A program made the translations under genes and the position numbers. 64,000 bases of DNA from an uncultured Gemmatimonadota bacterium (GTDB lineage: Bacteria > Gemmatimonadota > Gemmatimonadetes > Gemmatimonadales > Gemmatimonadaceae): contig CADEFN010000002.1 of assembly GCA_902826615.1 (NCBI GenBank), forward strand, positions 372,001 to 436,000. The letters are read 5' to 3'. Under the pieces are notes generated by a model, which saw nothing but the letters and a program-made list of their open reading frames with translations, was not told the origin of the DNA and did not search any database. Below are positions 1-64,000 of the stretch, piece after piece (position 1 is the stretch's first letter; each line of letters begins with the position of its first letter).

Positions 1-696
1 CGCACGCTCGCTGCACGTTTCACTCGCGCCGGCGTGCGCAAGGAATGGTGCAAACCAGTAGACCTCATCGGGTGCAATTCGGCCGAAGCCAAAGCGGTTC
101 TCCCCACCCCAGATTTCGCACGCCCGCTCGGGCAGCCGTGCGGACACACTCAGGCGTGCCACACCGCGATAGCAGCTTTGCCCGCTGTACCTCAGCGTGG
201 CGTCGGGGAAGATCGACTGCCTGACGAGTGAATGGATTCCATCGGCACCCACCAGCACATCACACGTGACGTCGGTGCCGTCGTCAAAGTGTGCCGTGAC
301 CCCAGCCGGTTGCTGCACCAGCGACCGGAACACTTTCCCCAGGTGTAGCGTGCCAGGCTGAAGGTGCCCGGCAAGTACGTGATGCAGCTGGGCCCGGTGG
401 ATGAAGACCATCGGCTGACCGTGCGACTCGGGTCCCGCGTCAAATGTCGCGCGACTCAGCAGGTCGTCGCCCTCCCAGACCTCGGCGCCTTCGAGGACCA
501 TCCCCGCACGACGCACCGACTCCGAGACGCCAAGCTGCGAGAGTACGTACATGGCGTTAGGCGGCACCCCAATGCCCGCCCCAACCGGCCTGAACTCGGC
601 CGCGGCCTCGAACACCTCGGCGTGGATGCCATGCTGCTGCAGTGCAATCGCGGTCGTGAGCCCGCCAATGCCACCACCGATGATCACAACACGCAC
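1..696 (-). CDS. FAD-dependent monooxygenase (C-terminus beyond window)
   Basis: Aromatic-hydroxylase-type flavoprotein of the salicylate hydroxylase/zeaxanthin epoxidase family; substrate unknown. Translating the minus strand from a GTG at 696 gives 232 open codons that run off the left edge. The N-terminus VVIIGGGIGGLT is the GxGxxG dinucleotide-binding fold, an HR pair follows near residue 108, and VGADGIHS at about 149-156 is the GD/DG motif of this family. A purine-rich GGGAGGGG lies just upstream of GTG and supports the start. It is divergent from the S9 peptidase gene. The GTG start is more likely than any internal ATG because the nucleotide-binding motif begins within four residues of it. 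Confidence 0.87.
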   Translation of the reverse strand, partial: MRVVIIGGGIGGLTTAIALQQHGIHAEVFEAAAEFRPVGAGIGVPPNAMYVLSQLGVSESVRRAGMVLEGAEVWEGDDLLSRATFDAGPESHGQPMVFIHRAQLHHVLAGHLQPGTLHLGKVFRSLVQQPAGVTAHFDDGTDVTCDVLVGADGIHSLVRQSIFPDATLRYSGQSCYRGVARLSVSARLPERACEIWGGENRFGFGRIAPDEVYWFAPFLAHAGASETCSERA

Positions 697-1005
697 GAGC
701 CCCTCCCGCTCCCGGACTGGGGGAGCAACCCGTCGCATGGTGTGCACGGGCGCAGCCCGGGCAATCCCGGGCGACTGATATTGATCATGTCCGTCATGGT
801 TTCGTTTTTGAGCTACGCGGCCCTGGTGCCCGCCCGTTCATGTTATCGCCTCCCGAGACAGGCCACATGAACCGAAGGACCCGGGTCATCCGACCCTGAG
901 GACTTGCCAGTCGCCTCTTTTCCCGGACCATTCGGCACCTGACCTGCTGCGCTTCCCGGTACCGGAGCACATCTTGGAGGCGTTCCCGTTCCCCGGACAT
1001 TGCCC
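697..1005. promoter_or_regulatory. Divergent intergenic region, monooxygenase / S9 peptidase
   Basis: About 310 bases separate the two divergent starts. It must hold both promoters. I see no convincing -35/-10 pair, tRNA or small ORF with family features. A short imperfect dyad around CATGTCCGTCATG (787-799) could be an operator, but its arms are only 4-5 bases long. There is no Shine-Dalgarno close to the ATG at 1006; the nearest GGAGG is about 25 bases upstream. Confidence 0.35.
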
Positions 1006-3069
1006 ATGCGCTCAGCCGTACCGTTCCTTCTTCTGGCCCTTGCTGCGATCCCCGCGGCAGCCCAGCGCCCCATGACCATCGACGACATGATGGACCTCAA
1101 GAATGTGGGGTCTGTTCAGGTCTCACCCGATGGGTCTCGCATTCTCTACACCATCAGCGGCTGGGAGCATCCGGCCGCGAAGGACACCAGCAAGGGTGAC
1201 CGCCACGACATGCGATCGCATGTCTGGATGATCCGAAAGGATGGCACCGGCAACCGGCAGCTGACATTTGGAGAGCGTGGTGAGTCCGCGCCGACCTGGT
1301 CGCCGGATGGTCAGTACATCGCCTTTGTCACAGCGCGTGGTGCGGCGACGGGCGAGGACGGCCCTCGGCCGCAGATCTGGCTGATGCACGCCGATGGCGG
1401 CGAGGCCTTTGCTCTTACCACGGCTCGCGATGGTGTGGGCGGCTACACCTGGTCCCCGGACTCCCGCTCGATCGCCTATCTCACCACCGACTCGCTCACA
1501 CGCGAGGCCGAGGCCCGAACACGACGCCGCGATGACCCCAAGACGTTTGAAGGGGATCAGCGTATGTCGCACGCCTGGGTAATCAACGTGGCGAGCAAGC
1601 AGGCCTCCAAGATCACCAGTGGCGCTTTCTCAGTGGCGGGCACACCGGCGTGGGCCCCGGACAGCAAACGTCTCGCCGTGCTGACACGTCCCTCCACCCT
1701 CATTCGTGATGAACGACGTGAGGCGTGGATTGTGACGGTGGACAGCAAGGCCACCGAGAAGATTGCGGTACCGGCAAACGTGACGATGCAGGGTACGCCG
1801 GCCTGGTCACCCGATGGCCGCATGCTGGCCTTTGGCGGTCTGGCAGAAGACTGGAAGCCTAACGCTGACGGGATGTATCCCCGTTCACTGCGCAACACGA
1901 CGTTGTACCTGTACGATGTCGCCGCGAAGAGCTCGAAGAGTGCGGCCAGTCCACAGCTGGACAACTCGGTGGGCAACATGCGCTGGACCAAGGATGGAGG
2001 CCGCATCCACCTGTCGGTGCAGGAAGGTGTGTACGGCAACCTGTACGAGTACACGGTGGCCTCGGGTCAGTACCGCCGAGTGACGTCGAACATGCTGGTG
2101 CGCGCGCCGTCGTTGTCGGACGACGAACGCACGGTCGCCTTTGCCATGGACACCCCGACGTCGCCGGCCAACGTGTACGTGACCGACGCCTCCTTCGCGA
2201 GCCCTCGCAAGATCACCGACGTCAATCCGCAGCTGGCGGGTATGGCGTTAGGCGAGTCCGAAGTGATCCAGTGGAAGAGCACCGACGGCTGGACAGTGGA
2301 GGGTGTGTTGCTCAAGCCCGTCGGCTATCGCCCCGGCCAGCGCTATCCGCTCAAGGTGGATGTCCATGGTGGCCCGACCGGTGCACACACCAACGGCTTC
2401 CGCGCCAACTGGGGATCGCCGGGTCAGATCTACGCCGGGCAGGGCTGGGCGGTGTTGTATCCCAACCCCCGCGGCTCCACGGGCTACGGCGAAAAGTTCA
2501 TGCGCGGCAACATCAAGGATTGGGGTGGTGGTGACTTCCGCGACATCATGACCGGGGTCGATGAGCTGGTGAAACGCGGCGTCGCAGACTCAACGCGTCT
2601 CGCCGTGACCGGATGGAGCTACGGCGGCTACATGACGGGCTGGGTCGTCTCGCAGACGGGGCGATTCAAGGCTGCCATGATGGGCGCCGGTCTCTCCAAC
2701 ATGGAAAGCATGTATGGCACCACCGACATTCCGGGATACATCGGAACGTTCTACGATGGCATGCCGCAACTGGACGGCACCCTCAACAACAAGTCGCTCG
2801 AGTTCTATCGCTCACGCTCGGCCATTCAGTACTCGTCGAAGGTGACCACGCCGCTGCTCATGTTGCACGGCAGCAACGACGAGCGGGTCCCGATTGGCCA
2901 GCCGATGGAGTACTTCCGCAACCTGAAGGATCGCGGCAAGACGGTGGACCTGGTGTTTTACCCGCGCGAAGGGCACGGTCTTGGCGAGTACTACCACCAG
3001 ATCGACAAGGTGCGCCGCGAGAACGAGTGGCTCACCCGCTTCACGTTAGGCAAGCAGGTCTTGCAGTAG
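1006..3069 (+). CDS. Secreted prolyl oligopeptidase family serine peptidase (S9)
   Basis: 687-residue exported dipeptidyl/oligopeptidase-like enzyme of family S9 (DPP IV/acylaminoacyl-peptidase type). Residues 1-20 are a signal peptide (hydrophobic LLLALAAIPAAAQ). Residues about 30-400 are a WD40-like beta-propeller with repeated SPDG and W(S/A)PDS blades. Residues about 430-687 are the alpha/beta-hydrolase domain with nucleophile Ser538 in GWSYGGY, Asp625 in GSNDERVP and His657 in EGHGLG. The triad is complete. I use ATG 1006 rather than the in-frame TTG two codons earlier because the signal peptide starts MRSAVPF. It probably degrades short peptides in the periplasm or outside the cell. Confidence 0.93.
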   Translation: MRSAVPFLLLALAAIPAAAQRPMTIDDMMDLKNVGSVQVSPDGSRILYTISGWEHPAAKDTSKGDRHDMRSHVWMIRKDGTGNRQLTFGERGESAPTWSPDGQYIAFVTARGAATGEDGPRPQIWLMHADGGEAFALTTARDGVGGYTWSPDSRSIAYLTTDSLTREAEARTRRRDDPKTFEGDQRMSHAWVINVASKQASKITSGAFSVAGTPAWAPDSKRLAVLTRPSTLIRDERREAWIVTVDSKATEKIAVPANVTMQGTPAWSPDGRMLAFGGLAEDWKPNADGMYPRSLRNTTLYLYDVAAKSSKSAASPQLDNSVGNMRWTKDGGRIHLSVQEGVYGNLYEYTVASGQYRRVTSNMLVRAPSLSDDERTVAFAMDTPTSPANVYVTDASFASPRKITDVNPQLAGMALGESEVIQWKSTDGWTVEGVLLKPVGYRPGQRYPLKVDVHGGPTGAHTNGFRANWGSPGQIYAGQGWAVLYPNPRGSTGYGEKFMRGNIKDWGGGDFRDIMTGVDELVKRGVADSTRLAVTGWSYGGYMTGWVVSQTGRFKAAMMGAGLSNMESMYGTTDIPGYIGTFYDGMPQLDGTLNNKSLEFYRSRSAIQYSSKVTTPLLMLHGSNDERVPIGQPMEYFRNLKDRGKTVDLVFYPREGHGLGEYYHQIDKVRRENEWLTRFTLGKQVLQ

Positions 3070-3113
3070 GGTACAGGACTGGCTTCAAGTCATTATAGTT
3101 CCGCCTTCGCAAG

Positions 3114-3151
3114 CGCCGCCGGACGGGTCACTCTGACACGGTCCGGCGGCG
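3114..3151 (+). terminator. GC-rich hairpin after S9 peptidase gene
   Basis: Perfect 11-bp inverted repeat, CGCCGCCGGAC (3114-3124) and GTCCGGCGGCG (3141-3151), with a 16-base loop, 45 bases after the stop codon. There is no T-run after it, so it could be a weak terminator or an RNA-stabilising stem rather than a canonical intrinsic terminator. Confidence 0.55.
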
Positions 3152-3170
3152 TCTCACGATCCCGCTTCTC

Positions 3171-3533
3171 ATGCCTCCCCGTTCCTGGCTCTGCACGTAC
3201 TGCGGAACCGAAACTGCGGCGCCCCTGCGTCCCGGCAGCAACTGGGTTGCCGCGGCACTGGCCGTGCCATTCGTCATTCCGGCGCTGGTGTACACGGCGT
3301 GGCGCTACACGTCAAAGAACCTGGTGTGCCCCATCTGTCGGCATGCCCAGCTGATCCCGGGTGACGCACCGCTGGCTCGCACGTGGCGTGCGCAGGGGTG
3401 GGTCTCGGGTCAACCATTGCCAACCGGCACAACCGACCCGCGTCTCGAACGCATCGAGCAGGCGATAGACGCTATTGCCACCGAAGTGGATCGCGTAGGG
3501 CACCTGCAGCGGCAGGTGCAACGCCTTCCCTGA
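3171..3533 (+). CDS. Small zinc-ribbon membrane protein with C-terminal coiled coil
   Basis: 120-residue hypothetical protein. It opens with a CTYC pair (residues 8-11), has one hydrophobic segment (about 25-42, VAAALAVPFVIPALVYTAW), then a second CPIC pair (about 53-56). The two CxxC knuckles would form one zinc ribbon split by the membrane-like helix. The C-terminus (about 88-118, LERIEQAIDAIATEVDRV) is a heptad-like amphipathic helix suited to self-association. It starts at ATG 3171 with no Shine-Dalgarno. I do not recognise a named family. It sits alone between the hairpin at 3114 and a decayed gene on the other strand. Confidence 0.7.
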   Translation: MPPRSWLCTYCGTETAAPLRPGSNWVAAALAVPFVIPALVYTAWRYTSKNLVCPICRHAQLIPGDAPLARTWRAQGWVSGQPLPTGTTDPRLERIEQAIDAIATEVDRVGHLQRQVQRLP

Positions 3534-3600
3534 CCCTGCAAGATCGGCGTCGGACTTCCGACTCACCGACCCACAAGGCCGGACTGAAGCGGGCCGAGTG

Positions 3601-4374
3601 TCAGGGTGTGCGCAGCGGAATGTTGAACTGCGGCGGCGCTGTTGGAGTCAGCAGGCGGTGGAGCTGCGGCAGGTCGACGGAGAGCAGCACCAGCATGAGC
3701 ACAGCCGCGACGATCACGGCAGCCATCAGCGGCCCGTCGCGATAGAGCCGCTCAGGGTTCTGCGCCGCGCTGTCCGGCTGAAGGGCCACGCGCAGGTACA
3801 GCGCCATCACCAGCGCGACCGCGGGAAAGGCGAGCAGCAGCTCGATGCGATACCGCATGATGAACGCCCCGAAAAACAACATCGACGCCGCCGCGTAGAA
3901 CATGACGGAGACCAGCAGGCGGTCGGTTGTGTACACCGCAAAACTGCGCCGATAACTGGCCGCGCGGGCCGGATCGTTGATCTGGCGAAACTCGGCAAAC
4001 CGCTTGAGCGCCATGAAGTAGGAGCCGATCATCCAGTAGCTCAGCAGCAGGGACGCCGGCGGCAACGTGGCGCTGGTGACGATGAACCATCCCGCCACCA
4101 TACGGAGGGGGTTGTTCACGGACTCCGAAAGCACATCGAGGTACGCGCGATCCTTGGTTCGCACCGGGGGCACATTGTACGCGCAGGCGCACAGCCATAA
4201 CACGAGGAGGGTGCCCGCGAACCAGGGACCCAGCTGCCCCGCCGCCAGCATGGCCACCCCGAACAGCAGCAGCCACTGGGCCCAGGCCAGGGGCAGCTTT
4301 ACCTGGCCCGCCGGGATTGGACGTGTGTGTTTGGTGGGGTGGAGCGTCAGAGTGTCTGCGGACCGTTTGACCGA
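3601..4374 (-). pseudogene. UbiA-family prenyltransferase, 5'-truncated remnant
   Basis: The open frame encodes the C-terminal two-thirds of a UbiA superfamily membrane prenyltransferase. It reads HPTKHTRPIPAG, several membrane helices, then YNVPPVRTKDRAYLDVL, which matches the second Asp-rich loop. Upstream in frame lies a TAG (4375-4377). The N-terminal helices and the first prenyl-diphosphate motif (NDxxDxxxD), which should precede HPxKxxRPI, are missing in every frame I read. A GTG at 4257 could start a 218-residue product, but that would lack even HPTK. The 265 bases from 4375 to 4639 hold no recognisable coding sequence. The closest functional relatives are probably decaprenyl-phosphate phosphoribosyltransferase-like proteins. 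Confidence 0.75.
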
Positions 4375-4639
4375 CTACCATGAGGTTCGCCACTCAAAGG
4401 CGCAAAGCCCGTCAGGACTTGGGGTTACGCCGGTCCCGGCCGGCCAGGCATCGCGGCACAGGGACTACAGGAGTTGTTGTTCAGCGGGCGAATAATTGAG
4501 CGGCTGTTGGACCCCTGCCGCACCATCGCGGAACGGCGCACACAGGTTCTGTCCATTCGCCCGAATCTCGCGGCCCTGCCGCTCCAGATGTGTTCCGATC
4601 TGACCTAATGGAATGAAGGCGCCCAAGGGCTTGGACTCG

Positions 4640-7318
4640 TCACTCCTGTCGTAGCGCCTCCAACGGATTGAGGCGGGATGCACGGCGGGCCGGCAGATAC
4701 CCGGCCGCCAGCGTCGCGGCACCCAACAGCAGCACGGAGCCCACAAGGATGAAGGGCTCTCGCGGTGTGACACCAAACAGAAAGCCCTCCACCAGACGCG
4801 TCGTGGCAAAGACTCCCGCCAATCCCAGTATGGAGCCCAGGGCCAGGACTCTCGTCACCTCCCCAAGCACCCCGCTCGACACCTGACTCGGGGCTGCACC
4901 CAGGGCGAGCCGAACGCCGATCTCGCCGCGGCGCCTGGCCACCGAATAGGACATTGTGCCATACAGGCCAATCATGGCCAGGAGGAGCGCCAGCCCGCCA
5001 AAGAACAAGGAGAGTGTGGCGAGGAGTCGATCAGTCCGGATGGTGTCGCGGACTTGCACCTCGAGCTCCCGGAAACTCACCGTCGCGCGCGGCGCCATCT
5101 CGGCCAGCGCCGCAATGACCGCGGTACGAAGTGCCATCGGAGGCCCAGGCGATCTGAGGGTAAACTCGACACCGCTGTTGTACTCGAGGTCTTGGGCCAT
5201 CGGCAGAAAAAGCTGCATGGCCGCAGGCTCACGGATGGAGCGGTACGCCGCGTCAGACACCACCCCCACCACCTCGAAGCTCTGCGACGTGCCGTTCCCG
5301 CGTGCGATTTTGAATGTGCCGCCCACAGGGCTGCGCGAGGGGAAGAGCCGCTTGGCGGCAGTCTCATTGATGATCGCAACCTTGGCAGCGCCCGCTCTAT
5401 CGACCGCGCCGTAGTCGCGGCCAGCGAGCAGGCGCATGCCGAGGGTCGAGAAATACCCATCCCAGATGAGGTTGACCCATACCATACCGTCCTCGGGCTT
5501 GGCGAAGGTGACGCCCGGAGCCTGTACCTCATCGTTCCATGTGCTTGGCGCCAGCGGGGTTCGCCATGATGCGCTTGCAGCCGTGACGCCCGGGATCGCT
5601 CGAAGTCGCGCGAGCGTCTGACGCTGGAGTTCCACTCGCGCCTCCGGTGCGAGACCGCTCCACCGCAGATTGGCTTCCGCGATCAGCAGCCCGCCGGTCT
5701 CAAAGCCTTTGTCAACACCGGCGACAGCGCGAAAGCTCCCTAATAGAAGGGCCGCGCTGGTAACCAGCATGAGCGACAGCGCCACCTGCGCCACCACCAG
5801 GGACTTTCCGACCCCAAACCGTGTGCGCGCTTCCACCACCCCTCGCCCACCGGCCTTGAGGGCATCCTGCGGATCGATGCGAAGGGCGCGCCAGGCCGGT
5901 GCGAGTCCAAACAGCAGGGCCGTGAGTACAGCGGTGCCAGCAGTAAACGCGAGCACGCGCCCATCGACGCCCAGATCGAGAAAGACGCGGTCCCGGGAGG
6001 TCTCGAGAAAGCGCACGAGCAGCCGACTCCCCTGGTACGCGAATCCGATCCCCAGCGTCGCTCCAGCAATCGACAGCAGGAGTCCCTCGGTGAAGAGCAG
6101 CCGCACCACACGCCCACGTCCAGCGCCGAGGGCAACTCGTACCGCCAGCTCACGTTGCCTCGCTTCGGCCCGCACCAGCATGAGGTTGGCCACATTGGCG
6201 CATGCCACCAGCAGCACCACCGCGACAATCGCCATCAGTACCATCAACGCACCAGAGTACGTGCCCCGCAGACCGGACAGCTCTCCAAGCGACTCTGCGG
6301 CGTGAAACGTGTTGTCGAGGTAGCTCTTCTGGTTCTCCGCTGACCAGTTGGCCGGCAGGGTGTTGCTGAACCAGGCAGCTGATGCTGGGCGCAGCATTTC
6401 GTTGGCCTGCGCGAGCGTTGTCGGCGGCGCAAGCCGCGCGAGCACACGCAGAAACCACAAGCTGCGATGCTGCAAGAAACCGCTCTCGGGCGAAAGCACA
6501 GGCTGGGCGCATAACGGGATATAGAAGGCGGGCGCCCGACCAGCTTCGAGGCCGGTGAATCGCGGATCTGCCACACCAATGATCTCGATCTGCTTTCCCG
6601 AGAACGCAATCGTCCGCCCCACGACGGCGGGGTCTGCCCCCAGCTGCGATTGCCAGAAACCGTGACTCACCACCGTCATGGCGGGACATCCCGGCACATC
6701 GTCGCCAGCCGTGAGCACGCGTCCGCGCGACGCGCCAACGCCCAGCGTGCTGAAGAATGACCCACTCACCCACAGACCGTCTGCCGGCCGCTCTTCGCCG
6801 ATGTCCGTCAGATTCACCTGCATGCCGCCGTAGGCCAGCACACTCGCAAAGGGATGTGACCCGTCGCGAATTTGCTCCCAGAGGGGATTGGTGACCTCAG
6901 AGATCCGGTCCTCGGACATGGAGACTACGACCAGCTCCTGCGGGTCCTTCACCGGAAGGTCACGCAGCATGACGGCGTTGATCAAACTGAAGATAGCGGT
7001 ATTGGCGCCGATGCCTAACGCGAGCGAGAGAATGGCCACCAGGGTGAACCCGCGGCTCGCCCGCAATCCGCGCGCGGCATACCGCACATCGCGCCAGGCG
7101 GTGTCGAGCCACAGGGCCAGATCGGCGTCGCGCGTGGCTTCGCCGAGGCTTGGCGCGTGACCGAACCTTCGCTGCGCTTCACGACGAGCCGCCTCGCGTG
7201 CCATGCCACCCGACACCAGTTCGTCCTCGCGCTCGGCGATGTGAAAGGCCAACTCGCGTTCGATGTCCTGTGACACACGGCTGCCACGAAAGACGTTCAC
7301 TACCTTCGACCACCACAT
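4640..7318 (-). CDS. ADOP-type ABC transporter permease (MacB/FtsX family)
   Basis: 892-residue permease of the type annotated as ADOP in acidobacteria and relatives. Residues about 1-70 are the ADOP N-terminal helical domain (ERELAFHIAEREDEL). Then come two tandem MacB-PCD/FtsX units: a first TM helix (FTLVAILSLALGIGANTAIF), a periplasmic core, three TM helices with VLLVACANVANLMLVRAEAR, then a second unit ending with the NPLEALRQE signature. No ATPase is encoded beside it. It lies 22 bases downstream of a PadR gene, so the two form a repressor-plus-target operon. Substrate unknown; MacB-like permeases usually act in mechanotransmission or efflux. Confidence 0.9.
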   Translation of the reverse strand: MWWSKVVNVFRGSRVSQDIERELAFHIAEREDELVSGGMAREAARREAQRRFGHAPSLGEATRDADLALWLDTAWRDVRYAARGLRASRGFTLVAILSLALGIGANTAIFSLINAVMLRDLPVKDPQELVVVSMSEDRISEVTNPLWEQIRDGSHPFASVLAYGGMQVNLTDIGEERPADGLWVSGSFFSTLGVGASRGRVLTAGDDVPGCPAMTVVSHGFWQSQLGADPAVVGRTIAFSGKQIEIIGVADPRFTGLEAGRAPAFYIPLCAQPVLSPESGFLQHRSLWFLRVLARLAPPTTLAQANEMLRPASAAWFSNTLPANWSAENQKSYLDNTFHAAESLGELSGLRGTYSGALMVLMAIVAVVLLVACANVANLMLVRAEARQRELAVRVALGAGRGRVVRLLFTEGLLLSIAGATLGIGFAYQGSRLLVRFLETSRDRVFLDLGVDGRVLAFTAGTAVLTALLFGLAPAWRALRIDPQDALKAGGRGVVEARTRFGVGKSLVVAQVALSLMLVTSAALLLGSFRAVAGVDKGFETGGLLIAEANLRWSGLAPEARVELQRQTLARLRAIPGVTAASASWRTPLAPSTWNDEVQAPGVTFAKPEDGMVWVNLIWDGYFSTLGMRLLAGRDYGAVDRAGAAKVAIINETAAKRLFPSRSPVGGTFKIARGNGTSQSFEVVGVVSDAAYRSIREPAAMQLFLPMAQDLEYNSGVEFTLRSPGPPMALRTAVIAALAEMAPRATVSFRELEVQVRDTIRTDRLLATLSLFFGGLALLLAMIGLYGTMSYSVARRRGEIGVRLALGAAPSQVSSGVLGEVTRVLALGSILGLAGVFATTRLVEGFLFGVTPREPFILVGSVLLLGAATLAAGYLPARRASRLNPLEALRQE

Positions 7319-7340
7319 AGGCTGTCCCTCGGGAAAACGA

Positions 7341-7676
7341 TCAGGCGTACCTCAGAACCCGCTGCACACCGTCGCGCAGTCGAGCCCAGGTGGCTTCTTC
7401 GGACTCGAGCTGCTTTTTCCCCGCGGCCGTGAGGGTGTAGAACCGCGCCTGGCGATTTTTCTCGGTGGTGCCCCACTCGGCCTTCACCAGTCCATCCTGT
7501 TCCATCCGATGAAGGGCCGGATAGAGTGAGCCCTCTTCCACCCGCAGCTGTTCGGCCGACACCCGCTGGATGTGCGAGGTGATGGCATACCCGTGCATGC
7601 GGCCCTGCCGGGCCAGGGTCTTGAGCACGAGGAGGTCGAGGGTGCCTTGCAGGATGTCGTTCTTGGCGCGTCTCAT
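7341..7676 (-). CDS. PadR family transcriptional repressor
   Basis: 111-residue winged-helix regulator. Features typical of the short PadR class are LQGTLDLLVLKTL at about 9-21, HGYAITSHI, the recognition-helix/wing region EEGSLYPALHRMEQDGL, and ARFYTLTAAGKKQLE. It precedes an ADOP permease gene in the same direction and is expected to repress both. Start ATG 7676. A sigma-70-like promoter and a dyad lie directly upstream. Confidence 0.93.
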   Translation of the reverse strand: MRRAKNDILQGTLDLLVLKTLARQGRMHGYAITSHIQRVSAEQLRVEEGSLYPALHRMEQDGLVKAEWGTTEKNRQARFYTLTAAGKKQLESEEATWARLRDGVQRVLRYA

Positions 7677-7687
7677 ACTGAGCTGTC

Positions 7688-7734
7688 TATGCCTAAGTAG
7701 CTGGGTATATGTGATGCCCGGTCAGGTGTGTCAA
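7688..7734 (-). promoter_or_regulatory. Promoter and candidate PadR operator for padR-ADOP operon
   Basis: Read on the minus strand there is TTGACA (7734-7729), a 17-base spacer and CATATA (7711-7706). This is the best sigma-70-like promoter in the window. An imperfect dyad, TATGCC (7688-7693) and GGTATA (7704-7709), overlaps and follows the -10, just before the padR start. A repressor bound there would block initiation, consistent with autoregulation. Function is inferred from position and symmetry. Confidence 0.6.
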
Positions 7735-7778
7735 TGCTTGACGGCTGTCGGATGCATCAGCGCCATGAGGGCATCCGG

Positions 7779-10700
7779 TCAGCGCCAGTCCTGAATCCAG
7801 TTTCGTGGCACCGGCGTGCGCGCCAGGATTGGATTCCCCGACACCATCAGACCAAGGGGACCCTCCGTCGAGCTGGCGACGCTGGCGTCGCCAACATAGA
7901 GGGTGCGCGTCTCGTCATCGGGGCCTAGCAGGGACAAGCGGTATTCCGGGAAGAGGTCGTGTGTACCGGTCACTTCCACCTGCCAGCCAGAGCTGCCCCC
8001 GTCGCTGACCTTCACGCTGAAGTCGAAATCGATCGTGGGCGTCAGGGCGGCCTGGAGTGGAGTCAGAAGGTTTGTGGTCACCGCCGCACGGACGGCATTC
8101 AGCCGAGCGATGATTTCCGTTCGTGCGTCGGTCACGCCCAGTGCGGTGGCGAGTGCGGCCGAAATCGTCGAGACGCCAAGCAGCTGATCAATCAGCACCG
8201 CAAACTCATCGAAGTGGGACGCAACGACTTGTGCCCAGGTGAGCGCGAGTGGTGCGCTGCCGCTGATCCGGACAGTCAGCGAGCCATCCGTGCCGATGGT
8301 GGCCGCGTAGGTCAGGGCGTTCACGTCAATGACGGTGGACGACCACAACTGCGCACTCCACTTCTCACCCTTCCACCAGACGTCACCAACCGTCGCATCC
8401 GCCGCGGTGAGGAAGCCGTACGGAATCGCCGGTGCGTCCCACTGCTCGTTTCGCACAGAGGCAACGCCGTTCTGCACATCGGCACGGATGCCCGTGGTGA
8501 GCCACGAGTCGCCCTTGATGGCCGGCAGTGCCAGCGCCTGCAATGTGTTCATGATCATCGTGACCAGTGAACCCGCCGATTCCGCCATATCGGCGGTTAC
8601 GTCCTCGTCGAGACCAACGACGTCAAGCAGGGCCCGCAGCCCCTCGGCCAGGAGCACGATTTCTCCGACCACGGGCGTCGCCACACTCAGCACTTTGAGC
8701 GCCTGCTTCATCAGATCGAACCCTTCGTCGTCATCAAAGCCGACGGAGTACACCCAATTGCTCATCAAGGTGAACAGGTCACCGAGGTACACCTTCGCCT
8801 CGGTGGGAACAGCGTTCCATGCGGCGCTCGTCAGATCGAGACGCACACAGGGTGCGGGCACACGCACCGCCAGTTGCAGGGCGAGCGTACTGCCGGGGCC
8901 CGGGGCGGCGGAGTCGTCAGGCGGCTCGGGGTCGTCGTCCTCATGGACGGGTGGCGACGGCGCATCATCGTCATCACACGGCTGCACATCGGTGCCACCC
9001 GCTCCAATGCGAGCCCGGTCAACGTCTGACAGCTCGTGCTGCGGCGTCGGCGTGTTCGCCACGTCCTCGATGTTGTTCTTCTGCCCGCCAATTCCGGTGA
9101 GTGTGTTCGGCGCGGCAACCGGGGTGCGACCCATCGCGGTCTTCGTCATTGCCGCGACCTGCGAGCCGAGTGCGACGGCGGAGTCGAGGGCCTTGGCCAT
9201 GGCGTCGCCGGACAGTGTCCCAGCGAGTTGCGCGCTGTTGCTCGCGAGCGAGCTGAGGTTGCCAAGGATGCTCGTGAAGTCGCTGGTCTTCGACATATCG
9301 GTGAACATCTGCCCGTTCTGCACGGCCTGGAGCGCGCTGGCGAGTCCTGTGGGCATGGCGTACGCCGTCGGCAACACCTGCGCGAGTGTGGAGTCGAGCA
9401 CCGTGGGCGTGAGTCCCGCCGCCACCTCGTTGCCCCGACGCTGGTTGAGATCCACCGCCACAATCGCGGGCGCCGCATTCGGGATCGGTGAGTCCTGCCA
9501 GTTGAAGAAGCGGCGCAAGTCAATGAACTCCGAGGCGTTGGAGCGACCGAGGACGGCTTCGCCAAAGAGACCTGCACTCGGCAGGTAGACCGCTTCGTTC
9601 CGCGTCCAGCGCTCGACGTTGCGCGTGCTGGCCCGCAGATCGGTGACGTAGTCGGCGCAGATGGCGCGCATGCTGTCAGCGGGATCACCCTTGAACCGCG
9701 GGATGGTGCGCAGTTTCACGATCAGGGTATTGCCGACCACGGCGAGTGGGGCCGGATCAACAAGTCGCGTGAGCGGGATCTGCTGCCCACCGCCCTGCAC
9801 CTCCAGGTGGTCGAGCACATCAACGATCTGTTCCTGCTCCTGCACGCTGAGGAGGTACCGTGTATACCCGTACCGATGCAGATGAAAGTGGTTCTCGATC
9901 TCCTCGAGTGCATCGAGCGGATTGAAGTCCGACGTGCCGGCGATCGCCGCCTTCACCACATCCGACACACTGAACAGGACGTCATTCACTTCGTTGTGCA
10001 ACTGCGCGTAGGTGTAGCTGACGGTGTGCCGATGGGCCACAGACTCGACATTACCATTGGCATCGCGCACCGTCAGCAGCAGCTCGATGGACAACGTGAC
10101 CCCATCGTCCGGGTTCAGCAGGCTGTAGCGGCCTGCCGTCACATCCTCCTTGAGGTTGTCCCTGTTTGACCGCCACGAGAGATTGGCGGTGTCTATCGCG
10201 TCCTTGATCTCGGTGCGGAACTTCGAGCGGAAGGACGAATCAATGCGGCACACCACATTGGCGTCGACCGGGAAGGTCTCTTCGCCGTTGAAGTCGCCGG
10301 TGGAGAACTCCTCGTCGGCGAGGACGGCGTACTCGAGATAGGTGGCCGGACCAACAAACGAGAGTTGCAGCGTGTCATCGAGCAGCTGCCCCTGGAAGTG
10401 AATATCGACCACCGGGTTGCCATCGGTCATCTGCACCTTGGCGATACTCGACCAGACACGGGTGCGTGTAATCTCCACGGCATCGACGGACAACTCGCCG
10501 CTCGGATCGAACGCGTTGTTGCGCGGATCGAAGTCCCTGACCGCGCGATCAAACTGCCGGAAGCGAGCCGGGTAGGCGATGCGTACCGGGGCGCGCAGCA
10601 CCTGCCAGTACTCCTTGATGAACGGCATGGTGAAGCGCAACGGCCGGAACGGGATGAACATCACCGGCGTGAGTCCGGACACCTGCGTGCGCACGAGGTA

Positions 10701-12113
10701 CTTCTGCAGCACCTCGTAGTACTGCATGGTGAGTGCGTGCGAGTGGTTGTAGTTGGTGAGGTTACGCGTTTGCGATTTCTGCCGGCCCTCCTGCGTGTCC
10801 TCCACCACGACCGTGGACATCAAGGCGCGCACATTGGAGGAGTGCTGTACCGTCGCATCCGAGATATTCTGCGTCAGCTCGCCAAGTACCTCGCGTTCAC
10901 CGCTGGTCTCGGTGAGGAGAGTACCCTGCACTTCGCCGCTGGAGTGCACGTACGACGCGCCGATGCCTCCCGCCCCGCTGCTCAGGCTGCTCGTGGCGGC
11001 CTTTCCTTCGCCGCTCAGGCCTGCGAGCGGCAGGCCGACAATCGCGCCGAGTGCCGCCATCGCGCCCTCACCGACGCTGAGGGATCCACCGGCAGAGCCG
11101 GATTTCGAGGCGCCACCACCCAGGCCGCCCGTGATCCCTGAACCCGAGGTCTGGGTGGTCGCGTCGACCTGCGTCTTGCCTTCGAGGTGCTCACGCGCGG
11201 TTGTACTCACCACCTCATTGATCGCCCGCGTTTGCTGGAAGCGGCTGTCGAGGCGTTCGTCCGCACGTGTGCGCTCATCGCGACCACTGCGCTGCTGCTG
11301 CGACCAGTCAATGATCGCGATGTTGCGCGATTCGCCGGGCGCCAGCGCGAGACTGTGCATGATCTCACCGAGATGGGTGCCGGCGTTGATCCACGTCTGG
11401 CGGATTGCCGCGAGATAGCCAAGGTCGAACGACACCGACGTGTCACGGGTGAACGCATTGAGGAGTTCGGGACGAGGTGCCACGTCATCCGTATCTTCGC
11501 GACGGCGCAGCCTCGACTCACGCAGTTCATTGCTGCGGTCCTTGACATAGTTGGCCAGCCGTGACGCCGTCTGCGTGCTGCCGATCAGCTTGGGAATGAG
11601 GGCATCTGGCGCGGATGGTGCCTCGGAGAAGACCGGCTTCGACGCCCGTTCGAGCATGCTCACCGCTTCTGCAAATGGTGGCCACGCGGCGAGCTGACCG
11701 ATGGTCCTGAGCCTGAGACCGCTGCGAATGTGTTCCGCCTCGACCGCGGTTAAGGAGCGCAGGGCCGTGATCGGGTGTGCGCGGAGCGGCAGGCCTGTCT
11801 GATGTGATCCATCCCGCATATACAGCACGGCCACGGAGCTGCCGTCCTCGGTGTTGCGATCGAGGCCAACCAGCAGTTCTGCGTGCCGGAACATCGGTGC
11901 CGTGGCGAGGTCCGCGACGGTGATGATCGCGATCCTTCTCAGTGTTTCAACGGCGCGCGGGTCGCGCAGCGAGGCGAGTGCAGACAGGTCGGTGGCGCGC
12001 ATGGTGTCCTCGGGTGTACCGCAGTTGCGGCAATCGGGTGGCAAAGGCTTCACCGGGATGGCGCCGAACCAGCGATGTTCTGGACATCGGGCGTCTGACA
12101 CGTTACGAACCAC
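7779..12113 (-). CDS. 1444-residue protein of unknown function, Gly-rich module and acidic linker
   Basis: No known family recognised. Order from the N-terminus: CPEH...CRNC possible zinc site (about 10-32); two helix-hairpin-helix-like repeats (IITVADLATAPMF, RTIGQLAAWPPF; about 60-150); a shared module beginning LAPGESRNI (Pro259) with an Arg-rich QT helix (about 256-310); a Gly/Ser-rich stretch with a hydrophobic core (GAMAALGAIVGLPLAGL, about 325-400); a helix with VVVEDT (Asp439), RNLTNYNHSHALT and YLVRTQV (about 430-480); a long beta-rich region; a helical region (about 930-1040); an acidic linker from Cys1046 (CDDDDAPSPP); and a C-terminal alpha/beta domain. No signal peptide. GTG 12113 is chosen because it keeps the Cys cluster; ATG 12002 is the alternative. 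The module recurs in the protein at 26322-27482. It is divergent from an ABC importer. Confidence 0.8.
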   Translation of the reverse strand: MVRNVSDARCPEHRWFGAIPVKPLPPDCRNCGTPEDTMRATDLSALASLRDPRAVETLRRIAIITVADLATAPMFRHAELLVGLDRNTEDGSSVAVLYMRDGSHQTGLPLRAHPITALRSLTAVEAEHIRSGLRLRTIGQLAAWPPFAEAVSMLERASKPVFSEAPSAPDALIPKLIGSTQTASRLANYVKDRSNELRESRLRRREDTDDVAPRPELLNAFTRDTSVSFDLGYLAAIRQTWINAGTHLGEIMHSLALAPGESRNIAIIDWSQQQRSGRDERTRADERLDSRFQQTRAINEVVSTTAREHLEGKTQVDATTQTSGSGITGGLGGGASKSGSAGGSLSVGEGAMAALGAIVGLPLAGLSGEGKAATSSLSSGAGGIGASYVHSSGEVQGTLLTETSGEREVLGELTQNISDATVQHSSNVRALMSTVVVEDTQEGRQKSQTRNLTNYNHSHALTMQYYEVLQKYLVRTQVSGLTPVMFIPFRPLRFTMPFIKEYWQVLRAPVRIAYPARFRQFDRAVRDFDPRNNAFDPSGELSVDAVEITRTRVWSSIAKVQMTDGNPVVDIHFQGQLLDDTLQLSFVGPATYLEYAVLADEEFSTGDFNGEETFPVDANVVCRIDSSFRSKFRTEIKDAIDTANLSWRSNRDNLKEDVTAGRYSLLNPDDGVTLSIELLLTVRDANGNVESVAHRHTVSYTYAQLHNEVNDVLFSVSDVVKAAIAGTSDFNPLDALEEIENHFHLHRYGYTRYLLSVQEQEQIVDVLDHLEVQGGGQQIPLTRLVDPAPLAVVGNTLIVKLRTIPRFKGDPADSMRAICADYVTDLRASTRNVERWTRNEAVYLPSAGLFGEAVLGRSNASEFIDLRRFFNWQDSPIPNAAPAIVAVDLNQRRGNEVAAGLTPTVLDSTLAQVLPTAYAMPTGLASALQAVQNGQMFTDMSKTSDFTSILGNLSSLASNSAQLAGTLSGDAMAKALDSAVALGSQVAAMTKTAMGRTPVAAPNTLTGIGGQKNNIEDVANTPTPQHELSDVDRARIGAGGTDVQPCDDDDAPSPPVHEDDDPEPPDDSAAPGPGSTLALQLAVRVPAPCVRLDLTSAAWNAVPTEAKVYLGDLFTLMSNWVYSVGFDDDEGFDLMKQALKVLSVATPVVGEIVLLAEGLRALLDVVGLDEDVTADMAESAGSLVTMIMNTLQALALPAIKGDSWLTTGIRADVQNGVASVRNEQWDAPAIPYGFLTAADATVGDVWWKGEKWSAQLWSSTVIDVNALTYAATIGTDGSLTVRISGSAPLALTWAQVVASHFDEFAVLIDQLLGVSTISAALATALGVTDARTEIIARLNAVRAAVTTNLLTPLQAALTPTIDFDFSVKVSDGGSSGWQVEVTGTHDLFPEYRLSLLGPDDETRTLYVGDASVASSTEGPLGLMVSGNPILARTPVPRNWIQDWR

Positions 12114-12187
12114 CGTGTGTCCGCTGGCCGAGCGCCACGGTCACGCATCAGCCAAGCGCCCCTTTTCGGTCGTTCCCACTGCCGCCC

Positions 12188-12925
12188 GTGCTCACCGCCA
12201 CGCACCTCACCAAACGCTACGGCGACACCCTCGCGCTCGACGACGTCTCGCTCGTCGTGGCGGCGGGGGAATGCATCGCACTGGTCGGAGAAAGCGGCTC
12301 GGGAAAGACCACCTTGCTGCGATCCTTCAATCGCATGGTGGTGCCTGAGCAGGGCCAGGTGCTGGTGAATGGGCGTGATGTGGCTGGTGGCGACGCCGTG
12401 ACACTCCGTCGCACTCTCGGATATGTGCCGCAGGACGGCGGTCTCTTTCCCCACTGGAACGTCCAGCGCAATACCGAGCTCGTCCCGCGTCTCCTCGGCC
12501 TCACGGACGCCGCGTTGTTAGGCACGGCGGCGCTCGAGGCCGTGGGGCTCCCGGCGGCGCGCTTCGGTGCGCGAAGGCCCGCCGAGCTGTCGGGTGGACA
12601 GCGGCAACGCGTGGCCATTGCCAGGGCCATCGCGGCGCAGCCACCCGTCATCCTCCTCGACGAACCCTTTGGCGCCCTCGATGCCATCACCCGGAGCGAT
12701 GTGCAGCGTGCCTTTGCCGCGCTGCAGCGCGCCCGCGGCATCACCGCAGTCCTGGTGACACACGACCTGGCCGAGGCGTGCCGGCTCGCAGACCGGGTGG
12801 CCGTCATGCGACTGGGGCGCATCGAGCAGGTCGCGACGCCGCGCGACCTGCTGATCTCGCCAGCCACAGGCTACGTGAGCGAATTGCTGGAACGTGCAGG
12901 AGCGCACCCATCATGGCTCCTTTAG
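12188..12925 (+). CDS. Betaine/choline-type ABC transporter ATPase (OpuCA/ProV-like)
   Basis: 245-residue ATP-binding subunit of an osmoprotectant-type importer. Walker A is GESGSGKT (34-41), the signature is LSGGQRQRVAIA, and Walker B is VILLDEPFGALD followed by the switch THDL. The Q-loop YVPQDGGLFPH and the phrase ITRSDVQRAFAALQ resemble quaternary-amine transporters. It lacks the C-terminal CBS domains found in OpuCA and OpuAA, so it is shorter than those. The GTG at 12188 is chosen because the fold begins LTATHLTKRYG. The stop overlaps the next gene by 13 bases, which implies translational coupling. Confidence 0.88.
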   Translation: MLTATHLTKRYGDTLALDDVSLVVAAGECIALVGESGSGKTTLLRSFNRMVVPEQGQVLVNGRDVAGGDAVTLRRTLGYVPQDGGLFPHWNVQRNTELVPRLLGLTDAALLGTAALEAVGLPAARFGARRPAELSGGQRQRVAIARAIAAQPPVILLDEPFGALDAITRSDVQRAFAALQRARGITAVLVTHDLAEACRLADRVAVMRLGRIEQVATPRDLLISPATGYVSELLERAGAHPSWLL

Positions 12926-14460
12926 TCTGGCGCCTGGTCGCCTGTGGTGCCGCCATGATGGCGCTCTCCACCGGCCTGATGGCGCAGGTGTCGCGCCCCA
13001 TCGTCGTGGGCTCCAAACCGTTCGGGGAGTCGTACCTCCTGGCCGAGATGTTCGCACAACTGCTCGAGGCACGCGGGATGGCCGTCACCCGGCGGCCGGG
13101 GCTTGGCGCCACCGAGATCTCCTTTCCGGCACTGCGGCGCGGTGACATCGATGTCTACCCGGAGTACACCGGCACAGGACTGCTTGTCATTCTCAAGGGC
13201 GCACCCACCGGCGACGCCCAGCAGGTGCTCGACGAAGTGCAGCGGCGTTTCACCGCCGACTACGATGTGCGCTGGCTCCCACCACTCGGTTTCGAGAACA
13301 CTTATGCCATGTCGGTTCGCAAGAGCATGGCCGACTCCTTCAATCTCCGCACCCTCAGTGACCTGGTGGCGCGTGGGCCGCGTGTTCGTGCCGGCTTCAC
13401 GGCCGACTTCATCGGGCTCCCCGACGGCCTGCCCGGACTTCGGAAAGCGTATGGGTTATCTCCGCGCAGTGTGAACGCACTGGCCCCCGCCGTGAAGTAT
13501 CAGGCATTGGCGTCAGGTGCGGTGGACCTCATCGACGCCTACTCTACCGATGGGATGCTGGCGCGGTACCCGCTGACCGTGCTCGAGGACGATCGCCGCT
13601 TCTTTCCTCCATATGATGCGGCGGCCCTGGTGCGCGGTGCCCTGGTGCGAGAGCGGCCCGAGGCCATCGCCGCGCTCACCGAACTCAGTGGTCGTATTGG
13701 TGTGACGCGGATGCGGGGCTGGAACCGACGTATCGAAACGGGGGAGCTCGCCGTGGCCACCATGGCCACGGAAGCATTGCGCGAACTCGGGCTGGTGGGA
13801 GTGACCACCAATCCCGTGGCACGAGCCACTGTCGACAAACAAGGCCTTGCAGCGTTCCTGTGGAGTCAGCGAGAACTGACGATGGCACGCACGGGTCGGC
13901 ATCTCCTCCTGGTAGGGCTGTCGCTCCTGGCCGCGATTCTGATTGCCGTGCCACTCGGTCTTTACCTCTCGGGACGGCGCAGCGCCGAGCCACTCATCCG
14001 CTCGGTTGGTGTGCTGCAAACGATACCAGGCATTGCGCTGCTGGCATTCATGCTTCCCTGGCTTGGCATCGGCATTGTACCGGCGGTGGTGGCGCTCTTT
14101 CTCTATTCGCTGTACCCGATCGTACGCAATACCGCGACAGGAGTACGGCAGGTTGATGCGGGCGCCGTTGATGCGGCGACCGCACTCGGCATGACGTCCG
14201 GGCAGGTGTTGCGGCAGGTGCGGCTTCCGCTCGCTATCCCGGTGATCATGGCGGGTATTCGGACCGCGGCCGTCACCAACGTGGGAACCGCCACCCTCGC
14301 CGCCTTCGTTGGCGCCGGAGGCCTTGGCGATCCCATCGTCTCGGGGCTGGCTTTGGCCGACACTCAGATGGTACTGAGCGGCGCGGTCCCCGCTGCCATC
14401 CTGGCCATTCTGGTGGATGCGGTGCTCGGGCTCGCGCAACGAAGGCTCGCAACGGAGTGA
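12913..14460 (+). CDS. Fused substrate-binding protein and permease, betaine/choline ABC importer
   Basis: 515-residue fusion. A signal-like hydrophobic N-terminus (about 1-22) leads to an OpuAC/OsmF-type periplasmic binding domain (about 25-305) with GSKPFGESYLLAEM, YPEYTGTG and a DAYSTDG segment. Then comes a binding-protein-dependent permease domain (about 320-515) with roughly six helices and an EAA-like loop, DAATALGMTSGQVLRQVRLP. Fusions of these two parts are known in glycine betaine/choline importers; here the binding domain comes first, so it should sit outside, tethered to the permease. With the upstream ATPase it makes a complete importer from two genes. Confidence 0.88.
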   Translation: MAPLVWRLVACGAAMMALSTGLMAQVSRPIVVGSKPFGESYLLAEMFAQLLEARGMAVTRRPGLGATEISFPALRRGDIDVYPEYTGTGLLVILKGAPTGDAQQVLDEVQRRFTADYDVRWLPPLGFENTYAMSVRKSMADSFNLRTLSDLVARGPRVRAGFTADFIGLPDGLPGLRKAYGLSPRSVNALAPAVKYQALASGAVDLIDAYSTDGMLARYPLTVLEDDRRFFPPYDAAALVRGALVRERPEAIAALTELSGRIGVTRMRGWNRRIETGELAVATMATEALRELGLVGVTTNPVARATVDKQGLAAFLWSQRELTMARTGRHLLLVGLSLLAAILIAVPLGLYLSGRRSAEPLIRSVGVLQTIPGIALLAFMLPWLGIGIVPAVVALFLYSLYPIVRNTATGVRQVDAGAVDAATALGMTSGQVLRQVRLPLAIPVIMAGIRTAAVTNVGTATLAAFVGAGGLGDPIVSGLALADTQMVLSGAVPAAILAILVDAVLGLAQRRLATE

Positions 14461-14545
14461 AGGGGTGCGCGGGAGCCGCTAACTTGTGACACCACTCCAC
14501 GCCGATCGTGATGCTTCAGGTTCCCCGCCCCTCCCTGCCGCCTCA

Positions 14546-17017
14546 ATGACGCCGTCGGCGCTCTCGAGATCCACCCTTCGCGCCCTCTGGGTCTACATCG
14601 CCGCATACGCAGTGTGGGCCTGGTACATGTGGCAGGGAGTGGTCGAGCGGGGAGTGCTGAATGACCTGCTGTTCGCGCCGATGTACCTCGGCGCGGGGTA
14701 CATGCTTGCGGCCGCGCGGAAGGCGCCCCAGGCGACACCACGCCTTCGTCGCGGCCTGCGGCTGCTCAGTCTCGTCTGGTTCCTGGCGGCGCTCGCCTTC
14801 TCGCTGTGGGCCTTGCTGGAGCGCGTCGCCTTCGCCCCGCTGAACCTTCTGGCGTGGGCACTCTACAGTCTCTACTACCCGCTCACCGTGGCCGGCCTTT
14901 GGTACTTGATCGTTTGGCCAGAGCGGGAGGTGGCACGTATTCGTGTGGCCATCGATGCCCTCATCGTGATGGTGGCGGCCGTCACGCTGCAGTGGTACCA
15001 CATCCTCAGGTATCCAGCCGTTGCGCCCGCCAGGGAAGACGTGCTCTCGCACCTGCGCCTGCTGTTCCCCCTGGAACTCCTCATGGCCGCCGGGGCGGCC
15101 GTCCTCCTCCACCGCCCTCCGGAGCATGGAGGGAACTGGGTGAAGCCGCTCGGCGTGGGCATTTTCGTTGCCACCGGCGCCGATTTCATCTTCGAGTATT
15201 CGAAGCTGGTACCCGGAAGCACGGCCGGTCCCGTCGGCGATGTCATCCTCTCGATCGGGATGGGACTGGTGGCTACGGGAGGGTTTCGTCTTGCGCACTC
15301 AGGTTCCGCCCCCGCCACCGGGAACGCGCAATCGGGGCCCGTGGCGCTGACCCTGGTGCCCTACCTCGCGATTGCCATTGTCGGGCTCTTGCTGCTCAAG
15401 GAGTATGTGGACAAGCGGCTGCCCGTACCCATCGTCGGTCTCATCGGCGGGGGGACCGCGCTGATGGTGCTCCTGGTGGCGCGGTTGCTGGTGGCCGCGC
15501 GCGAGGTCTCGCTCGAAGCAACCGCTCGGGCCTCGCAGGACGCACGCTTTCGCTCGCTTGTGCAACGCTCATCAGACGCCATTCTGGTGGTCGACGCGCT
15601 GGGCATCATCCGGTACGCCTCTCCCGCCTTTGCCCGCATGGCCGGACTACCCGGCGACGACGCCTCCGGTCGCGCGCTCTCGGAGTTCACCGGGGCCGAC
15701 GCCATCGCGAGACTCTTCGGAGCGGGCAACACCTCCACCAGCCAGCCGGAGCGCTGGCCGCTCCGAGCCGGCCCGGGCGATCGCACGGTCGAAGCCGTCG
15801 CGACTGATTTACGATTGGACACCGAGGTGCGCGGCGTCGTGGTGAACCTGCGCGACGTCACCGAACGACTGCAGCTGGAAGAGCAGCTGCGTCAGTCACA
15901 AAAGCTCGAGATTGTCGGGCGGGTGTCCAGCAGTGTCGCCCACGACTTCAACAATGTGCTCAGCGTGGTACTCGGCAACGCGTCGTTGGCCCGGTTGCGT
16001 GGCGACACGGCAGAGGAGTGGGACGCGGTCGCCAGCGCAGCGGAACGGGGCGCCGCGCTGGCACGCCAGCTGCTCGCCTTCAGCCACGCCGCGCCGCACA
16101 ACCCGCGTGTGCTGGACCTCAACGCCGAAGTGCAGCGCATGGAAAAGACACTGCTCGCGGTGCTGCCGCGGTCCATCGAGCTGACCATGGTCCCGAGCTC
16201 GCGGCCACTTCCGGTCCGTCTCGACGCCACACAAGCCGAGCGTGTCGTTCTCAACCTTGCGCTCAACGCGCGTGATGCCATGCCCGCCGGAGGCCGCCTG
16301 ACCATCGCGGTCCGCGAAGAACCGCGGACGGAAGATGACGGCGCGTCGGACACCCCGTGGGTGTGTGTGCTGGTGACGGACACTGGCGTCGGGATGGACA
16401 GCGCCACCCTCGCGCGCGCCTTCGATCCCTTCTTCACCACCAAGTCGTTAGGTGTCGGAACCGGACTCGGGCTCTCCACGGCGCGTCAACTGATGACCGA
16501 TGCCGGCGGAACGGTAGACATCGGTTCACAACCGGGGCATGGTACCGTCGTGACCCTGCGCTTCCCCATGGCCGCCGAAGCCATCGATGTGCCCGGGGAG
16601 GTGGTATCGCCACGCGCCGCACCATCCGGCACCGCGCGGGTGCTGGTGGTGGAAGATGAAAGCGCCGCGAGACTGGTGCTGGTGCGGTACCTGGGCGCCC
16701 TCGGCTTTCAGGTGCTGCAGGCGCGTGACGGCGTGGAGGCCATCGAACTCCTCGAAGCGCAGCGATGGGACGTGGATGCGGTGATCACCGACCTCATCAT
16801 GCCCCGCATGAATGGCGACGCCCTCACCCGCCGCATCCGCGAACACGCGCCCGCGCTGCCCGTCCTGTGCATGTCAGGCACACCGGGGCTCGCCGAGGGA
16901 GGAGACGCCCCATGGCCCGCTGATCATATCCTGCAGAAGCCCCTCACGCTCGATGTCGTCGCGCATCGGGTACAGGCCGTGGTGCGCCAGCCCCCTGCCG
17001 CTCGCGCGGCATCATGA
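14546..17017 (+). CDS. Membrane hybrid histidine kinase with PAS and receiver domains
   Basis: 823-residue sensor. About nine hydrophobic helices fill residues 10-310, with no large periplasmic loop, so it may sense within the membrane. A PAS domain follows (about 330-450, ILVVDALGIIRYASPAFARM), then a dimerisation helix with phospho-acceptor His466 in SSVAHDFNNVLSV, an HATPase domain with N box NLALNARDAMP and G boxes DTGVGMD and GTGLGLSTARQL, and a C-terminal receiver with Asp749 in VITDLIMPRMNG. No separate DNA-binding regulator is nearby. ATG 14546 is preferred; a GTG at 14486 would add 20 unconserved residues. Confidence 0.88.
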   Translation: MTPSALSRSTLRALWVYIAAYAVWAWYMWQGVVERGVLNDLLFAPMYLGAGYMLAAARKAPQATPRLRRGLRLLSLVWFLAALAFSLWALLERVAFAPLNLLAWALYSLYYPLTVAGLWYLIVWPEREVARIRVAIDALIVMVAAVTLQWYHILRYPAVAPAREDVLSHLRLLFPLELLMAAGAAVLLHRPPEHGGNWVKPLGVGIFVATGADFIFEYSKLVPGSTAGPVGDVILSIGMGLVATGGFRLAHSGSAPATGNAQSGPVALTLVPYLAIAIVGLLLLKEYVDKRLPVPIVGLIGGGTALMVLLVARLLVAAREVSLEATARASQDARFRSLVQRSSDAILVVDALGIIRYASPAFARMAGLPGDDASGRALSEFTGADAIARLFGAGNTSTSQPERWPLRAGPGDRTVEAVATDLRLDTEVRGVVVNLRDVTERLQLEEQLRQSQKLEIVGRVSSSVAHDFNNVLSVVLGNASLARLRGDTAEEWDAVASAAERGAALARQLLAFSHAAPHNPRVLDLNAEVQRMEKTLLAVLPRSIELTMVPSSRPLPVRLDATQAERVVLNLALNARDAMPAGGRLTIAVREEPRTEDDGASDTPWVCVLVTDTGVGMDSATLARAFDPFFTTKSLGVGTGLGLSTARQLMTDAGGTVDIGSQPGHGTVVTLRFPMAAEAIDVPGEVVSPRAAPSGTARVLVVEDESAARLVLVRYLGALGFQVLQARDGVEAIELLEAQRWDVDAVITDLIMPRMNGDALTRRIREHAPALPVLCMSGTPGLAEGGDAPWPADHILQKPLTLDVVAHRVQAVVRQPPAARAAS

Positions 17018-17052
17018 CGATACCTTCTTTCCCCTTCTGAACCGGATCCCCT

Positions 17053-18906
17053 GTGCCGACCTCCTTTCGCGAGCAGTTGCGTCCCCTGGAATTTGTCAGC
17101 GGCTTTACCGACACCGCCCTGCATCAGCTGGGTCAGCATGTCGAGCTGCGAACCTTCGGACCTAACGATGAACTCTTTTCTCAGGGTGCGCGGCGCGAGC
17201 TGATGGCCATCGTGGTGAGTGGGGCCATCGCCATCGAAAAGAAGGTGAGCGAGAAGCCGATTCGACTGGTGACACTGGGCGCCGGCGAAGCGGTTGGAGA
17301 GGGGATTCTCCTCGATGACGCCCCGCATGGCACGTCGGCGCGGGCCCTGCAGGAGACGACGGCGTTTGTGCTGACACGCCAGCGCGTCGACACGATCCTC
17401 AAGGAATTTCCCCAGCTGTACGCCGCCCTCGTCGGCCGGGCCGCTCGCGCCATTTCCAAGCGGCTCGCCGCCACCGACGCCACTCTCGCCGGCCGCGGAC
17501 GGGTGCTCGGATTCAGTGGCGCCGCCTCGCGTGAAGAAAAGGACCTGCTGGGGACACGAGCCGTGCCTGACGACGCCCTCTATGGCATCCAGACGCTGCG
17601 TGCCCTCGAAAACTTTCCGATTACCGGCACACCCATTCGCGAGCTTCCGGCTCTCATCGAAGCCGCGGCAGCGGTGAAAGAGGCGGCCGCGCTCGCCAAT
17701 CACGAAATGGGACTGCTCGACTCGGAGCGCTGCGACGCCATTGTCGGTGCGGCACGAGAGATTCGCGCCGGGCGACATCACGAGCACTTTCTGGTCGATG
17801 TGATCCAGGGTGGCGCCGGCACCTCGACCAACATGAACGTGAATGAGGTGATTGCCAATCGCGGTCTCGAACTCCTTGGGGTGCGTCGCGGCGAGTACAC
17901 CCGCCTGCATCCCAACGAACATGTGAACCTCAGCCAGTCCACCAACGACGTCTATCCGACGGCGGTGCGGCTGGCTCTGCATGGCGAAATCGAGACACTC
18001 CGCGTCGCCATGCGTGAGCTCGCGATGGCATTCAAGGCCAAGGGGACCGAATTCAGCGGCCTGCTCAAGATGGGGCGCACGCAGCTGCAGGATGCGGTGC
18101 CGATGACCCTCGGGCAGGAGTTCTCTGCCTTTGGCCATACCATGCTCGAGGACGTGGATCGCCTGGAAGAGTCGCTGTCGCTGATTCGCGAGATCAACAT
18201 GGGCGCGACCGCCATTGGCACCGGCATCACCGCCCCGGGTGGATACGCCGAAGCCGTGCGCCGTCATCTGTCGACGGTCACCGGACTGGAGCTCATCACC
18301 GCCCCCGATCTGGTGGAGGCAACGAGCGATACCGGTGCCTTTGTGCAGCTCTCAGGCGTCCTCAAGAGGTGTGCAGTCAAACTCTCCAAGATCTGTAACG
18401 ACTTGCGGCTCCTCTCCAGCGGGCCGCGGGCAGGTTTCGGCGAGATCAACCTCCCACCCATGCAGCCCGGCAGCTCGATCATGCCGGGCAAGGTGAATCC
18501 GGTCATTCCCGAGGTGGTCAACCAGGTGTGCTTCGAAATCATCGGCGGCGACATGACGGTGACCATGGCGGCCGAGGCGGGGCAGTTCCAGCTCAATGCA
18601 TTCGAGCCGGTGATCGCCTATCGCTTGTTGCGCGGGATCGAGAGCTTGCGCAACGCCTGTGTAGTCTTGCGGACGCGGTGTGTCGAGGGGATCACGGCCA
18701 ATCCCGACCGGCTGCGTCGTTTTGTGGAGGAATCGATCGGCATTGTCACGGCGCTGGTGCCCGTGATCGGGTACGCCACAGCGACCGAGGTGGCCAAAGA
18801 GGCGCTGGCCACCGGACGTGGGGTCTACGATGTGGTGCTGACACGCGGGCTGCTGACGCGAGAAAAGCTGGACGAAGTCCTGAATCCGGCGAGAATGATC
18901 GGGTAA
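17053..18906 (+). CDS. aspA: Aspartate ammonia-lyase fused to N-terminal cyclic-nucleotide-binding-like domain
   Basis: 617 residues. Residues about 15-135 form a cNMP/CRP-type beta-roll (FGPNDELFSQG, GEGILLDD with Glu83, then APHGTSARA). Residues about 150-617 are a full-length aspartase/fumarase-class lyase: TSTNMNVNEV, NLSQSTNDVYPTA and the catalytic loop GSSIMPGKVNP (473-483) with candidate base Ser474. The enzyme would convert L-aspartate to fumarate plus ammonia. In the cNMP part the Arg that contacts the cyclic phosphate in CRP seems to be replaced (His92-Gly93-Thr94), so ligand binding is uncertain. Fumarase cannot be ruled out from motifs alone, but the start of the lyase part (SREEKDLLGTRAVPDDALYG) favours aspartase. 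GTG start. Confidence 0.85.
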   Translation: MPTSFREQLRPLEFVSGFTDTALHQLGQHVELRTFGPNDELFSQGARRELMAIVVSGAIAIEKKVSEKPIRLVTLGAGEAVGEGILLDDAPHGTSARALQETTAFVLTRQRVDTILKEFPQLYAALVGRAARAISKRLAATDATLAGRGRVLGFSGAASREEKDLLGTRAVPDDALYGIQTLRALENFPITGTPIRELPALIEAAAAVKEAAALANHEMGLLDSERCDAIVGAAREIRAGRHHEHFLVDVIQGGAGTSTNMNVNEVIANRGLELLGVRRGEYTRLHPNEHVNLSQSTNDVYPTAVRLALHGEIETLRVAMRELAMAFKAKGTEFSGLLKMGRTQLQDAVPMTLGQEFSAFGHTMLEDVDRLEESLSLIREINMGATAIGTGITAPGGYAEAVRRHLSTVTGLELITAPDLVEATSDTGAFVQLSGVLKRCAVKLSKICNDLRLLSSGPRAGFGEINLPPMQPGSSIMPGKVNPVIPEVVNQVCFEIIGGDMTVTMAAEAGQFQLNAFEPVIAYRLLRGIESLRNACVVLRTRCVEGITANPDRLRRFVEESIGIVTALVPVIGYATATEVAKEALATGRGVYDVVLTRGLLTREKLDEVLNPARMIG

Positions 18907-18940
18907 GGGTGATGGCAACGTAGGTAACCAGGGCAACTCA

Positions 18941-19336
18941 ATGGCTGGGAAAAAGCTGGACGGTGCGGGGCTCGCCAAACTTGCGACGCTCGATGCGGCG
19001 AACTCGAAGGTTCAGCATCTGCATTCGCTCGTCGAGCGGATGGCGATCGAGGTTCGCGGAAACAAGAACACGGCGGGCTTCCGGCAGCAGATCACACGAG
19101 CGGCGACACCGCTGGTGGGCCTGCTGAAGGGGCAGTACGGCATGATATCCGACCAGGTATCGGCCCTCATTCTGGCGCTGTCGCGTGGCGGCGGCGATCA
19201 GGCGCGACTGCGCGCCCTGCGTGAATACGTGGCGCAGATTCGCGTGGCACTCGAGATCGCGGTCAAAAAGGTCGACGAGTTACACGCCGCCGAGGACCCC
19301 AAGCGCACCACCAGCCCCGTCGATTCCGGGGTCTGA
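18941..19336 (+). CDS. Small all-helical protein of unknown function
   Basis: 131 residues, no signal peptide and no cysteine. It is predicted mostly helical: a basic N-terminus, a heptad-like helix (NSKVQHLHSLVERMAIEV), a Gly-containing turn (LLKGQYGMISDQVSALIL) and a long C-terminal amphipathic helix (LREYVAQIRVALEIAVKKV). It lies 34 bases after the aspartase gene, with a strong hairpin after it, so the two may be cotranscribed. I do not recognise the family. A role tied to the lyase is only suggested by position. Confidence 0.65.
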   Translation: MAGKKLDGAGLAKLATLDAANSKVQHLHSLVERMAIEVRGNKNTAGFRQQITRAATPLVGLLKGQYGMISDQVSALILALSRGGGDQARLRALREYVAQIRVALEIAVKKVDELHAAEDPKRTTSPVDSGV

Positions 19337-19373
19337 AGACTGGCAGTGAATCGTTAGCGGCTCCTGAGGTGGT

Positions 19374-19414
19374 ACGGGATGTGACAGGCACGCTGGCCAC
19401 CTGTCACATCCCGT
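19374..19414 (+). terminator. Perfect 15-bp hairpin after aspartase operon
   Basis: ACGGGATGTGACAGG (19374-19388) and CCTGTCACATCCCGT (19400-19414) are perfect inverted arms around an 11-base loop, 37 bases after the preceding stop. A short TTT follows. Most likely a transcription terminator; a protein-bound operator is the alternative. Confidence 0.65.
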
Positions 19415-19541
19415 TTCACTTGCTGTCCGGTACGCACGGGAACACCGGACGCGGCACCTTCCGATCCCTGACTGCGCCACACATGGGTGCAGAATAGAGT
19501 TTGTGCGCCCGCTCCACCGGCACACTCCAGGGGAGAGTCTC

Positions 19542-21128
19542 ATGACACGCACCAGCTCTACACTCCATCCGTCGGCGGCCGCGGCCATTCTGGTCCTGTC
19601 GTTGCTGGCGTGCTCAACGTTTGATCGCACGCAAGCGGGACCAACAGACCCCACCGCGTCGTCCGCTTCGGTTCTTCCGGCCAGCACCCACACCGTCGCC
19701 TGGTATGCTGAACCTGGCGGGGTTGCCGTCGCCGCCGATGCCGCCGACAACACGTATACCGCTCGCTGGGACTACAACCCCGCCGGTGACATCTACGTCG
19801 CCAAGCGCAACGTCAGCGGTGCCCTCCTGTGGGAGGTGCGGTACGACAACACGGACAACACGCGGCACGAGGTCGCCACGTGGGTCGAAACCGATGGCGG
19901 TGGCAACGTCTTCGTGAGCGGGACAATTCGCTCGGGCTACTCCAACCCCGTCAATGCCAACGGCCTCCTGATGAAGTTCTCGCCGAGCGGGCAGCTGCTG
20001 TGGCGGAAGGTCTTTGCGTCACCCTTCGACGGTTCCTCGACCCGCAAAGTGCTCGTTGACGGCGCCGACAATGCCTACGTCTTCGGGCTCGGCACCTCGC
20101 CGAACGGCCAGCGCATGATGATCCGCAAGTTTGCCCCGAACGGGACGCTGCTCTGGGTCTGGTTCGACCCCGCGGGCATCGGGGGACCATTGAACATCAA
20201 GTGGAGCAACGACGGCGCACTCCTGGTCAGCAGCCGGGGCATTTTTGGCAGCCTCAACGGTTTCGCCAGAGTAGATCAGAATGGGAACAGCGTCTGGTCT
20301 ATCGCCCCGATTCAGAGCCTTTCGAGCGGAGACGTGGCCGGCGACGCCACGGGTAACAGCTATCTCATCAATGGCAACTACGGCGGCACCGGAAGTCTGC
20401 TACGCAAGGTTGGGCCGAGTGGCGCAACCATTTGGGAGAAGGCTCATCCAATGGCTGGCCAGCGCGTCGAGGTGGGGCGGGACAATCTCCCCGTTGTCGG
20501 CGGATACGCCCCGGTAGGCTACGGCGCCGCCTTTGCCAAGTTCGACGCCAGCGGCAACCTGACCTGGACCAACGTTGATGCCGACGGTCCGAGCGTGAAC
20601 CTCCTCGCCATCGGGCAGATGCGGCTCGACGCAGCCGACAATCCCTACATCGCCGCCAGCACGATGTCGCAAATGGGTGTCGCCAAAGTGCTTGGGACCA
20701 CCGGAGCGGCAGACTGGACCGCCCTTATCCCGTATGGTTACGCCGTTTCAATGGACTTCGGGCAGGGAGGACGTGTCTTTGTGACGGGCGGGACCACAGC
20801 CCTGATCACGCAGTCGGGCTCGCCACCTCCGCCGCCAACGAACACCGCGCCCGCGGTGACGATTGCCGCCAACGCAGGCCTGGTCATACCCAAGGGAGGC
20901 ACCTTCTCGGTCACGGGCCTCTTCTCTGACCCGGACGCCGGGGACGGACCGTGGACATACAAGTGGCGCTGGAGCACGGGCTCGACGTCTGGCGTTTGGA
21001 CAGCTCCCGGGTCGTATGCAGCGTCGCGCGTCTATCCGCGCTCCGGCACCTACTCGGTCTCGCTGCTGGTGACCGACGCGCGCGGAGCCGTTGGAACGTC
21101 GAACACCATTCTGGTGACTGTCCGGTAA
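19542..21128 (+). CDS. Lipoprotein with beta-propeller-like repeats and PKD domain
   Basis: 528-residue predicted surface lipoprotein. The signal peptide ends in a lipobox, LSLLAC (about Cys26). Residues about 45-430 contain recurring blades of the form GNVFVSGT / LMKFSPSGQLLWRK / NAYVFG, typical of SBBP-like propellers. After a proline linker (SPPPPPTNTAP) there is a PKD-type domain at about 440-528 with FSDPDAGDGPWTYKW and SGTYSVSLLVTDARG. ATG 19542 is preferred because GGGGAGAG lies about 7 bases upstream and the signal peptide begins there. It is followed by an intrinsic terminator. Likely cell-surface binding; ligand unknown. Confidence 0.8.
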   Translation: MTRTSSTLHPSAAAAILVLSLLACSTFDRTQAGPTDPTASSASVLPASTHTVAWYAEPGGVAVAADAADNTYTARWDYNPAGDIYVAKRNVSGALLWEVRYDNTDNTRHEVATWVETDGGGNVFVSGTIRSGYSNPVNANGLLMKFSPSGQLLWRKVFASPFDGSSTRKVLVDGADNAYVFGLGTSPNGQRMMIRKFAPNGTLLWVWFDPAGIGGPLNIKWSNDGALLVSSRGIFGSLNGFARVDQNGNSVWSIAPIQSLSSGDVAGDATGNSYLINGNYGGTGSLLRKVGPSGATIWEKAHPMAGQRVEVGRDNLPVVGGYAPVGYGAAFAKFDASGNLTWTNVDADGPSVNLLAIGQMRLDAADNPYIAASTMSQMGVAKVLGTTGAADWTALIPYGYAVSMDFGQGGRVFVTGGTTALITQSGSPPPPPTNTAPAVTIAANAGLVIPKGGTFSVTGLFSDPDAGDGPWTYKWRWSTGSTSGVWTAPGSYAASRVYPRSGTYSVSLLVTDARGAVGTSNTILVTVR

Positions 21129-21156
21129 ACTGAGACGCCACGGCGCCGACACTGAG

Positions 21157-21184
21157 AAAAACCCTGCCTGAGGGCAGGGTTTTT
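21157..21184 (+). terminator. Intrinsic terminator
   Basis: Perfect 12-bp stem, AAAAACCCTGCC (21157-21168) and GGCAGGGTTTTT (21173-21184), with a TGAG loop and its T-run built in. It lies 28 bases after the lipoprotein stop and separates it from the oxidase operon. The A/T tracts on both sides would let it work in both directions. Confidence 0.92.
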
Positions 21185-21332
21185 CGCGCGCTAACTCCTT
21201 GTGGCCCAACGAGTCCGGAATGTTCCCCTATTGCTTGATGTGCCACGGTGCCGCCGGTAACTTCAGGCGGCCAAAAGCCCGGTGTGCGTGCAACCGCTCG
21301 CACAAATCCGAGACCACCCTTCCAAACAGAGA

Positions 21333-22610
21333 ATGACACGGAAATCCCCCCCGCGTCAGCTCGCGCGTATCGCCTGGCCGGCGATGTTGTTGCTTGCGAG
21401 CGCGGCCTGTGGCGGCAACTACCCCAATTCCACCTTCCTCCCGAACACGGAGTTCAACCGGGACGTCACGTCCTTGTGGAACACCATGTTGCTGTGGGGC
21501 ACGGTGGTCTTCGTGATCGTGGAAGTCATCCTGATCGCGGCCATTGTGCGCTATCGCCGGCGCCCGAACAGCCCGGAACCCGAACAGGTGCATGGCAACA
21601 CGGCCATGGAGATCACCTGGACGGTGCTGCCACTCTTTATCCTGGCAATCATCGCCGTGCCAACGGTGCGCAACATCTGGAAATACCAGGGCGAGGCTCC
21701 GGCCGATGCGTTGCAGGTGCAGGTGATCGGGCACCAGTGGTGGTGGGAATTCCGCTACCCGCAGTACAAGATCACCACCGCCAACGAGCTGTATATCCAG
21801 GCCAACCGCGCCGTGCGCTTCGAGCTGCAGACGGTGGACGTGATCCACTCCTTCTGGATCCCGGCCCTCGGCGGCAAGCGTGACCTGGTGAACAACCGGA
21901 CGAACATCCTCTGGTTCACACCGGACAGCACGGGCGAACAAGGCTTCATCGGCAGCTGCAACGAGTACTGCGGCAGCTCGCACGCGAACATGCGCTTCCG
22001 TGCCTACACGGTGAATGCGGCCAACTTCGAAAGCTGGGCCAAACACCAGGCAGCCAACGCGGTGTATCCGCCGCCGGCCCCGGTGGTTCCGGCCGCAGCC
22101 GCTGTGCCGACTTCCAACATCGGCGCCGCCACCCAGGACCCGGCCACGGTGACGCCGCCAGCGCCAGCGGCGCCGAGCACCGGATACGAATTCCCCAGGG
22201 AGCAGTTGGGCGCGCACCTCGTGCCCGGCACTCCGCTCCCGGCATCGCTCAAGTTCAACGAGGCGCTGCTGGCGAACGCCAGCGCTGAACGCGGGTTGCA
22301 GACCTATTCGCGCTCGGCCTGCATCGGCTGTCACAAGATTCGTGGCAACCCATCGTCGATGGGGATTCTCGGGCCCGATCTCACGCACATCGCGTCACGT
22401 CACACCATTGCGGCGGGGCTCTTCCCCAACGACGCCAAGCATATGGCGTACTGGATCAAGAACGCCGTGACCATGAAGCCGGGCGCCAAGATGCAGGTGT
22501 TCGGCATTGGCGAAATGGACGCGGTCATGAAACGCCCGATGACCACACAAGGAGGACTCACCGACGAGCAGATCGCCGATGTCGTTGCGTACCTCCGTAC
22601 ACTGAAATAG
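21333..22610 (+). CDS. coxB: Cytochrome c oxidase subunit II with C-terminal cytochrome c (caa3 type)
   Basis: 425 residues. A lipobox-like SAAC lies near residue 26, so the N-terminus may be lipid-anchored. Two TM helices (about 45-67 and 88-110) precede the cupredoxin domain with HSFWIP and the binuclear CuA site CNEYCGSSHANM. A Pro/Ala-rich linker (about 250-290) leads to a cytochrome c domain with heme site C330-I-G-C333-H334 and a later Met in TMKPGAKM. It accepts electrons from cytochrome c and passes them via CuA to subunit I. First gene of the oxidase operon. ATG 21333 is taken because the hydrophobic leader follows it. Confidence 0.95.
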   Translation: MTRKSPPRQLARIAWPAMLLLASAACGGNYPNSTFLPNTEFNRDVTSLWNTMLLWGTVVFVIVEVILIAAIVRYRRRPNSPEPEQVHGNTAMEITWTVLPLFILAIIAVPTVRNIWKYQGEAPADALQVQVIGHQWWWEFRYPQYKITTANELYIQANRAVRFELQTVDVIHSFWIPALGGKRDLVNNRTNILWFTPDSTGEQGFIGSCNEYCGSSHANMRFRAYTVNAANFESWAKHQAANAVYPPPAPVVPAAAAVPTSNIGAATQDPATVTPPAPAAPSTGYEFPREQLGAHLVPGTPLPASLKFNEALLANASAERGLQTYSRSACIGCHKIRGNPSSMGILGPDLTHIASRHTIAAGLFPNDAKHMAYWIKNAVTMKPGAKMQVFGIGEMDAVMKRPMTTQGGLTDEQIADVVAYLRTLK

Positions 22611-22668
22611 CCGGTAGACGTTTCGCAGGTTCGCCTGCCGTCTGCCCACTGCCGTCTACCGTCTACCT
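22611..22668. repeat. Heptamer-rich palindromic spacer between coxB and ctaD
   Basis: The spacer starts right after the coxB stop with GGTAGACG (22613-22620) and ends with CGTCTACC repeats. Units resembling CCGTCTR (GCCGTCT, GCCGTCT, ACCGTCT) lie in near 7-base register, and the flanks can pair as a stem. It may be a processing or stoichiometry-control hairpin inside the operon, or a copy of a dispersed repeat. Confidence 0.5.
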
Positions 22669-22682
22669 CGAACATCTCATCC

Positions 22683-24602
22683 ATGGCAACAGTCGCCGCC
22701 TCCCCCAGCTACGCACGCCCCGCCGCGAGCGAGAAAGAAGGGTTTATGGCATGGTTGACGACGACCGATCACAAAAAGATCGGGACCCTCTACCTGCACA
22801 CGTCCCTCTTCTTCTTCATTTTCGGCGGACTTGAAGCCGTGCTCATGCGCTGGCAGCTGATGAAGCCGAACCAGACCATTGTTACGGCCGATCAGTTCAA
22901 CCAGCTCTTCACCATGCACGGCACCACGATGGTCTTTCTGGCCATCATGCCGCTGTCCGCCGCTTTCTTCAATTACCTCATTCCCCTCCAGCTCGGGGCC
23001 CGCGACGTTGCCTTTCCGCGGCTCAATGCCTTCAGCTACTGGGTGTACTTGTTAGGCGGCATCTTCATCACCCTGCCCATTCTGTTCTGGGTGGCGCCGG
23101 ATGGTGGCTGGTTTGCCTACGCGCCGCTTTCGGGTCGCACCTACTCGCCGGCGATCAACATGGATTTCTGGGTGCTGGGCATCCAGATCCTCGGTATCTC
23201 GTCGCTGGCGGCTGCGTTCAACTTCGCGACCACGATCATCAACATGCGCGCACCAGGCATGAACCTCATGCGCATGCCGATGTTCACGTGGATGTCGTTT
23301 GTCACGCAGTTCCTGATCATCCTCGCCTTCCCGGTGATCACGATCGCGCTGGTCTTCCTGCAGTTCGATCGCTTTTTCGGCACCAATTTCTATCAGGTCT
23401 CGGCCGGTGCTGATCCGCTCTTGTGGCAGCATCTCTTCTGGGTGTTCGGTCACCCCGAGGTGTACATCCTCATCCTGCCCGCCTTCGGTCTGGTCTCCGA
23501 AGTGCTCCCCACCAATTCCAAGAAGCCCCTGTTCGGGTACGGCGTCATGGCCTACTCCGGCATCCTGATCGGCTTCCTCGGTTTTGGTGTGTGGGCGCAC
23601 CACATGTTCTCGGTGGGCATGGGTCCCGTGGGCGACACCGTGTTCAGCCTGACGACGATGCTCATCGCGATCCCCACGGGTGTGAAGATCTTCAACTGGA
23701 TCTTCACCATGTGGGGCGGCTCCATCCGGTTCACCGCCGCGATGAAGTTTGCCATCGGCCTCATCGCCCTCTTCACCATCGGCGGTATCTCGGGCATCAC
23801 GCACTCCTCGCCACCGTCGGACCTGCAGCAGACCGACACGTACTACATCGTCGCGCACTTCCACTACGTGCTGTTTGGCGGCGCGATCATGGGCATTTTC
23901 TCGGGGATCTACCACTACTTCCCCAAGATGTACGGCCGGTACATGGATGAACGTCTCGGCACCTGGCACTTCTGGCTGAACTTCATCTCCATGAACCTGA
24001 CGTTCTTCCCCATGCACTACTCGGGGCTCCTCGGCATGCCGCGGCGCATCTACACGTACGACACCGCGCAGGGGTGGGACACCTTCAACATGCTGTCGAC
24101 AATTGGGGCGTTCCTGCTCATGCCGGCCACGCTCATCTTCATCTGGAACTTCTTCAAGTCCAAGAAGGGTGGTGAGCCCGCACCGGCCAACGCGTGGGAT
24201 GCCGCGACGCTCGAGTGGTCGATTCCGTCGCCACCGCCCGAGTACAACTTCGCCAAGATCCCGGTGGTGCACTCGCGTTATCCGCTGTGGGATCTCACCC
24301 ACCCGGAGCGCACGAAGGATGTGCCGCACACCGACGAAGGCATGCGCCACACCGGCGAGCACGACGTCGTCGACATGCACATCGAAACCGAGCGCCGCAC
24401 CGCCAAGGAACTCGGGATCCCCATGCCCTCGTCGACGATCAAGCCGTTCTGGACCGCGCTTGGCATCGTGGTGATGTTCACCGGGCTGCTGATCATGCCG
24501 CACAACAAGATGGCCGGTCTCGTGGGCATCTTCACCGGTGCCGCGATGCTGGTGGGCTTCCTCTACGCGTGGCTCACGACGCCACTCGAGGAGCATCACT
24601 AA
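22683..24602 (+). CDS. ctaD: Cytochrome c oxidase subunit I
   Basis: 639-residue, 12-helix heme-copper oxidase subunit I of A type. Visible hallmarks are the heme a ligand His in FTMHGTTMVFL, the CuB/cross-link motif WVFGHPEVYI (His-Pro-Glu-Val-Tyr), the CuB ligands in VWAHHMFSVG and the heme ligands in YYIVAHFHYVLFGG. A C-terminal extension (about 500-600) with HxxxH-rich soluble stretches precedes two further helices, as in caa3/SoxM-type enzymes where subunit III elements are fused. It pumps protons while reducing oxygen. ATG 22683 without a Shine-Dalgarno. Confidence 0.97.
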   Translation: MATVAASPSYARPAASEKEGFMAWLTTTDHKKIGTLYLHTSLFFFIFGGLEAVLMRWQLMKPNQTIVTADQFNQLFTMHGTTMVFLAIMPLSAAFFNYLIPLQLGARDVAFPRLNAFSYWVYLLGGIFITLPILFWVAPDGGWFAYAPLSGRTYSPAINMDFWVLGIQILGISSLAAAFNFATTIINMRAPGMNLMRMPMFTWMSFVTQFLIILAFPVITIALVFLQFDRFFGTNFYQVSAGADPLLWQHLFWVFGHPEVYILILPAFGLVSEVLPTNSKKPLFGYGVMAYSGILIGFLGFGVWAHHMFSVGMGPVGDTVFSLTTMLIAIPTGVKIFNWIFTMWGGSIRFTAAMKFAIGLIALFTIGGISGITHSSPPSDLQQTDTYYIVAHFHYVLFGGAIMGIFSGIYHYFPKMYGRYMDERLGTWHFWLNFISMNLTFFPMHYSGLLGMPRRIYTYDTAQGWDTFNMLSTIGAFLLMPATLIFIWNFFKSKKGGEPAPANAWDAATLEWSIPSPPPEYNFAKIPVVHSRYPLWDLTHPERTKDVPHTDEGMRHTGEHDVVDMHIETERRTAKELGIPMPSSTIKPFWTALGIVVMFTGLLIMPHNKMAGLVGIFTGAAMLVGFLYAWLTTPLEEHH

Positions 24603-24605
24603 CCC

Positions 24606-25379
24606 ATGCGTGAAACCGATCGCTCGGGCCGTCCCATTCCCACGTCTGTCCTCTCGTTAGGAGTTCCCCCACTCGTGACTGCTCACGCCCACGCCGCCCC
24701 GGCCGCGCATTCCGGAGGCCACGAGGAGCACCATCACTACACGACCACCGGTCTCGACAACCGGAAGATCGCCATCTGGGCGTTCATCGGGTCGGAGTGC
24801 ATGCTCTTCGCGTCGCTCATCTCCACCTACCTCATCTACAAGGGACGCAGTCTCGTCGGTCCCTTCCCGCACACCGAATGGACGAATCCGCAAACCGGTC
24901 AGGTGTTCAAGCCCATCCTGAACATTCCGGTGACCTCGTTCTCCACCTTCGTGCTGCTCATGTCGTCACTGGCCATGGTGCTGGCCCTGGCGGCGGTGCA
25001 GAACAAGGACAACCCGCTCCCGGCTAATGCGGGTTTGGGCGATCGCATGCTCGCGTCGTCCAAGCTCTGGCTGTGGGCCACCTGCATCCTTGGCGCGATG
25101 TTCCTGGCCTGTCAGGCCTATGAGTTCACGTCATTCGTGCACGAAGGGCTGACCATCAAGACCAATCTCTTCGGCTCCACGTTCTTTACTCTCACCGGGT
25201 TCCACGGCGCGCACGTCACCGCCGGCGTAATCTGGCTGGGGACGTTGCTGGCCATCGATTACAAGCGCGGGCTGGGACCGAAGGACGCGCTCAATGTCGA
25301 CCTCGCCGCCCTCTACTGGCACTTCGTCGACGTGATCTGGATCGCGATCTTCACCCTCCTTTACCTCATTCCGGACTGA
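24606..25379 (+). CDS. ctaE: Cytochrome c oxidase subunit III
   Basis: 257 residues, about five TM helices, with the subunit III signatures GSECMLFASL (Glu in the first helix), FHGAHVTAGV and ALYWHFVDVIWI. The N-terminal 45 residues are His/Ala-rich (HAHAAPAAHSGGHEEHHHY). A GTG at 24675 is an alternative start that would remove 23 residues. It starts three bases after the ctaD stop, so it is translated in tandem. Confidence 0.94.
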   Translation: MRETDRSGRPIPTSVLSLGVPPLVTAHAHAAPAAHSGGHEEHHHYTTTGLDNRKIAIWAFIGSECMLFASLISTYLIYKGRSLVGPFPHTEWTNPQTGQVFKPILNIPVTSFSTFVLLMSSLAMVLALAAVQNKDNPLPANAGLGDRMLASSKLWLWATCILGAMFLACQAYEFTSFVHEGLTIKTNLFGSTFFTLTGFHGAHVTAGVIWLGTLLAIDYKRGLGPKDALNVDLAALYWHFVDVIWIAIFTLLYLIPD

Positions 25380-25383
25380 GACC

Positions 25384-25701
25384 ATGGCACACGACTCCGC
25401 ACACGCGAGCCATGAGCACGAACACCCAACGTGGAAGACGTACAAGTGGGTGGCGCTCTGGCTGACGCTGATCACGATCGTCGAAGTCTGGGCGTACTAC
25501 ATTCCGAGCTTTGTCGCATCGGCGGCCTTTGTGCCGTCCCTGCTCTTCATGTCGGCGGTCAAGTTTGTCATCGTGGTGATGTTCTACATGCACCTCAAGT
25601 ACGATCACAAGCTCTTCCGCGCCCTCTTCACCGGGCCGCTCATCATTGCCGTGGCCACGCTGCTGGCGCTGATGATGTTGTTCCGGAAGTTTGCAGACTG
25701 A
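25384..25701 (+). CDS. ctaF: Cytochrome c oxidase subunit IV
   Basis: 105 residues with three TM helices and the CyoD/COX4-pro motif FVIVVMFYMHLKYD. The N-terminus is His-rich (HDSAHASHEHEHP), like that of ctaE. It starts four bases after the ctaE stop and is the last oxidase gene; a palindromic repeat follows. Small structural subunit of the caa3 complex. Confidence 0.9.
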   Translation: MAHDSAHASHEHEHPTWKTYKWVALWLTLITIVEVWAYYIPSFVASAAFVPSLLFMSAVKFVIVVMFYMHLKYDHKLFRALFTGPLIIAVATLLALMMLFRKFAD

Positions 25702-25816
25702 GGAACAGAAGCACGGGAGGCACGGGAAGTACGAGAGGCACGGGAGCGAGTTCGCCTCTCGTGCCTCTCGTGCCTCTCGTACTTCCCGTGCCTCCCGTAC
25801 CTCCCGTCCCTCCCCC
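25693..25816. repeat. Palindromic 9-nt-unit repeat element, copy 1
   Basis: Tandem variants of the 9-mer (A/G)(A/G)GCACGGG run one way and their complements run back. The arms 25714-25746 and 25765-25797 pair over 33 bp with one mismatch around an 18-base loop. The element follows ctaF and forms most of the leader of ridA. Related copies lie at 30628-30745 and 44165-44252. Probable terminator or processing hairpin. Confidence 0.85.
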
Positions 25817-25830
25817 TAACCCTGCCCCTC

Positions 25831-26253
25831 ATGCGTCGACTCGCCCTGACCGCCTTCGCCCTGGTTGTTGCAGCTGCCCCCGTCGCTGCACAGAACCGCA
25901 AACCCGTAGGCACCAGTTCGCCCACCCTCACGCCCGCTATCATCGTCGGCAACACCGTGTACGGCTCGGGCCAGCTCGGAATGAGCCGCAACAACCCCGA
26001 CACCACCATCCAGGGTCAGACGAAGCAGGCCCTCGAGAACATCAAGGGCGTCTTCGAACAGGCCGGGACCACCATGGCGAATGTCGCCAAGTGCACCGTC
26101 TTCCTGACAGATGTGAAGGACTTCGGCGGCATGAACGAGGTCTATCGCACGTTCTTCCCCTCTGCGCCCCCGGCCCGATCCACGGTGGTGGTGGCCGCGC
26201 TCGTCGTACCTAACGCCAAGGTGGAGATCGAGTGCGTGGCAGTCATGCCCTGA
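25831..26253 (+). CDS. Exported RidA/YjgF family protein
   Basis: 140 residues. A clear signal peptide (about 1-21, LTAFALVVAAAPVAAQ) precedes a complete RidA/YER057c fold: VYGSGQLG, QTKQALENIKGVFEQAG, VTVFLTD-like CTVFLTDVKDF, and the conserved Arg in PPARSTVVVAAL. Cytosolic RidA hydrolyses reactive imines and enamines; this member should act outside the cytoplasm, so its substrate may differ. It starts at ATG 25831 with a pyrimidine-rich leader and no Shine-Dalgarno. Confidence 0.88.
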   Translation: MRRLALTAFALVVAAAPVAAQNRKPVGTSSPTLTPAIIVGNTVYGSGQLGMSRNNPDTTIQGQTKQALENIKGVFEQAGTTMANVAKCTVFLTDVKDFGGMNEVYRTFFPSAPPARSTVVVAALVVPNAKVEIECVAVMP

Positions 26254-26267
26254 CGTCACGAAGAAGC

Positions 26268-26305
26268 GAGAGGGGCATCAGGCTGTGAAGCCCGATACCC
26301 CTCTC
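26268..26305. terminator. Bidirectional terminator-like hairpin between convergent genes
   Basis: GAGAGGGG(C)ATC and GAT(A)CCCCTCTC pair across 26268-26305, with an inner GGCT/AGCC stem. It lies 15 bases after ridA and 17 bases before the stop of the minus-strand gene, so it can terminate both. Confidence 0.75.
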
Positions 26306-26321
26306 CCACCAGCGCCCTCGT

Positions 26322-27482
26322 TTACTCGTCTTGTGGAACGGGGGCCGGCGCCGGCGGATTGAGCGAGAACGCCGACACCTCGAGCGCGACTCCTTCACCG
26401 GCGCCCAGCAGGGCCCGACGGCGCTCCACTTCCAGCGCCAGCAACTCGGCCTCCAGGCAGCGACGACGCGCCTCGACCCTCGCCGCCTCCAGCTCAATAT
26501 GCAGCGCCGCCTCACGCATGGGGTCGCAGGACGAGCAATGGGCCAGCTCGGCCTCGTACAACGTGCCATCCGTCGGAATGGTGATCTGACGGCGGTTGCG
26601 AGCTTCCTGCCCCACCGCCGGCCCTCCCTTGAGGATCTCACCCAGCACTTTCTTCTGCGCATCGGTGAGCTCGGCGGTGTCGTCGATGGAGTGCCAGTCT
26701 TCCTGTGATGCCACACGCCAGTCGATTGCAATCACCTGCGTCGTGAGCTGATACACCTCCATGACACGCCGCACGAAGTAGGTGATGGCGTAACACGGGT
26801 TCGCGTTTTTCAGCGTCCGCTGAGTGCTCTCGCGATGTTCCGCGTCTTCAAAGGTGCTGACCACGACGCTGCGTTCGGCCTCGAGTGACTGGGACGCCGT
26901 CACGGCAAACTGCGAAAAGGTCTCGGCAGCAGTGCTCGCCGAGAAGCCCGCTGCATTACGCGACTCCGATGAACTCGAGTTGTGCAACGTGCCGGACGGC
27001 GCACCGAAGAAGCCGGCCAGGCCACCACCCACCGACAGCGACGAATCGTCGGATTCACGCGTTTCGTTGAGCGTGGTCGAGTACGCAGAGGTCGACGACG
27101 AGCGCCGGTTCTGCGACAGCGCACTCACGGTCTGCCGGAAACTGGCATGCACCGACAAGCGCTGCGTCTCCGAGCGCGTGCGGCGATATCGGTCGAACTC
27201 GTAGAGCCGCACCTCTTCGCCGGGAATCAGCGTCGTGGAATACAGCAGCGGGCCCTGCTGGCGACCCAGGAGCTGCAGGCAGTGCTCGTAGGTGATGCGA
27301 ACCTGCACACGTTCTTCACCAACGTACCGGGCTTCGTAAAAGCTCATGCAGCGATCGAATGGCAACCAGGGCACATTCGGCGGACTCTGACACCCCTCCA
27401 TGATCTCGCCGACGCACTCGCCGCCGCACCCACCGCACTCCCCTGCTGCAGTGGCCTCTCCCTCTTCCTTGTGATGTGACAT
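26322..27482 (-). CDS. 386-residue protein of unknown function sharing a module with the 1444-residue protein
   Basis: Family not recognised. The N-terminus is Cys-rich (ECGGCGGECVGE, MEGCQS; about 14-32). A beta-rich start leads to TTLIPGEEVRL (Pro87) and a helix with FRQTVSALSQ, matching LAPGESRNI and the QT helix of the large protein. A Ser/Gly-rich stretch follows with a hydrophobic GGGLAGFFGAPSG core (about 145-165). Then comes a helix with SVVVSTFEDAE (Asp213), RTLKNANPCYAIT and YQLTTQV (about 200-245), again matching. The C-terminus has CSSC and an Arg/Glu-rich coiled coil (about 325-365). ATG 27482 is chosen because GGGAGGGGAG precedes it directly. No signal peptide. Flanked by ridA and a divergent PadR gene. 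Confidence 0.78.
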   Translation of the reverse strand: MSHHKEEGEATAAGECGGCGGECVGEIMEGCQSPPNVPWLPFDRCMSFYEARYVGEERVQVRITYEHCLQLLGRQQGPLLYSTTLIPGEEVRLYEFDRYRRTRSETQRLSVHASFRQTVSALSQNRRSSSTSAYSTTLNETRESDDSSLSVGGGLAGFFGAPSGTLHNSSSSESRNAAGFSASTAAETFSQFAVTASQSLEAERSVVVSTFEDAEHRESTQRTLKNANPCYAITYFVRRVMEVYQLTTQVIAIDWRVASQEDWHSIDDTAELTDAQKKVLGEILKGGPAVGQEARNRRQITIPTDGTLYEAELAHCSSCDPMREAALHIELEAARVEARRRCLEAELLALEVERRRALLGAGEGVALEVSAFSLNPPAPAPVPQDE

Positions 27483-27595
27483 CTCCCCTCCCATCTCACT
27501 GTGGCGGCACCCATTGCCGCTCCTCAATGTTGCCCCCGCTCCTCCCCTTGAACACTCGGAGTGCCCGCAGAATACTCAAGCAGTGGTCGCCCCAC

Positions 27596-27645
27596 TTGCT
27601 TGCCTCACCTGGTGTGGTATAGCTTCACCTCACCAGGTGAGGTGA
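27596..27645 (+). promoter_or_regulatory. Promoter with 21-bp palindromic operator upstream of padR
   Basis: TTGCTT (27596-27601), a 16-base spacer and TATAGC (27618-27623) form a likely promoter. Directly after it lies TCACCTCACC-A-GGTGAGGTGA (27625-27645), a perfect 21-bp palindrome. A second related half-site pair, CTCACCTGGTG (27604-27614), sits between the -35 and -10. This arrangement fits tight autorepression by the PadR encoded five bases downstream. Confidence 0.82.
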
Positions 27646-27649
27646 CCAT

Positions 27650-27994
27650 ATGCCCCGAAGCCCCAGCGAACTCCTGCACGGCACGCTTGACGTCCTGATC
27701 CTCAAGACGCTCGCGCTTGGCGCCTTGCACGGCTACGACATCTCCAGACGCATCGAATCGCGCTCACTCGATGCCTTTACGGTCGAGGACGCCGCGCTGT
27801 ACAAGGCCCTGCATCGGCTGGAGGACGCCGGCGCGATTGACGCCGAGTGGGGTGTGTCGGCCTCCAACCGGCGCGCCAAGTTCTATCGGCTCACCCCCGC
27901 CGGGCGCCGCGCCCTAGCCGCCGAGACCCAGACGTTCCGCGCCTACGCGGCCGCAGTACTCCGTGTGCTCGACACCCAGCCGGAGGACGCATGA
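27650..27994 (+). CDS. PadR family transcriptional repressor
   Basis: 114-residue winged-helix protein: LLHGTLDVLILKTL, HGYDISRRIE, EDAALYKALHRLEDAGAI, RAKFYRLTPAGRRAL. It overlaps the downstream permease ATG by ATGA. GAGGTG lies 6-11 bases before the ATG at 27650 and is a plausible Shine-Dalgarno that is also part of the operator, so repressor binding and translation share sequence. Confidence 0.93.
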   Translation: MPRSPSELLHGTLDVLILKTLALGALHGYDISRRIESRSLDAFTVEDAALYKALHRLEDAGAIDAEWGVSASNRRAKFYRLTPAGRRALAAETQTFRAYAAAVLRVLDTQPEDA

Positions 27995-30627
27995 GCCCAA
28001 AGCACCCACTGCAGGCCGGCTGGCGCCGCTGGCTGAGACTCCCTACCCGCTCTCCCGAGCTGGTGCAGCGGGACGTGGACGATGAGCTCGCCTTTCATCT
28101 GGCCATGCGCGAGGAGGAACTGCTGCGCTTGGGGTTCGATGCCGCCACGGCGAGCGCCGAGGCCCGACGCCGTTTTGGCGATGTGACGGACGCGCGCGCT
28201 TCCCTCCGCACCACTGACCTCCGCGCCGAACGCCGCTCCCGGGGTCGTCGGTGGTGGACCGATCTTCGCCACGACCTCGTCTATGCCGCGCGCCGGCTGC
28301 TACGTGAGCCGGGCTTCGCCCTTGTGGCCGTGCTCACACTGGCGTTAGGCATCGGTGCCACGGTGGCGATGACCAGTGTGTTGCGACGGCTCATTCTTGC
28401 TCCGCTGCCGTATGATGGCGCTGAGCGCCTGGTCTCCATGTCACTCAAGGCGAAGGACGGGTCGATCCGGGTGTCGGCAAACCCCGCCGTGCTCGAAGCC
28501 TGGCGAAACGGCATTCCTTCGCTTGAGCGCACCGAAGCCATCGCTTCCGAACGCCTGATCACGAAACGGGAGGGCCGGGGCGTGACCGTGAACGTGGGGT
28601 TCGTTGCCCCGGGACTTCTCTCGTATTTGAAGGTTGTCCCCGTAGCAGGACGTGGCTTTCTCGCCGAAGAGGTGCCGAAAGGAGCGGTGCCTGTCGCGAT
28701 GCTCGGCGAGAACAGCTGGGCACGCCACTACGGCCGTGATCCTGCGGTGATTGGTTCGGCCATCACACTCGGCGACCGGAGTTACACCATCGTCGGTGTG
28801 ATGCCCTCGCGGTTTGACCCCTCCATCTTCGGGCTGATGCCGCGGAGCGATGTGTGGCTGCCGCACCAGACAGACGACCCACGGAACTTCCTCACCGCCA
28901 TCGGGGTCATGCGCGATGGGGCCACACTCGAACAACTGGAGCGGGATCTTGCCGCCGCACTGGACCGCGCCTCTGGTGAGAAGTGGTGGGCAAGCCTGGT
29001 GCCTAACGTCAACCGACTCCTCGAGTCTGACGGTCAGAACACGCGCAGCACACTCTACCTCATGAGTGCCGCCGTGTTCCTGGTGCTTCTCATTGGCTGC
29101 ATCAATGTGGCCAACCTGCTGCTGGCGCGAGGCGCGGCCCGTGAGCGTGAGATGAGTGTCCGTGGCGCCATAGGCGCATCGCGAGGGCGGCTGCTGCGGC
29201 AGCTGCTTGCCGAGAGCTTCATGCTGGCCCTTCTTGGGGCGATGGCGGGTGCGGCATTGTCGCGCCTGATGCTGGCCGGCGTCATCAGATTTCGTCCGGT
29301 GAATTTCGCCGCCCTCGACGATGTGCGTATCGATGGCGCAGCACTCCTGGTGGCGCTAGGCACCGCCTTCGTCACCGCCATTGTCTTCGGGTTTGCTCCT
29401 GCCGTACTCGGCAGCGGAAACAAGGGGTCGCTCCTGCAGGGCGGCGCCCGCAATACAGGCACCGGACGCGCGGGTCAGCGGCTGCGGCGCACCCTGGTGT
29501 TCGCGGAGGTCGCGTGCTCCACCGCCCTGGTGGTAGCTGCTCTCCTCCTCGTGCGTTCTGCCCAGGCACTCGACCGCATGCGGCTCGGCTATGACGTGGC
29601 GCCCATCGTCACTATGCGGGTACAGCGAGTGATACCCGGCGACAGTACACCCATCGCCGCGCACCTTGACCCCGCGCTGGAGCGCCTGCGTGCACTCCCC
29701 GGAATCGAAGGGGTTTCGGCCGGCGACAACATTCCCGGAAGTTTTGGCGCCTGTCTCTGCGAGTTATTGGTTGAAGGGGCTACACCTCCGCCGGAGGCGG
29801 GTCGATCGACTGTGATCTTCGTTTCGGGAGACACGAGCTACCTGCGGACTGCAGGAACGCGGATCCTGGCGGGGCGGGGACCTGCGGCGGACAGCACCGA
29901 GGCGGCCGTGACTTCGGTGCTCGCGCGGCAACTCTGGCCCGGCGCCGACGCCATTGGCAAACGTTTCCGCATGAACCGCGAAGCGGCTCTGCGCAGTGTC
30001 GTAGGGATCTTCGAGGCGCAGGTAACGCCCGAGGGGTGGGTGCCCAATGACAGTGCTCAGGTCCTCACCGGAACTCCTGGCTATGCGGATGAGCCCACCG
30101 TCGTGATTCGGCTGCGACATGGCGCCTCGACCACCGCGCGTCAGCTCGCCGAGTTGGTGGAATCTGCGGCTCCCGCGTTGCAGGCCGTGGAAGCTCGCTC
30201 ACTCTCGGAGGTGGTGCGTGAGGCTCGCGCACCGCGCACCTTTACACGGGTGCTACTGGGCGCCTTTGCCGGTTGCGCCGTGTTGCTCGCCGCCCTCGGT
30301 CTGTACGGCGTGATGTCGTACGGCGTGACGCAACGGACACGAGAGATCGGTGTGCGTATGGCGTTAGGCGCGGGACGGGGCGCCATCGGACGGCTGATCG
30401 CAAAGGAGGGGCTGGTACTGACCATCGCCGGATTGATAGCCGGCGGCGCGGGATCCGTTGCATTGACCCGCATGCTCGGCGACAATCTCATCGGCGTGAG
30501 CCGATGGGATATGATGACCTATGCCGGCTCGGCCCTGACGATGCTGGCCGTGACGATCGTTGCCGTATGGGTACCAGTGCGCAGGGCAACCCGTGTCGAT
30601 CCCGTCACCGCAGTGGCAGCGGAGTAG
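27991..30627 (+). CDS. ADOP-type ABC transporter permease
   Basis: 878 residues with the ADOP N-terminal domain (RDVDDELAFHLAMREEEL, residues about 25-60), then two MacB-PCD/FtsX units (FALVAVLTLALGIGATVAM; LLIGCINVANLLLARGAARE; YGVTQRTREIGVRMALGAG) and the terminal RATRVDPVTAVAAE. ATG 27991 overlaps the padR stop, so it is chosen over upstream in-frame starts that lie inside padR. No ATPase partner nearby. The stop codon abuts a palindromic repeat. Confidence 0.9.
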   Translation: MSPKHPLQAGWRRWLRLPTRSPELVQRDVDDELAFHLAMREEELLRLGFDAATASAEARRRFGDVTDARASLRTTDLRAERRSRGRRWWTDLRHDLVYAARRLLREPGFALVAVLTLALGIGATVAMTSVLRRLILAPLPYDGAERLVSMSLKAKDGSIRVSANPAVLEAWRNGIPSLERTEAIASERLITKREGRGVTVNVGFVAPGLLSYLKVVPVAGRGFLAEEVPKGAVPVAMLGENSWARHYGRDPAVIGSAITLGDRSYTIVGVMPSRFDPSIFGLMPRSDVWLPHQTDDPRNFLTAIGVMRDGATLEQLERDLAAALDRASGEKWWASLVPNVNRLLESDGQNTRSTLYLMSAAVFLVLLIGCINVANLLLARGAAREREMSVRGAIGASRGRLLRQLLAESFMLALLGAMAGAALSRLMLAGVIRFRPVNFAALDDVRIDGAALLVALGTAFVTAIVFGFAPAVLGSGNKGSLLQGGARNTGTGRAGQRLRRTLVFAEVACSTALVVAALLLVRSAQALDRMRLGYDVAPIVTMRVQRVIPGDSTPIAAHLDPALERLRALPGIEGVSAGDNIPGSFGACLCELLVEGATPPPEAGRSTVIFVSGDTSYLRTAGTRILAGRGPAADSTEAAVTSVLARQLWPGADAIGKRFRMNREAALRSVVGIFEAQVTPEGWVPNDSAQVLTGTPGYADEPTVVIRLRHGASTTARQLAELVESAAPALQAVEARSLSEVVREARAPRTFTRVLLGAFAGCAVLLAALGLYGVMSYGVTQRTREIGVRMALGAGRGAIGRLIAKEGLVLTIAGLIAGGAGSVALTRMLGDNLIGVSRWDMMTYAGSALTMLAVTIVAVWVPVRRATRVDPVTAVAAE

Positions 30628-30745
30628 CGGAGGCACGGGAAGCACGGGAAGCACGGGAGGCACGGGAGGCACGGCAAGCATCGTAGCCACGGGAGGCACG
30701 CGTGCTTCTCGTGCCTCTCGTGCTTCCCGTGCCTCTGCCCCTAAG
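30628..30745. repeat. Palindromic 9-nt-unit repeat element, copy 2
   Basis: Six or so tandem (A/G)(A/G)GCACGGG units, a short degenerate centre, then complementary units ending TCTGCCCCTAA. The longest perfect pairing I can place is 17 bp (30630-30646 with 30719-30735). It begins right at the permease stop, and its right end CCCCTAA contains the TAG stop (30741-30743) of the convergent minus-strand gene. Likely a bidirectional terminator. Confidence 0.85.
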
Positions 30746-31229
30746 TCCTCCCTGCGAGCGCCTCATTGAGCCCGTGCAACGCTTGCGGGTGGGCCCGGAA
30801 GAGAGAACGGCCCATGACTACGGCAGCGAGGAGATTGGCCGCACCGATCTGATACCAGGCAATCGGCACCGCCTGGCCTCGCAGCGACATCGTGTACACG
30901 TAGAGGTGGAAACCGAGTTCGAACGCCACAAAGAGAAAAAACAGCCCGATCAGGTGCGACGGCTCGTTATCGGCGGCGTTGACCACCCACGCCACGACGA
31001 TGCCAAGACCCACGAACAAGATCACGTGCCACACGGTGTACACCATCACATAGGCCGCAGGACTGACGCGATCGAGCCCGATGACCGCCATCAGGGACTC
31101 CCCGAGTATCCTCGGTGTAAAGAGCGGTTGTCCCCCCACCACGTCGACGAGGAGAAACCAGAGGGCCACCGATACCGCGCCTAACAAGCCGGCCCGGATG
31201 CCTTCGTGCAGGGTCCGATTGCGTTCCAT
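30741..31229 (-). CDS. Four-helix membrane protein of unknown function
   Basis: 162 residues with about four TM helices: LLGAVSVALWFLLVDVV, VMVYTVWHVILFVGLGIVVAWVV, LIGLFFLFVAFELGFHLYVY and a C-terminal helix through IGAANLLAAVVMG. Conserved-looking His/Glu residues lie inside helices (VWHVILF, FELGFHLY). The N-terminus is short and basic (MERNRTLHEGIRAG). I do not recognise the family. Its TAG stop lies in the end of the palindromic repeat. Confidence 0.7.
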   Translation of the reverse strand: MERNRTLHEGIRAGLLGAVSVALWFLLVDVVGGQPLFTPRILGESLMAVIGLDRVSPAAYVMVYTVWHVILFVGLGIVVAWVVNAADNEPSHLIGLFFLFVAFELGFHLYVYTMSLRGQAVPIAWYQIGAANLLAAVVMGRSLFRAHPQALHGLNEALAGRT

Positions 31230-31431
31230 GGGAAGGGCTCCGTGATAGTCTCACTCTCACAATCGGGAGTTCCCTCCGTCACGTCAATAGAAGCGGTACA
31301 TCAGCAGAGGCCGCTGGGGCAAGCGAACTCCACCGTGGGGAGGTCGTGGATGCATGGTTCCGCTCCCGCGGAAAAGCGCTTTCGGCCTCGCATGTGAATG
31401 GAAGCACAAGCCCCCCAACGGTGGCGATCTG

Positions 31432-31945
31432 TTAGGGGGATCGTGCCAAACGGCCGGATATGCAAAAGCGCCGGAACCTTTGGGGCCCGGCGCCTTTGTG
31501 CGTGGGGAACACGGTTTCGGCACCACGCTGGTACTGCCGCGCCATACGCCTCAGGTCGCCGAGCCGATGTGAGGTGCCAAAGAGGGCAAAGGCACGCTCA
31601 CGGAACATCAGGTTGACCCGGGCCGTCCGGTTTCCCGGGTCTATCGGTGCCGTCATCTGGAATGGCGCTCTTGCATCAGCAAGTTTGCTCAACCAGAGTG
31701 CCGTGACCCACGCCTGCAACGCGGCTTCTGCCTCAATCAGCCGAGCTTCGACTCCAGTCGAAACCTTGACGGTGTGGGAGAAGGAGTTGTAGGTGCGCAG
31801 GAACCCACGCCGTCGTGCGCTGATCGAACACCGATGGACGTCCCGTGCCTTCAATCGGCACGCGAGGATCACCGGCCGTCGCGAAGTTGATTGAGGTCGC
31901 CGAATTGCATACGATCGGGCGGGACTCTTCGGCTGGGACAGCCAT
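31432..31945 (-). pseudogene. SusD/RagB remnant, frameshifted C-terminal part
   Basis: Two minus-strand frames give adjacent pieces of a SusD-like lipoprotein. The first (about 31945-31780) reads NSATSINFATAGDPRVPI, matching the SRDPRIPTVG region of the intact SusD at 42762-44168. The second (about 31800-31500) reads GVEARLIEAEAALQ, then RARVNLMFRERAFALFG-like and HRLGDLRRMARQYQRGAE, matching GVDARLYEAEVLL, YFREKAFWTF and MRLPDLRRLMRQYGRTEA. The frame changes near 31790, the segment after AEAALQ is shortened, the N-terminal two-thirds is absent, and the original stop is lost. No SusC partner remains. Confidence 0.82.
31464..31493 (-). terminator. Intrinsic terminator of the decayed susD
   Basis: On the minus strand GCGCCGG (31493-31487) pairs with CCGGCGC (31474-31468), followed by TTTT (31467-31464). 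It lies inside the extended open frame of the SusD remnant, showing that this frame runs past its original end. Confidence 0.7.
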
Positions 31946-32030
31946 GCCGCAAGAAGCTCGACCAGCTGCGAACGAGCCTCTGACACTGTACCCTTGGTCC
32001 TATCTCAACGCCTCCTCTTGCCTCGTCACG

Positions 32031-33179
32031 ATGACCGCCGACCCTGCCACCGCTCCCAGACGCCTGCTGGCGCTTGATGTGTTTCGCGGGCTCACGGTCG
32101 CGGGCATGCTCCTGGTGAACAATCCGGGTAGCTGGAGCGCGATCTATCCTCCGCTTCGCCACGCTCCCTGGCACGGCTGGACACCGACAGACCTGATTTT
32201 CCCCTTCTTTCTCTTCATCGTGGGCGTCACCACCCACCTCTCGCTGTCGGGGCGGAGGGCGCGTGGGGACTCGGATGCGACACTCGTAAGGCAAGTGCTC
32301 ACGCGCGGCAGCCTGATCATCCTCTTCGGACTCCTCCTGGCCGCATTCCCGTACTTCCCGCTCGACCGCATAACGAGCATGCGGTTTCCGGGGGTGTTGC
32401 AGCGGATCGGGCTCGCCTATACCGCCGGCGCACTTCTCACATTGCGCACGTCATGGCGACAGCAGCTCGCGATACTGGTCGTCCTCCTCTTCGGCTACTG
32501 GGCCCTGATGACCCTGGTGCCCGTGCCCGGGTATGGGCTTGGGCCCCACACCCTCGATGATCCCTCCGCCTCCCTTGCGGCGTGGATCGACCGCACTGTC
32601 TTCGGGTCTCATGTGTGGCGAACCGCGAAGACCTGGGATCCCGAAGGGCTCCTCAGCACGATGCCGGCCATCGGAACAGTCATCTTCGGCGTGTTTGCCG
32701 GGCGCTGGATCGCAAGCGACCGGCCGCTCGCCGACCGGCTCGTGGGGCTGTTCGGTGCCGGATCCCTGGCCCTCGTCGCGGGTCTGATCTGGCATTGGGG
32801 ATTCCCGATCAACAAGAACCTCTGGACCAGTTCGTACGCGGTCTTCACCGCCGGCATGGCGTCGTTGGCGCTTGCGACTTGCCTCTGGGTGGTGGATGTG
32901 TTAGGCATAACGAGCTGGACCACACCGTTCCGCTGGTATGGCATGAACCCGATGATCGCGTTCCTCGGTTCGGGAGCGATGGCTCGGCTCATGGGATCCA
33001 TCATCACGGTGCCGGTGGGTGGTGAGGCAGTACCGCTTCAGCGTGTGATTTTCGACCGGGCATTTGCCAGCTGGCTCGACGCCCGGAACGCGTCGTTGCT
33101 GTATGCCATCACCTTCGTCGTCTTCTGGGCGGGAGTGCTGGGAGTGCTGTCCCGGCGGAAGCTGTTCTTCAAGGTGTAG
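32031..33179 (+). CDS. NagX-like membrane acyltransferase (heparan-alpha-glucosaminide N-acetyltransferase family)
   Basis: 382 residues, about ten TM helices. Family hallmarks are the N-terminal RLLALDVFRGLTVAGMLLVNNPGSW, HAPWHGWTPTDLIFPFFLFIVG, the loop YGLGPHTLDDPSASLAAWIDR and the late segment TTPFRWYGMNPMIAF. In eukaryotic HGSNAT homologues the conserved His acetylates glucosamine from cytosolic acetyl-CoA; the bacterial enzymes are associated with aminosugar use. ATG 32031 is chosen because the conserved LDVFRG lies 14 residues in. Its upstream region overlaps the decayed susD. Confidence 0.87.
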   Translation: MTADPATAPRRLLALDVFRGLTVAGMLLVNNPGSWSAIYPPLRHAPWHGWTPTDLIFPFFLFIVGVTTHLSLSGRRARGDSDATLVRQVLTRGSLIILFGLLLAAFPYFPLDRITSMRFPGVLQRIGLAYTAGALLTLRTSWRQQLAILVVLLFGYWALMTLVPVPGYGLGPHTLDDPSASLAAWIDRTVFGSHVWRTAKTWDPEGLLSTMPAIGTVIFGVFAGRWIASDRPLADRLVGLFGAGSLALVAGLIWHWGFPINKNLWTSSYAVFTAGMASLALATCLWVVDVLGITSWTTPFRWYGMNPMIAFLGSGAMARLMGSIITVPVGGEAVPLQRVIFDRAFASWLDARNASLLYAITFVVFWAGVLGVLSRRKLFFKV

Positions 33180-33218
33180 ACGCCTCGCGGTTCCTGGCGC
33201 GGGGCATGGAGTTAGTCG

Positions 33219-34841
33219 ATGCACATGTTCGTGCGCTCAGCTGAACGATTCGGACGTCGCGCCCTCCTGCTGGTGCTCCTCGCCTCGTTGGGAGCGCCCG
33301 AGCTTGATGCGCAGACCACCCGCCGCGCTTCCACGTCCGCGCGCAAAGCCTCAGCCACGAAGGCCAAGTCATCCTCCAAACGCACCGCGCCAAGAAAGAG
33401 CCGGCGACCACCCCAGCCACCCCCACTCGTCGGCACTGAACCCGTAGGTGATGCCGCCCTGTCGGCGGACCTCGCGACGCTTCTCCGGGCACGGGTCAAG
33501 GAAGGGACCTGGGGCGTGGTTGTCACCTCCATCTCGCGCGGCGACACCCTCTTTACGCACAACGCGGATGTGCCGCTCATGCCGGCCTCCACGCAAAAAC
33601 TCTTCACCACAGTCCTCGCCTTCGAGCGGCTGGGTGTGCACTACCAGATGTCCACCGACGTGCTGCGCAGCGGCATCGTCGACAATGGCGTCCTCAGGGG
33701 CTCACTGATCCTCCGTGGGTCCGGAGACCCTGCCCTCTCAGGTCGTTTTCTCGGTGGCACGCCTGAGGCGCCCATGCGTGCGCTTGCTGAAATGGTGGCG
33801 AATGCCGGCATCAAGAAGGTCGAGGGCGACCTGGTCGGTGATGCGTCGGCCTTCGACGGCCAGCGGATTCCCGACGGGTGGCTCAATCGGTACCTCAACG
33901 CCAGCTACGCGGCGCGGGTCTCCGCCCTCTCGCTCAACGAAAACCTGCTGCATGTCGCCATCACTCCGACACGCAGCCAGCGTGCGGCAACGGTCACCCT
34001 GCGGCCCGGCCTCAGCGGCATCGCCATCAGCAACCAGACCCGCACACGTGCTGGCCGCGGGTCACGTTTGACCGTCAGCCGGACAAGCAACGGGACGGTG
34101 GTGGCCAAAGGATGGATTGGAGCGAAGGCTGGCACACGGGTCTACACCGTGGTCGTGGACGACCCGGCCAAGTTTGCGATCGCGGCATTCAAGCGCGCAC
34201 TCCAGGACGCCGGCGTGGAAGTGCGGGGAGATATCAGACTCGGCGCCACCCCGATGGGCGCCGAAGCCGTTGGTGCACTGTCGTCGCCGCCGATTTCCCA
34301 GCTCGCCAAGGTGATGAACGGCGAAAGCGACAACCATTTCGCCGAGCTGCTGCTCAGGGCTGCGGCACGCGGCTCGGAAGGGAGTGGGGTCGGGAGTGCG
34401 CGCCTGGGCAATGAGCAGCTGCGCGCCTTGCTGGCCGAGCGTGCCGGTGTGGAACCGCGCGCCATTCAGGTATCCGATGGAAGCGGACTCTCTTCGCTCA
34501 ATCGGGTGACACCGCGGGCACTCAACAGCCTGCTGATGTATGCCTGGCGCGCTCCCTGGGCGCGGGAGTTCTATCAGACCCTCCCCGTCGCGGGGGTTTC
34601 GGAAACGCTCCGCGGCAGGATGATTGCCACCCCCGCCCAGGGCAACCTGCACGCCAAAACCGGGACCACCAACGATGTGATTTCGTTAGGTGGCTATGTC
34701 ACGTCGCGGTCGGGAGAAGTGCTGGCCTTTTCGATGCTGTACAACGGCCGAGAACGCTGGCATGCTCGCGAGACGATCGACGCGATGGGTGCAACGCTGG
34801 CAGGGTTCAGCCGGGAGTCGGCGGTGGGGAGCAGGCCGTAG
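33219..34841 (+). CDS. dacB: D-alanyl-D-alanine carboxypeptidase/endopeptidase, PBP4 type
   Basis: 540 residues. Signal peptide about 1-31 (LLLVLLASLGAPELDAQ), then a basic Ser/Ala/Arg-rich linker. The three penicillin-binding motifs are present: S124-T-Q-K127 in PASTQKLF, S370-D-N372 in GESDNHFAE and K480-T-G in HAKTGTTND. The large insert between the first and second motifs is typical of DacB (class C PBP4). It trims or cleaves peptidoglycan cross-links in the periplasm. GGAG lies about 8 bases before ATG 33219. It is convergent with the next gene. Confidence 0.93.
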   Translation: MHMFVRSAERFGRRALLLVLLASLGAPELDAQTTRRASTSARKASATKAKSSSKRTAPRKSRRPPQPPPLVGTEPVGDAALSADLATLLRARVKEGTWGVVVTSISRGDTLFTHNADVPLMPASTQKLFTTVLAFERLGVHYQMSTDVLRSGIVDNGVLRGSLILRGSGDPALSGRFLGGTPEAPMRALAEMVANAGIKKVEGDLVGDASAFDGQRIPDGWLNRYLNASYAARVSALSLNENLLHVAITPTRSQRAATVTLRPGLSGIAISNQTRTRAGRGSRLTVSRTSNGTVVAKGWIGAKAGTRVYTVVVDDPAKFAIAAFKRALQDAGVEVRGDIRLGATPMGAEAVGALSSPPISQLAKVMNGESDNHFAELLLRAAARGSEGSGVGSARLGNEQLRALLAERAGVEPRAIQVSDGSGLSSLNRVTPRALNSLLMYAWRAPWAREFYQTLPVAGVSETLRGRMIATPAQGNLHAKTGTTNDVISLGGYVTSRSGEVLAFSMLYNGRERWHARETIDAMGATLAGFSRESAVGSRP

Positions 34842-34906
34842 AGGCCGGGCGACACCAGTCGAGTGATTTCGCCCTGACCTCCGGTTCCGCGTCGCCCCGA
34901 CTCGTC

Positions 34907-36049
34907 CTACGTTCGCTCCAGCTTCACCCCGCGCTTCGCCAATTCCTCGATGTACGCTGCGCCGGGCATGCTCTCGTCAGGCGTCAGCACGCCGAGCCCC
35001 TTGACCTGACCGCGCACCTGCATCAGGCCGGTGATGGCCAGTGAGTACCCGGTGCAGCGCATCATTGCCGAAATGCCGTGGGCCTCGTCATACCGATCCA
35101 CGAGATTCCACTCCGCGGTCGCCGGCGCTCCATTCTTCTTGCCAGATACCGTCACGCGAAGGGCCACCAGATCCTTGCTCTTCGGCTTGTTGAGACGCGG
35201 GTTCATCACGGCCACCGCCACGTCACGCGGCACGACTTGCTGCCCCTTCACCGATACGGGCTTCAGGTCGAGCAAGCCAAGGTCGCGAATGGCTTCCATG
35301 ATCTTGGCGTGCCCCGGGTAGCGCAGGGTTTTGTACTCCATCGTCGGGATCTTGCCCTCATACCGAAAGCCGAGGGTTGAAAGACCGCCCGCTGTGTGGA
35401 ATGCCTCGAGCGTGCCTAACGGCGACGGGAAATCGACGGGGACGATTTCGGTGAGCGCCTTGACCTGCTGACGCTTGCCGTCGCGAATGACCCACGAGAG
35501 GGTGGTGTAGTAGTCGAGTACCCCTTCGAGCGAGTAGACGATCTGGTAGTTGAGCGGGGGCTCCGGCTGCTGCGGGAGGCCACCAACATAGATGCGGACG
35601 GCGTCGACCTGGTCGAGCTGCTCGATGCCGTACTGCGCGACGATGTTGACCATGCCGGGCGCGACACCACAGTCGGGAATAATCGACACACCTGCCGCCA
35701 GCGCCTTGTCGTGCAACGCCTTCTGCTCAAAGACGATCTCGGTGTTGCCCCCCAGATCCGAAAAGTGCGCCTTGCCCTCGATGGACCACTCGGCGAGATC
35801 GCGGTTGAGGTAGTAAGGGGCGGCACTCATCACCGCGTCACAGTCGCGGATGTGGGCGAGGGTGGCCTCCCGGTTACGGACGTCGAGGCGGGTAGGGATC
35901 AGTCGCGTTCCGACGTACGGTGCCAGAAACGGGGCGATGTGGTCGATGTTGATGTCGGCCAGCCGCACTTCAGTAACGTCGGGGTTCTGTAGCAGATCAA
36001 AGGCGCAGGCCGAGCCTTGCAGGCCGGCGCCGAGTACGAGCATTCGCAT
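34907..36049 (-). CDS. Saccharopine dehydrogenase family oxidoreductase (lysine 6-dehydrogenase-like)
   Basis: 380 residues. The Rossmann fold starts at once (MLVLGAGLQGSACAFDLL, GxGxxG) and an acidic residue after the second strand (LADIN) suggests NAD preference. Further features are VMSAAPYYLN, SDLGGNTEIV, IIPDCGVAPGMVNI and a C-terminal alpha/beta domain. Overall it most resembles LYS9-type or lysine 6-dehydrogenase proteins rather than fungal LYS1. Substrate is not provable from sequence. No other lysine-metabolism gene is nearby. It follows the M1 peptidase gene by about 120 bases. Confidence 0.83.
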   Translation of the reverse strand: MRMLVLGAGLQGSACAFDLLQNPDVTEVRLADINIDHIAPFLAPYVGTRLIPTRLDVRNREATLAHIRDCDAVMSAAPYYLNRDLAEWSIEGKAHFSDLGGNTEIVFEQKALHDKALAAGVSIIPDCGVAPGMVNIVAQYGIEQLDQVDAVRIYVGGLPQQPEPPLNYQIVYSLEGVLDYYTTLSWVIRDGKRQQVKALTEIVPVDFPSPLGTLEAFHTAGGLSTLGFRYEGKIPTMEYKTLRYPGHAKIMEAIRDLGLLDLKPVSVKGQQVVPRDVAVAVMNPRLNKPKSKDLVALRVTVSGKKNGAPATAEWNLVDRYDEAHGISAMMRCTGYSLAITGLMQVRGQVKGLGVLTPDESMPGAAYIEELAKRGVKLERT

Positions 36050-36067
36050 TGAAAAGACCGTGTTTGG

Positions 36068-36108
36068 GGGAGCTGAGGGGAAGTTAAAGACCCCGGGTCT
36101 AAGCTCCC
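36068..36108. promoter_or_regulatory. Nested inverted repeats before saccharopine-dehydrogenase-like gene
   Basis: Outer arms GGGAGCT (36068-36074) and AGCTCCC (36102-36108) enclose AGACCC-C-GGGTCT (36088-36100). It sits 19 bases upstream of the ATG at 36049 (minus strand). It may terminate readthrough from the M1 gene or act as an operator. Confidence 0.5.
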
Positions 36109-36167
36109 AGCCAGTGCGCCCGCTACGGTTCCCGGACTCGATCCGGCGCCCTGCGGCGCGAGGCGGC

Positions 36168-37799
36168 CTACGGGTTGCGCACCTTCACGACCCCGAAAAC
36201 GGAAACGTCCGGGTCGAGGGCAACCGCCTTCACGGCTCCGGTCACCGTGACCGGCACAGTCACCGTGGACACCCGGGCAGCGGGCACGGTCGCCCGCACC
36301 CTCTGCGTGCGCCCCGAGGCATCGGTGACATCCATTGAGAGGTTCAGGCGGTAGGCCCCACCCGACCCGTCCTGGAGGGTGGTGAGCACAAGCTGTTTGC
36401 GTGACGCCTCCCAGGCCCAGCTCACCCCGACAGACGCCGAGCCTGGTCGCCGCATCCATTGGTCGAAGAACCACCCCAGCTGCTGCTTTGACGTGGCCTC
36501 GACTTCCCGCTGGAAGTCGGCGGTGAGTGCGTTGCTGTGGCGGTACTTCGCGTAGTACGCGCGCACCCCCCTGAAGAAGGCCGAGTCACCCACTTCGCGC
36601 CGCAGCATGTGCAGCACAAAGCCCGCCTTCTGGTAGACGTTGCTCGTGAGGACGCGCCCGGCGTCGTCGAGTGTCTCGTCGATCACGGCCTTTTCGTTCG
36701 TGATCTTGGCGTTCAGCACCGAGGCGCGCATTTCGGTGAGCTCGGCGCGAAAGGCGCTGTCGCCGTGGGCGTGTTCCGTCCACAGGGCGGCGAAGTAGGT
36801 GGCAAAGCCCTCGGAGAGCCAGACATGGGGCCACTCGCGGGTGGTCACCGCATCGCCAAACCACTGGTGTGCCACCTCGTGCGCAATCAGCCCTTCGGGG
36901 AGGCTGCGCCGTTTGAACATGGCGTCGGCATAAAAAATGGCCGCCGCGTTTTCCATCCCGCCATAACGAGTGGACGACATCACGTGCGCCAGCTTTTCGT
37001 ACGGGAAGGGTCCGGCCAGGCGGGAGAAGTGGGCCACGATATCGCCCGCACGGGCAAATGGGCCGGGCATGTAGTCACGTGCATCGGGTGTGACCCACAC
37101 CGATTGCCGCACACACCCGGGGAGTTCCCCGAGGTTGCAGGCCGTGTTCCCCAGTTCGACCACGGCAAAGGGGGCGACACCAATCACCATCACGGCGGTG
37201 TAGAGCGGGCGCACCGAGGCATACCGGGTGGTGACCATGCCGCCGGGGACGGGGCTTTCCTCCTGCAGTTCTCCGTTGGCGATGACCCGGTGTGTTGGCG
37301 GATGAACCACCGTCCACGCAACAGTCGCTTTGTCACTCGGGTGATCCACGGTGGCGAGCCACTGCCGGGCACGATCCGGGAAGTTGTCGCCGAACGCCGT
37401 CCAGGTGCCGGCACTGTCGCTGCGCACCACAAGTCCGTCCGCGGGTTCCCCCTTGTAGTACAACGTGACCTGCAGGGTGTCCCGCTGGCCGGCCGGGAGC
37501 GTGACCACCACCTGATTGCCTTCGCGCTGCGTCGCCGCCGAACTGCCGTTGACGCGGGCACTGTCCACCGTGAACCGGTCCACCAGGTCGAGCGCCAGGC
37601 GGTCCCCGGCGCCGGTGCGCGCCACACGCATCGACGAGACAAAGTGCACAGTGCCGGGCATGCGCTGCGGAAAGCGCAGCGTGAAGTCATAGTGCTGGAC
37701 GTCGAAGCCGGGTCGCGACGAACCGGTTTTCGACGGTGTCTGCGCGCCGGCCGGCAGCACCAGAAAGCCAATGAGCGCCAAGCCAGCGCGTCGCATCAT
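36168..37799 (-). CDS. Secreted M1 family zinc aminopeptidase
   Basis: 543 residues. Signal peptide about 1-20 (LALIGFLVLPAGAQ). An N-terminal beta domain is followed by the exopeptidase motif GGMENAA and the zinc site H307-E-V-A-H311 with Glu330 in WLSEGFATYF, exactly 18 residues after His311. It lacks the long helical C-terminal domain of PepN and ends with a short beta domain (about 430-543). It removes N-terminal residues from peptides outside the cytoplasm. Its ATG overlaps the stop of the upstream receiver-GGDEF gene by four bases. Confidence 0.93.
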   Translation of the reverse strand: MMRRAGLALIGFLVLPAGAQTPSKTGSSRPGFDVQHYDFTLRFPQRMPGTVHFVSSMRVARTGAGDRLALDLVDRFTVDSARVNGSSAATQREGNQVVVTLPAGQRDTLQVTLYYKGEPADGLVVRSDSAGTWTAFGDNFPDRARQWLATVDHPSDKATVAWTVVHPPTHRVIANGELQEESPVPGGMVTTRYASVRPLYTAVMVIGVAPFAVVELGNTACNLGELPGCVRQSVWVTPDARDYMPGPFARAGDIVAHFSRLAGPFPYEKLAHVMSSTRYGGMENAAAIFYADAMFKRRSLPEGLIAHEVAHQWFGDAVTTREWPHVWLSEGFATYFAALWTEHAHGDSAFRAELTEMRASVLNAKITNEKAVIDETLDDAGRVLTSNVYQKAGFVLHMLRREVGDSAFFRGVRAYYAKYRHSNALTADFQREVEATSKQQLGWFFDQWMRRPGSASVGVSWAWEASRKQLVLTTLQDGSGGAYRLNLSMDVTDASGRTQRVRATVPAARVSTVTVPVTVTGAVKAVALDPDVSVFGVVKVRNP

Positions 37800-39268
37800 G
37801 ATCGGACCCGGTTGCGCCCCTCGGCCTTGGCGCGATACAGCGCCTGGTCGGCTCCGGCGAGCAGTTCTTCGGCGGTTTCCATTCCCGGCGTGGGATAGGT
37901 CGACACCCCGATACTGGTCGTGAGGCGCAGCGTGCTGTCGGGGCCGCGCGCAAAAGGGTGCGCCTCGATCAGTTCGCGCAGGCGTTCGGCAAAGGCCACC
38001 GCGCCGGGTTTCCCGGTTTCGGGAAGCACGACGACAAACTCTTCGCCACCAAACCGTGCCACCACGTCCACAGCGCGCACCGCGTTCTGCAGTAACGCCG
38101 CCATTTCGGCCAGCACGTCATCACCGACGAGGTGACCATGGTTGTCGTTGATCCGCTTGAAATGGTCGACATCGATCAGGAGGAGCGAGACCGTCGAGTC
38201 GTACCGGTTCACACGCCCGATCTCGGTGGCCAGCCGCTCAGTGAGAGCCCGGCGGTTGAGGACCTTGGTAAGCGGGTCGGTGAGGGCCAGCTGCTCGAGG
38301 CGGCGGTTATCGGCCTTGGTCATTTCCAGCACCTTGGCCCGCTGAATCGTGGTGACTGCCGCGCGTACCACCGTGTCGGCGAACTCCACGTCTTCTTTCT
38401 CGAGTGGGGGCTCGCTGAGGCTGCGACGCAGGAAAAAGACACCTGCCTGCGTCGGATCCAGAGCAAATGGGAGGGCGATCACTGAGCGGATCGTCACGTT
38501 GGTCCCTTCGCGCTCCCAGCGCTTGCGCGCCTCGGCGTAGAGCTCGCTGGTCTGCACATCTTCGACCAATACCGGCCGGCCCGTCTCCAGCGCTGCCCGG
38601 ATTTCGGGATAGCGGTCGAGTTCGAGCTCCAGGCCATCGGCGGTGCGTTGCTCGAAGGCGGTGGCGACCACACGGGGTCGCTCCCCCTGCCGCGCGATGA
38701 TGACCGCGCAGTGCGTGAGGTCGAGCGCCCGCGCCACACGGCGCGCGAGGAGGTGGTAGATCTCGTCGGAGGAGAGGTCGTCGGAGACATCATGGAGGAT
38801 GTCGACGAGCTTCTTGCGGTTCTCCGCCTCTTCTCGCACCCGCTCGAGCTCACGCTCGGCATCCTGGAGGGCGTCGTTGGCCGACCTGAGGATGGTGCGC
38901 ATGCGGAGCTGGGCCTGTATCCGGGCCAGGAGCTCTTTGACCCGGAAGGGCTTCTTAACGAAGTCGGCCGCGCCGAGTCCGAGGGTTCGGACGGCTGCTT
39001 CCTCCGGGGGGAGGCTGGAGACCATCAGGACCGGAATGTCCTTCCAGCGGGGGTCGGACTTGATGCGTTCGAGGAGCTGATACCCGTCGGCGTCCGGGAA
39101 CATGATGTCCAGGAGCACCAGGTCGGGCGCCCGTTCCTCGAGCAAGGCCAGCACCCTTCGCCCCTCCCTGGCCGAAACCACGTCGTAGCCGTGCTCCTTG
39201 AGCACCCACGACATGGTCTGGAGGATGGACTGGTCGTCGTCGGCGATCAGGACCCGAGCGTTAGCCAT
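37796..39268 (-). CDS. Receiver-GAF-GGDEF response regulator (diguanylate cyclase)
   Basis: 490 residues. An N-terminal receiver (1-120) has acidic pocket ADDD and phospho-acceptor Asp54 in LVLLDIMFPDADG, with Lys in FVKKPF. A coiled coil (about 125-165) and a GAF domain (about 165-320) precede the GGDEF domain (about 335-490) with active-site GGEEF (407-411). RAVD, five residues before it, is a canonical RxxD product-inhibition I-site. It should make cyclic-di-GMP in response to phosphorylation. ATG 39268 is chosen because the receiver starts there. Translationally coupled to the M1 peptidase gene. Confidence 0.93.
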   Translation of the reverse strand: MANARVLIADDDQSILQTMSWVLKEHGYDVVSAREGRRVLALLEERAPDLVLLDIMFPDADGYQLLERIKSDPRWKDIPVLMVSSLPPEEAAVRTLGLGAADFVKKPFRVKELLARIQAQLRMRTILRSANDALQDAERELERVREEAENRKKLVDILHDVSDDLSSDEIYHLLARRVARALDLTHCAVIIARQGERPRVVATAFEQRTADGLELELDRYPEIRAALETGRPVLVEDVQTSELYAEARKRWEREGTNVTIRSVIALPFALDPTQAGVFFLRRSLSEPPLEKEDVEFADTVVRAAVTTIQRAKVLEMTKADNRRLEQLALTDPLTKVLNRRALTERLATEIGRVNRYDSTVSLLLIDVDHFKRINDNHGHLVGDDVLAEMAALLQNAVRAVDVVARFGGEEFVVVLPETGKPGAVAFAERLRELIEAHPFARGPDSTLRLTTSIGVSTYPTPGMETAEELLAGADQALYRAKAEGRNRVRS

Positions 39269-39620
39269 GTCGACGCACTTTCCCGAGGGTGCCACCGCAA
39301 GAACGGGCCACGAACGAGGCGTCGGCTCCCTCGCGGGGGCTCTCGCCGGGCACGCCCGGTTCTTCAGAGTGGTAGCGCATAGGGCGAGGCTGGCGGTGGC
39401 ATTGCATGTGGCGTTTGCGGCGTCTAACAAATCTGACAGCGCCGCACGCAAGCGGCATCCCTGATCGGGCAGAATCTATCACGCCCGTCGGGTGTCGTGG
39501 TGCCCATCGTCGCCTGTAGGGAACTCCTTGACGTCACCGGCTACAGGTGTCACGATCTGGGCGAACCCAGCGGCGTCTGTCGCTGGGCGCGTCCCACATC
39601 CAAGACCGGAGACGCTGTCC
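39269..39620. promoter_or_regulatory. Divergent regulatory region between GGDEF gene and susC
   Basis: About 350 non-coding bases. A TTGACG (39532-39537) inside the palindrome TGACGTCA, flanked by CTGTAG/CTACAG arms (about 39517-39545), looks like a regulated -35 region. A leader hairpin CCCAGCG (39566-39572) / CGCTGGG (39581-39587) lies 34 bases before the susC ATG. No ORF with family features or RNA gene is seen. Confidence 0.5.
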
Positions 39621-42600
39621 ATGCCCCACAGAATGTGGATAGGAGTAGGTCGATCGAGCGCTTTTCTTAGCATACTGGCTCTGCTGATCGCGAGTCCAAC
39701 TAATGCGCAGCAGACGCAAAGCGGGATCACGGGCCGTGTGACCGCTGAGGAGTCGGGCGAGGGACTCGGCGATGTGCGCGTGATACTCGTCGGGACCAGC
39801 GTGTTCACAGTGACCAACGCCGATGGCCGCTACACCCTGCGCAACGCGCCGGCGGGTGCCGGAGAAGTTCGGGTCTTGCGTGTGGGTTACACCGAGCAGA
39901 AGAAGCCCGTGACTGTGGTGGCCGGCAGCGCAACGACACTCGACTTCGTGCTCAAGACGGCGACCATCCAGCTGCAAGAGGTGGTCACGACGGCCACGGG
40001 TGACACCCGCAAGGTTGAGCTTGGCAATGCGGTGTCTACGATCGACGTCAACAAACGCATCGACGATGCGCCTATCAAGAACATGGGTGACCTGCTTACT
40101 GCGGTTGCCCCGGGGGTTCAGGTATTACCGGCGAATATGACCGGCGGAGGCAGCCGAGTTCGAATCCGCGGCACGAGTTCGATTTCGCTGAGCAACGACC
40201 CCATCTATATCATCGACGGCGTGCGGATGACATCTGACGGCGGCAACGCTGGTCTCGGGATTGGGGTGGGTGGAACGGGACCGAGCCGGGTGAACGACAT
40301 CAATCCTGAAGACATCGAGAACATCGAAGTGGTCAAGGGTCCGTCAGCGGCGACGTTGTACGGTACGGACGCGTCCAATGGCGTCATTGTCATCACGACG
40401 CGCAAGGGTCGCGCGGGGAAGGCACAGTGGTCGCTGTATGGTGATTACGGCTACATCTCGGACCGGAACACCTACCCGACGATGTACGCCATCCTGGGCA
40501 AATCGCCGGGTTCGACAACACAGCGAAAGTGCCTGCTCAAGGAGATCTCTCTCAACCAGTGCACGGTGGACAGCACCACCTCGCTGAACGTGTTCGAAGA
40601 AGACGATATCAGCCCGATCGCCGACGGCTCTCGTGGACAGCTCGGCGGGCAGGTGTCGGGCGGTACGGATGTGGTGCGCTACTTCGTGAGCGCGGACTAT
40701 GAACGCGAGTACGGTCCGTTCAGCATGCCAGACGCCGACCGAGCGCGGTTGCAGGCACAGAAGCTCGAGATCCGTCCGGAGTGGGACCGCCCCAACGCGC
40801 TGCAGAAGGGCTCGTATCGCGCTAACCTCAACATCGCTCCCACGTCAAACTTCGACCTCTCGGTAGCGAGTGCTTTCACGAATCTCGATCAGCGCTTGCC
40901 GCAGGTCGACAACAACGTCAACTCCTTCTGGTACAACGGCACGATCGGCCCGGGGTTCCGCGGCCCTGGACCGGGGTACACAGGCATCGGCTCGTTGGGG
41001 CAGCCGCTCAACGGCTACGCGGGATATACGCCCGGCGAGATCTATCAGGACCTGACGACCCAGGGCATTCGGCGCTTCATCGGTAGCGCCAGCGGCAACT
41101 GGCGACCGACAAGCTGGCTGCAGAATCGCTTTGACGTTGGCATCGACAATACTGGCCGCGACGAATTCGAGTTGTGCCGTTTTTCGGAATGTGCCGACTT
41201 TGGCACCAACCGGCTGGGCTTTGCAACCGATTTCCGTGGCAAGGCCGTAAACATCACGACAAACCTCGGCAGCACGGCTACGTGGCAGCCGCGCTCGTGG
41301 CTGAACGTGAAGTCGACTCTTGGCGTGCAGTACGTGAACTACCGCCGTGACAACAACCAGGCACAGGGAGCCACCCTTCCTCCGGGTGCCGAGACACCGG
41401 CCGCCGGAACAATCCCGTCTGTGGCCAGCCTGACGGAACTGAACAAGACGCTGGGCATCTTCATCGAAGAGGCGTTCGCGTTCAACGACCGGCTGTTCGC
41501 GACCGCCGCCGTCCGCACTGATCAGAACAGCGCCTTCGGCACCAACTTCCAGCGCGTGTATTATCCCAAGGCGTCGCTGTCGTGGGTCGCCACCGAGGAG
41601 AGCTTCTTCCCCAAACCGGCGTGGCTCGATCAGCTGCGGTTGCGCGCGGCGATGGGTTCGTCCGGAGTGCAGCCAGGGCCAAACGACGCCTTGCGCACCT
41701 TCCAGGTTCAGACCACCAACATTGCGGCGACTGAGGCGGCCGGGCTTCGTTCCAACCAACTGGGCAACCCGGACCTCAAGCCGGAAAGCACCACCGAGTT
41801 CGAAACCGGTGTCGATACGCGCCTCTTCGGCGGCAAGGTGAATCTTGAGATGACCTACTACCGCAAGCAAACGAAGGACGCGCTGATCGCAGCACCAATT
41901 GCGCCTAGCGCTGGCACGGAGGTCACCTCGGTCCTGACCAACCTGGGATCGGTCCGCAACTCGGGCTTCGAAGCGCTTCTGAATGTGCGCGCCCTCGACC
42001 GGCAGAACGTGTCCTGGGACATCACCTTCAACGGCTCGCACAACAGCAATGAGCTGCTGACCCTGGGAAAGGATGCCACCGGGAAGGCCATCCCAACCAT
42101 CGGTGTAGGTACCAACCGCCAGGCCGAGGGATATCCGCTCAACAGCAACTGGACGCGCCGCTACAAATACGCGGATGCGAACAATGACAAGATCATCACG
42201 CCAAACGAACTTACTGTAGACGAAGCCTTTACCTACCTGGGGTACTCGCAGCCCCGGCTGGAACTCTCAGTAACCAACAGCATTGGCCTGCTGAAGGACC
42301 GGGTACGCATCACCGCCATGCTGGATCACAAGAGCGGGTTCTTCGTGCAGAACAGCGAACAATCGTTCCTGTGCCAGCAGAGCACATCGTGTGTCGCCAC
42401 GTCGACACTCAATCCGTCACTGGAGCTGCAGGCGCGTGCAATCGCGATTCGTGACGGCACGCGCGTGGGCGCCACAACCTTCACTACTGCGCATGGCTAC
42501 TTCGAACGCCCCGACTTCTGGCGGCTTCGTGAGGTCTCGGCCAACATCAACCTGCCCGAGCGACTCGTCAGCCGCTGGCTGCGCGGGCGCAGTGCCTCGC

Positions 42601-42749
42601 TCAATGTGGCGGTGCGAAACCTCAAGGTGTGGACCGACTGGACGGGCGTAGACCCCGAACAGAACTACTCGCAGGGCAACACGCAGAACACCCTGCTCAC
42701 CGCCGGCCCGCCGATGTATTTCACGACGCGCTTCAACTTCCGCTACTAA
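39621..42749 (+). CDS. SusC/RagA-type TonB-dependent outer membrane transporter
   Basis: 1042 residues. Signal peptide about 1-33 (FLSILALLIASPTNAQ). An N-terminal carboxypeptidase-regulatory-like domain (about 36-115, GITGRVTAEESGEGL) is followed by the plug (about 130-260) with VRIRGTSSISLSNDPIYIIDG and VIVITTRKGRAG, then a beta-barrel ending in TRFNFRY with a terminal aromatic residue. It imports a large ligand with energy from TonB. No TonB box is obvious. ATG 39621 is preferred; ATG 39633 is close and equally compatible. It pairs with susD 12 bases downstream. Ligand unknown; no glycosidase is adjacent. Confidence 0.93.
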   Translation: MPHRMWIGVGRSSAFLSILALLIASPTNAQQTQSGITGRVTAEESGEGLGDVRVILVGTSVFTVTNADGRYTLRNAPAGAGEVRVLRVGYTEQKKPVTVVAGSATTLDFVLKTATIQLQEVVTTATGDTRKVELGNAVSTIDVNKRIDDAPIKNMGDLLTAVAPGVQVLPANMTGGGSRVRIRGTSSISLSNDPIYIIDGVRMTSDGGNAGLGIGVGGTGPSRVNDINPEDIENIEVVKGPSAATLYGTDASNGVIVITTRKGRAGKAQWSLYGDYGYISDRNTYPTMYAILGKSPGSTTQRKCLLKEISLNQCTVDSTTSLNVFEEDDISPIADGSRGQLGGQVSGGTDVVRYFVSADYEREYGPFSMPDADRARLQAQKLEIRPEWDRPNALQKGSYRANLNIAPTSNFDLSVASAFTNLDQRLPQVDNNVNSFWYNGTIGPGFRGPGPGYTGIGSLGQPLNGYAGYTPGEIYQDLTTQGIRRFIGSASGNWRPTSWLQNRFDVGIDNTGRDEFELCRFSECADFGTNRLGFATDFRGKAVNITTNLGSTATWQPRSWLNVKSTLGVQYVNYRRDNNQAQGATLPPGAETPAAGTIPSVASLTELNKTLGIFIEEAFAFNDRLFATAAVRTDQNSAFGTNFQRVYYPKASLSWVATEESFFPKPAWLDQLRLRAAMGSSGVQPGPNDALRTFQVQTTNIAATEAAGLRSNQLGNPDLKPESTTEFETGVDTRLFGGKVNLEMTYYRKQTKDALIAAPIAPSAGTEVTSVLTNLGSVRNSGFEALLNVRALDRQNVSWDITFNGSHNSNELLTLGKDATGKAIPTIGVGTNRQAEGYPLNSNWTRRYKYADANNDKIITPNELTVDEAFTYLGYSQPRLELSVTNSIGLLKDRVRITAMLDHKSGFFVQNSEQSFLCQQSTSCVATSTLNPSLELQARAIAIRDGTRVGATTFTTAHGYFERPDFWRLREVSANINLPERLVSRWLRGRSASLNVAVRNLKVWTDWTGVDPEQNYSQGNTQNTLLTAGPPMYFTTRFNFRY

Positions 42750-42761
42750 ACCGTGACGACA

Positions 42762-44168
42762 ATGACTCACATGACCATCAAGACGCGATTCACGCGTGAG
42801 ATGCGCCGGGCCAGCGTCGCGGGCCTTGCCATCCTGGCACTAGGGGCTTGCAGCGAACTTCGCGAAGATCTCCTGGCAGCTGACGATCCAGATGTGATTT
42901 CACCGGACGCGGTGAAGTCAGCCGCCGGCGCCGAGGCGCAGCGCACGGGAGCACTGAGCCGGTTGCGCGACATCGGACCTGGAGGGGGTGGCAGCAATGG
43001 CACCGTCTGGACACAGGCAGGCCTGCTCGTGGACGAATGGAAATCGAGCAACACCTTCTCGCAGCACAACGACACGGACGAGCGCAAAAACCAGGACAAC
43101 AACAGCGTTGCCTTGGCCATGCTGCGGTCGCTCTACCGCGCCCGCACGTCGTCGTACGAGGCGATCAACGGACTCCGGGAGTTCAAGCCGACGCCCGCCT
43201 CGAGCGTTGGGCAGATGTACCTGATCCTTGCCTACGCAGAGATGTCTCTCGCAGAAAACTTCTGCAACGGCATTCCGCTGGGTGATGCGTCTACTGGCGT
43301 GATCCTGTACGGACCGCCACTCAGCAACGTCGCCGTCTACAACGTGGCGCTGGCGCACGCGGACAGCGGCCTGGCGCTGTCCTCGGCGGCGGATGCCGCA
43401 ACCGTCGCCATTCGGAATGCGCTGCTCATCAACAAGGCACGGATCCTGGTCAACCTGGGACGGTTCTCGGACGTTAACGCCGTGGTATCAGGCGTTCCCA
43501 CGAACTACCGATTCAACGCGACATTCGCAGTGACGTCGGGCGACAACGCTCTCTGGAGCATCAACACCAGCCAGAAGCGTTTCGTGGTGGGGGACTCCGT
43601 CGATCCGGCAGGACGCATTCTGAACGCGATTCCGTTCGTTTCCTCACGAGACCCACGAATTCCCACGGTTGGGACGTCAACCGGCACCTCACCAGCGGGC
43701 CGTGGCTTTGACAACCAGACCAACTTCGTGCAGCAGAACTTGTTCGGGCGCTCCGACCCGATGCCGTATCTCTCCGGGGTGGATGCCCGCCTGTACGAGG
43801 CCGAAGTGCTGCTGCGCGCGGACAACTACACGGGGATGATGACGATCCTCAACGCCCTGCGCGCCGCACCCCAGAACCTCGGGGCCATCACCACGCCCGC
43901 CATGGCCGCACTCCCCGTGCCGACCACCAAGGACGCGGCGATCGATCTCTACTTCCGCGAGAAAGCCTTCTGGACATTCTCACGCGGTATGCGCCTCCCC
44001 GACCTGCGCCGCCTGATGCGGCAGTATGGTCGCACCGAAGCGCAGGTGTTCCCGCGCGGAACGTTCTTCAAGACCAACCAGCCCTACGGCACCGACGTCA
44101 ACTTCCCGATCTTCCGCGAGGAGTTGACCAATCCGGAGTTCACCGGCTGCACGGACCGGAACGCTTAG
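42762..44168 (+). CDS. SusD/RagB-type outer-surface lipoprotein
   Basis: 468 residues. A signal peptide with lipobox LALGAC (Cys near residue 32) precedes the helical SusD fold. TPR-like helices include NGLREFKPT and MYLILAYAEMSLAENFCNG, and the conserved C-terminal block is GVDARLYEAEVLL, YFREKAFWTFSRG, RLPDLRRLMRQYGR and GTDVNFPI. It caps the SusC barrel and captures ligand. ATG 42762 is preferred over a GTG nine bases upstream. The stop TAG (44166-44168) lies in the left end of a palindromic repeat, so the last residues may have been altered by it. Confidence 0.93.
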   Translation: MTHMTIKTRFTREMRRASVAGLAILALGACSELREDLLAADDPDVISPDAVKSAAGAEAQRTGALSRLRDIGPGGGGSNGTVWTQAGLLVDEWKSSNTFSQHNDTDERKNQDNNSVALAMLRSLYRARTSSYEAINGLREFKPTPASSVGQMYLILAYAEMSLAENFCNGIPLGDASTGVILYGPPLSNVAVYNVALAHADSGLALSSAADAATVAIRNALLINKARILVNLGRFSDVNAVVSGVPTNYRFNATFAVTSGDNALWSINTSQKRFVVGDSVDPAGRILNAIPFVSSRDPRIPTVGTSTGTSPAGRGFDNQTNFVQQNLFGRSDPMPYLSGVDARLYEAEVLLRADNYTGMMTILNALRAAPQNLGAITTPAMAALPVPTTKDAAIDLYFREKAFWTFSRGMRLPDLRRLMRQYGRTEAQVFPRGTFFKTNQPYGTDVNFPIFREELTNPEFTGCTDRNA

Positions 44169-44252
44169 GGGCAGAAGCACGGGAGGCACGGGAAGCACGA
44201 GGGACCTCCTACCGTGCTTCTCGTGCCTCTCGTGCTTCCCGTGCCTCTGCTG
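44165..44252. repeat. Palindromic 9-nt-unit repeat element, copy 3
   Basis: It starts TTAGGGGCAGA and runs as AAGCACGGG/AGGCACGGG units, a loop, then complementary units. A perfect 19-bp stem joins 44183-44201 and 44229-44247. Convergent susD and sigma-factor genes both end inside it: TAG of susD in its left end and the sigma TAG (44211-44209) in its loop. Probable bidirectional terminator. Confidence 0.87.
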
Positions 44253-45471
44253 TGAGCCGCCGACGCAGAAAGCGGCGCTCCGGGCCCTGCGTTGCCAGCT
44301 CCAGGGCGCGTTGATACGAGAGACAGGCTTCCTCGCGCCGGCCAAGCCTCCGCAGCAGGTCGGCTCGCGCGGAGTGGGCGTGTGCATACGACGCCAACTC
44401 CCCTCCCTCCAGCAGCTTGTCGATCAACTGCAGCCCCAACTCCATCTCCCCAGCCATCGCCTTGGCCACCGCCCGATTGAGGGCGATCACCGCCCCGCCC
44501 TGCACCCGCATCAACACGTCGTACCATCCCACAATTTCGCGCCACTCGGTCTCCGAAGCCGTGCGCGCCCGTGCGTGCACTGCCGCAATCGCCGCCTGCA
44601 CGGTGTACACTCCCACCCGCCCGCTGCCTAACGCGCGCTCCACGAGTGCCAGGCCCTCGGCCACCTGCTCGCTCTTCCACAGGCTCCGGTCCTGATCTTC
44701 CAGCAGCACCAGGTCACCCTCCACATCCGTACGTGCGTCACGCCGGGCATCGTGCAGCAGCATCAGCGCCAGCAGGCCCCGCGACTCGGCGTCGCCGGTC
44801 AACTCCACCAGCAGTCGGCCAAGCCGAATGGCCTCGCCCGCCAGGTCCGCACGTGTGACCGACTCCCCGGACGACGCCGAGTACCCTTCATTGAACACCA
44901 GATACACGGTGTGCAGCACGGAATCGAGGCGAGCAGGAAACTCCGCCGGTTCGGGCACCACGTACGGAATGCCGGCATCGCGGATTTTCGCCTTGGCCCG
45001 CACGATGCGTTGTGCCATGGTCGGCGCTGGCACCAGAAAGGCCCGCGCGATTTCCTCGGTGGTCAGGCCACAAATGGTGCGCAGCGTGAGTGCCACCTGG
45101 GCGTCCTGCGCCAGCGCGGGGTGACAACAGGTGAAGACCAGCCGCAGCTGATCGTCGCCGAACCCGCGCTCACTCACCGGCACCGGCTCGACGCTCCCCG
45201 AGAGTTCGGCGGCCACCTGCACCAGCTTGGCGTCGTGCACGGCGCGGCGTCGCAAAACGTCGAGGGCGCGGAACCGGCCCGCCGACACCAGCCACGCGAC
45301 GGGATTCGCCGGCACTCCCTCGTCGGGCCACTGCTGCACGGCAGCCGCAAAGGCGTCGTGCAACGCCTCCTCGGCGCGGTCAAAATCGCCGAGGAGACGA
45401 ATGAGTGTGGCCAAAACCTTGCGCGAGTCGGCGCGATAGAGCTGATCGAGCTGCTCGCGAACATCTGTCAT
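44209..45471 (-). CDS. ECF sigma factor of the ECF42 type with C-terminal TPR-like extension
   Basis: 420 residues. Sigma region 2 is at about 5-75 (RLLGDFDRAEEALHDAFAAA, VAWLVSAGRFRALDVLRRR) and region 4 at about 110-165 (TICGLTTEEIARAFLV, MAQRIVRAKAKI). The long extension (about 180-405) has the family signature YLVFNEGYSASSG, then TPR-like helices, as in the DUF6596 class. ECF42 factors are typically encoded with YCII/DGPF proteins, as here, 16 bases upstream. The last dozen residues (EAREAREAREAR) are translated palindromic repeat, so the ancestral stop was probably a little earlier. ATG 45471. Confidence 0.9.
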   Translation of the reverse strand: MTDVREQLDQLYRADSRKVLATLIRLLGDFDRAEEALHDAFAAAVQQWPDEGVPANPVAWLVSAGRFRALDVLRRRAVHDAKLVQVAAELSGSVEPVPVSERGFGDDQLRLVFTCCHPALAQDAQVALTLRTICGLTTEEIARAFLVPAPTMAQRIVRAKAKIRDAGIPYVVPEPAEFPARLDSVLHTVYLVFNEGYSASSGESVTRADLAGEAIRLGRLLVELTGDAESRGLLALMLLHDARRDARTDVEGDLVLLEDQDRSLWKSEQVAEGLALVERALGSGRVGVYTVQAAIAAVHARARTASETEWREIVGWYDVLMRVQGGAVIALNRAVAKAMAGEMELGLQLIDKLLEGGELASYAHAHSARADLLRRLGRREEACLSYQRALELATQGPERRFLRRRLTAEAREAREAREAR

Positions 45472-45487
45472 GGCGCCGACGCCCGAG

Positions 45488-45853
45488 TTACTTGTGTGCC
45501 TGCTGGGAGAAATCCACCACAGGGCGAATCTCCACACTGCCCAGGCGGCATCCCGGAATTCGCGAGGCAATCTGAATGGCCTCGTTGAGGTCTTTCGCGT
45601 CGATCAGGTAGAAGCCGCCGAGTTGTTCCTTGGTTTCGGCGAACGGCCCATCGGTCGTCTGGAGCTTGCCACCACGGATTCGCAGTGTGGTCGCCGTGGC
45701 GGTCGGATGTAACGCCTCACCCGCCTTGTAGTGGCCGCTGTTCTTGATGTCACTGGTGAACGTGAAGTACTCGGCCATGATCTTGTCGCCCTCGGTTTCC
45801 ATGATCTTGGCCGTCTCGGCATGGTTCTCGTAAATCAGGCACACGTAACGCAT
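45488..45853 (-). CDS. YCII/DGPF-domain protein, partner of ECF42 sigma factor
   Basis: 121 residues: MRYVCLIYENH start, TLRIRGGKLQTTDGPFAETKEQLGGFYLI (DGPF motif) and an IASRIPGCRLGSVEIRPV end. Ferredoxin-like alpha/beta fold of the PhnB/YCII-related family. Such genes are regularly cotranscribed with ECF42 sigma factors and are thought to be their regulators or targets. ATG 45853 is preferred; ATG 45865 would add four residues. Confidence 0.9.
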   Translation of the reverse strand: MRYVCLIYENHAETAKIMETEGDKIMAEYFTFTSDIKNSGHYKAGEALHPTATATTLRIRGGKLQTTDGPFAETKEQLGGFYLIDAKDLNEAIQIASRIPGCRLGSVEIRPVVDFSQQAHK

Positions 45854-45919
45854 CGCTGACTCCATGAGTGGAAGGTTCGGCAAGTAGTCGAACGAGGCCG
45901 GGGGGTTTCGACAGGCCCC

Positions 45920-48346
45920 TCAGTTTTCGTTTCGGAGGGACACCATGGGATCGACGCGGGCCCCCCGCCGGGCGGGGAGATAACTCGCCGCGGCACAGAC
46001 CACGAGCACGATGACCGCGACGAGTGCCAGCGGAAGGATCTCGGTCGGGCGGGTGTCATACAGAAGGGGCTTGAGCCACGCACCCGTGGCTTGTGCCGCG
46101 ACAATGCCCACCAGGGCCGCTATCGCCCCCAGGCGAAGCCCGTGCCCCACCACGGAACGCCGGACGCGGGCAGGGGTGGCGCCGAGCGCCAGGCGAACTC
46201 CCAGTTCCTTCGTGCGCATTCGCACCCTTGTGCCAATCACCCCAAAGAGACCCACTGCGGCGAGGCATAATGCTGCAGATCCGAAGAGTGTCAGCACCAG
46301 GGCGTTCGTTCGGGGAATGGCACGCGGCCCGTCAAGCAGTTCCTGAAGTGACGCCACATTGGTCACCACGACGGACGCATCCTCCTCGACAACCGCACGC
46401 CGAATCGACGCCGAGATGGCGTCCGCGGGGAGTGCAGTGCGGATGAGGAGCGTAGTGGGCGAGATGGGGAATGGCGATTGCGCGAGTGGGAAGTAAATGG
46501 TGGGGCGCGCCACTTCGAGCTCGCGGTACCGGGTGTCGGGCACCACTCCGATCACTTCGAGCTCCCCACCTGGGCCGCGGAGCCGTCCACCCAGCGCGTT
46601 CCCAGCCGGCCAATAGTGCCGCGCCACCGACTGACTTACCACCACCACCCGGAGCGCCCCTTCGCGATCGGCGTCGGTGAAGGTGCGCCCCTGAATCGGG
46701 CGGATCGCGAGCGCGTCGAAGTACTCGGCACCGACAATTTCGAAGTTCGAAATGGGGTTGGTTGCTCGCGCGACATCGTCCTGATCGGGGAGCACCGCTC
46801 GACCATCAATCCCGCCGCCAGCGCCGATGAATGGGACATTGAGCACGGGTGTCACCGTCTCGATCGACGGCATACCCGCGATGCGCGTCGTGAGGCGTTC
46901 GAGCGTCAGGCGCCGTGACGCGGGATCGCCAGGGGACCCGCTGGGAAAGGCCAGTTGCACGGCCAGCAGTCGCGACGCGTCGAAGGCCAGCGGGATCTGC
47001 GTCAATCGATAGAAGGAGCCAATGACGAGGACCGCCACAATGAGCGACGCGGCAGCAAGCGCGACCTGCGCGCCCACAAGTCCGTCGGTGAGCCAGCGTG
47101 TGCGCCGATCGGTGCCGGCCCGTGCACCCGCCCGCAGTGCATCGTTGGTCTCGACTCTGGCCGAATGAACGAGACTGGTCACACCGGAGACGCCAAGTGC
47201 CACCAGGGTGGATGCCAGTGCAATGGCGATGGTCCATCCGCCGACGTGCAGCTCCTCGAGGCGCGGGATACTCGCCGGCACAACCCGCAGAAATGCCGCG
47301 ACGATGACTCCGCCAAGCCACCAGCCCATGATCCCACCCACGATCACCGGCAGGGCCGCGTCCGCGAACATCTGCCGCGCTAGGTGACGCCGTGTGGCCC
47401 CCAGCGCCTGCCGCACCGCAAACTCGCGTACCCGCCCAATGCTGCGGACGAGATGCAGGTTGGCCACATTCGCCGCGCTGATCAACAGCAGCAGAACAGC
47501 CACCACACTCAACACCACCATGGCAGGTCGTGCGCTCCCCAGCGCCACGTCGGTCAGGGGCGCCACAAAACCGCGGAGTTCTCGCTCTATCGACGGTGCG
47601 CCGGGTCTGCCGAAGAACTCACTCAGCTCACGGCGGGCCTGATCCATGCTCCCGTTAGGCGCGAGCCGTGCGAGCATGTCGACTTCATTCTCCGCCATCT
47701 CGCGGAACCCGCCTGCCGCACTCCACGCCGTGAGCGGGGCCCACACCTCAGTGCCGCGCGGATACTCCAGCCCGGGGGGCATCACCCCAACTACCTGGTG
47801 CTGCCGACCATCGCTGATCACCTCCACCGTCTTCCCGACCACCGCCGAGTCGCCGCCAAATCGGTCGCGCCAGGTGCGATACGTCAGCACCACCACCGGC
47901 GCGGCGCCGGGGAGGTCGTCCTGCTGACCAAAGGCACGCCCCAGCAACGGCCGGCTTCCAAGGACATCGAAGTACGTGCCCCCCACCAACGAGGTCTTGA
48001 GTTGCAGCACACGGTCGCCGGCACGCACCGCCACCGGCGACGCCCCGCGAAAGGCAAAGGTCGCGACCGCGTCGAGCGATGGCGCACGCTGGACAAACTC
48101 GCGAACCCAGGGCACCGTGACGGGGACGTTCGCAAAGCCACCATCCCGCCGCTCGCCCCACATCACCACCAGACGCTGCTGATCGCGCACGGGGAAGGGA
48201 CGCCACATCAGCGCATCGGCCACCGTGAGTGCGGCCGTCGACACACCAACACCTAACGCGATGGTGGCGATCGCGGTAATGCTGTGCGCGGGCGCACGCA
48301 CGGCAACGCGGATGGCGTCCCCAATCCACCGGAGTCCGCCACTCAT
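45920..48346 (-). CDS. ADOP/MacB-like permease without PadR or N-terminal ADOP domain
   Basis: 808 residues. It begins almost directly with the first TM helix (SITAIATIALGVGVSTAALTV), so it lacks the ~60-residue helical ADOP domain seen in the permeases at 4640, 27991 and 57140. Two MacB-PCD/FtsX units follow, with LLLISAANVANLHLVRSIGR, RTKELGVRLALGATPARV and a C-terminal RRGARVDPMVSLRNEN. No PadR gene precedes it; upstream are the P450 and downstream the YCII/sigma pair, all on the minus strand. Confidence 0.87.
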   Translation of the reverse strand: MSGGLRWIGDAIRVAVRAPAHSITAIATIALGVGVSTAALTVADALMWRPFPVRDQQRLVVMWGERRDGGFANVPVTVPWVREFVQRAPSLDAVATFAFRGASPVAVRAGDRVLQLKTSLVGGTYFDVLGSRPLLGRAFGQQDDLPGAAPVVVLTYRTWRDRFGGDSAVVGKTVEVISDGRQHQVVGVMPPGLEYPRGTEVWAPLTAWSAAGGFREMAENEVDMLARLAPNGSMDQARRELSEFFGRPGAPSIERELRGFVAPLTDVALGSARPAMVVLSVVAVLLLLISAANVANLHLVRSIGRVREFAVRQALGATRRHLARQMFADAALPVIVGGIMGWWLGGVIVAAFLRVVPASIPRLEELHVGGWTIAIALASTLVALGVSGVTSLVHSARVETNDALRAGARAGTDRRTRWLTDGLVGAQVALAAASLIVAVLVIGSFYRLTQIPLAFDASRLLAVQLAFPSGSPGDPASRRLTLERLTTRIAGMPSIETVTPVLNVPFIGAGGGIDGRAVLPDQDDVARATNPISNFEIVGAEYFDALAIRPIQGRTFTDADREGALRVVVVSQSVARHYWPAGNALGGRLRGPGGELEVIGVVPDTRYRELEVARPTIYFPLAQSPFPISPTTLLIRTALPADAISASIRRAVVEEDASVVVTNVASLQELLDGPRAIPRTNALVLTLFGSAALCLAAVGLFGVIGTRVRMRTKELGVRLALGATPARVRRSVVGHGLRLGAIAALVGIVAAQATGAWLKPLLYDTRPTEILPLALVAVIVLVVCAAASYLPARRGARVDPMVSLRNEN

Positions 48347-48377
48347 GGGTCACTCACCCAGGGATGGCGACCGCCAC

Positions 48378-49556
48378 TCACCAGCGTACTCGGAGCGTCG
48401 GGGGCTTTCGGAACTCATGCCCCGCCGGGTACGACGGATGGTCAGCATCCAGCGCGAGTCCGGGGAACGCCGAGAGCAGCGCCGAGATGGCAGTGCGCGC
48501 CTCGAGTCGCGCAAGCGCGGCGCCAAGACAGAAATGCCGGCCGAAGCCGAAGGTCAGGTGTGGCGTCGTCTCCGCCCGAAATGGATCGTAGCGATCGGGA
48601 TCGGCATAATGCGCGGGATCGCGATTGGCGCCCCCGATCATGCACTGCACAATGGCGCCCTCCGGAATGTGCACGCCATCCAGCATCAGGTCGTCGTTGA
48701 CATACCGGCTGCACGTTTGCACCGCCGGCTCCCAGCGAAGGGACTCCTCGATACATCGGTCGAGGGTGTCCGCATTGGCGCGCGCCTCAGGCAGCAGATG
48801 CGGATGACTCAGCATGGCCCAGAGTGCATTGGTGATCGCCGCCTCCGTGGTCTCGATCCCGCCGAACAGCACAATGAGCGCGTTCGAGCCAATCTCGTCG
48901 TCGTCGAGCAGGCGCGGATGCGCGCGAGCCAGCTCGTGCAGCAGCGACGTGGCCCCGGCGTCGGGCGCTGCGAGGATGGGTGCGATGGAGGCGCGAAAGG
49001 CCAGCGCGGCAGCATGCGCGCGCAGTTGCGTGGCAGGTGATCCCTCGTAGCTGGCGAGCGCGTCAGCGAAGGCGTCGTACCACTCGCGCAGACGCTGATC
49101 GTTGCCTGGAGCCAGCCCCAGGACTCGCGCCACGGTGGCCACCGCGACCGGTGCCGCAAACCGGGCGCGAAGGTCGGCGCTATCGCCGCTTGTCAGCTGA
49201 GCGACCTGTTCGTGGACGATCGAGGCGACGAGGGGCGCCATCCCCTCCACGGCCCGCGCATTGAAGGGAGGCGCGCACGCCGACTTGTACCGCCGCTGCT
49301 GCTCTCCTTCGGTTGACAACATCTGGGGCCCGAAGGTGTCGCGAATGGGAGACTGATCGCTGTCCGTCCGAAAGTGCTGGGAATCCCGGAGCACTTCCAT
49401 GATCAGATCGCGACTGGTCACCAGCCACTGCCCGAATGATGCGGCCCAGGTGACCGGTTCCTTCTCCCGCAACCGGTGCAGCACCGGGTACGGATTGGCG
49501 GACAGCTCGGCCAGCGTTACCGCGGCCCCGAGTGGGAAACGCGCGATGTCAGGCAC
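48378..49556 (-). CDS. Bacterial cytochrome P450
   Basis: 392 residues, soluble class. The I-helix is IVLFGGIETTEAAI (GGxET, a variant of the oxygen-activating AGxxT), the K-helix ExxR is EESLRWEP, and the heme loop is FGFGRHFCLGAALARLEA with ligand Cys343. Length and lack of an N-terminal anchor fit CYP1xx-type bacterial enzymes that need a separate ferredoxin and reductase; none is in the window. GTG start at 49556. Substrate unknown. It is divergent from the Asp-box gene over 126 bases. Confidence 0.93.
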   Translation of the reverse strand: MPDIARFPLGAAVTLAELSANPYPVLHRLREKEPVTWAASFGQWLVTSRDLIMEVLRDSQHFRTDSDQSPIRDTFGPQMLSTEGEQQRRYKSACAPPFNARAVEGMAPLVASIVHEQVAQLTSGDSADLRARFAAPVAVATVARVLGLAPGNDQRLREWYDAFADALASYEGSPATQLRAHAAALAFRASIAPILAAPDAGATSLLHELARAHPRLLDDDEIGSNALIVLFGGIETTEAAITNALWAMLSHPHLLPEARANADTLDRCIEESLRWEPAVQTCSRYVNDDLMLDGVHIPEGAIVQCMIGGANRDPAHYADPDRYDPFRAETTPHLTFGFGRHFCLGAALARLEARTAISALLSAFPGLALDADHPSYPAGHEFRKPPTLRVRW

Positions 49557-49682
49557 GTGGTGGCTTCGTTAGGTATGACGGGGAGGGCCGGGAGAAGCTA
49601 CAGCCGGTACCGGGAAAGGGCCAACCACTCTTTCCGGATGACGCCCCGGATCACACATTCGGGCTTTCCTCCCCCGGCATCG

Positions 49683-52600
49683 ATGCGACATCTCCTCCTC
49701 TCTCTGACCCTCCTCCTCCCGGCCACCGCCGCCGCGCAGGACCTGGGTGCCCTGCCCTGGCGTCACATCGGTCCCGCCTCGTTCGGCGGACGTATCGACG
49801 ATGTCGAAGCCGTACCAGGAAAGCCCTCCACCGTCTTTGTGGGCACGGCCGGCGGTGGGGTCTTCCGTTCCACCAACGCGGGCACGACATGGACGCCGGT
49901 CTTCGACCGCGATGGACGCTCTACCTCCATCGGCGACATCGCCATTGCGCCGAGTGACCCGAACATTGTCTGGGTTGGCACGGGCGAGCCTAACAACCGG
50001 CAAAGCTCCACTTGGGGTGACGGCATTTATCGCTCCCTCGATGGTGGAACGAGCTGGACCCACATGGGCCTTGCCAATACGCATCATATCGGGCGCGTCG
50101 TGATCCATCCGCGTGATCCCTCGGTGGTCTTTGTCGCGGCGCTCGGTCACCTCTGGGGTGCCAATGCCGATCGCGGGTTGTATCGCACCCGCGACGCCGG
50201 ACGCACCTGGAGCAAGGTCCTCGGCGTCAACGAGTTCACGGGCGCGGTGGATGTGGCCATGGACCCCGATGGACGCACACTCTACGCCGCCATGTACCAG
50301 CGGCAACGCACCGGCTTCGGCTTTGTAGGTGGAGGACCGGGAAGTGGCTTGTATCGCTCCCTCGATGGCGGTGACACCTGGCAGCGGATCACTGAGGGAC
50401 TGCCGGGTGGCACCATCGGACGTATTGGCCTCGCCATCGCGCCGAGTCAGCCATCCACGGTGTACGCCATCGTCGAAAGCCGGCAGGGTGGTGTATTTCG
50501 TTCCGACGATCGCGGTGCCACATGGCGCAAGATGAACTCGCTGAATCCGCGCCCGATGTATTACTCGCAGATTCGCGTTGACCCGCAGCATCCCGACCGC
50601 GTGTGGGTACTCGGCACATACGTCCATCTCTCTATTGACGGTGGCAAGACATTCACCACCGATAACACGGGCGACCGGATTCATGTGGACCACCACGCCC
50701 TCTGGATCAATCCATCCGACGGCCAGCACATGATCCTCGGCAACGACGGCGGGTTGTACTTCACCTGGGACGGCGCCCGCAACTGGGACTTTGTCGACAA
50801 CCTCCCCATCGGCCAGTTCTACGACATCGACGTCGACGATCGCGACCCGTACTACATCTACGGCGGCGCGCAGGACAATGGCACCTGGGGTGTGCCGATC
50901 AGGACCTACAACGGCGTCGGCATCATGAACTCCGATGTCATCAACATCGCGTATGGCGATGGCTTCTACACCGTCACCGATCCCGCCGACCCGCGTTACA
51001 TCTACGCCAATTCGCAAAGCGGACGTGCCTATCGTGTACACCTCGGCACCCGCGAAGAACGGGGCATTCGCCCTGTCTCCACCGATGCCAAGGAGGAGTA
51101 TCGCTTCAACTGGAGCACGCCAATGCACCGGTCGCCGCACGACGCGAAGACGGTGTACTACGGTGGCAACAAACTCTTCCGCTCACGTGATGCCGGTCAG
51201 ACGTGGGATGAGGTGAGCCCCGATCTCACCCGCAAACTCGACTGGAAGAAGCTCCCCATCATGGGCATGGTGCGTGACTCCACCACACTCTCGCGCGACG
51301 ATGGTGTGAGCGACTACGGCACGATTACATCCATCGCCGAGTCGCCGAAGACAGCGGGCCTCATCCTCGTGGGCACCGACGACGGCAATGTGCAGCTGAC
51401 AAACGACGCTGGACGCACCTGGACCGACATCACGTCGCGCTTCAAGCTGCCGGGAGCTCGCTGGGTGAGCCGTGTGTTATGGTCGTCGCATGATGCACGA
51501 ACGGCCTACACCACGTTTGACGGCCACTACGACGATGACATGACGCCCTGGGTCTTCAAGACCACCGATGGCGGCACCACCTGGACCCCAATTGCGGGCA
51601 ACCTCCCGGCTGGCCACTCCATCAAGGCACTCGAGGAACATCCCGTCGGCAGCGCGACACTCTTTGCCGGCACGGAGTTCGGGCTCTATGTCACCTTTGA
51701 TGGTGGCCGCACATGGACTCACGTGGGCGGCAATGTGCCACGTGTGCGTGTTGACGACATCGCCATTCACCCGAAGACCCACGACCTCGTGCTCGGCACA
51801 CATGGGCGGAGCATCATTGTCCTCGACGACATCGGGCTTATGAACAAGGGAGCCCCCACCGTCGGCGCCGGAGATGCACAGCTCTACCCCATCCGGGCAA
51901 CTCGGCAGCGCTACATCACGCGGATCCTCCCCACTCCGGGCGCGCGCAACTTTCAGGCGCCCAACCCTGCCGAAGGGGCCCTCATCACCTATGCGTTAGG
52001 CACGGGTGGGGCAGCAGACACCACCGCGCGCATCACCGTCGCCGACGCTTCCGGGCGGACAGTTCGCACCATGAGTGTGTCGGCGTCAGCGGGGTTGCAC
52101 CGCACCAACTGGGACCTGCACTATGATCGGTCACCTGGCGTGAAGGACGAAGATGAAGGGTGGTTCGGTGTGCCAAAGGGGACGTGGGTACTCCCGGGGC
52201 GCTACACCGTAACGCTGGCGGCGCGTGGCAGGCAGGTGAGCCAGACGGTAGAGGTACAGCCTGACAACCGCCTCGAGGTTGTCGCGGCCGCTCCGGCTGA
52301 GCGGCATACGGCATCGGTACGTCTGGCGGCGCTGCAGAAGTCATTCAACGATGGCGTGCAGCTTCATCAGAAGATGAGCGCTGAGCGCAAACGCATCGAA
52401 GACGCCATCAAGGATCAACCCGCACGCCGCGATTCACTGGCAGCGATCATGCGGTCCGTGACCACCGAGCTCGATTCTCTCGGTCGCCGCTTTGGCGCAG
52501 GCTTTGGTGGTCCCAAGTTCAGCTATCTCGATCTCGACGGCGCGATGCAGGCGTCGAGCACGGGACCGACGGTGGCGCAACTCCGCACCCTCGATCAGCT

Positions 52601-52724
52601 CTCGACACGGCTGCGCGAGGATCTCACCCATCTCAACACGCTGCTTGCCGGTGCCTTCGCCGATTTGCAGCGCCGCGGGTCCGGAGTGGTCACGGCGCTC
52701 ACGGCCGTTGCCATGCCGCAATAG
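49683..52724 (+). CDS. Secreted sortilin/Vps10-like Asp-box beta-propeller protein
   Basis: 1013 residues. Signal peptide about 1-19 (LLLSLTLLLPATAAAQ). At least nine Asp-box motifs (SxDxGxTW) are readable: STNAGTTW, SLDGGTSW, TRDAGRTW, SLDGGDTW, SDDRGATW, SRDAGQTW, TNDAGRTW, TTDGGTTW, TFDGGRTW. They form one or two beta-propellers over about residues 25-720. A C-terminal beta domain (about 740-880) and a helical tail (about 885-1010, FNDGVQLHQKMSAERKRIED) follow. No sialidase catalytic set is recognisable, so binding or an uncharacterised hydrolase role is likelier. Start at the signal-peptide ATG. Confidence 0.88.
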   Translation: MRHLLLSLTLLLPATAAAQDLGALPWRHIGPASFGGRIDDVEAVPGKPSTVFVGTAGGGVFRSTNAGTTWTPVFDRDGRSTSIGDIAIAPSDPNIVWVGTGEPNNRQSSTWGDGIYRSLDGGTSWTHMGLANTHHIGRVVIHPRDPSVVFVAALGHLWGANADRGLYRTRDAGRTWSKVLGVNEFTGAVDVAMDPDGRTLYAAMYQRQRTGFGFVGGGPGSGLYRSLDGGDTWQRITEGLPGGTIGRIGLAIAPSQPSTVYAIVESRQGGVFRSDDRGATWRKMNSLNPRPMYYSQIRVDPQHPDRVWVLGTYVHLSIDGGKTFTTDNTGDRIHVDHHALWINPSDGQHMILGNDGGLYFTWDGARNWDFVDNLPIGQFYDIDVDDRDPYYIYGGAQDNGTWGVPIRTYNGVGIMNSDVINIAYGDGFYTVTDPADPRYIYANSQSGRAYRVHLGTREERGIRPVSTDAKEEYRFNWSTPMHRSPHDAKTVYYGGNKLFRSRDAGQTWDEVSPDLTRKLDWKKLPIMGMVRDSTTLSRDDGVSDYGTITSIAESPKTAGLILVGTDDGNVQLTNDAGRTWTDITSRFKLPGARWVSRVLWSSHDARTAYTTFDGHYDDDMTPWVFKTTDGGTTWTPIAGNLPAGHSIKALEEHPVGSATLFAGTEFGLYVTFDGGRTWTHVGGNVPRVRVDDIAIHPKTHDLVLGTHGRSIIVLDDIGLMNKGAPTVGAGDAQLYPIRATRQRYITRILPTPGARNFQAPNPAEGALITYALGTGGAADTTARITVADASGRTVRTMSVSASAGLHRTNWDLHYDRSPGVKDEDEGWFGVPKGTWVLPGRYTVTLAARGRQVSQTVEVQPDNRLEVVAAAPAERHTASVRLAALQKSFNDGVQLHQKMSAERKRIEDAIKDQPARRDSLAAIMRSVTTELDSLGRRFGAGFGGPKFSYLDLDGAMQASSTGPTVAQLRTLDQLSTRLREDLTHLNTLLAGAFADLQRRGSGVVTALTAVAMPQ

Positions 52725-52730
52725 CGGCAC

Positions 52731-52761
52731 TGCGGGGGCCAGTGTCTTTCCTGGCCCCGCA
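52731..52761. terminator. Bidirectional terminator-like hairpin
   Basis: TGCGGGGGCCAG (52731-52742) pairs with CTGGCCCCGCA (52751-52761) with one bulged G and an 8-base loop. It fills the 39-base gap between two convergent genes. Confidence 0.75.
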
Positions 52762-52763
52762 AC

Positions 52764-53723
52764 TCAGCGCGCCAGCCACCCCCGGATGGCGCGCGTCACC
52801 TTGTCGGCGGCGTCCTGCTGCACAAAGTGCCCTACACCGGGAATGGTCATCAGCGTCAGATCGTTCTCCAGGTAGTCCCAGGTGTTGTTGAGGGCACCAG
52901 GGAGCAGAAACGTGTCGCCAAGTCCGTGGATCATCAGGACTGGCGCCTTGACCTTCACCAGTGGTGACGGGTCGGCGACGTACGGCTCGCGCGGATAGTT
53001 GCGCCTGTAGTAAGCCAGCATGGCCGCAAAGTCCGAGCGACCGAAGGCCTCGACATAACGCTTGCGCGCGTCCGGATCTCTCACCCACGCCGCGAGTCCT
53101 TCGGCGGTCAACGCGCGTTCGGCGCCTTCCTGCTGGAAGTTGCGGGCATACTGGCTGTTCCGTGCTTGCTCCGGATTGGTTGCCAACTCACGGGTCAGCC
53201 CACGGAGATGGGGCAGGTTGAGGATGATCAGGCGGTCGACCACATCGGGCCGGTAGGTTGCCACAGACCAGGCGACGGCGCCTCCCCAATCGTGTCCAAC
53301 CACCACCGCCTTCTCGCGACCGAGGTGTTTGATGACTGATACGACGTCGCGCACCAGCAGCTGAATGTCGTACTGCTCGATGCCCTGCGGTTTGTCCGAC
53401 AGGTTGTAGCCGCGCTGATCGATTGCGACGGTGTAGTAGTCCTTTGACAGCTCCAGCATCTGCGCGCGCCAGGTATACCAGAAGTCAGGAAAGCCATGGA
53501 TCATCACGATGAGCGGCTTGGCTGGATCGCCCAGGGCGGCGTAGTGGATCTTTACGCCGCTGGAGTTGGCGTAGCCGTGCGACACCTGGCGGTCGATGTC
53601 GGTTGCGCTGACCGTCGTTTGTGACTCGGCGGAGGTGGACATGAGTAGAAAGGCGAGAGTAAACACGCGCGTGACACGTGCGAGTGTGGTAGCGCGGATT
53701 GCATTTCGCATGATCGTCTTCAT
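52764..53723 (-). CDS. Exported epoxide-hydrolase-like alpha/beta hydrolase
   Basis: 319 residues. A signal peptide (about 1-33, [14 protein letters not shown]) precedes an alpha/beta-hydrolase fold with oxyanion [10 protein letters not shown], nucleophile Asp145 in [11 protein letters not shown], acid Asp270 in [11 protein letters not shown] and His299 in PGVGHFVQQ. An aspartate nucleophile with HGFP fits soluble epoxide hydrolases and haloalkane dehalogenases; the cap with [10 protein letters not shown] favours epoxide hydrolase. The ATG at 53723 overlaps the stop of the upstream DUF5107 gene by four bases, so the two are coupled. Confidence 0.88.
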
Positions 53724-56635
53724 TGTGGAAGGCCTCGCACGTCCCATTCCCGCATTACGCGCTGCACAACGCCGTCGGATGAACCGCGCGGCCTGGGGGG
53801 GAGTGTACCGCGCCGCAACATGACTGCGTCCATCCAGTCTTCAAGTCGTTCGTCGACATCCGCGGCGTAGGGCTTTCCTGTGCCAAGCCGCTCGGGCCAG
53901 ACACGTGCCTTTGCCACGAGGGTGCGGGCAGCACGTGTGTCACGGGCGGCAAAGCGCTCAATGGCCAGTCGCAGGTTCGCTTCCCGATACAACACATGTG
54001 CCTCCGCTGCACCCTCGGCGGGGAGAATTTCCACCTTGTCGAGCCAGGTGACAGCATCAGCCACTCGTCCGACCCGCAGGAGCGCCCGCGCGTGGAGCAG
54101 CGCCACCGGAGTACGCTGCGCAAATCGTGCTGCATAACGAGTGGTGAGCGTCAGCGCCTCGACGCTGTCGCCCGTGGCCAGCAGGAGCTCTGCCACCATG
54201 CGACCGTAGCGCCATTCCGTTGTGTCCAATGCGGCCGCGCGACGCCAGTCTCTGAGCGCACTGGTGCTGTCTGCGAGGAGTGCGCGCGCCGCATACAGGG
54301 GTGCGAATTCCGGTGCATCACCCAGACCCTGCAGCAGAGTCAGAGCGGCGGAGCGATCGCCCAGATGTGCGGTCACCAGCGCCAGGTAGTAGGTGGTTTG
54401 CCATGTGTCGCGCTGTCCACGTGCCCATTCCAGGACCTGACGTGTTTCGGTGCGAAAGGGAAGAACCAGTCGTGGTGTGAGCGCGCTCGCTCGTGTGAGC
54501 CAGCTTGCGGCGTCGGCCTCCCCGAGCCTCGTGCGAAGCCATGCGCGCCAGTACGCCACCTCCGCATGGTCCGCCGCGAGAGAGAGTACACGATCGGCAT
54601 CGCGGTCCCGACCAACGCCCTGGTACCAGACGGCGAGTTCGAGGAGGCTTTCGTGAGGCATTTCATTTCGTATCGCGTCTCGCACTACTGCGCCATCCAG
54701 CGACCCCGAAAGGAATTGCTCAACGCGCACAAAGTGACCGACCGGGTCGACGGCCGATATGTCTGCGCGAGCCGCGGCGATGGCACGGGTGTCGCCACCA
54801 ACTCGGGCGGTCACTGCATGCACTTGAAGGGCATCCATCGATGACCGGTCGTAGTCGAGTGCCTTGGTGGCGTACTGCTCGGCACGCCGAAGATCGCCGC
54901 CTGCCAGATAGAGTTTGGCCAGCTCACTGAACGCCGCCACCCGCCACTCGCCTGACTGTGTCGCGATATCGAGGCCGTCCCTGGCATCGGCGAGGTGTCC
55001 AAGCTGCCGGCTGCCCAGCCCGAAGGTGTAGTTGGAGAGCGGATCGTAGGTGTCGATCGCCAACCCCCTTCGCGCGACATCGACCGCCTGGCGGGCGTTC
55101 CCTGATCGCAGATGCAGCGCAGCCACTTCACCGATTGCCGGGAGGAAGTGCGCGTCGCGCTGCAGCGACTGCTCGAATGCCTCGCGAGCGCGGCCAAACT
55201 CGCGGTCACGCAGATACTCCTTCCCCTGCAGGTAGGAGCCATACGCCGACTTCCAGTCAAAGTCGGCCGGTCCCTCCACCGGGCGCGAGAGCGCCGACTT
55301 GGCGGGATCGGCCTGGTAGTCGAGGAGCCCCGTGCCTAACGTAATGTGCAGGGTCGCCGGGTTCACCGACGTGGGGAGTGTGTCCACCACGATCTCGCGA
55401 GGCGTGAGCGCGACCACGCGCTGCCGAAGGATGTGTGTGCCCTCGCGAATGGTGAGCGTGTCACGCACCGGCTGCACACCCAGCAGGGACACCACCAGGC
55501 CAGCGGGCGACGTTTTCACATTGAGCGCGCCATAGGGGCTGGCCGCCACCATCCCGCCCATCCCGCGCACCGGAAACCAGTACTCCGTCCACCGCTCCGA
55601 TGCATGCGGCGCAAAGCCCCGGTGTTTGAATGGCGTCCGGGTGCTGCCTTCCGCCGTTTGGTTGAAGAGACGACCCGACTGCACTTCGGTGTACTGCCCG
55701 TCGGCGTCGGTGAGAAGCTGCTCCCAGATCATCCCCTGCCGGGAAAGGCCCCAGATCCAGAGTTTCTTGCCCGGCTTTTCATCGTGCGCGGCGTATCGCA
55801 CCATACCAAAGTCCTTCGAGTGCCACCAGGCACCGAAGAAATCGGTGTACGCCCCGAAGACGTGATACGACTTGTACCCACCAAAGTCATTATTGCGGTA
55901 TCGCGAGATGCTCTTGCCATTGGTGCTGTTCACCGGCCAGGCGCCCACCTCGCCATCGTGCCCGAGAAACCGGGTGCCGGGATAGACAAACTCCAGATCG
56001 TCGCCGACGGGTATGGCCGTGTTCATCCAGGTGTAATACGGCTGCTCGAGTGGTGACGTATTGAACCACGACGAGGCCGTGGTGAAGTACGCCTTGTCTT
56101 TCGGCAGGTTGATCTCGATGCGCCACTGGGTTCGTGTCAGAAGATCGAGGGCGCCGATCGTGCAGCTGACACTCCCGTCGGCGTTGGTCCGCGTCAGATA
56201 GTCCACCGGTGTCGCCACGTTAGGCGTATGCCCTATGACTCCATAGTTGGCCTCGATGCCACCACTGGTCCATGGTCCGCGCATGGCAACGTCGCGGAAC
56301 TTCACCACCTGGTTGTCATAGATCATCGACCGGCCGGTGGCCTTGTCGATGGCGCTCCACACCTTCCCGCCAATCTCGGGAATGATCGACACCTTGAGGT
56401 ACTCGTTTTCGAGTTCGACCACCTTGTACGAGCGTGCCTCACCCTTCGACGTAAAGCCGTCCCACCGATAGTAGGGATAGATGCGGCCGATCCGCGGAAT
56501 GGGATCGGCGTCGCTGTAGGGATATGTAGTGTAGGTCCGGGTGACTTCGCGGACCTCGGCCTGCGCCAGTGCGCGTGTGTTCGGCAACGCCAATACGGCG
56601 GCGGCAGCAAGGCGGTACCAGCTGAGTGCGGACAT
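53720..56635 (-). CDS. Exported DUF5107 protein with TPR repeats
   Basis: 971 residues. Signal peptide about 1-25 ([18 protein letters not shown]). Residues about 30-400 match the DUF5107 pattern, a galactose-mutarotase-like beta-sandwich ([70 protein letters not shown]). Residues about 480-960 are TPR-like helices ([20 protein letters not shown]). The N-terminal fold suggests carbohydrate binding or processing; the reaction is not assignable from sequence. ATG 56635 is chosen because the signal peptide begins there; upstream in-frame codons overlap the PadR operator region. Confidence 0.82.
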
Positions 56636-56741
56636 AACGACAAGGGGAAGGCGGACCGTGCAACGTTGCCCGTTGACAGTGCCTCCCGCCAGCCCCGATT
56701 CGACATACGTCATCGTCGGCTCGGCGGTCAGCTGCCCTTGA

Positions 56742-56788
56742 TGTCGAAACCCGACACCAGTACCATCCGTAGTGTCGGCTTCCGACAC
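56742..56788. promoter_or_regulatory. Tandem dyads, candidate PadR operators
   Basis: GTGTCGG-CTT-CCGACAC (56772-56788) is a perfect 7+3+7 dyad. A second, weaker one, TGTCG-AAACC-CGACA (56742-56756), lies 30 bases upstream, about three DNA turns. They sit 23-69 bases before the padR ATG at 56811 and about 110-150 bases before the divergent DUF5107 start, so one repressor could control both directions. Confidence 0.75.
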
Positions 56789-56810
56789 CACGACCCGTTG
56801 CGACCTCCAG

Positions 56811-57143
56811 ATGCCACCCACTGAATCCGACGTCCTCCGCGGCACACTCGACCTCCTCATCCTCAAGGTCTTGCTGCGCGAGTCCATGCATGGCTGGGCT
56901 GTGAGTCAGCGCATCCAGGAACGCTCACGCGGGGTGCTCGATGTCAATCAGGGCTCGCTTTACCCCGCCCTGCAGCGCCTGGAGCATCGCGGGCTCCTGC
57001 TCAGTGAATGGCGCACCACCGACACCAACCGGCGCGCCAGGTACTACACGCTCACTGCCGCCGGCAAAAAAGCGGTGGTGGCCGAGACCAACTCCTGGCG
57101 TCGTTATGTCACTGCCATCGAACTCATTCTGGAGACGCCATGA
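56811..57143 (+). CDS. PadR family transcriptional repressor
   Basis: 110 residues: VLRGTLDLLILKVL, MHGWAVSQRIQE, VNQGSLYPALQRLEHRGLL and RARYYTLTAAGKKAV. ATG 56811 is taken rather than an in-frame upstream codon because the conserved fold begins eight residues later and the upstream region holds the dyads. It overlaps the permease ATG by four bases. No Shine-Dalgarno is visible. Confidence 0.92.
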   Translation: MPPTESDVLRGTLDLLILKVLLRESMHGWAVSQRIQERSRGVLDVNQGSLYPALQRLEHRGLLLSEWRTTDTNRRARYYTLTAAGKKAVVAETNSWRRYVTAIELILETP

Positions 57144-59791
57144 CCCTTCGCGCTCTATTCCTCAGGCTGCGCGCCATCGTCCGGCGTAGTCGCGCTGAAG
57201 CGGAGCTGGGCGAGGAGCTCCAGTTTCATATCGAGCAGGAGACCGCGCTGCTACAATCGCGGGGCATACCTCCGGCCGAAGCCCGGCGACAGGCCCTCGT
57301 GGCCTTCGGCGGGCTCGAACACACCAAGGAGCAATACCGCGATGGTCGCGGCGATCGCTGGCTCACCGACCTGCGCAGCGATCTCGTCTTTGCGTTTCGT
57401 CTCCTGCGACGCAATCCCTCACTCACCGCCACCGTGGTCCTGACGCTCTCCGTGGGAATCGGGGCCAGCGTCGCGATCTTCTCGGCGGTCAATGCGGTGG
57501 TGCTGCGGCCCTTGCCCGTGAGTGAACCCGACCGGCTTGTCGCGCTGTGGGAAGACAACGCCGACAAGGGCTGGGTCCGGCAATCCTCGGCGCCGGCCAA
57601 CATGCTGGACTGGAGCGAGCGCGTGCGCGCCTTTGACGGGGTGACCGCGTGGGCCGACTACGATGCTCGTCCCGTCCTGTCTGGGAGTGGCGATCCGCAA
57701 GCGCTGCATGGTGCCGAGGTCATGGGCAACTTCTTCGACGTCTTGCGTGGCGGGATGACGTTAGGCAGGGGGTTTGCTCCAGACGCACACTGGCTCCCTG
57801 CCCCGCGTCAGGTGGTGGTGAGTCACCGATTCTGGCAACGCCAGTTTGGCAGCGACACGGCCATCATCGGGCGTACGCTGGTGCTCGACAGAGAGTCAGC
57901 CGAAGTGGTTGGGGTGGCGGGACCGGAGTTCCGTATTCCGGCGCCCGACGTGGACGTCTGGTACCCCATGCGCTGGGATCGCGCCGACCGGCAGCAGGTC
58001 TGGTTTCGCCGTGCCCACTGGTTGCGTCCCGTTGCCCGGCTGCGCGCCGAGACGAACGTGGAGACCGCCAGCGCCGAGCTGCAGCGCGTGATGGGAGCGA
58101 TGGAGCGCGAGTATCCCGAGACCAATGTCAACATGAAAGCCGGCCTCGGACCTTTGCATGATTATCTGGTCGGTGATCGTCGCCAGCCACTCGTCTTCCT
58201 GCTGGCAAGTACCGGACTGTTGCTGCTGATCGGTTGTGCCAACGTCGCCAACCTCCTTCTGGTGCGCGCCGCGGCCCGCGAACAGGAAGTGGTGGTGCGG
58301 CGGGCCCTTGGTGCTGACCGCAGCCGCGTGGTGCGTCAGGCGCTGACGGAGAGCATGGTGCTGGCCGTCCTGGGCGCGGCGGGTGGATGGCTGGTTGGAT
58401 TGTGGGGCACGCGCATGTTCGGCGCCTGGCAACCGGTGGGGATGCTGCCCGTCACGGACCGTCGGCCCGACGGGTGGGTTTTTCTTTTTGTCGTTGGGGT
58501 CGCCGCGCTCAGTGCTGTCGTCTTCGGAACCGCGCCCGCACTCTGGGTCGCGCGACGCGATGCGGCGGACGCCTTACGCTCGAGCACACGCATGAGTTCT
58601 GACAACCGGCGAGCGCGCCGGCTCGTGAACACACTCGCCATCGGTGAGGTTGCTCTTGCGGTGACACTGACGATCGGTGCCGGATTGCTGTTGCGTAGCT
58701 ACCAGCAGCTTGCGAATGTCGATCCCGGGTTTGAGGCCGATGGTGTCGCCTCCGCCTTTCTCGCCGTCGGCGGAACGCGCTACGAGGTGCGTGCGCAACG
58801 CATGACCTTCGTCAGCGACCTCCTGACCCGTGTGCGCACACTCCCCGGTGTCGAGTCGGCCGCCATCAGCTCGGCGATCCCCTTTGTGGCGGCGGGATAC
58901 ACCTCGGACTTCTCCATCCGGGGACGCCCCGCTGATCAGGCAGGACGCGAGGTACGGCATCGGAGTGTCACCGACGACTACTTTCGCACCATGAAGGTGC
59001 CTCTCCTCGCCGGTCGTGTCTTTGGCCCCGAGGATACTCCCACATCGGAGCCGGTGACCATCATCAACAAGGCACTTGCCGATCGCTACTTCGGGAATGA
59101 GGACCCGATCGGCCAGTACATCGCTGGCGATCTCGTGCCGGACAGCACGTCCATCTGGCGGCGCGTCGTTGGCGTCGTCGGCAACGAACGTGGTCGAATC
59201 GTGTCGCAGCCGGCCGGGATCGAGCTCACCGGACCCTACTCGCAGGAAGCGATGACCGGTGTGTATCTGGTTGTCCGCACCAGTGGTGATCCGGCAAACC
59301 TGCTCCGGTCGGTTGCACGCACGATCAGCGAGATTGACCCACTCCTCGCACCGATCACACTGACCACCATGCCGCGGATGCGCAGTGAAGCGATGGCGCG
59401 GGATCGCTTCATGGCGCTGCTCCTCGCCGCCTTTGCTGCTATTGGTGCTTTGCTCGCGGTCATCGGGGTTTACGGCGTGGTAGCGCAGGCGGCCCAGCGG
59501 CGTGAACCCGAGCTGGCCATCCGGTTGGCACTCGGCGCGCGCCCACGTCATCTGCACTGGCTCGTGTTGCGGCACGGACTCTCCGTCGCCGCACTGGGAG
59601 CCGCGTTAGGCGCCGCGGCCGCCATGGCGGGATCGGGAGTGATCCGCACCATGCTGTTCAACACGTCCCGCATGGACCCCGCCGTCTACGCCGTCGTGGT
59701 GTTGCTGGTCCTCGGGGCGGCAGCGATCGCCTCGTGGCTCCCTGCGCACCGAGTGGTTCGGGAGCGCAGAGGGCGCTCGCTGTCGCGGTGA
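57140..59791 (+). CDS. ADOP-type ABC transporter permease
   Basis: 883 residues. ADOP N-terminal domain (AELGEELQFHIEQETALL) at about 18-75, then two MacB-PCD/FtsX units (TATVVLTLSVGIGASVAIF; LLIGCANVANLLLVRAAARE; AAQRREPELAIRLALGARPRH). The C-terminus (PAHRVVRERRGRSLSR) departs from the usual xxDPxxALR ending of this family. ATG overlaps the padR stop. No ATPase nearby. Confidence 0.9.
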   Translation: MTLRALFLRLRAIVRRSRAEAELGEELQFHIEQETALLQSRGIPPAEARRQALVAFGGLEHTKEQYRDGRGDRWLTDLRSDLVFAFRLLRRNPSLTATVVLTLSVGIGASVAIFSAVNAVVLRPLPVSEPDRLVALWEDNADKGWVRQSSAPANMLDWSERVRAFDGVTAWADYDARPVLSGSGDPQALHGAEVMGNFFDVLRGGMTLGRGFAPDAHWLPAPRQVVVSHRFWQRQFGSDTAIIGRTLVLDRESAEVVGVAGPEFRIPAPDVDVWYPMRWDRADRQQVWFRRAHWLRPVARLRAETNVETASAELQRVMGAMEREYPETNVNMKAGLGPLHDYLVGDRRQPLVFLLASTGLLLLIGCANVANLLLVRAAAREQEVVVRRALGADRSRVVRQALTESMVLAVLGAAGGWLVGLWGTRMFGAWQPVGMLPVTDRRPDGWVFLFVVGVAALSAVVFGTAPALWVARRDAADALRSSTRMSSDNRRARRLVNTLAIGEVALAVTLTIGAGLLLRSYQQLANVDPGFEADGVASAFLAVGGTRYEVRAQRMTFVSDLLTRVRTLPGVESAAISSAIPFVAAGYTSDFSIRGRPADQAGREVRHRSVTDDYFRTMKVPLLAGRVFGPEDTPTSEPVTIINKALADRYFGNEDPIGQYIAGDLVPDSTSIWRRVVGVVGNERGRIVSQPAGIELTGPYSQEAMTGVYLVVRTSGDPANLLRSVARTISEIDPLLAPITLTTMPRMRSEAMARDRFMALLLAAFAAIGALLAVIGVYGVVAQAAQRREPELAIRLALGARPRHLHWLVLRHGLSVAALGAALGAAAAMAGSGVIRTMLFNTSRMDPAVYAVVVLLVLGAAAIASWLPAHRVVRERRGRSLSR

Positions 59792-59908
59792 AATGTGTTG
59801 TGCCCCGGGCGCCACTCCGTCACAGCCGTGGAGCCGCCCGGCACACGCGTACACGCGTCATCCCTGCGTGAGAGCTTCCGTGGCCGGTGTCGTACATGTT
59901 TTGGCACC

Positions 59909-60655
59909 ATGCCACGACCCATGCATTACTTCGTTCTCCTGCTCTCGCTCCTCACCTCGGGCTGCGCTTCTTCTGGCACCCTGGGGGTAGAGGCACCAAC
60001 CGGCGGTGTTCGGCTGCTTTTTGTCGGCAACTCGCTCACCTACGTGAACAACCTTCCCGGCATGGTGGGCGAACTCGCTCGCCTGGCGGGCATCGACTCG
60101 GTGTTCACCGCCAGTGTGGCCTTTCCCGACGTGAGCCTGGATGACCATTGGGCTGAGGGAAGCGCCGTTCGCGCATTGCAGCGCTCGCGCTGGGAGTTTG
60201 TGGTACTCCAGCAGGGTCCCTCGACACTCCCCGAGAACCGGGCACTCCTCGAGGCCGCGGCGCGTCGTTTTGACGTCCCGGTTCGGGCCGCGGGGGCCGT
60301 ACCCGTGTTATATCAGGTGTGGCCCACGGTGAACCGCTCAGGTGATTTTGTCCCGGCTCTCGCCTCATACCAGAATGCCGCACAAGCGGTCAAGGGCGTG
60401 CTCGCCCCGGCGGGTGACGCATGGCGCGCGGCAATCGCCGAGTCCGACACGATCCGCGTATACAGTCCCGACGGCCTGCATGCGTCGGTACGGGGAACCT
60501 ACCTTGCGGCGCTGGTGATCTATGCGCGCATCTTTGATCGCGACCCGCGGTTGCTTCCGCCGCGGATCCCCGGTGTGGCCGAGGATACGACCACGGTGCG
60601 GTTTCTCCAGCGTATGGCGAACGTGGCATTGCAGAGGTCGCCCGCCAAGCCATAG
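59909..60655 (+). CDS. SGNH/GDSL-fold hydrolase lipoprotein
   Basis: 248 residues. The signal peptide has lipobox LLTSGC. Block I is LLFVGNSLTYVN with candidate nucleophile Ser42 (GNS in place of GDS), block III region is FVVLQQGPST, and block V is D188-G-L-H191. A serine-hydrolase mechanism on an ester or acetyl group is expected, at the cell surface. ATG 59909 and ATG 59921 are both possible. It lies nine bases before the racemase-fold gene, so the two may form an operon. Confidence 0.82.
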   Translation: MPRPMHYFVLLLSLLTSGCASSGTLGVEAPTGGVRLLFVGNSLTYVNNLPGMVGELARLAGIDSVFTASVAFPDVSLDDHWAEGSAVRALQRSRWEFVVLQQGPSTLPENRALLEAAARRFDVPVRAAGAVPVLYQVWPTVNRSGDFVPALASYQNAAQAVKGVLAPAGDAWRAAIAESDTIRVYSPDGLHASVRGTYLAALVIYARIFDRDPRLLPPRIPGVAEDTTTVRFLQRMANVALQRSPAKP

Positions 60656-60664
60656 CTTCGAGGC

Positions 60665-61366
60665 ATGCGTCTCGGACTCATCGGCGGGCTCGGCCCCGAA
60701 TCCACGATTGACTACTACCGGCGGCTGATCGACGCCTGGAAGGCCGTGACACCGGGCACGGCGCCTAACATTGTGATCGACAGCGTCGATGTGGATCATG
60801 CGCTGTCGCTGGTGCAGAACGACCGCCCGGCACTCGCCGAGTATCTGCTGGCTTCCGTGCGTCGATTGGCAGCCGCGGGCGCGGACGTGGTGGCCCTCAC
60901 CGCGAATACCCCGCACATCGTCTTTGACGAAGTGGCCCGGGTGTCGCCCGTGCCCATGATCAGCATTGTCGAGACCTGTGCCGCGGAAGCAACGCGCCTC
61001 AAGTTGCGACGTCCTCTCCTGCTTGGCACGCGATTCACGATGGAAGCCTCGTTTTATCCCGAGGTCTTTGCCCGTCGTGGCATGAAGGTCATGGTGCCTG
61101 ACGAGAGCGCACGTCAGCGTGTGCACGAGATCTACGTTGGTGAATTGTTGCGAGGTGTGTTCCGCGACGAATCGCGTGCCGAGATCATCAGCCTCGCCAA
61201 TCAGCTCCGGACGATACTGCTGGCCGATTGCGTCATTCTTGGCGGCACCGAACTCCCCCTGCTGCTGCGCGCGCCAACGGTCGCAAGCCTTCCAGCACTC
61301 GACACCACGGCGCTTCATGTGGCCGCGCTCGTCGAATGCCTGCGCTCAGGAAAGTCAGCAGCGTGA
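60665..61366 (+). CDS. Aspartate/glutamate racemase-fold protein lacking both catalytic cysteines
   Basis: 233 residues with the whole Asp/Glu racemase pattern: MRLGLIGGLGPESTIDYYRR, ALTANTPHIVFDEV, ISIVETCAAEA, LLGTRFTMEASFY, and ADCVILGGTELPLLL. In the family the two acid-base residues are usually Cys in CNTxH and GCTE; here they are Ala80 (ANTPH) and Gly194 (GGTE). The classical two-thiol racemisation therefore looks impossible, although Glu196 and His84 remain. It could be an isomerase using other residues, a lyase-like relative or a binding protein. GAGG precedes the ATG by about 5 bases. Confidence 0.83.
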   Translation: MRLGLIGGLGPESTIDYYRRLIDAWKAVTPGTAPNIVIDSVDVDHALSLVQNDRPALAEYLLASVRRLAAAGADVVALTANTPHIVFDEVARVSPVPMISIVETCAAEATRLKLRRPLLLGTRFTMEASFYPEVFARRGMKVMVPDESARQRVHEIYVGELLRGVFRDESRAEIISLANQLRTILLADCVILGGTELPLLLRAPTVASLPALDTTALHVAALVECLRSGKSAA

Positions 61367-61412
61367 TCGCGTTGTGGTACGGTAGCGCCTGACAAGCCGC
61401 GGCGCGCCTGGG

Positions 61413-62591
61413 CTAGCTCTGCGCCACGAATCGCTCGATGGCGTTCACTCCGGCCTCAGCTGACGACTCACTCCTGATTGTCGCCCCCAACCGTTCTGCA
61501 GCAGCACGGTACGACGGCTCCGACAACACGCGCCGAACGGCCGACCGCAGGGTTTCCGGCGTGATCTGGCCGGACCGAAGCATGATACCCGCACCGAGTG
61601 ATTCGATGCGCGACGCGACGAGCAACTGTTCCGGCATCTGCGGCAGAAGCACCATCGGTGTCCCTGCAAGCAGGCTCTCCTGCACGCCGCCAAGTCCGGC
61701 ATGCGTCACGAAGAGAGCCGCACGTTCCAGTTCCGCGTTCTGATCCGCAAAGCGCGTGACGTGGACGCGCGTGTCCCCTGAGAGCGCCTGCGGAAGCTCC
61801 TTTCCACCCGTAGACAGAACGACGTGACCTGTTTCGTCGGCAATCGCGCTGGCACACGTCGACAGGAGCACACCATCTCCCTGAAAGACCGTGCCCAGTG
61901 AGAGGTAGGCCCCAGCCGGCGAAGCAGAGGACCGCGGGAGAGTGGGAATCGGTGGTCCGGCAAAGGTCCAGCCGGGTGATGCAAAACGCTCGTTATGCGG
62001 TTGCAGTGTACGTGTCGTGTACACCACCTGCAACCCGGCATGGGGAAATGCGGTCGCGCTGATGTGAGCACCACGAACCCCGTATCGGCGCACGAGACGA
62101 CGGTGCAGTGTGCGCGCAGTCCAGAGGGCCCCAACCTTTGTCAGCGTACTGCGCACACTGGCAGGACGCGCCCCCGCGTTCATGGCGTCGAGCGCTACCC
62201 GACGATCGAGCGCAAAGATCGGGACCGACACAACGAGGGGTACATCGAGCAGTCCCGCCACCCAATATCCCCAGGGGGCCAGCAGGTCAGCGATAACGTA
62301 GTCAGGCGCCCAACGTCGAAATTCATCGAGGTCGTTGGCGAGAACTGACGCCGAGAGCTCCATCATGCTGAGTGGCAATCGAGGAAGCTCCTGCGTGAGC
62401 GCTGGCAACCTCCCCACATCAGCCGACCGGTACGCCGACGGCTCGGCACCCATGGCGGCGATCACGTCGTCGAGGGCAGCGCCGGCGAAGTAGCGCACCG
62501 TGTGCCCACGCCGAACAAGCGCCGACACCACATCGCGTGTGGGGCGCACGTGTCCGTGAAGAGGAACCGAGAGAAAGAGGGCGCGCGCCAT
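61413..62591 (-). CDS. MGT/UGT-type GT1 glycosyltransferase
   Basis: 392 residues, GT-B fold. The N-terminal acceptor half starts RALFLSVPLHGHVRPTRDVV (with the usual His near the N-terminus). The C-terminal donor half has YLSLGTVFQG, then FVTHAGLGGVQESLLAGTPMV and LLPQMPEQ, the nucleotide-sugar signature of macrolide/zeaxanthin-type glycosyltransferases. It probably glycosylates a small lipophilic acceptor such as a carotenoid or polyketide; no biosynthetic cluster surrounds it. ATG 62591 is chosen because the Rossmann strand starts two residues later. Divergent from the permease gene. Confidence 0.9.
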   Translation of the reverse strand: MARALFLSVPLHGHVRPTRDVVSALVRRGHTVRYFAGAALDDVIAAMGAEPSAYRSADVGRLPALTQELPRLPLSMMELSASVLANDLDEFRRWAPDYVIADLLAPWGYWVAGLLDVPLVVSVPIFALDRRVALDAMNAGARPASVRSTLTKVGALWTARTLHRRLVRRYGVRGAHISATAFPHAGLQVVYTTRTLQPHNERFASPGWTFAGPPIPTLPRSSASPAGAYLSLGTVFQGDGVLLSTCASAIADETGHVVLSTGGKELPQALSGDTRVHVTRFADQNAELERAALFVTHAGLGGVQESLLAGTPMVLLPQMPEQLLVASRIESLGAGIMLRSGQITPETLRSAVRRVLSEPSYRAAAERLGATIRSESSAEAGVNAIERFVAQS

Positions 62592-62672
62592 GCAGATGCC
62601 GATAGCGTACGCGCTGAACATTCGGTCAGCAATGCTTTACACGTCCGGGCGTCGGGCGGCATCATACCCGAT

Positions 62673-64000
62673 ATGCGCCGAATCCTCCGTTCCCTCGCGC
62701 GACACCCCGGCGGCAACTCGGCCGCTATCGTCATGGGGGCGATCGGCATTGGCCTCCTCACGCTCGGGCTCGCATTCACCGACGCCGCGCGCTGGCGGGC
62801 ACTCCCCTTTCCGGGCGCGCGAGAAGCCCTCGTCCTCTCCTCAACTCACGGCTCCACACGGGAGACACGCGAGGGAGTGCGCTGGTCCTTCCCGCGACTC
62901 CAGTACGTCCGAGACCACGCCAAAGCGCTCGCTCTGATCACGTCGTGGACTCCCACTTCTCTCAGCTTCGGCGCCCGGGAAGAACCCCTGGTGATCAGTG
63001 GTGAGTTTGTCTCGCGCCACTACTTCGCGCTCCTCGACGTGCGCCCATCGTCCGGTCGCACCTTCCTCGACGTCGAAGACACTCCGGGCGCCCCTGTACC
63101 GGTGGTGCTCGTCTCGGAGTCGTTCCGCATCGCACGGCAGCTCGCCGGCGATCCGGTCGGCATCGGCACGTCGCTCCTCCTCAACGGGCAGAACGTCACC
63201 GTCATCGGGGTGATGCCCGCGACCTTTCGTGGTCTGTCAGACGCCGCCGACCTCTGGCTCCCGGCACCCATGGCGCCCGTGCTGACCTATCCCGAGTACC
63301 TCACCACCAATCAGGACTTCATCACATTGCTCGCTCGGCCTCGCACCGGGAGCACTTTGGCCGATGCTCGGCGTGAGGCCGACGCATTGGCGACAGCGGC
63401 GTATCGGGCGATTCCATCTGACGACGTCGGACCAGAGGTGCGGGTGAGGGGCGACGCGGAATCGTTAGGTACTGCCCGGGTGAGGACCGAAGGACGGCGT
63501 GCGTCGACGCTGATCATGGCCGGGAGCAGCATTCTCTTTCTTCTCACAACCGCCAACCTGGTCGCGCTCATGCTGGGCCGCGTGCTCGCTCGTCAGCGCG
63601 AGACCGCCGTGACCATCGCGTTAGGTGCCACCGGCCACCGGGTCTGGCGCGCGCAGGTCGCCGAAGGCGTGGTACTCGTTGTGGCGGGCGCACTTCTGGC
63701 CCTGGCCGCCATGGTGCTCTGGCTACGTCTTGGAGGTGCCGCCGACCCTCTCGCCGCGGTAGGCCGCGGCGCCTTTGGGACCTTCTCGAGTCTCACCGCG
63801 GGCTGGCGGCTGATGGGCTGGTGGGCGCTGGCCACGCTGCTCACTACCGGGATGGTCGCGACAATACCTGCCTGGTGGTCCCGTCGTCACACCACACTCG
63901 AACATCTGCGCGAAGGCGCACATGGGTCGTCAGCCACGGGATTGTCTTTCAAACGCCCGGGAGCAGCTGCGGGAATTCTCGTTGCCCAGGGAACATTGGC
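62673..64000 (+). CDS. ADOP/MacB-like permease (C-terminus beyond window)
   Basis: 442 codons are open to the right edge. It starts without the ADOP helical domain (MRRILRSLARHPGGNSAAIVMGAIGIGLLTLGLA), like the permease at 45920. A MacB-PCD core (PVVLVSESFRIARQLAGDP, VIGVMPATFRGLSDAADLW) and the helices FLLTTANLVALMLGRVLARQRETAVTIALGA follow. No PadR gene is adjacent. Only the first half of the usual two-unit protein is visible. Confidence 0.85.
   Translation, partial: MRRILRSLARHPGGNSAAIVMGAIGIGLLTLGLAFTDAARWRALPFPGAREALVLSSTHGSTRETREGVRWSFPRLQYVRDHAKALALITSWTPTSLSFGAREEPLVISGEFVSRHYFALLDVRPSSGRTFLDVEDTPGAPVPVVLVSESFRIARQLAGDPVGIGTSLLLNGQNVTVIGVMPATFRGLSDAADLWLPAPMAPVLTYPEYLTTNQDFITLLARPRTGSTLADARREADALATAAYRAIPSDDVGPEVRVRGDAESLGTARVRTEGRRASTLIMAGSSILFLLTTANLVALMLGRVLARQRETAVTIALGATGHRVWRAQVAEGVVLVVAGALLALAAMVLWLRLGGAADPLAAVGRGAFGTFSSLTAGWRLMGWWALATLLTTGMVATIPAWWSRRHTTLEHLREGAHGSSATGLSFKRPGAAAGILVAQGTL

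Follow-up and report, generated by a model that had tools for sequence, protein, structure and literature searches.

A lineage-specific family of four-unit tandem repeats behind stop codons in a Gemmatimonadaceae genome

The GGGAATC / GGGGA(C/T)T heptamer arrays of Xanthomonas/Nostoc are dispersed through the genome with a preference for four units, and their G-rich strand lies either in sense, near or overlapping a stop codon, or in antisense, close to the start that follows (Rehm et al. 2015; PMC4692102). They also form inward-facing pairs, of which each Xanthomonas genome holds 70-75; their host genes show no functional bias, no role was assigned to them by the authors, and the preference for four units was linked by the same authors to G-quadruplex formation (PMC4692102). 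In the Beggiatoaceae, TAACTGA repeats are positioned a few nt upstream of start codons in 2-6 copies, pairs being the commonest, and one inverted case is on record (PMC4679880).

We report here that a repeat in the DNA of an uncultured bacterium of the Gemmatimonadaceae is one copy of a lineage-specific, dispersed family of 3'-UTR tandem repeats, and that the stop-proximal heptamer arrays of Xanthomonas/Nostoc are the closest described kind (PMC4692102). Both are dispersed four-unit tandem arrays that lie in sense near a stop or in antisense near a start, form inward pairs and are without bias in gene function. The family differs from the heptamers in its 9-nt unit (theirs is of 7 nt), in the phylum that carries it, in two freely variable purine positions and in a conserved edge that contains the stop codon; the four GGG tracts needed for the three-tetrad G-quadruplex that was proposed for the heptamers were found in only 13 of 89 arms. 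The TAACTGA repeats resemble it as lineage-specific short tandem repeats at gene boundaries, including those beside housekeeping genes, and can be regarded as its start-codon counterpart, whereas the arrays described here are stop-proximal, of four units and paired inwards. REP/BIME elements are likewise dispersed extragenic palindromes near gene ends with possible 3'-end hairpins, but each is one short palindrome, in contrast to the tandem four-unit, mutually independent arms found here without a RAYT gene. The uptake sequences of Neisseria and the Pasteurellaceae consist of a short word that occurs as inverted pairs at gene ends, in terminators. They differ from our arrays, which are tandem sets of four, and since the unit on its own is not in excess elsewhere (9 copies observed in 200 kb, with 10.6 expected), the repeat is not a DNA uptake sequence. 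No Rfam match was obtained at the gathering threshold within the window (the whole stretch of DNA that was analysed, 64,000 nucleotides), and plasmid searches gave nothing relevant.

Copies in the window and the genome-wide family

A first-pass annotation had described three copies of a palindrome built of 9-nt units in the window. All three are present, with arrays at 25707-25813, 30629-30736 and 44173-44248. Each consists of two facing arrays, which we call arms, and their parts are given below together with the stop codons that precede them.

25699-25701, plus strand: TGA stop of the cytochrome oxidase subunit IV gene (25384-25698; COX4_pro Pfam match)
25707-25742, plus strand: sense arm of copy 1, four RGARGCACG units
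25743-25759, no strand: loop separating the arms of copy 1, included in the folding
25760-25813, minus strand: partner arm of copy 1, six units, antisense to the RidA-like gene (ATG at 25832)
30625-30627, plus strand: TAG stop of the MacB/FtsX-type permease gene (27847-30624)
30629-30673, plus strand: sense arm of copy 2, five units, with degenerate units onward to 30700
30701-30736, minus strand: facing arm of copy 2, four units
44166-44168, plus strand: TAG stop of a 471-aa gene (42753-44165), within the edge cTTAGGGGC
44173-44199, plus strand: sense arm of copy 3, three clean units and a degenerate fourth
44213-44248, minus strand: facing arm of copy 3, four units, its reading frame taken directly from the sequence

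Folded as single-stranded RNA, copies 1, 2 and 3 gave energies of -86, -86 and -64 kcal/mol, with z-scores of -12.2, -9.7 and -10.2 against dinucleotide shuffles, none of which (0/200) folded equally well. The 9-nt register was as annotated, but the unit, given as (A/G)(A/G)GCACGGG, is more naturally written RGARGCACG, its two purines being freely variable. The palindromic symmetry was also confirmed, though not as a single perfect palindrome: the two arms hold unequal numbers of units (4/6, 5/4 and 3/4), and the stem is therefore a register match between two arrays. The shared ends TTAGGGGCAGA...TCTGCCCCTAA attributed to the copies were found together in none of the three, copy 2 having the right end only, copy 3 the left end only, and copy 1 a variant of each.

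The first unit of copy 1 lies 5 nt past the TGA of the cytochrome oxidase subunit IV gene. The facing arm of copy 2 is flush with the stop (complement 30741-30743) of a convergent minus-strand gene (30744-31229), and the stop of the 471-aa gene at copy 3 has an identical position in two relatives, G002 and G003. The facing arm of copy 3 is translated as the C-terminal tail (EAR)4 of a convergent minus-strand gene, whose stop is at complement 44209-44211. An array was also observed to be translated at L044:2750-2790 on the plus strand, where the protein ends in (EAR)4 and a stop codon follows. Although the (EAR)n frame serves in these two C-termini, a coding origin of the repeat was rejected, since the spacing to the stop uses all three frames. 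A 17-bp hairpin of ordinary terminator-like form was noted at 26268-26305, 3' of the RidA-like gene, and contrasts with the repeat hairpins.

A two-unit pattern allowing up to 2 mismatches matched the 5.9 Mb genome 295 times (155+140), against 7 matches for the reversed control, and the repeat family is therefore not a product of chance; the supposition that only the three window copies exist genome-wide is false. A stricter 24-mer has 139 exact matches in the genome, of which 124 fall in the stretches examined, the window included; these stretches yielded 95 arms, which puts the genome total at roughly 105. The repeated object is one arm, not the palindrome. A typical arm spans 36 nt and consists of four RGARGCACG units oriented in the sense of the gene. 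With unit numbers counted at a two-unit threshold, exactly four were present in 56 of the 95 arms (two in 5, three in 4, five in 15, six in 9 and at least seven in 6), where a geometric law of equal mean would expect only 15% at four; four units were likewise found in 26 of the 43 arms that lack the pattern used for locus selection. Beyond the fourth unit the sequences of the arms are unrelated to each other. As the loci were picked by pattern, and gene calls were made by a simple ORF/GC3 rule and not by a trained gene finder, these counts, all from one genome, are accurate to a few arms and not exact.

Positions 1 and 4 of the unit are freely A or G and the remaining seven are 90-99.5% fixed to one base; 30% of the RGARGCACG units read GAG. 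The purine states were observed to be nearly independent across units and arms (identical four-unit haplotypes in 23 pairs against 17.3 expected, p=0.1), although at one of the purines neighbouring units agreed weakly at lag 1 (p=0.002).

Position at stop codons and distribution in the phylum

About a hundred genes have such a repeat just behind their stop codon. Following a suggestion of the first-pass annotation, array positions were mapped against gene 3' ends, and of 89 arms read in sense orientation 57 were observed to begin 0-12 nt past the stop of an ORF whose GC3 is of coding type, against 4 of 89 for a control with the opposite edge on the opposite strand; this places the purine-rich sense strand within 50 nt of the stop, as in the heptamer class. 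Most often the layout is TAG-GGGC-RGARGCACG, and 26 arms have their unit at +4. The outer edge lies across the stop codon or after it, typically as cTTAGGGGC-RGARGCACG x4, and in the edge variant CTGAGGAGCRGA a TGA is supplied in another frame. A T precedes the stop in 20 of 57 array genes and in 9 of 157 others (p=3e-7), the stop itself is TAG in 33 of 57 and in 49 of 157 respectively, and GGGG after the stop is not typical of other genes. The edge CTTAGGGGCRGA was also found at some array edges that have no gene stop. Judged by the T and TAG counts, the edge appears to have been copied together with the arm, and this common outer edge does show a relatedness of the copies through some copying process. 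The array-free G002 provided 19 orthologues, of which 13 have an unchanged protein end and 4 others an end shifted by no more than one residue; thus the arrays were added behind existing stops.

A search of the genome and its relatives, also suggested by that annotation, identified as carriers of the family this genome (G000) and, with a related set, G003 (Gemmatimonadaceae bacterium ES-bin-29, a same-genus MAG). The closest relatives are ~70-80% identical in DNA, and exact matches numbered 0 in G001, 0 in G002 and 1 in G004. Among 395 genomes sampled from the phylum, a draw that did not include G003, only three others had matches, 1-2 each, and the match in G030 looks coding. A second palindrome in 9-nt register was observed in G003 (L091, L100, L102, L195, L208 and L224), with the fixed unit order GAATTACG GGAATCACG GGCAGTACG ... 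and, at L091 and L100, the common loop GCGATCGCG; these have the appearance of genuine copies of a single element.

Arrays of the heptamer AGACGGC, several of them stop-flush, occur in G000, G001, G004 and G016, a repeat for which the reversed-pattern control is invalid because it is near-identical in a shifted register. In G016, which belongs to another genus of the same taxonomic family, tandem arrays of 7-14 nt units were found at 10 of 141 gene ends (0 in the shuffled control), and seven of the ten begin 0-8 nt past the stop. G057 has four 8-nt units flush with a TAG. Since stop-flush arrays occur in several lineages, they are a recurrent habit of the group, with a unit that differs by lineage.

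Individual loci of these kinds may be recorded here. AGACGGC arrays are stop-flush at L062:399, at L074:4913 and at the G001/G004 loci L171-L189, and at L184 the edge TAGGGGC is identical to that of the 9-mer family. The units of G016 (L281-L288) are GAGARACAACA 11-mers (4-6 units), AGACGGC 7-mers and TAGATGG 7-mers that contain the stop, with examples at L281:16027, L284:12962 and L287:12588. At L167 and L306:10487 of G057, stop-flush 7/8-nt arrays stand beside a central palindrome common to both loci, ACACCAGCCTAGGCTGGTGT, beyond which the arrays are inverted.

Pairing, hairpins and competing explanations

Arms that neighbour each other within 260 nt were observed to face inward in 32 cases and outward in 0, and in 30 of the 32 pairs at least one arm is stop-flush. 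Paired arms facing each other across an intergenic gap can give a 33-38 bp hairpin in the transcript, just past the stop. Of 33 pairs, 15 are located between convergent genes, compared with 16 of 136 baseline gene pairs (p=4e-5), and single arms showed no significant bias toward convergent genes; in some same-direction pairs (L074, L082) the more distant arm adjoins the start codon that follows. Two arms from the same element show no greater likeness or pairability than do arms shuffled between elements, so pairing is a matter of orientation and position and not of arm-to-arm copying or compensatory change. Both inverted duplication and compensatory maintenance of the arms were rejected on this ground, as arm identity within elements equals that of the shuffled set.

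We tentatively favour, at somewhat less than an even chance, a reading in which the paired modules are a 3'-UTR repeat that forms U-less 3'-end hairpins, its form kept by selection or conversion and its spread ectopic. The paired modules would act as hairpins in both directions, and these may shield the transcript end from exonucleases and/or block read-through between adjacent genes, which are often convergent. Purifying selection or ongoing conversion would keep the four-unit form fixed, and spread would occur by ectopic copying that carries the edge and stop codon along, with no need of a dedicated REP/MITE transposase. We infer such functions from sequence. The stop-flush position, the four-unit peak, the inward pairs, the convergent enrichment, the folding, the fixed unit positions, the shared edge and the GC hairpins that relatives have in place of copies 1 and 3 all argue for this reading; against it stand arms that do not co-vary, the existence of single arms, and the lack of a U-tract and of hairpin enrichment at empty sites.

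The first-pass suggestion of selection as an RNA hairpin thus holds for the paired copies (inward 32:0, convergent enrichment, strong folding) and not for the single arms. One of these, an array of 7 units, separates rpsN (S14) from rpsH (S8) within the L5-S14-S8-L6 operon, and because it sits inside this ribosomal operon, an array cannot by itself be a strong terminator. Another single arm, at L058, has a separate strong hairpin after it. At copies 1 and 3, relatives without the array carry unrelated GC hairpins at the site. Over the 19 G002 orthologues, hairpins at empty sites were not significantly enriched (pairs 2/13 against a background of 7.6%), and the idea that the elements replaced terminators, seen at those two copies, was rejected.

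The hairpin reading leaves the four units of single arms unexplained, and the main rival, a four-site binding module, accounts for single arms better. Here the four-unit array would be a multivalent RNA/DNA recognition module, the hairpins between facing modules would be secondary, and the reader would be a repeat-binding protein or an antisense RNA in which U faces both purines, as A-U or G-U pairs. Single arms are likewise four-unit and stop-flush, variation is limited to A/G at two positions, a lone array is found in the ribosomal operon, and unit states are nearly independent between arms, so that only a degenerate motif is kept. However, no binding factor or antisense RNA was identified, and such a module alone would not predict the inward pairs or the excess of convergent genes; we regard it as unlikely but a serious contender.

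It is also unlikely that the arrays are neutral or selfish short tandem repeats, seeded at gene ends, grown by slippage and tolerated only outside coding sequence, with R-loops just after the departure of the ribosome perhaps aiding slippage. The lineage-specific units, the long arrays of 13-14 units in G003 and the weak lag-1 agreement of adjacent units are consistent with such growth, but the sharp four-unit peak, well above the geometric expectation, the strict 32:0 orientation, the conserved non-repeat edge and the near invariance of 7 of the 9 unit positions are not. Telomere-like end addition, with its independent arms and its G-rich strand toward the gap, was considered as well; the conserved edge argues against it.

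We consider it very improbable that the family is a miniature element of MITE or REP-like type mobilised by a transposase, a mode of spread that the first-pass annotation had put forward and that our results mostly fail to support. Copies are numerous in one lineage and have the edge CTTAGGGGCRGA in common, in some cases away from any stop, but the Y1/RAYT transposase (PF01797) was found in 0 of 6 genomes (this genome and five relatives), the control search being positive in 5 of 14 named genomes. Among 34 pairs no direct flanking repeat of lengths 2-9 exceeded the shuffled level, and the outer flanks were no more similar within than between elements. As there is no target-site duplication, shared terminal repeat or REP transposase, MITE/REP spread is not supported; the loops are also unrelated, the arms independent and single arms many.

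Ordinary intrinsic transcription terminators sharing sequence by chance are hardly credible, for although gene-end hairpins enriched between convergent genes and the ordinary GC hairpins of relatives at copies 1 and 3 would agree with them, the GC-rich hairpin is limited to paired copies (-64 to -86 kcal/mol), the stem is followed by no U-tract (the sequence reads ...GCCCCTAA), 0 of the 3 window copies were called by a terminator scan, single arms sit in an operon, and at L058 a separate hairpin comes after the array.

What the four-unit form may mean

Position, orientation, number and pairing recur in a 9-mer that is mostly incapable of forming quadruplexes, and it is therefore unlikely that the G-quadruplex accounts in general for the number four. 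It is a speculative and rather doubtful extension that stop-flush four-unit arrays may be a general, convergently evolved bacterial 3'-UTR signal, set by a four-site RNA/DNA reader and not by a G-quadruplex. Such a signal would cover the 9-mers described here, the heptamers of Xanthomonas/Nostoc and the 7-14-mers of related Gemmatimonadota. A lineage with about 100 near-identical modules, both paired and single, makes the question of the four units experimentally tractable.
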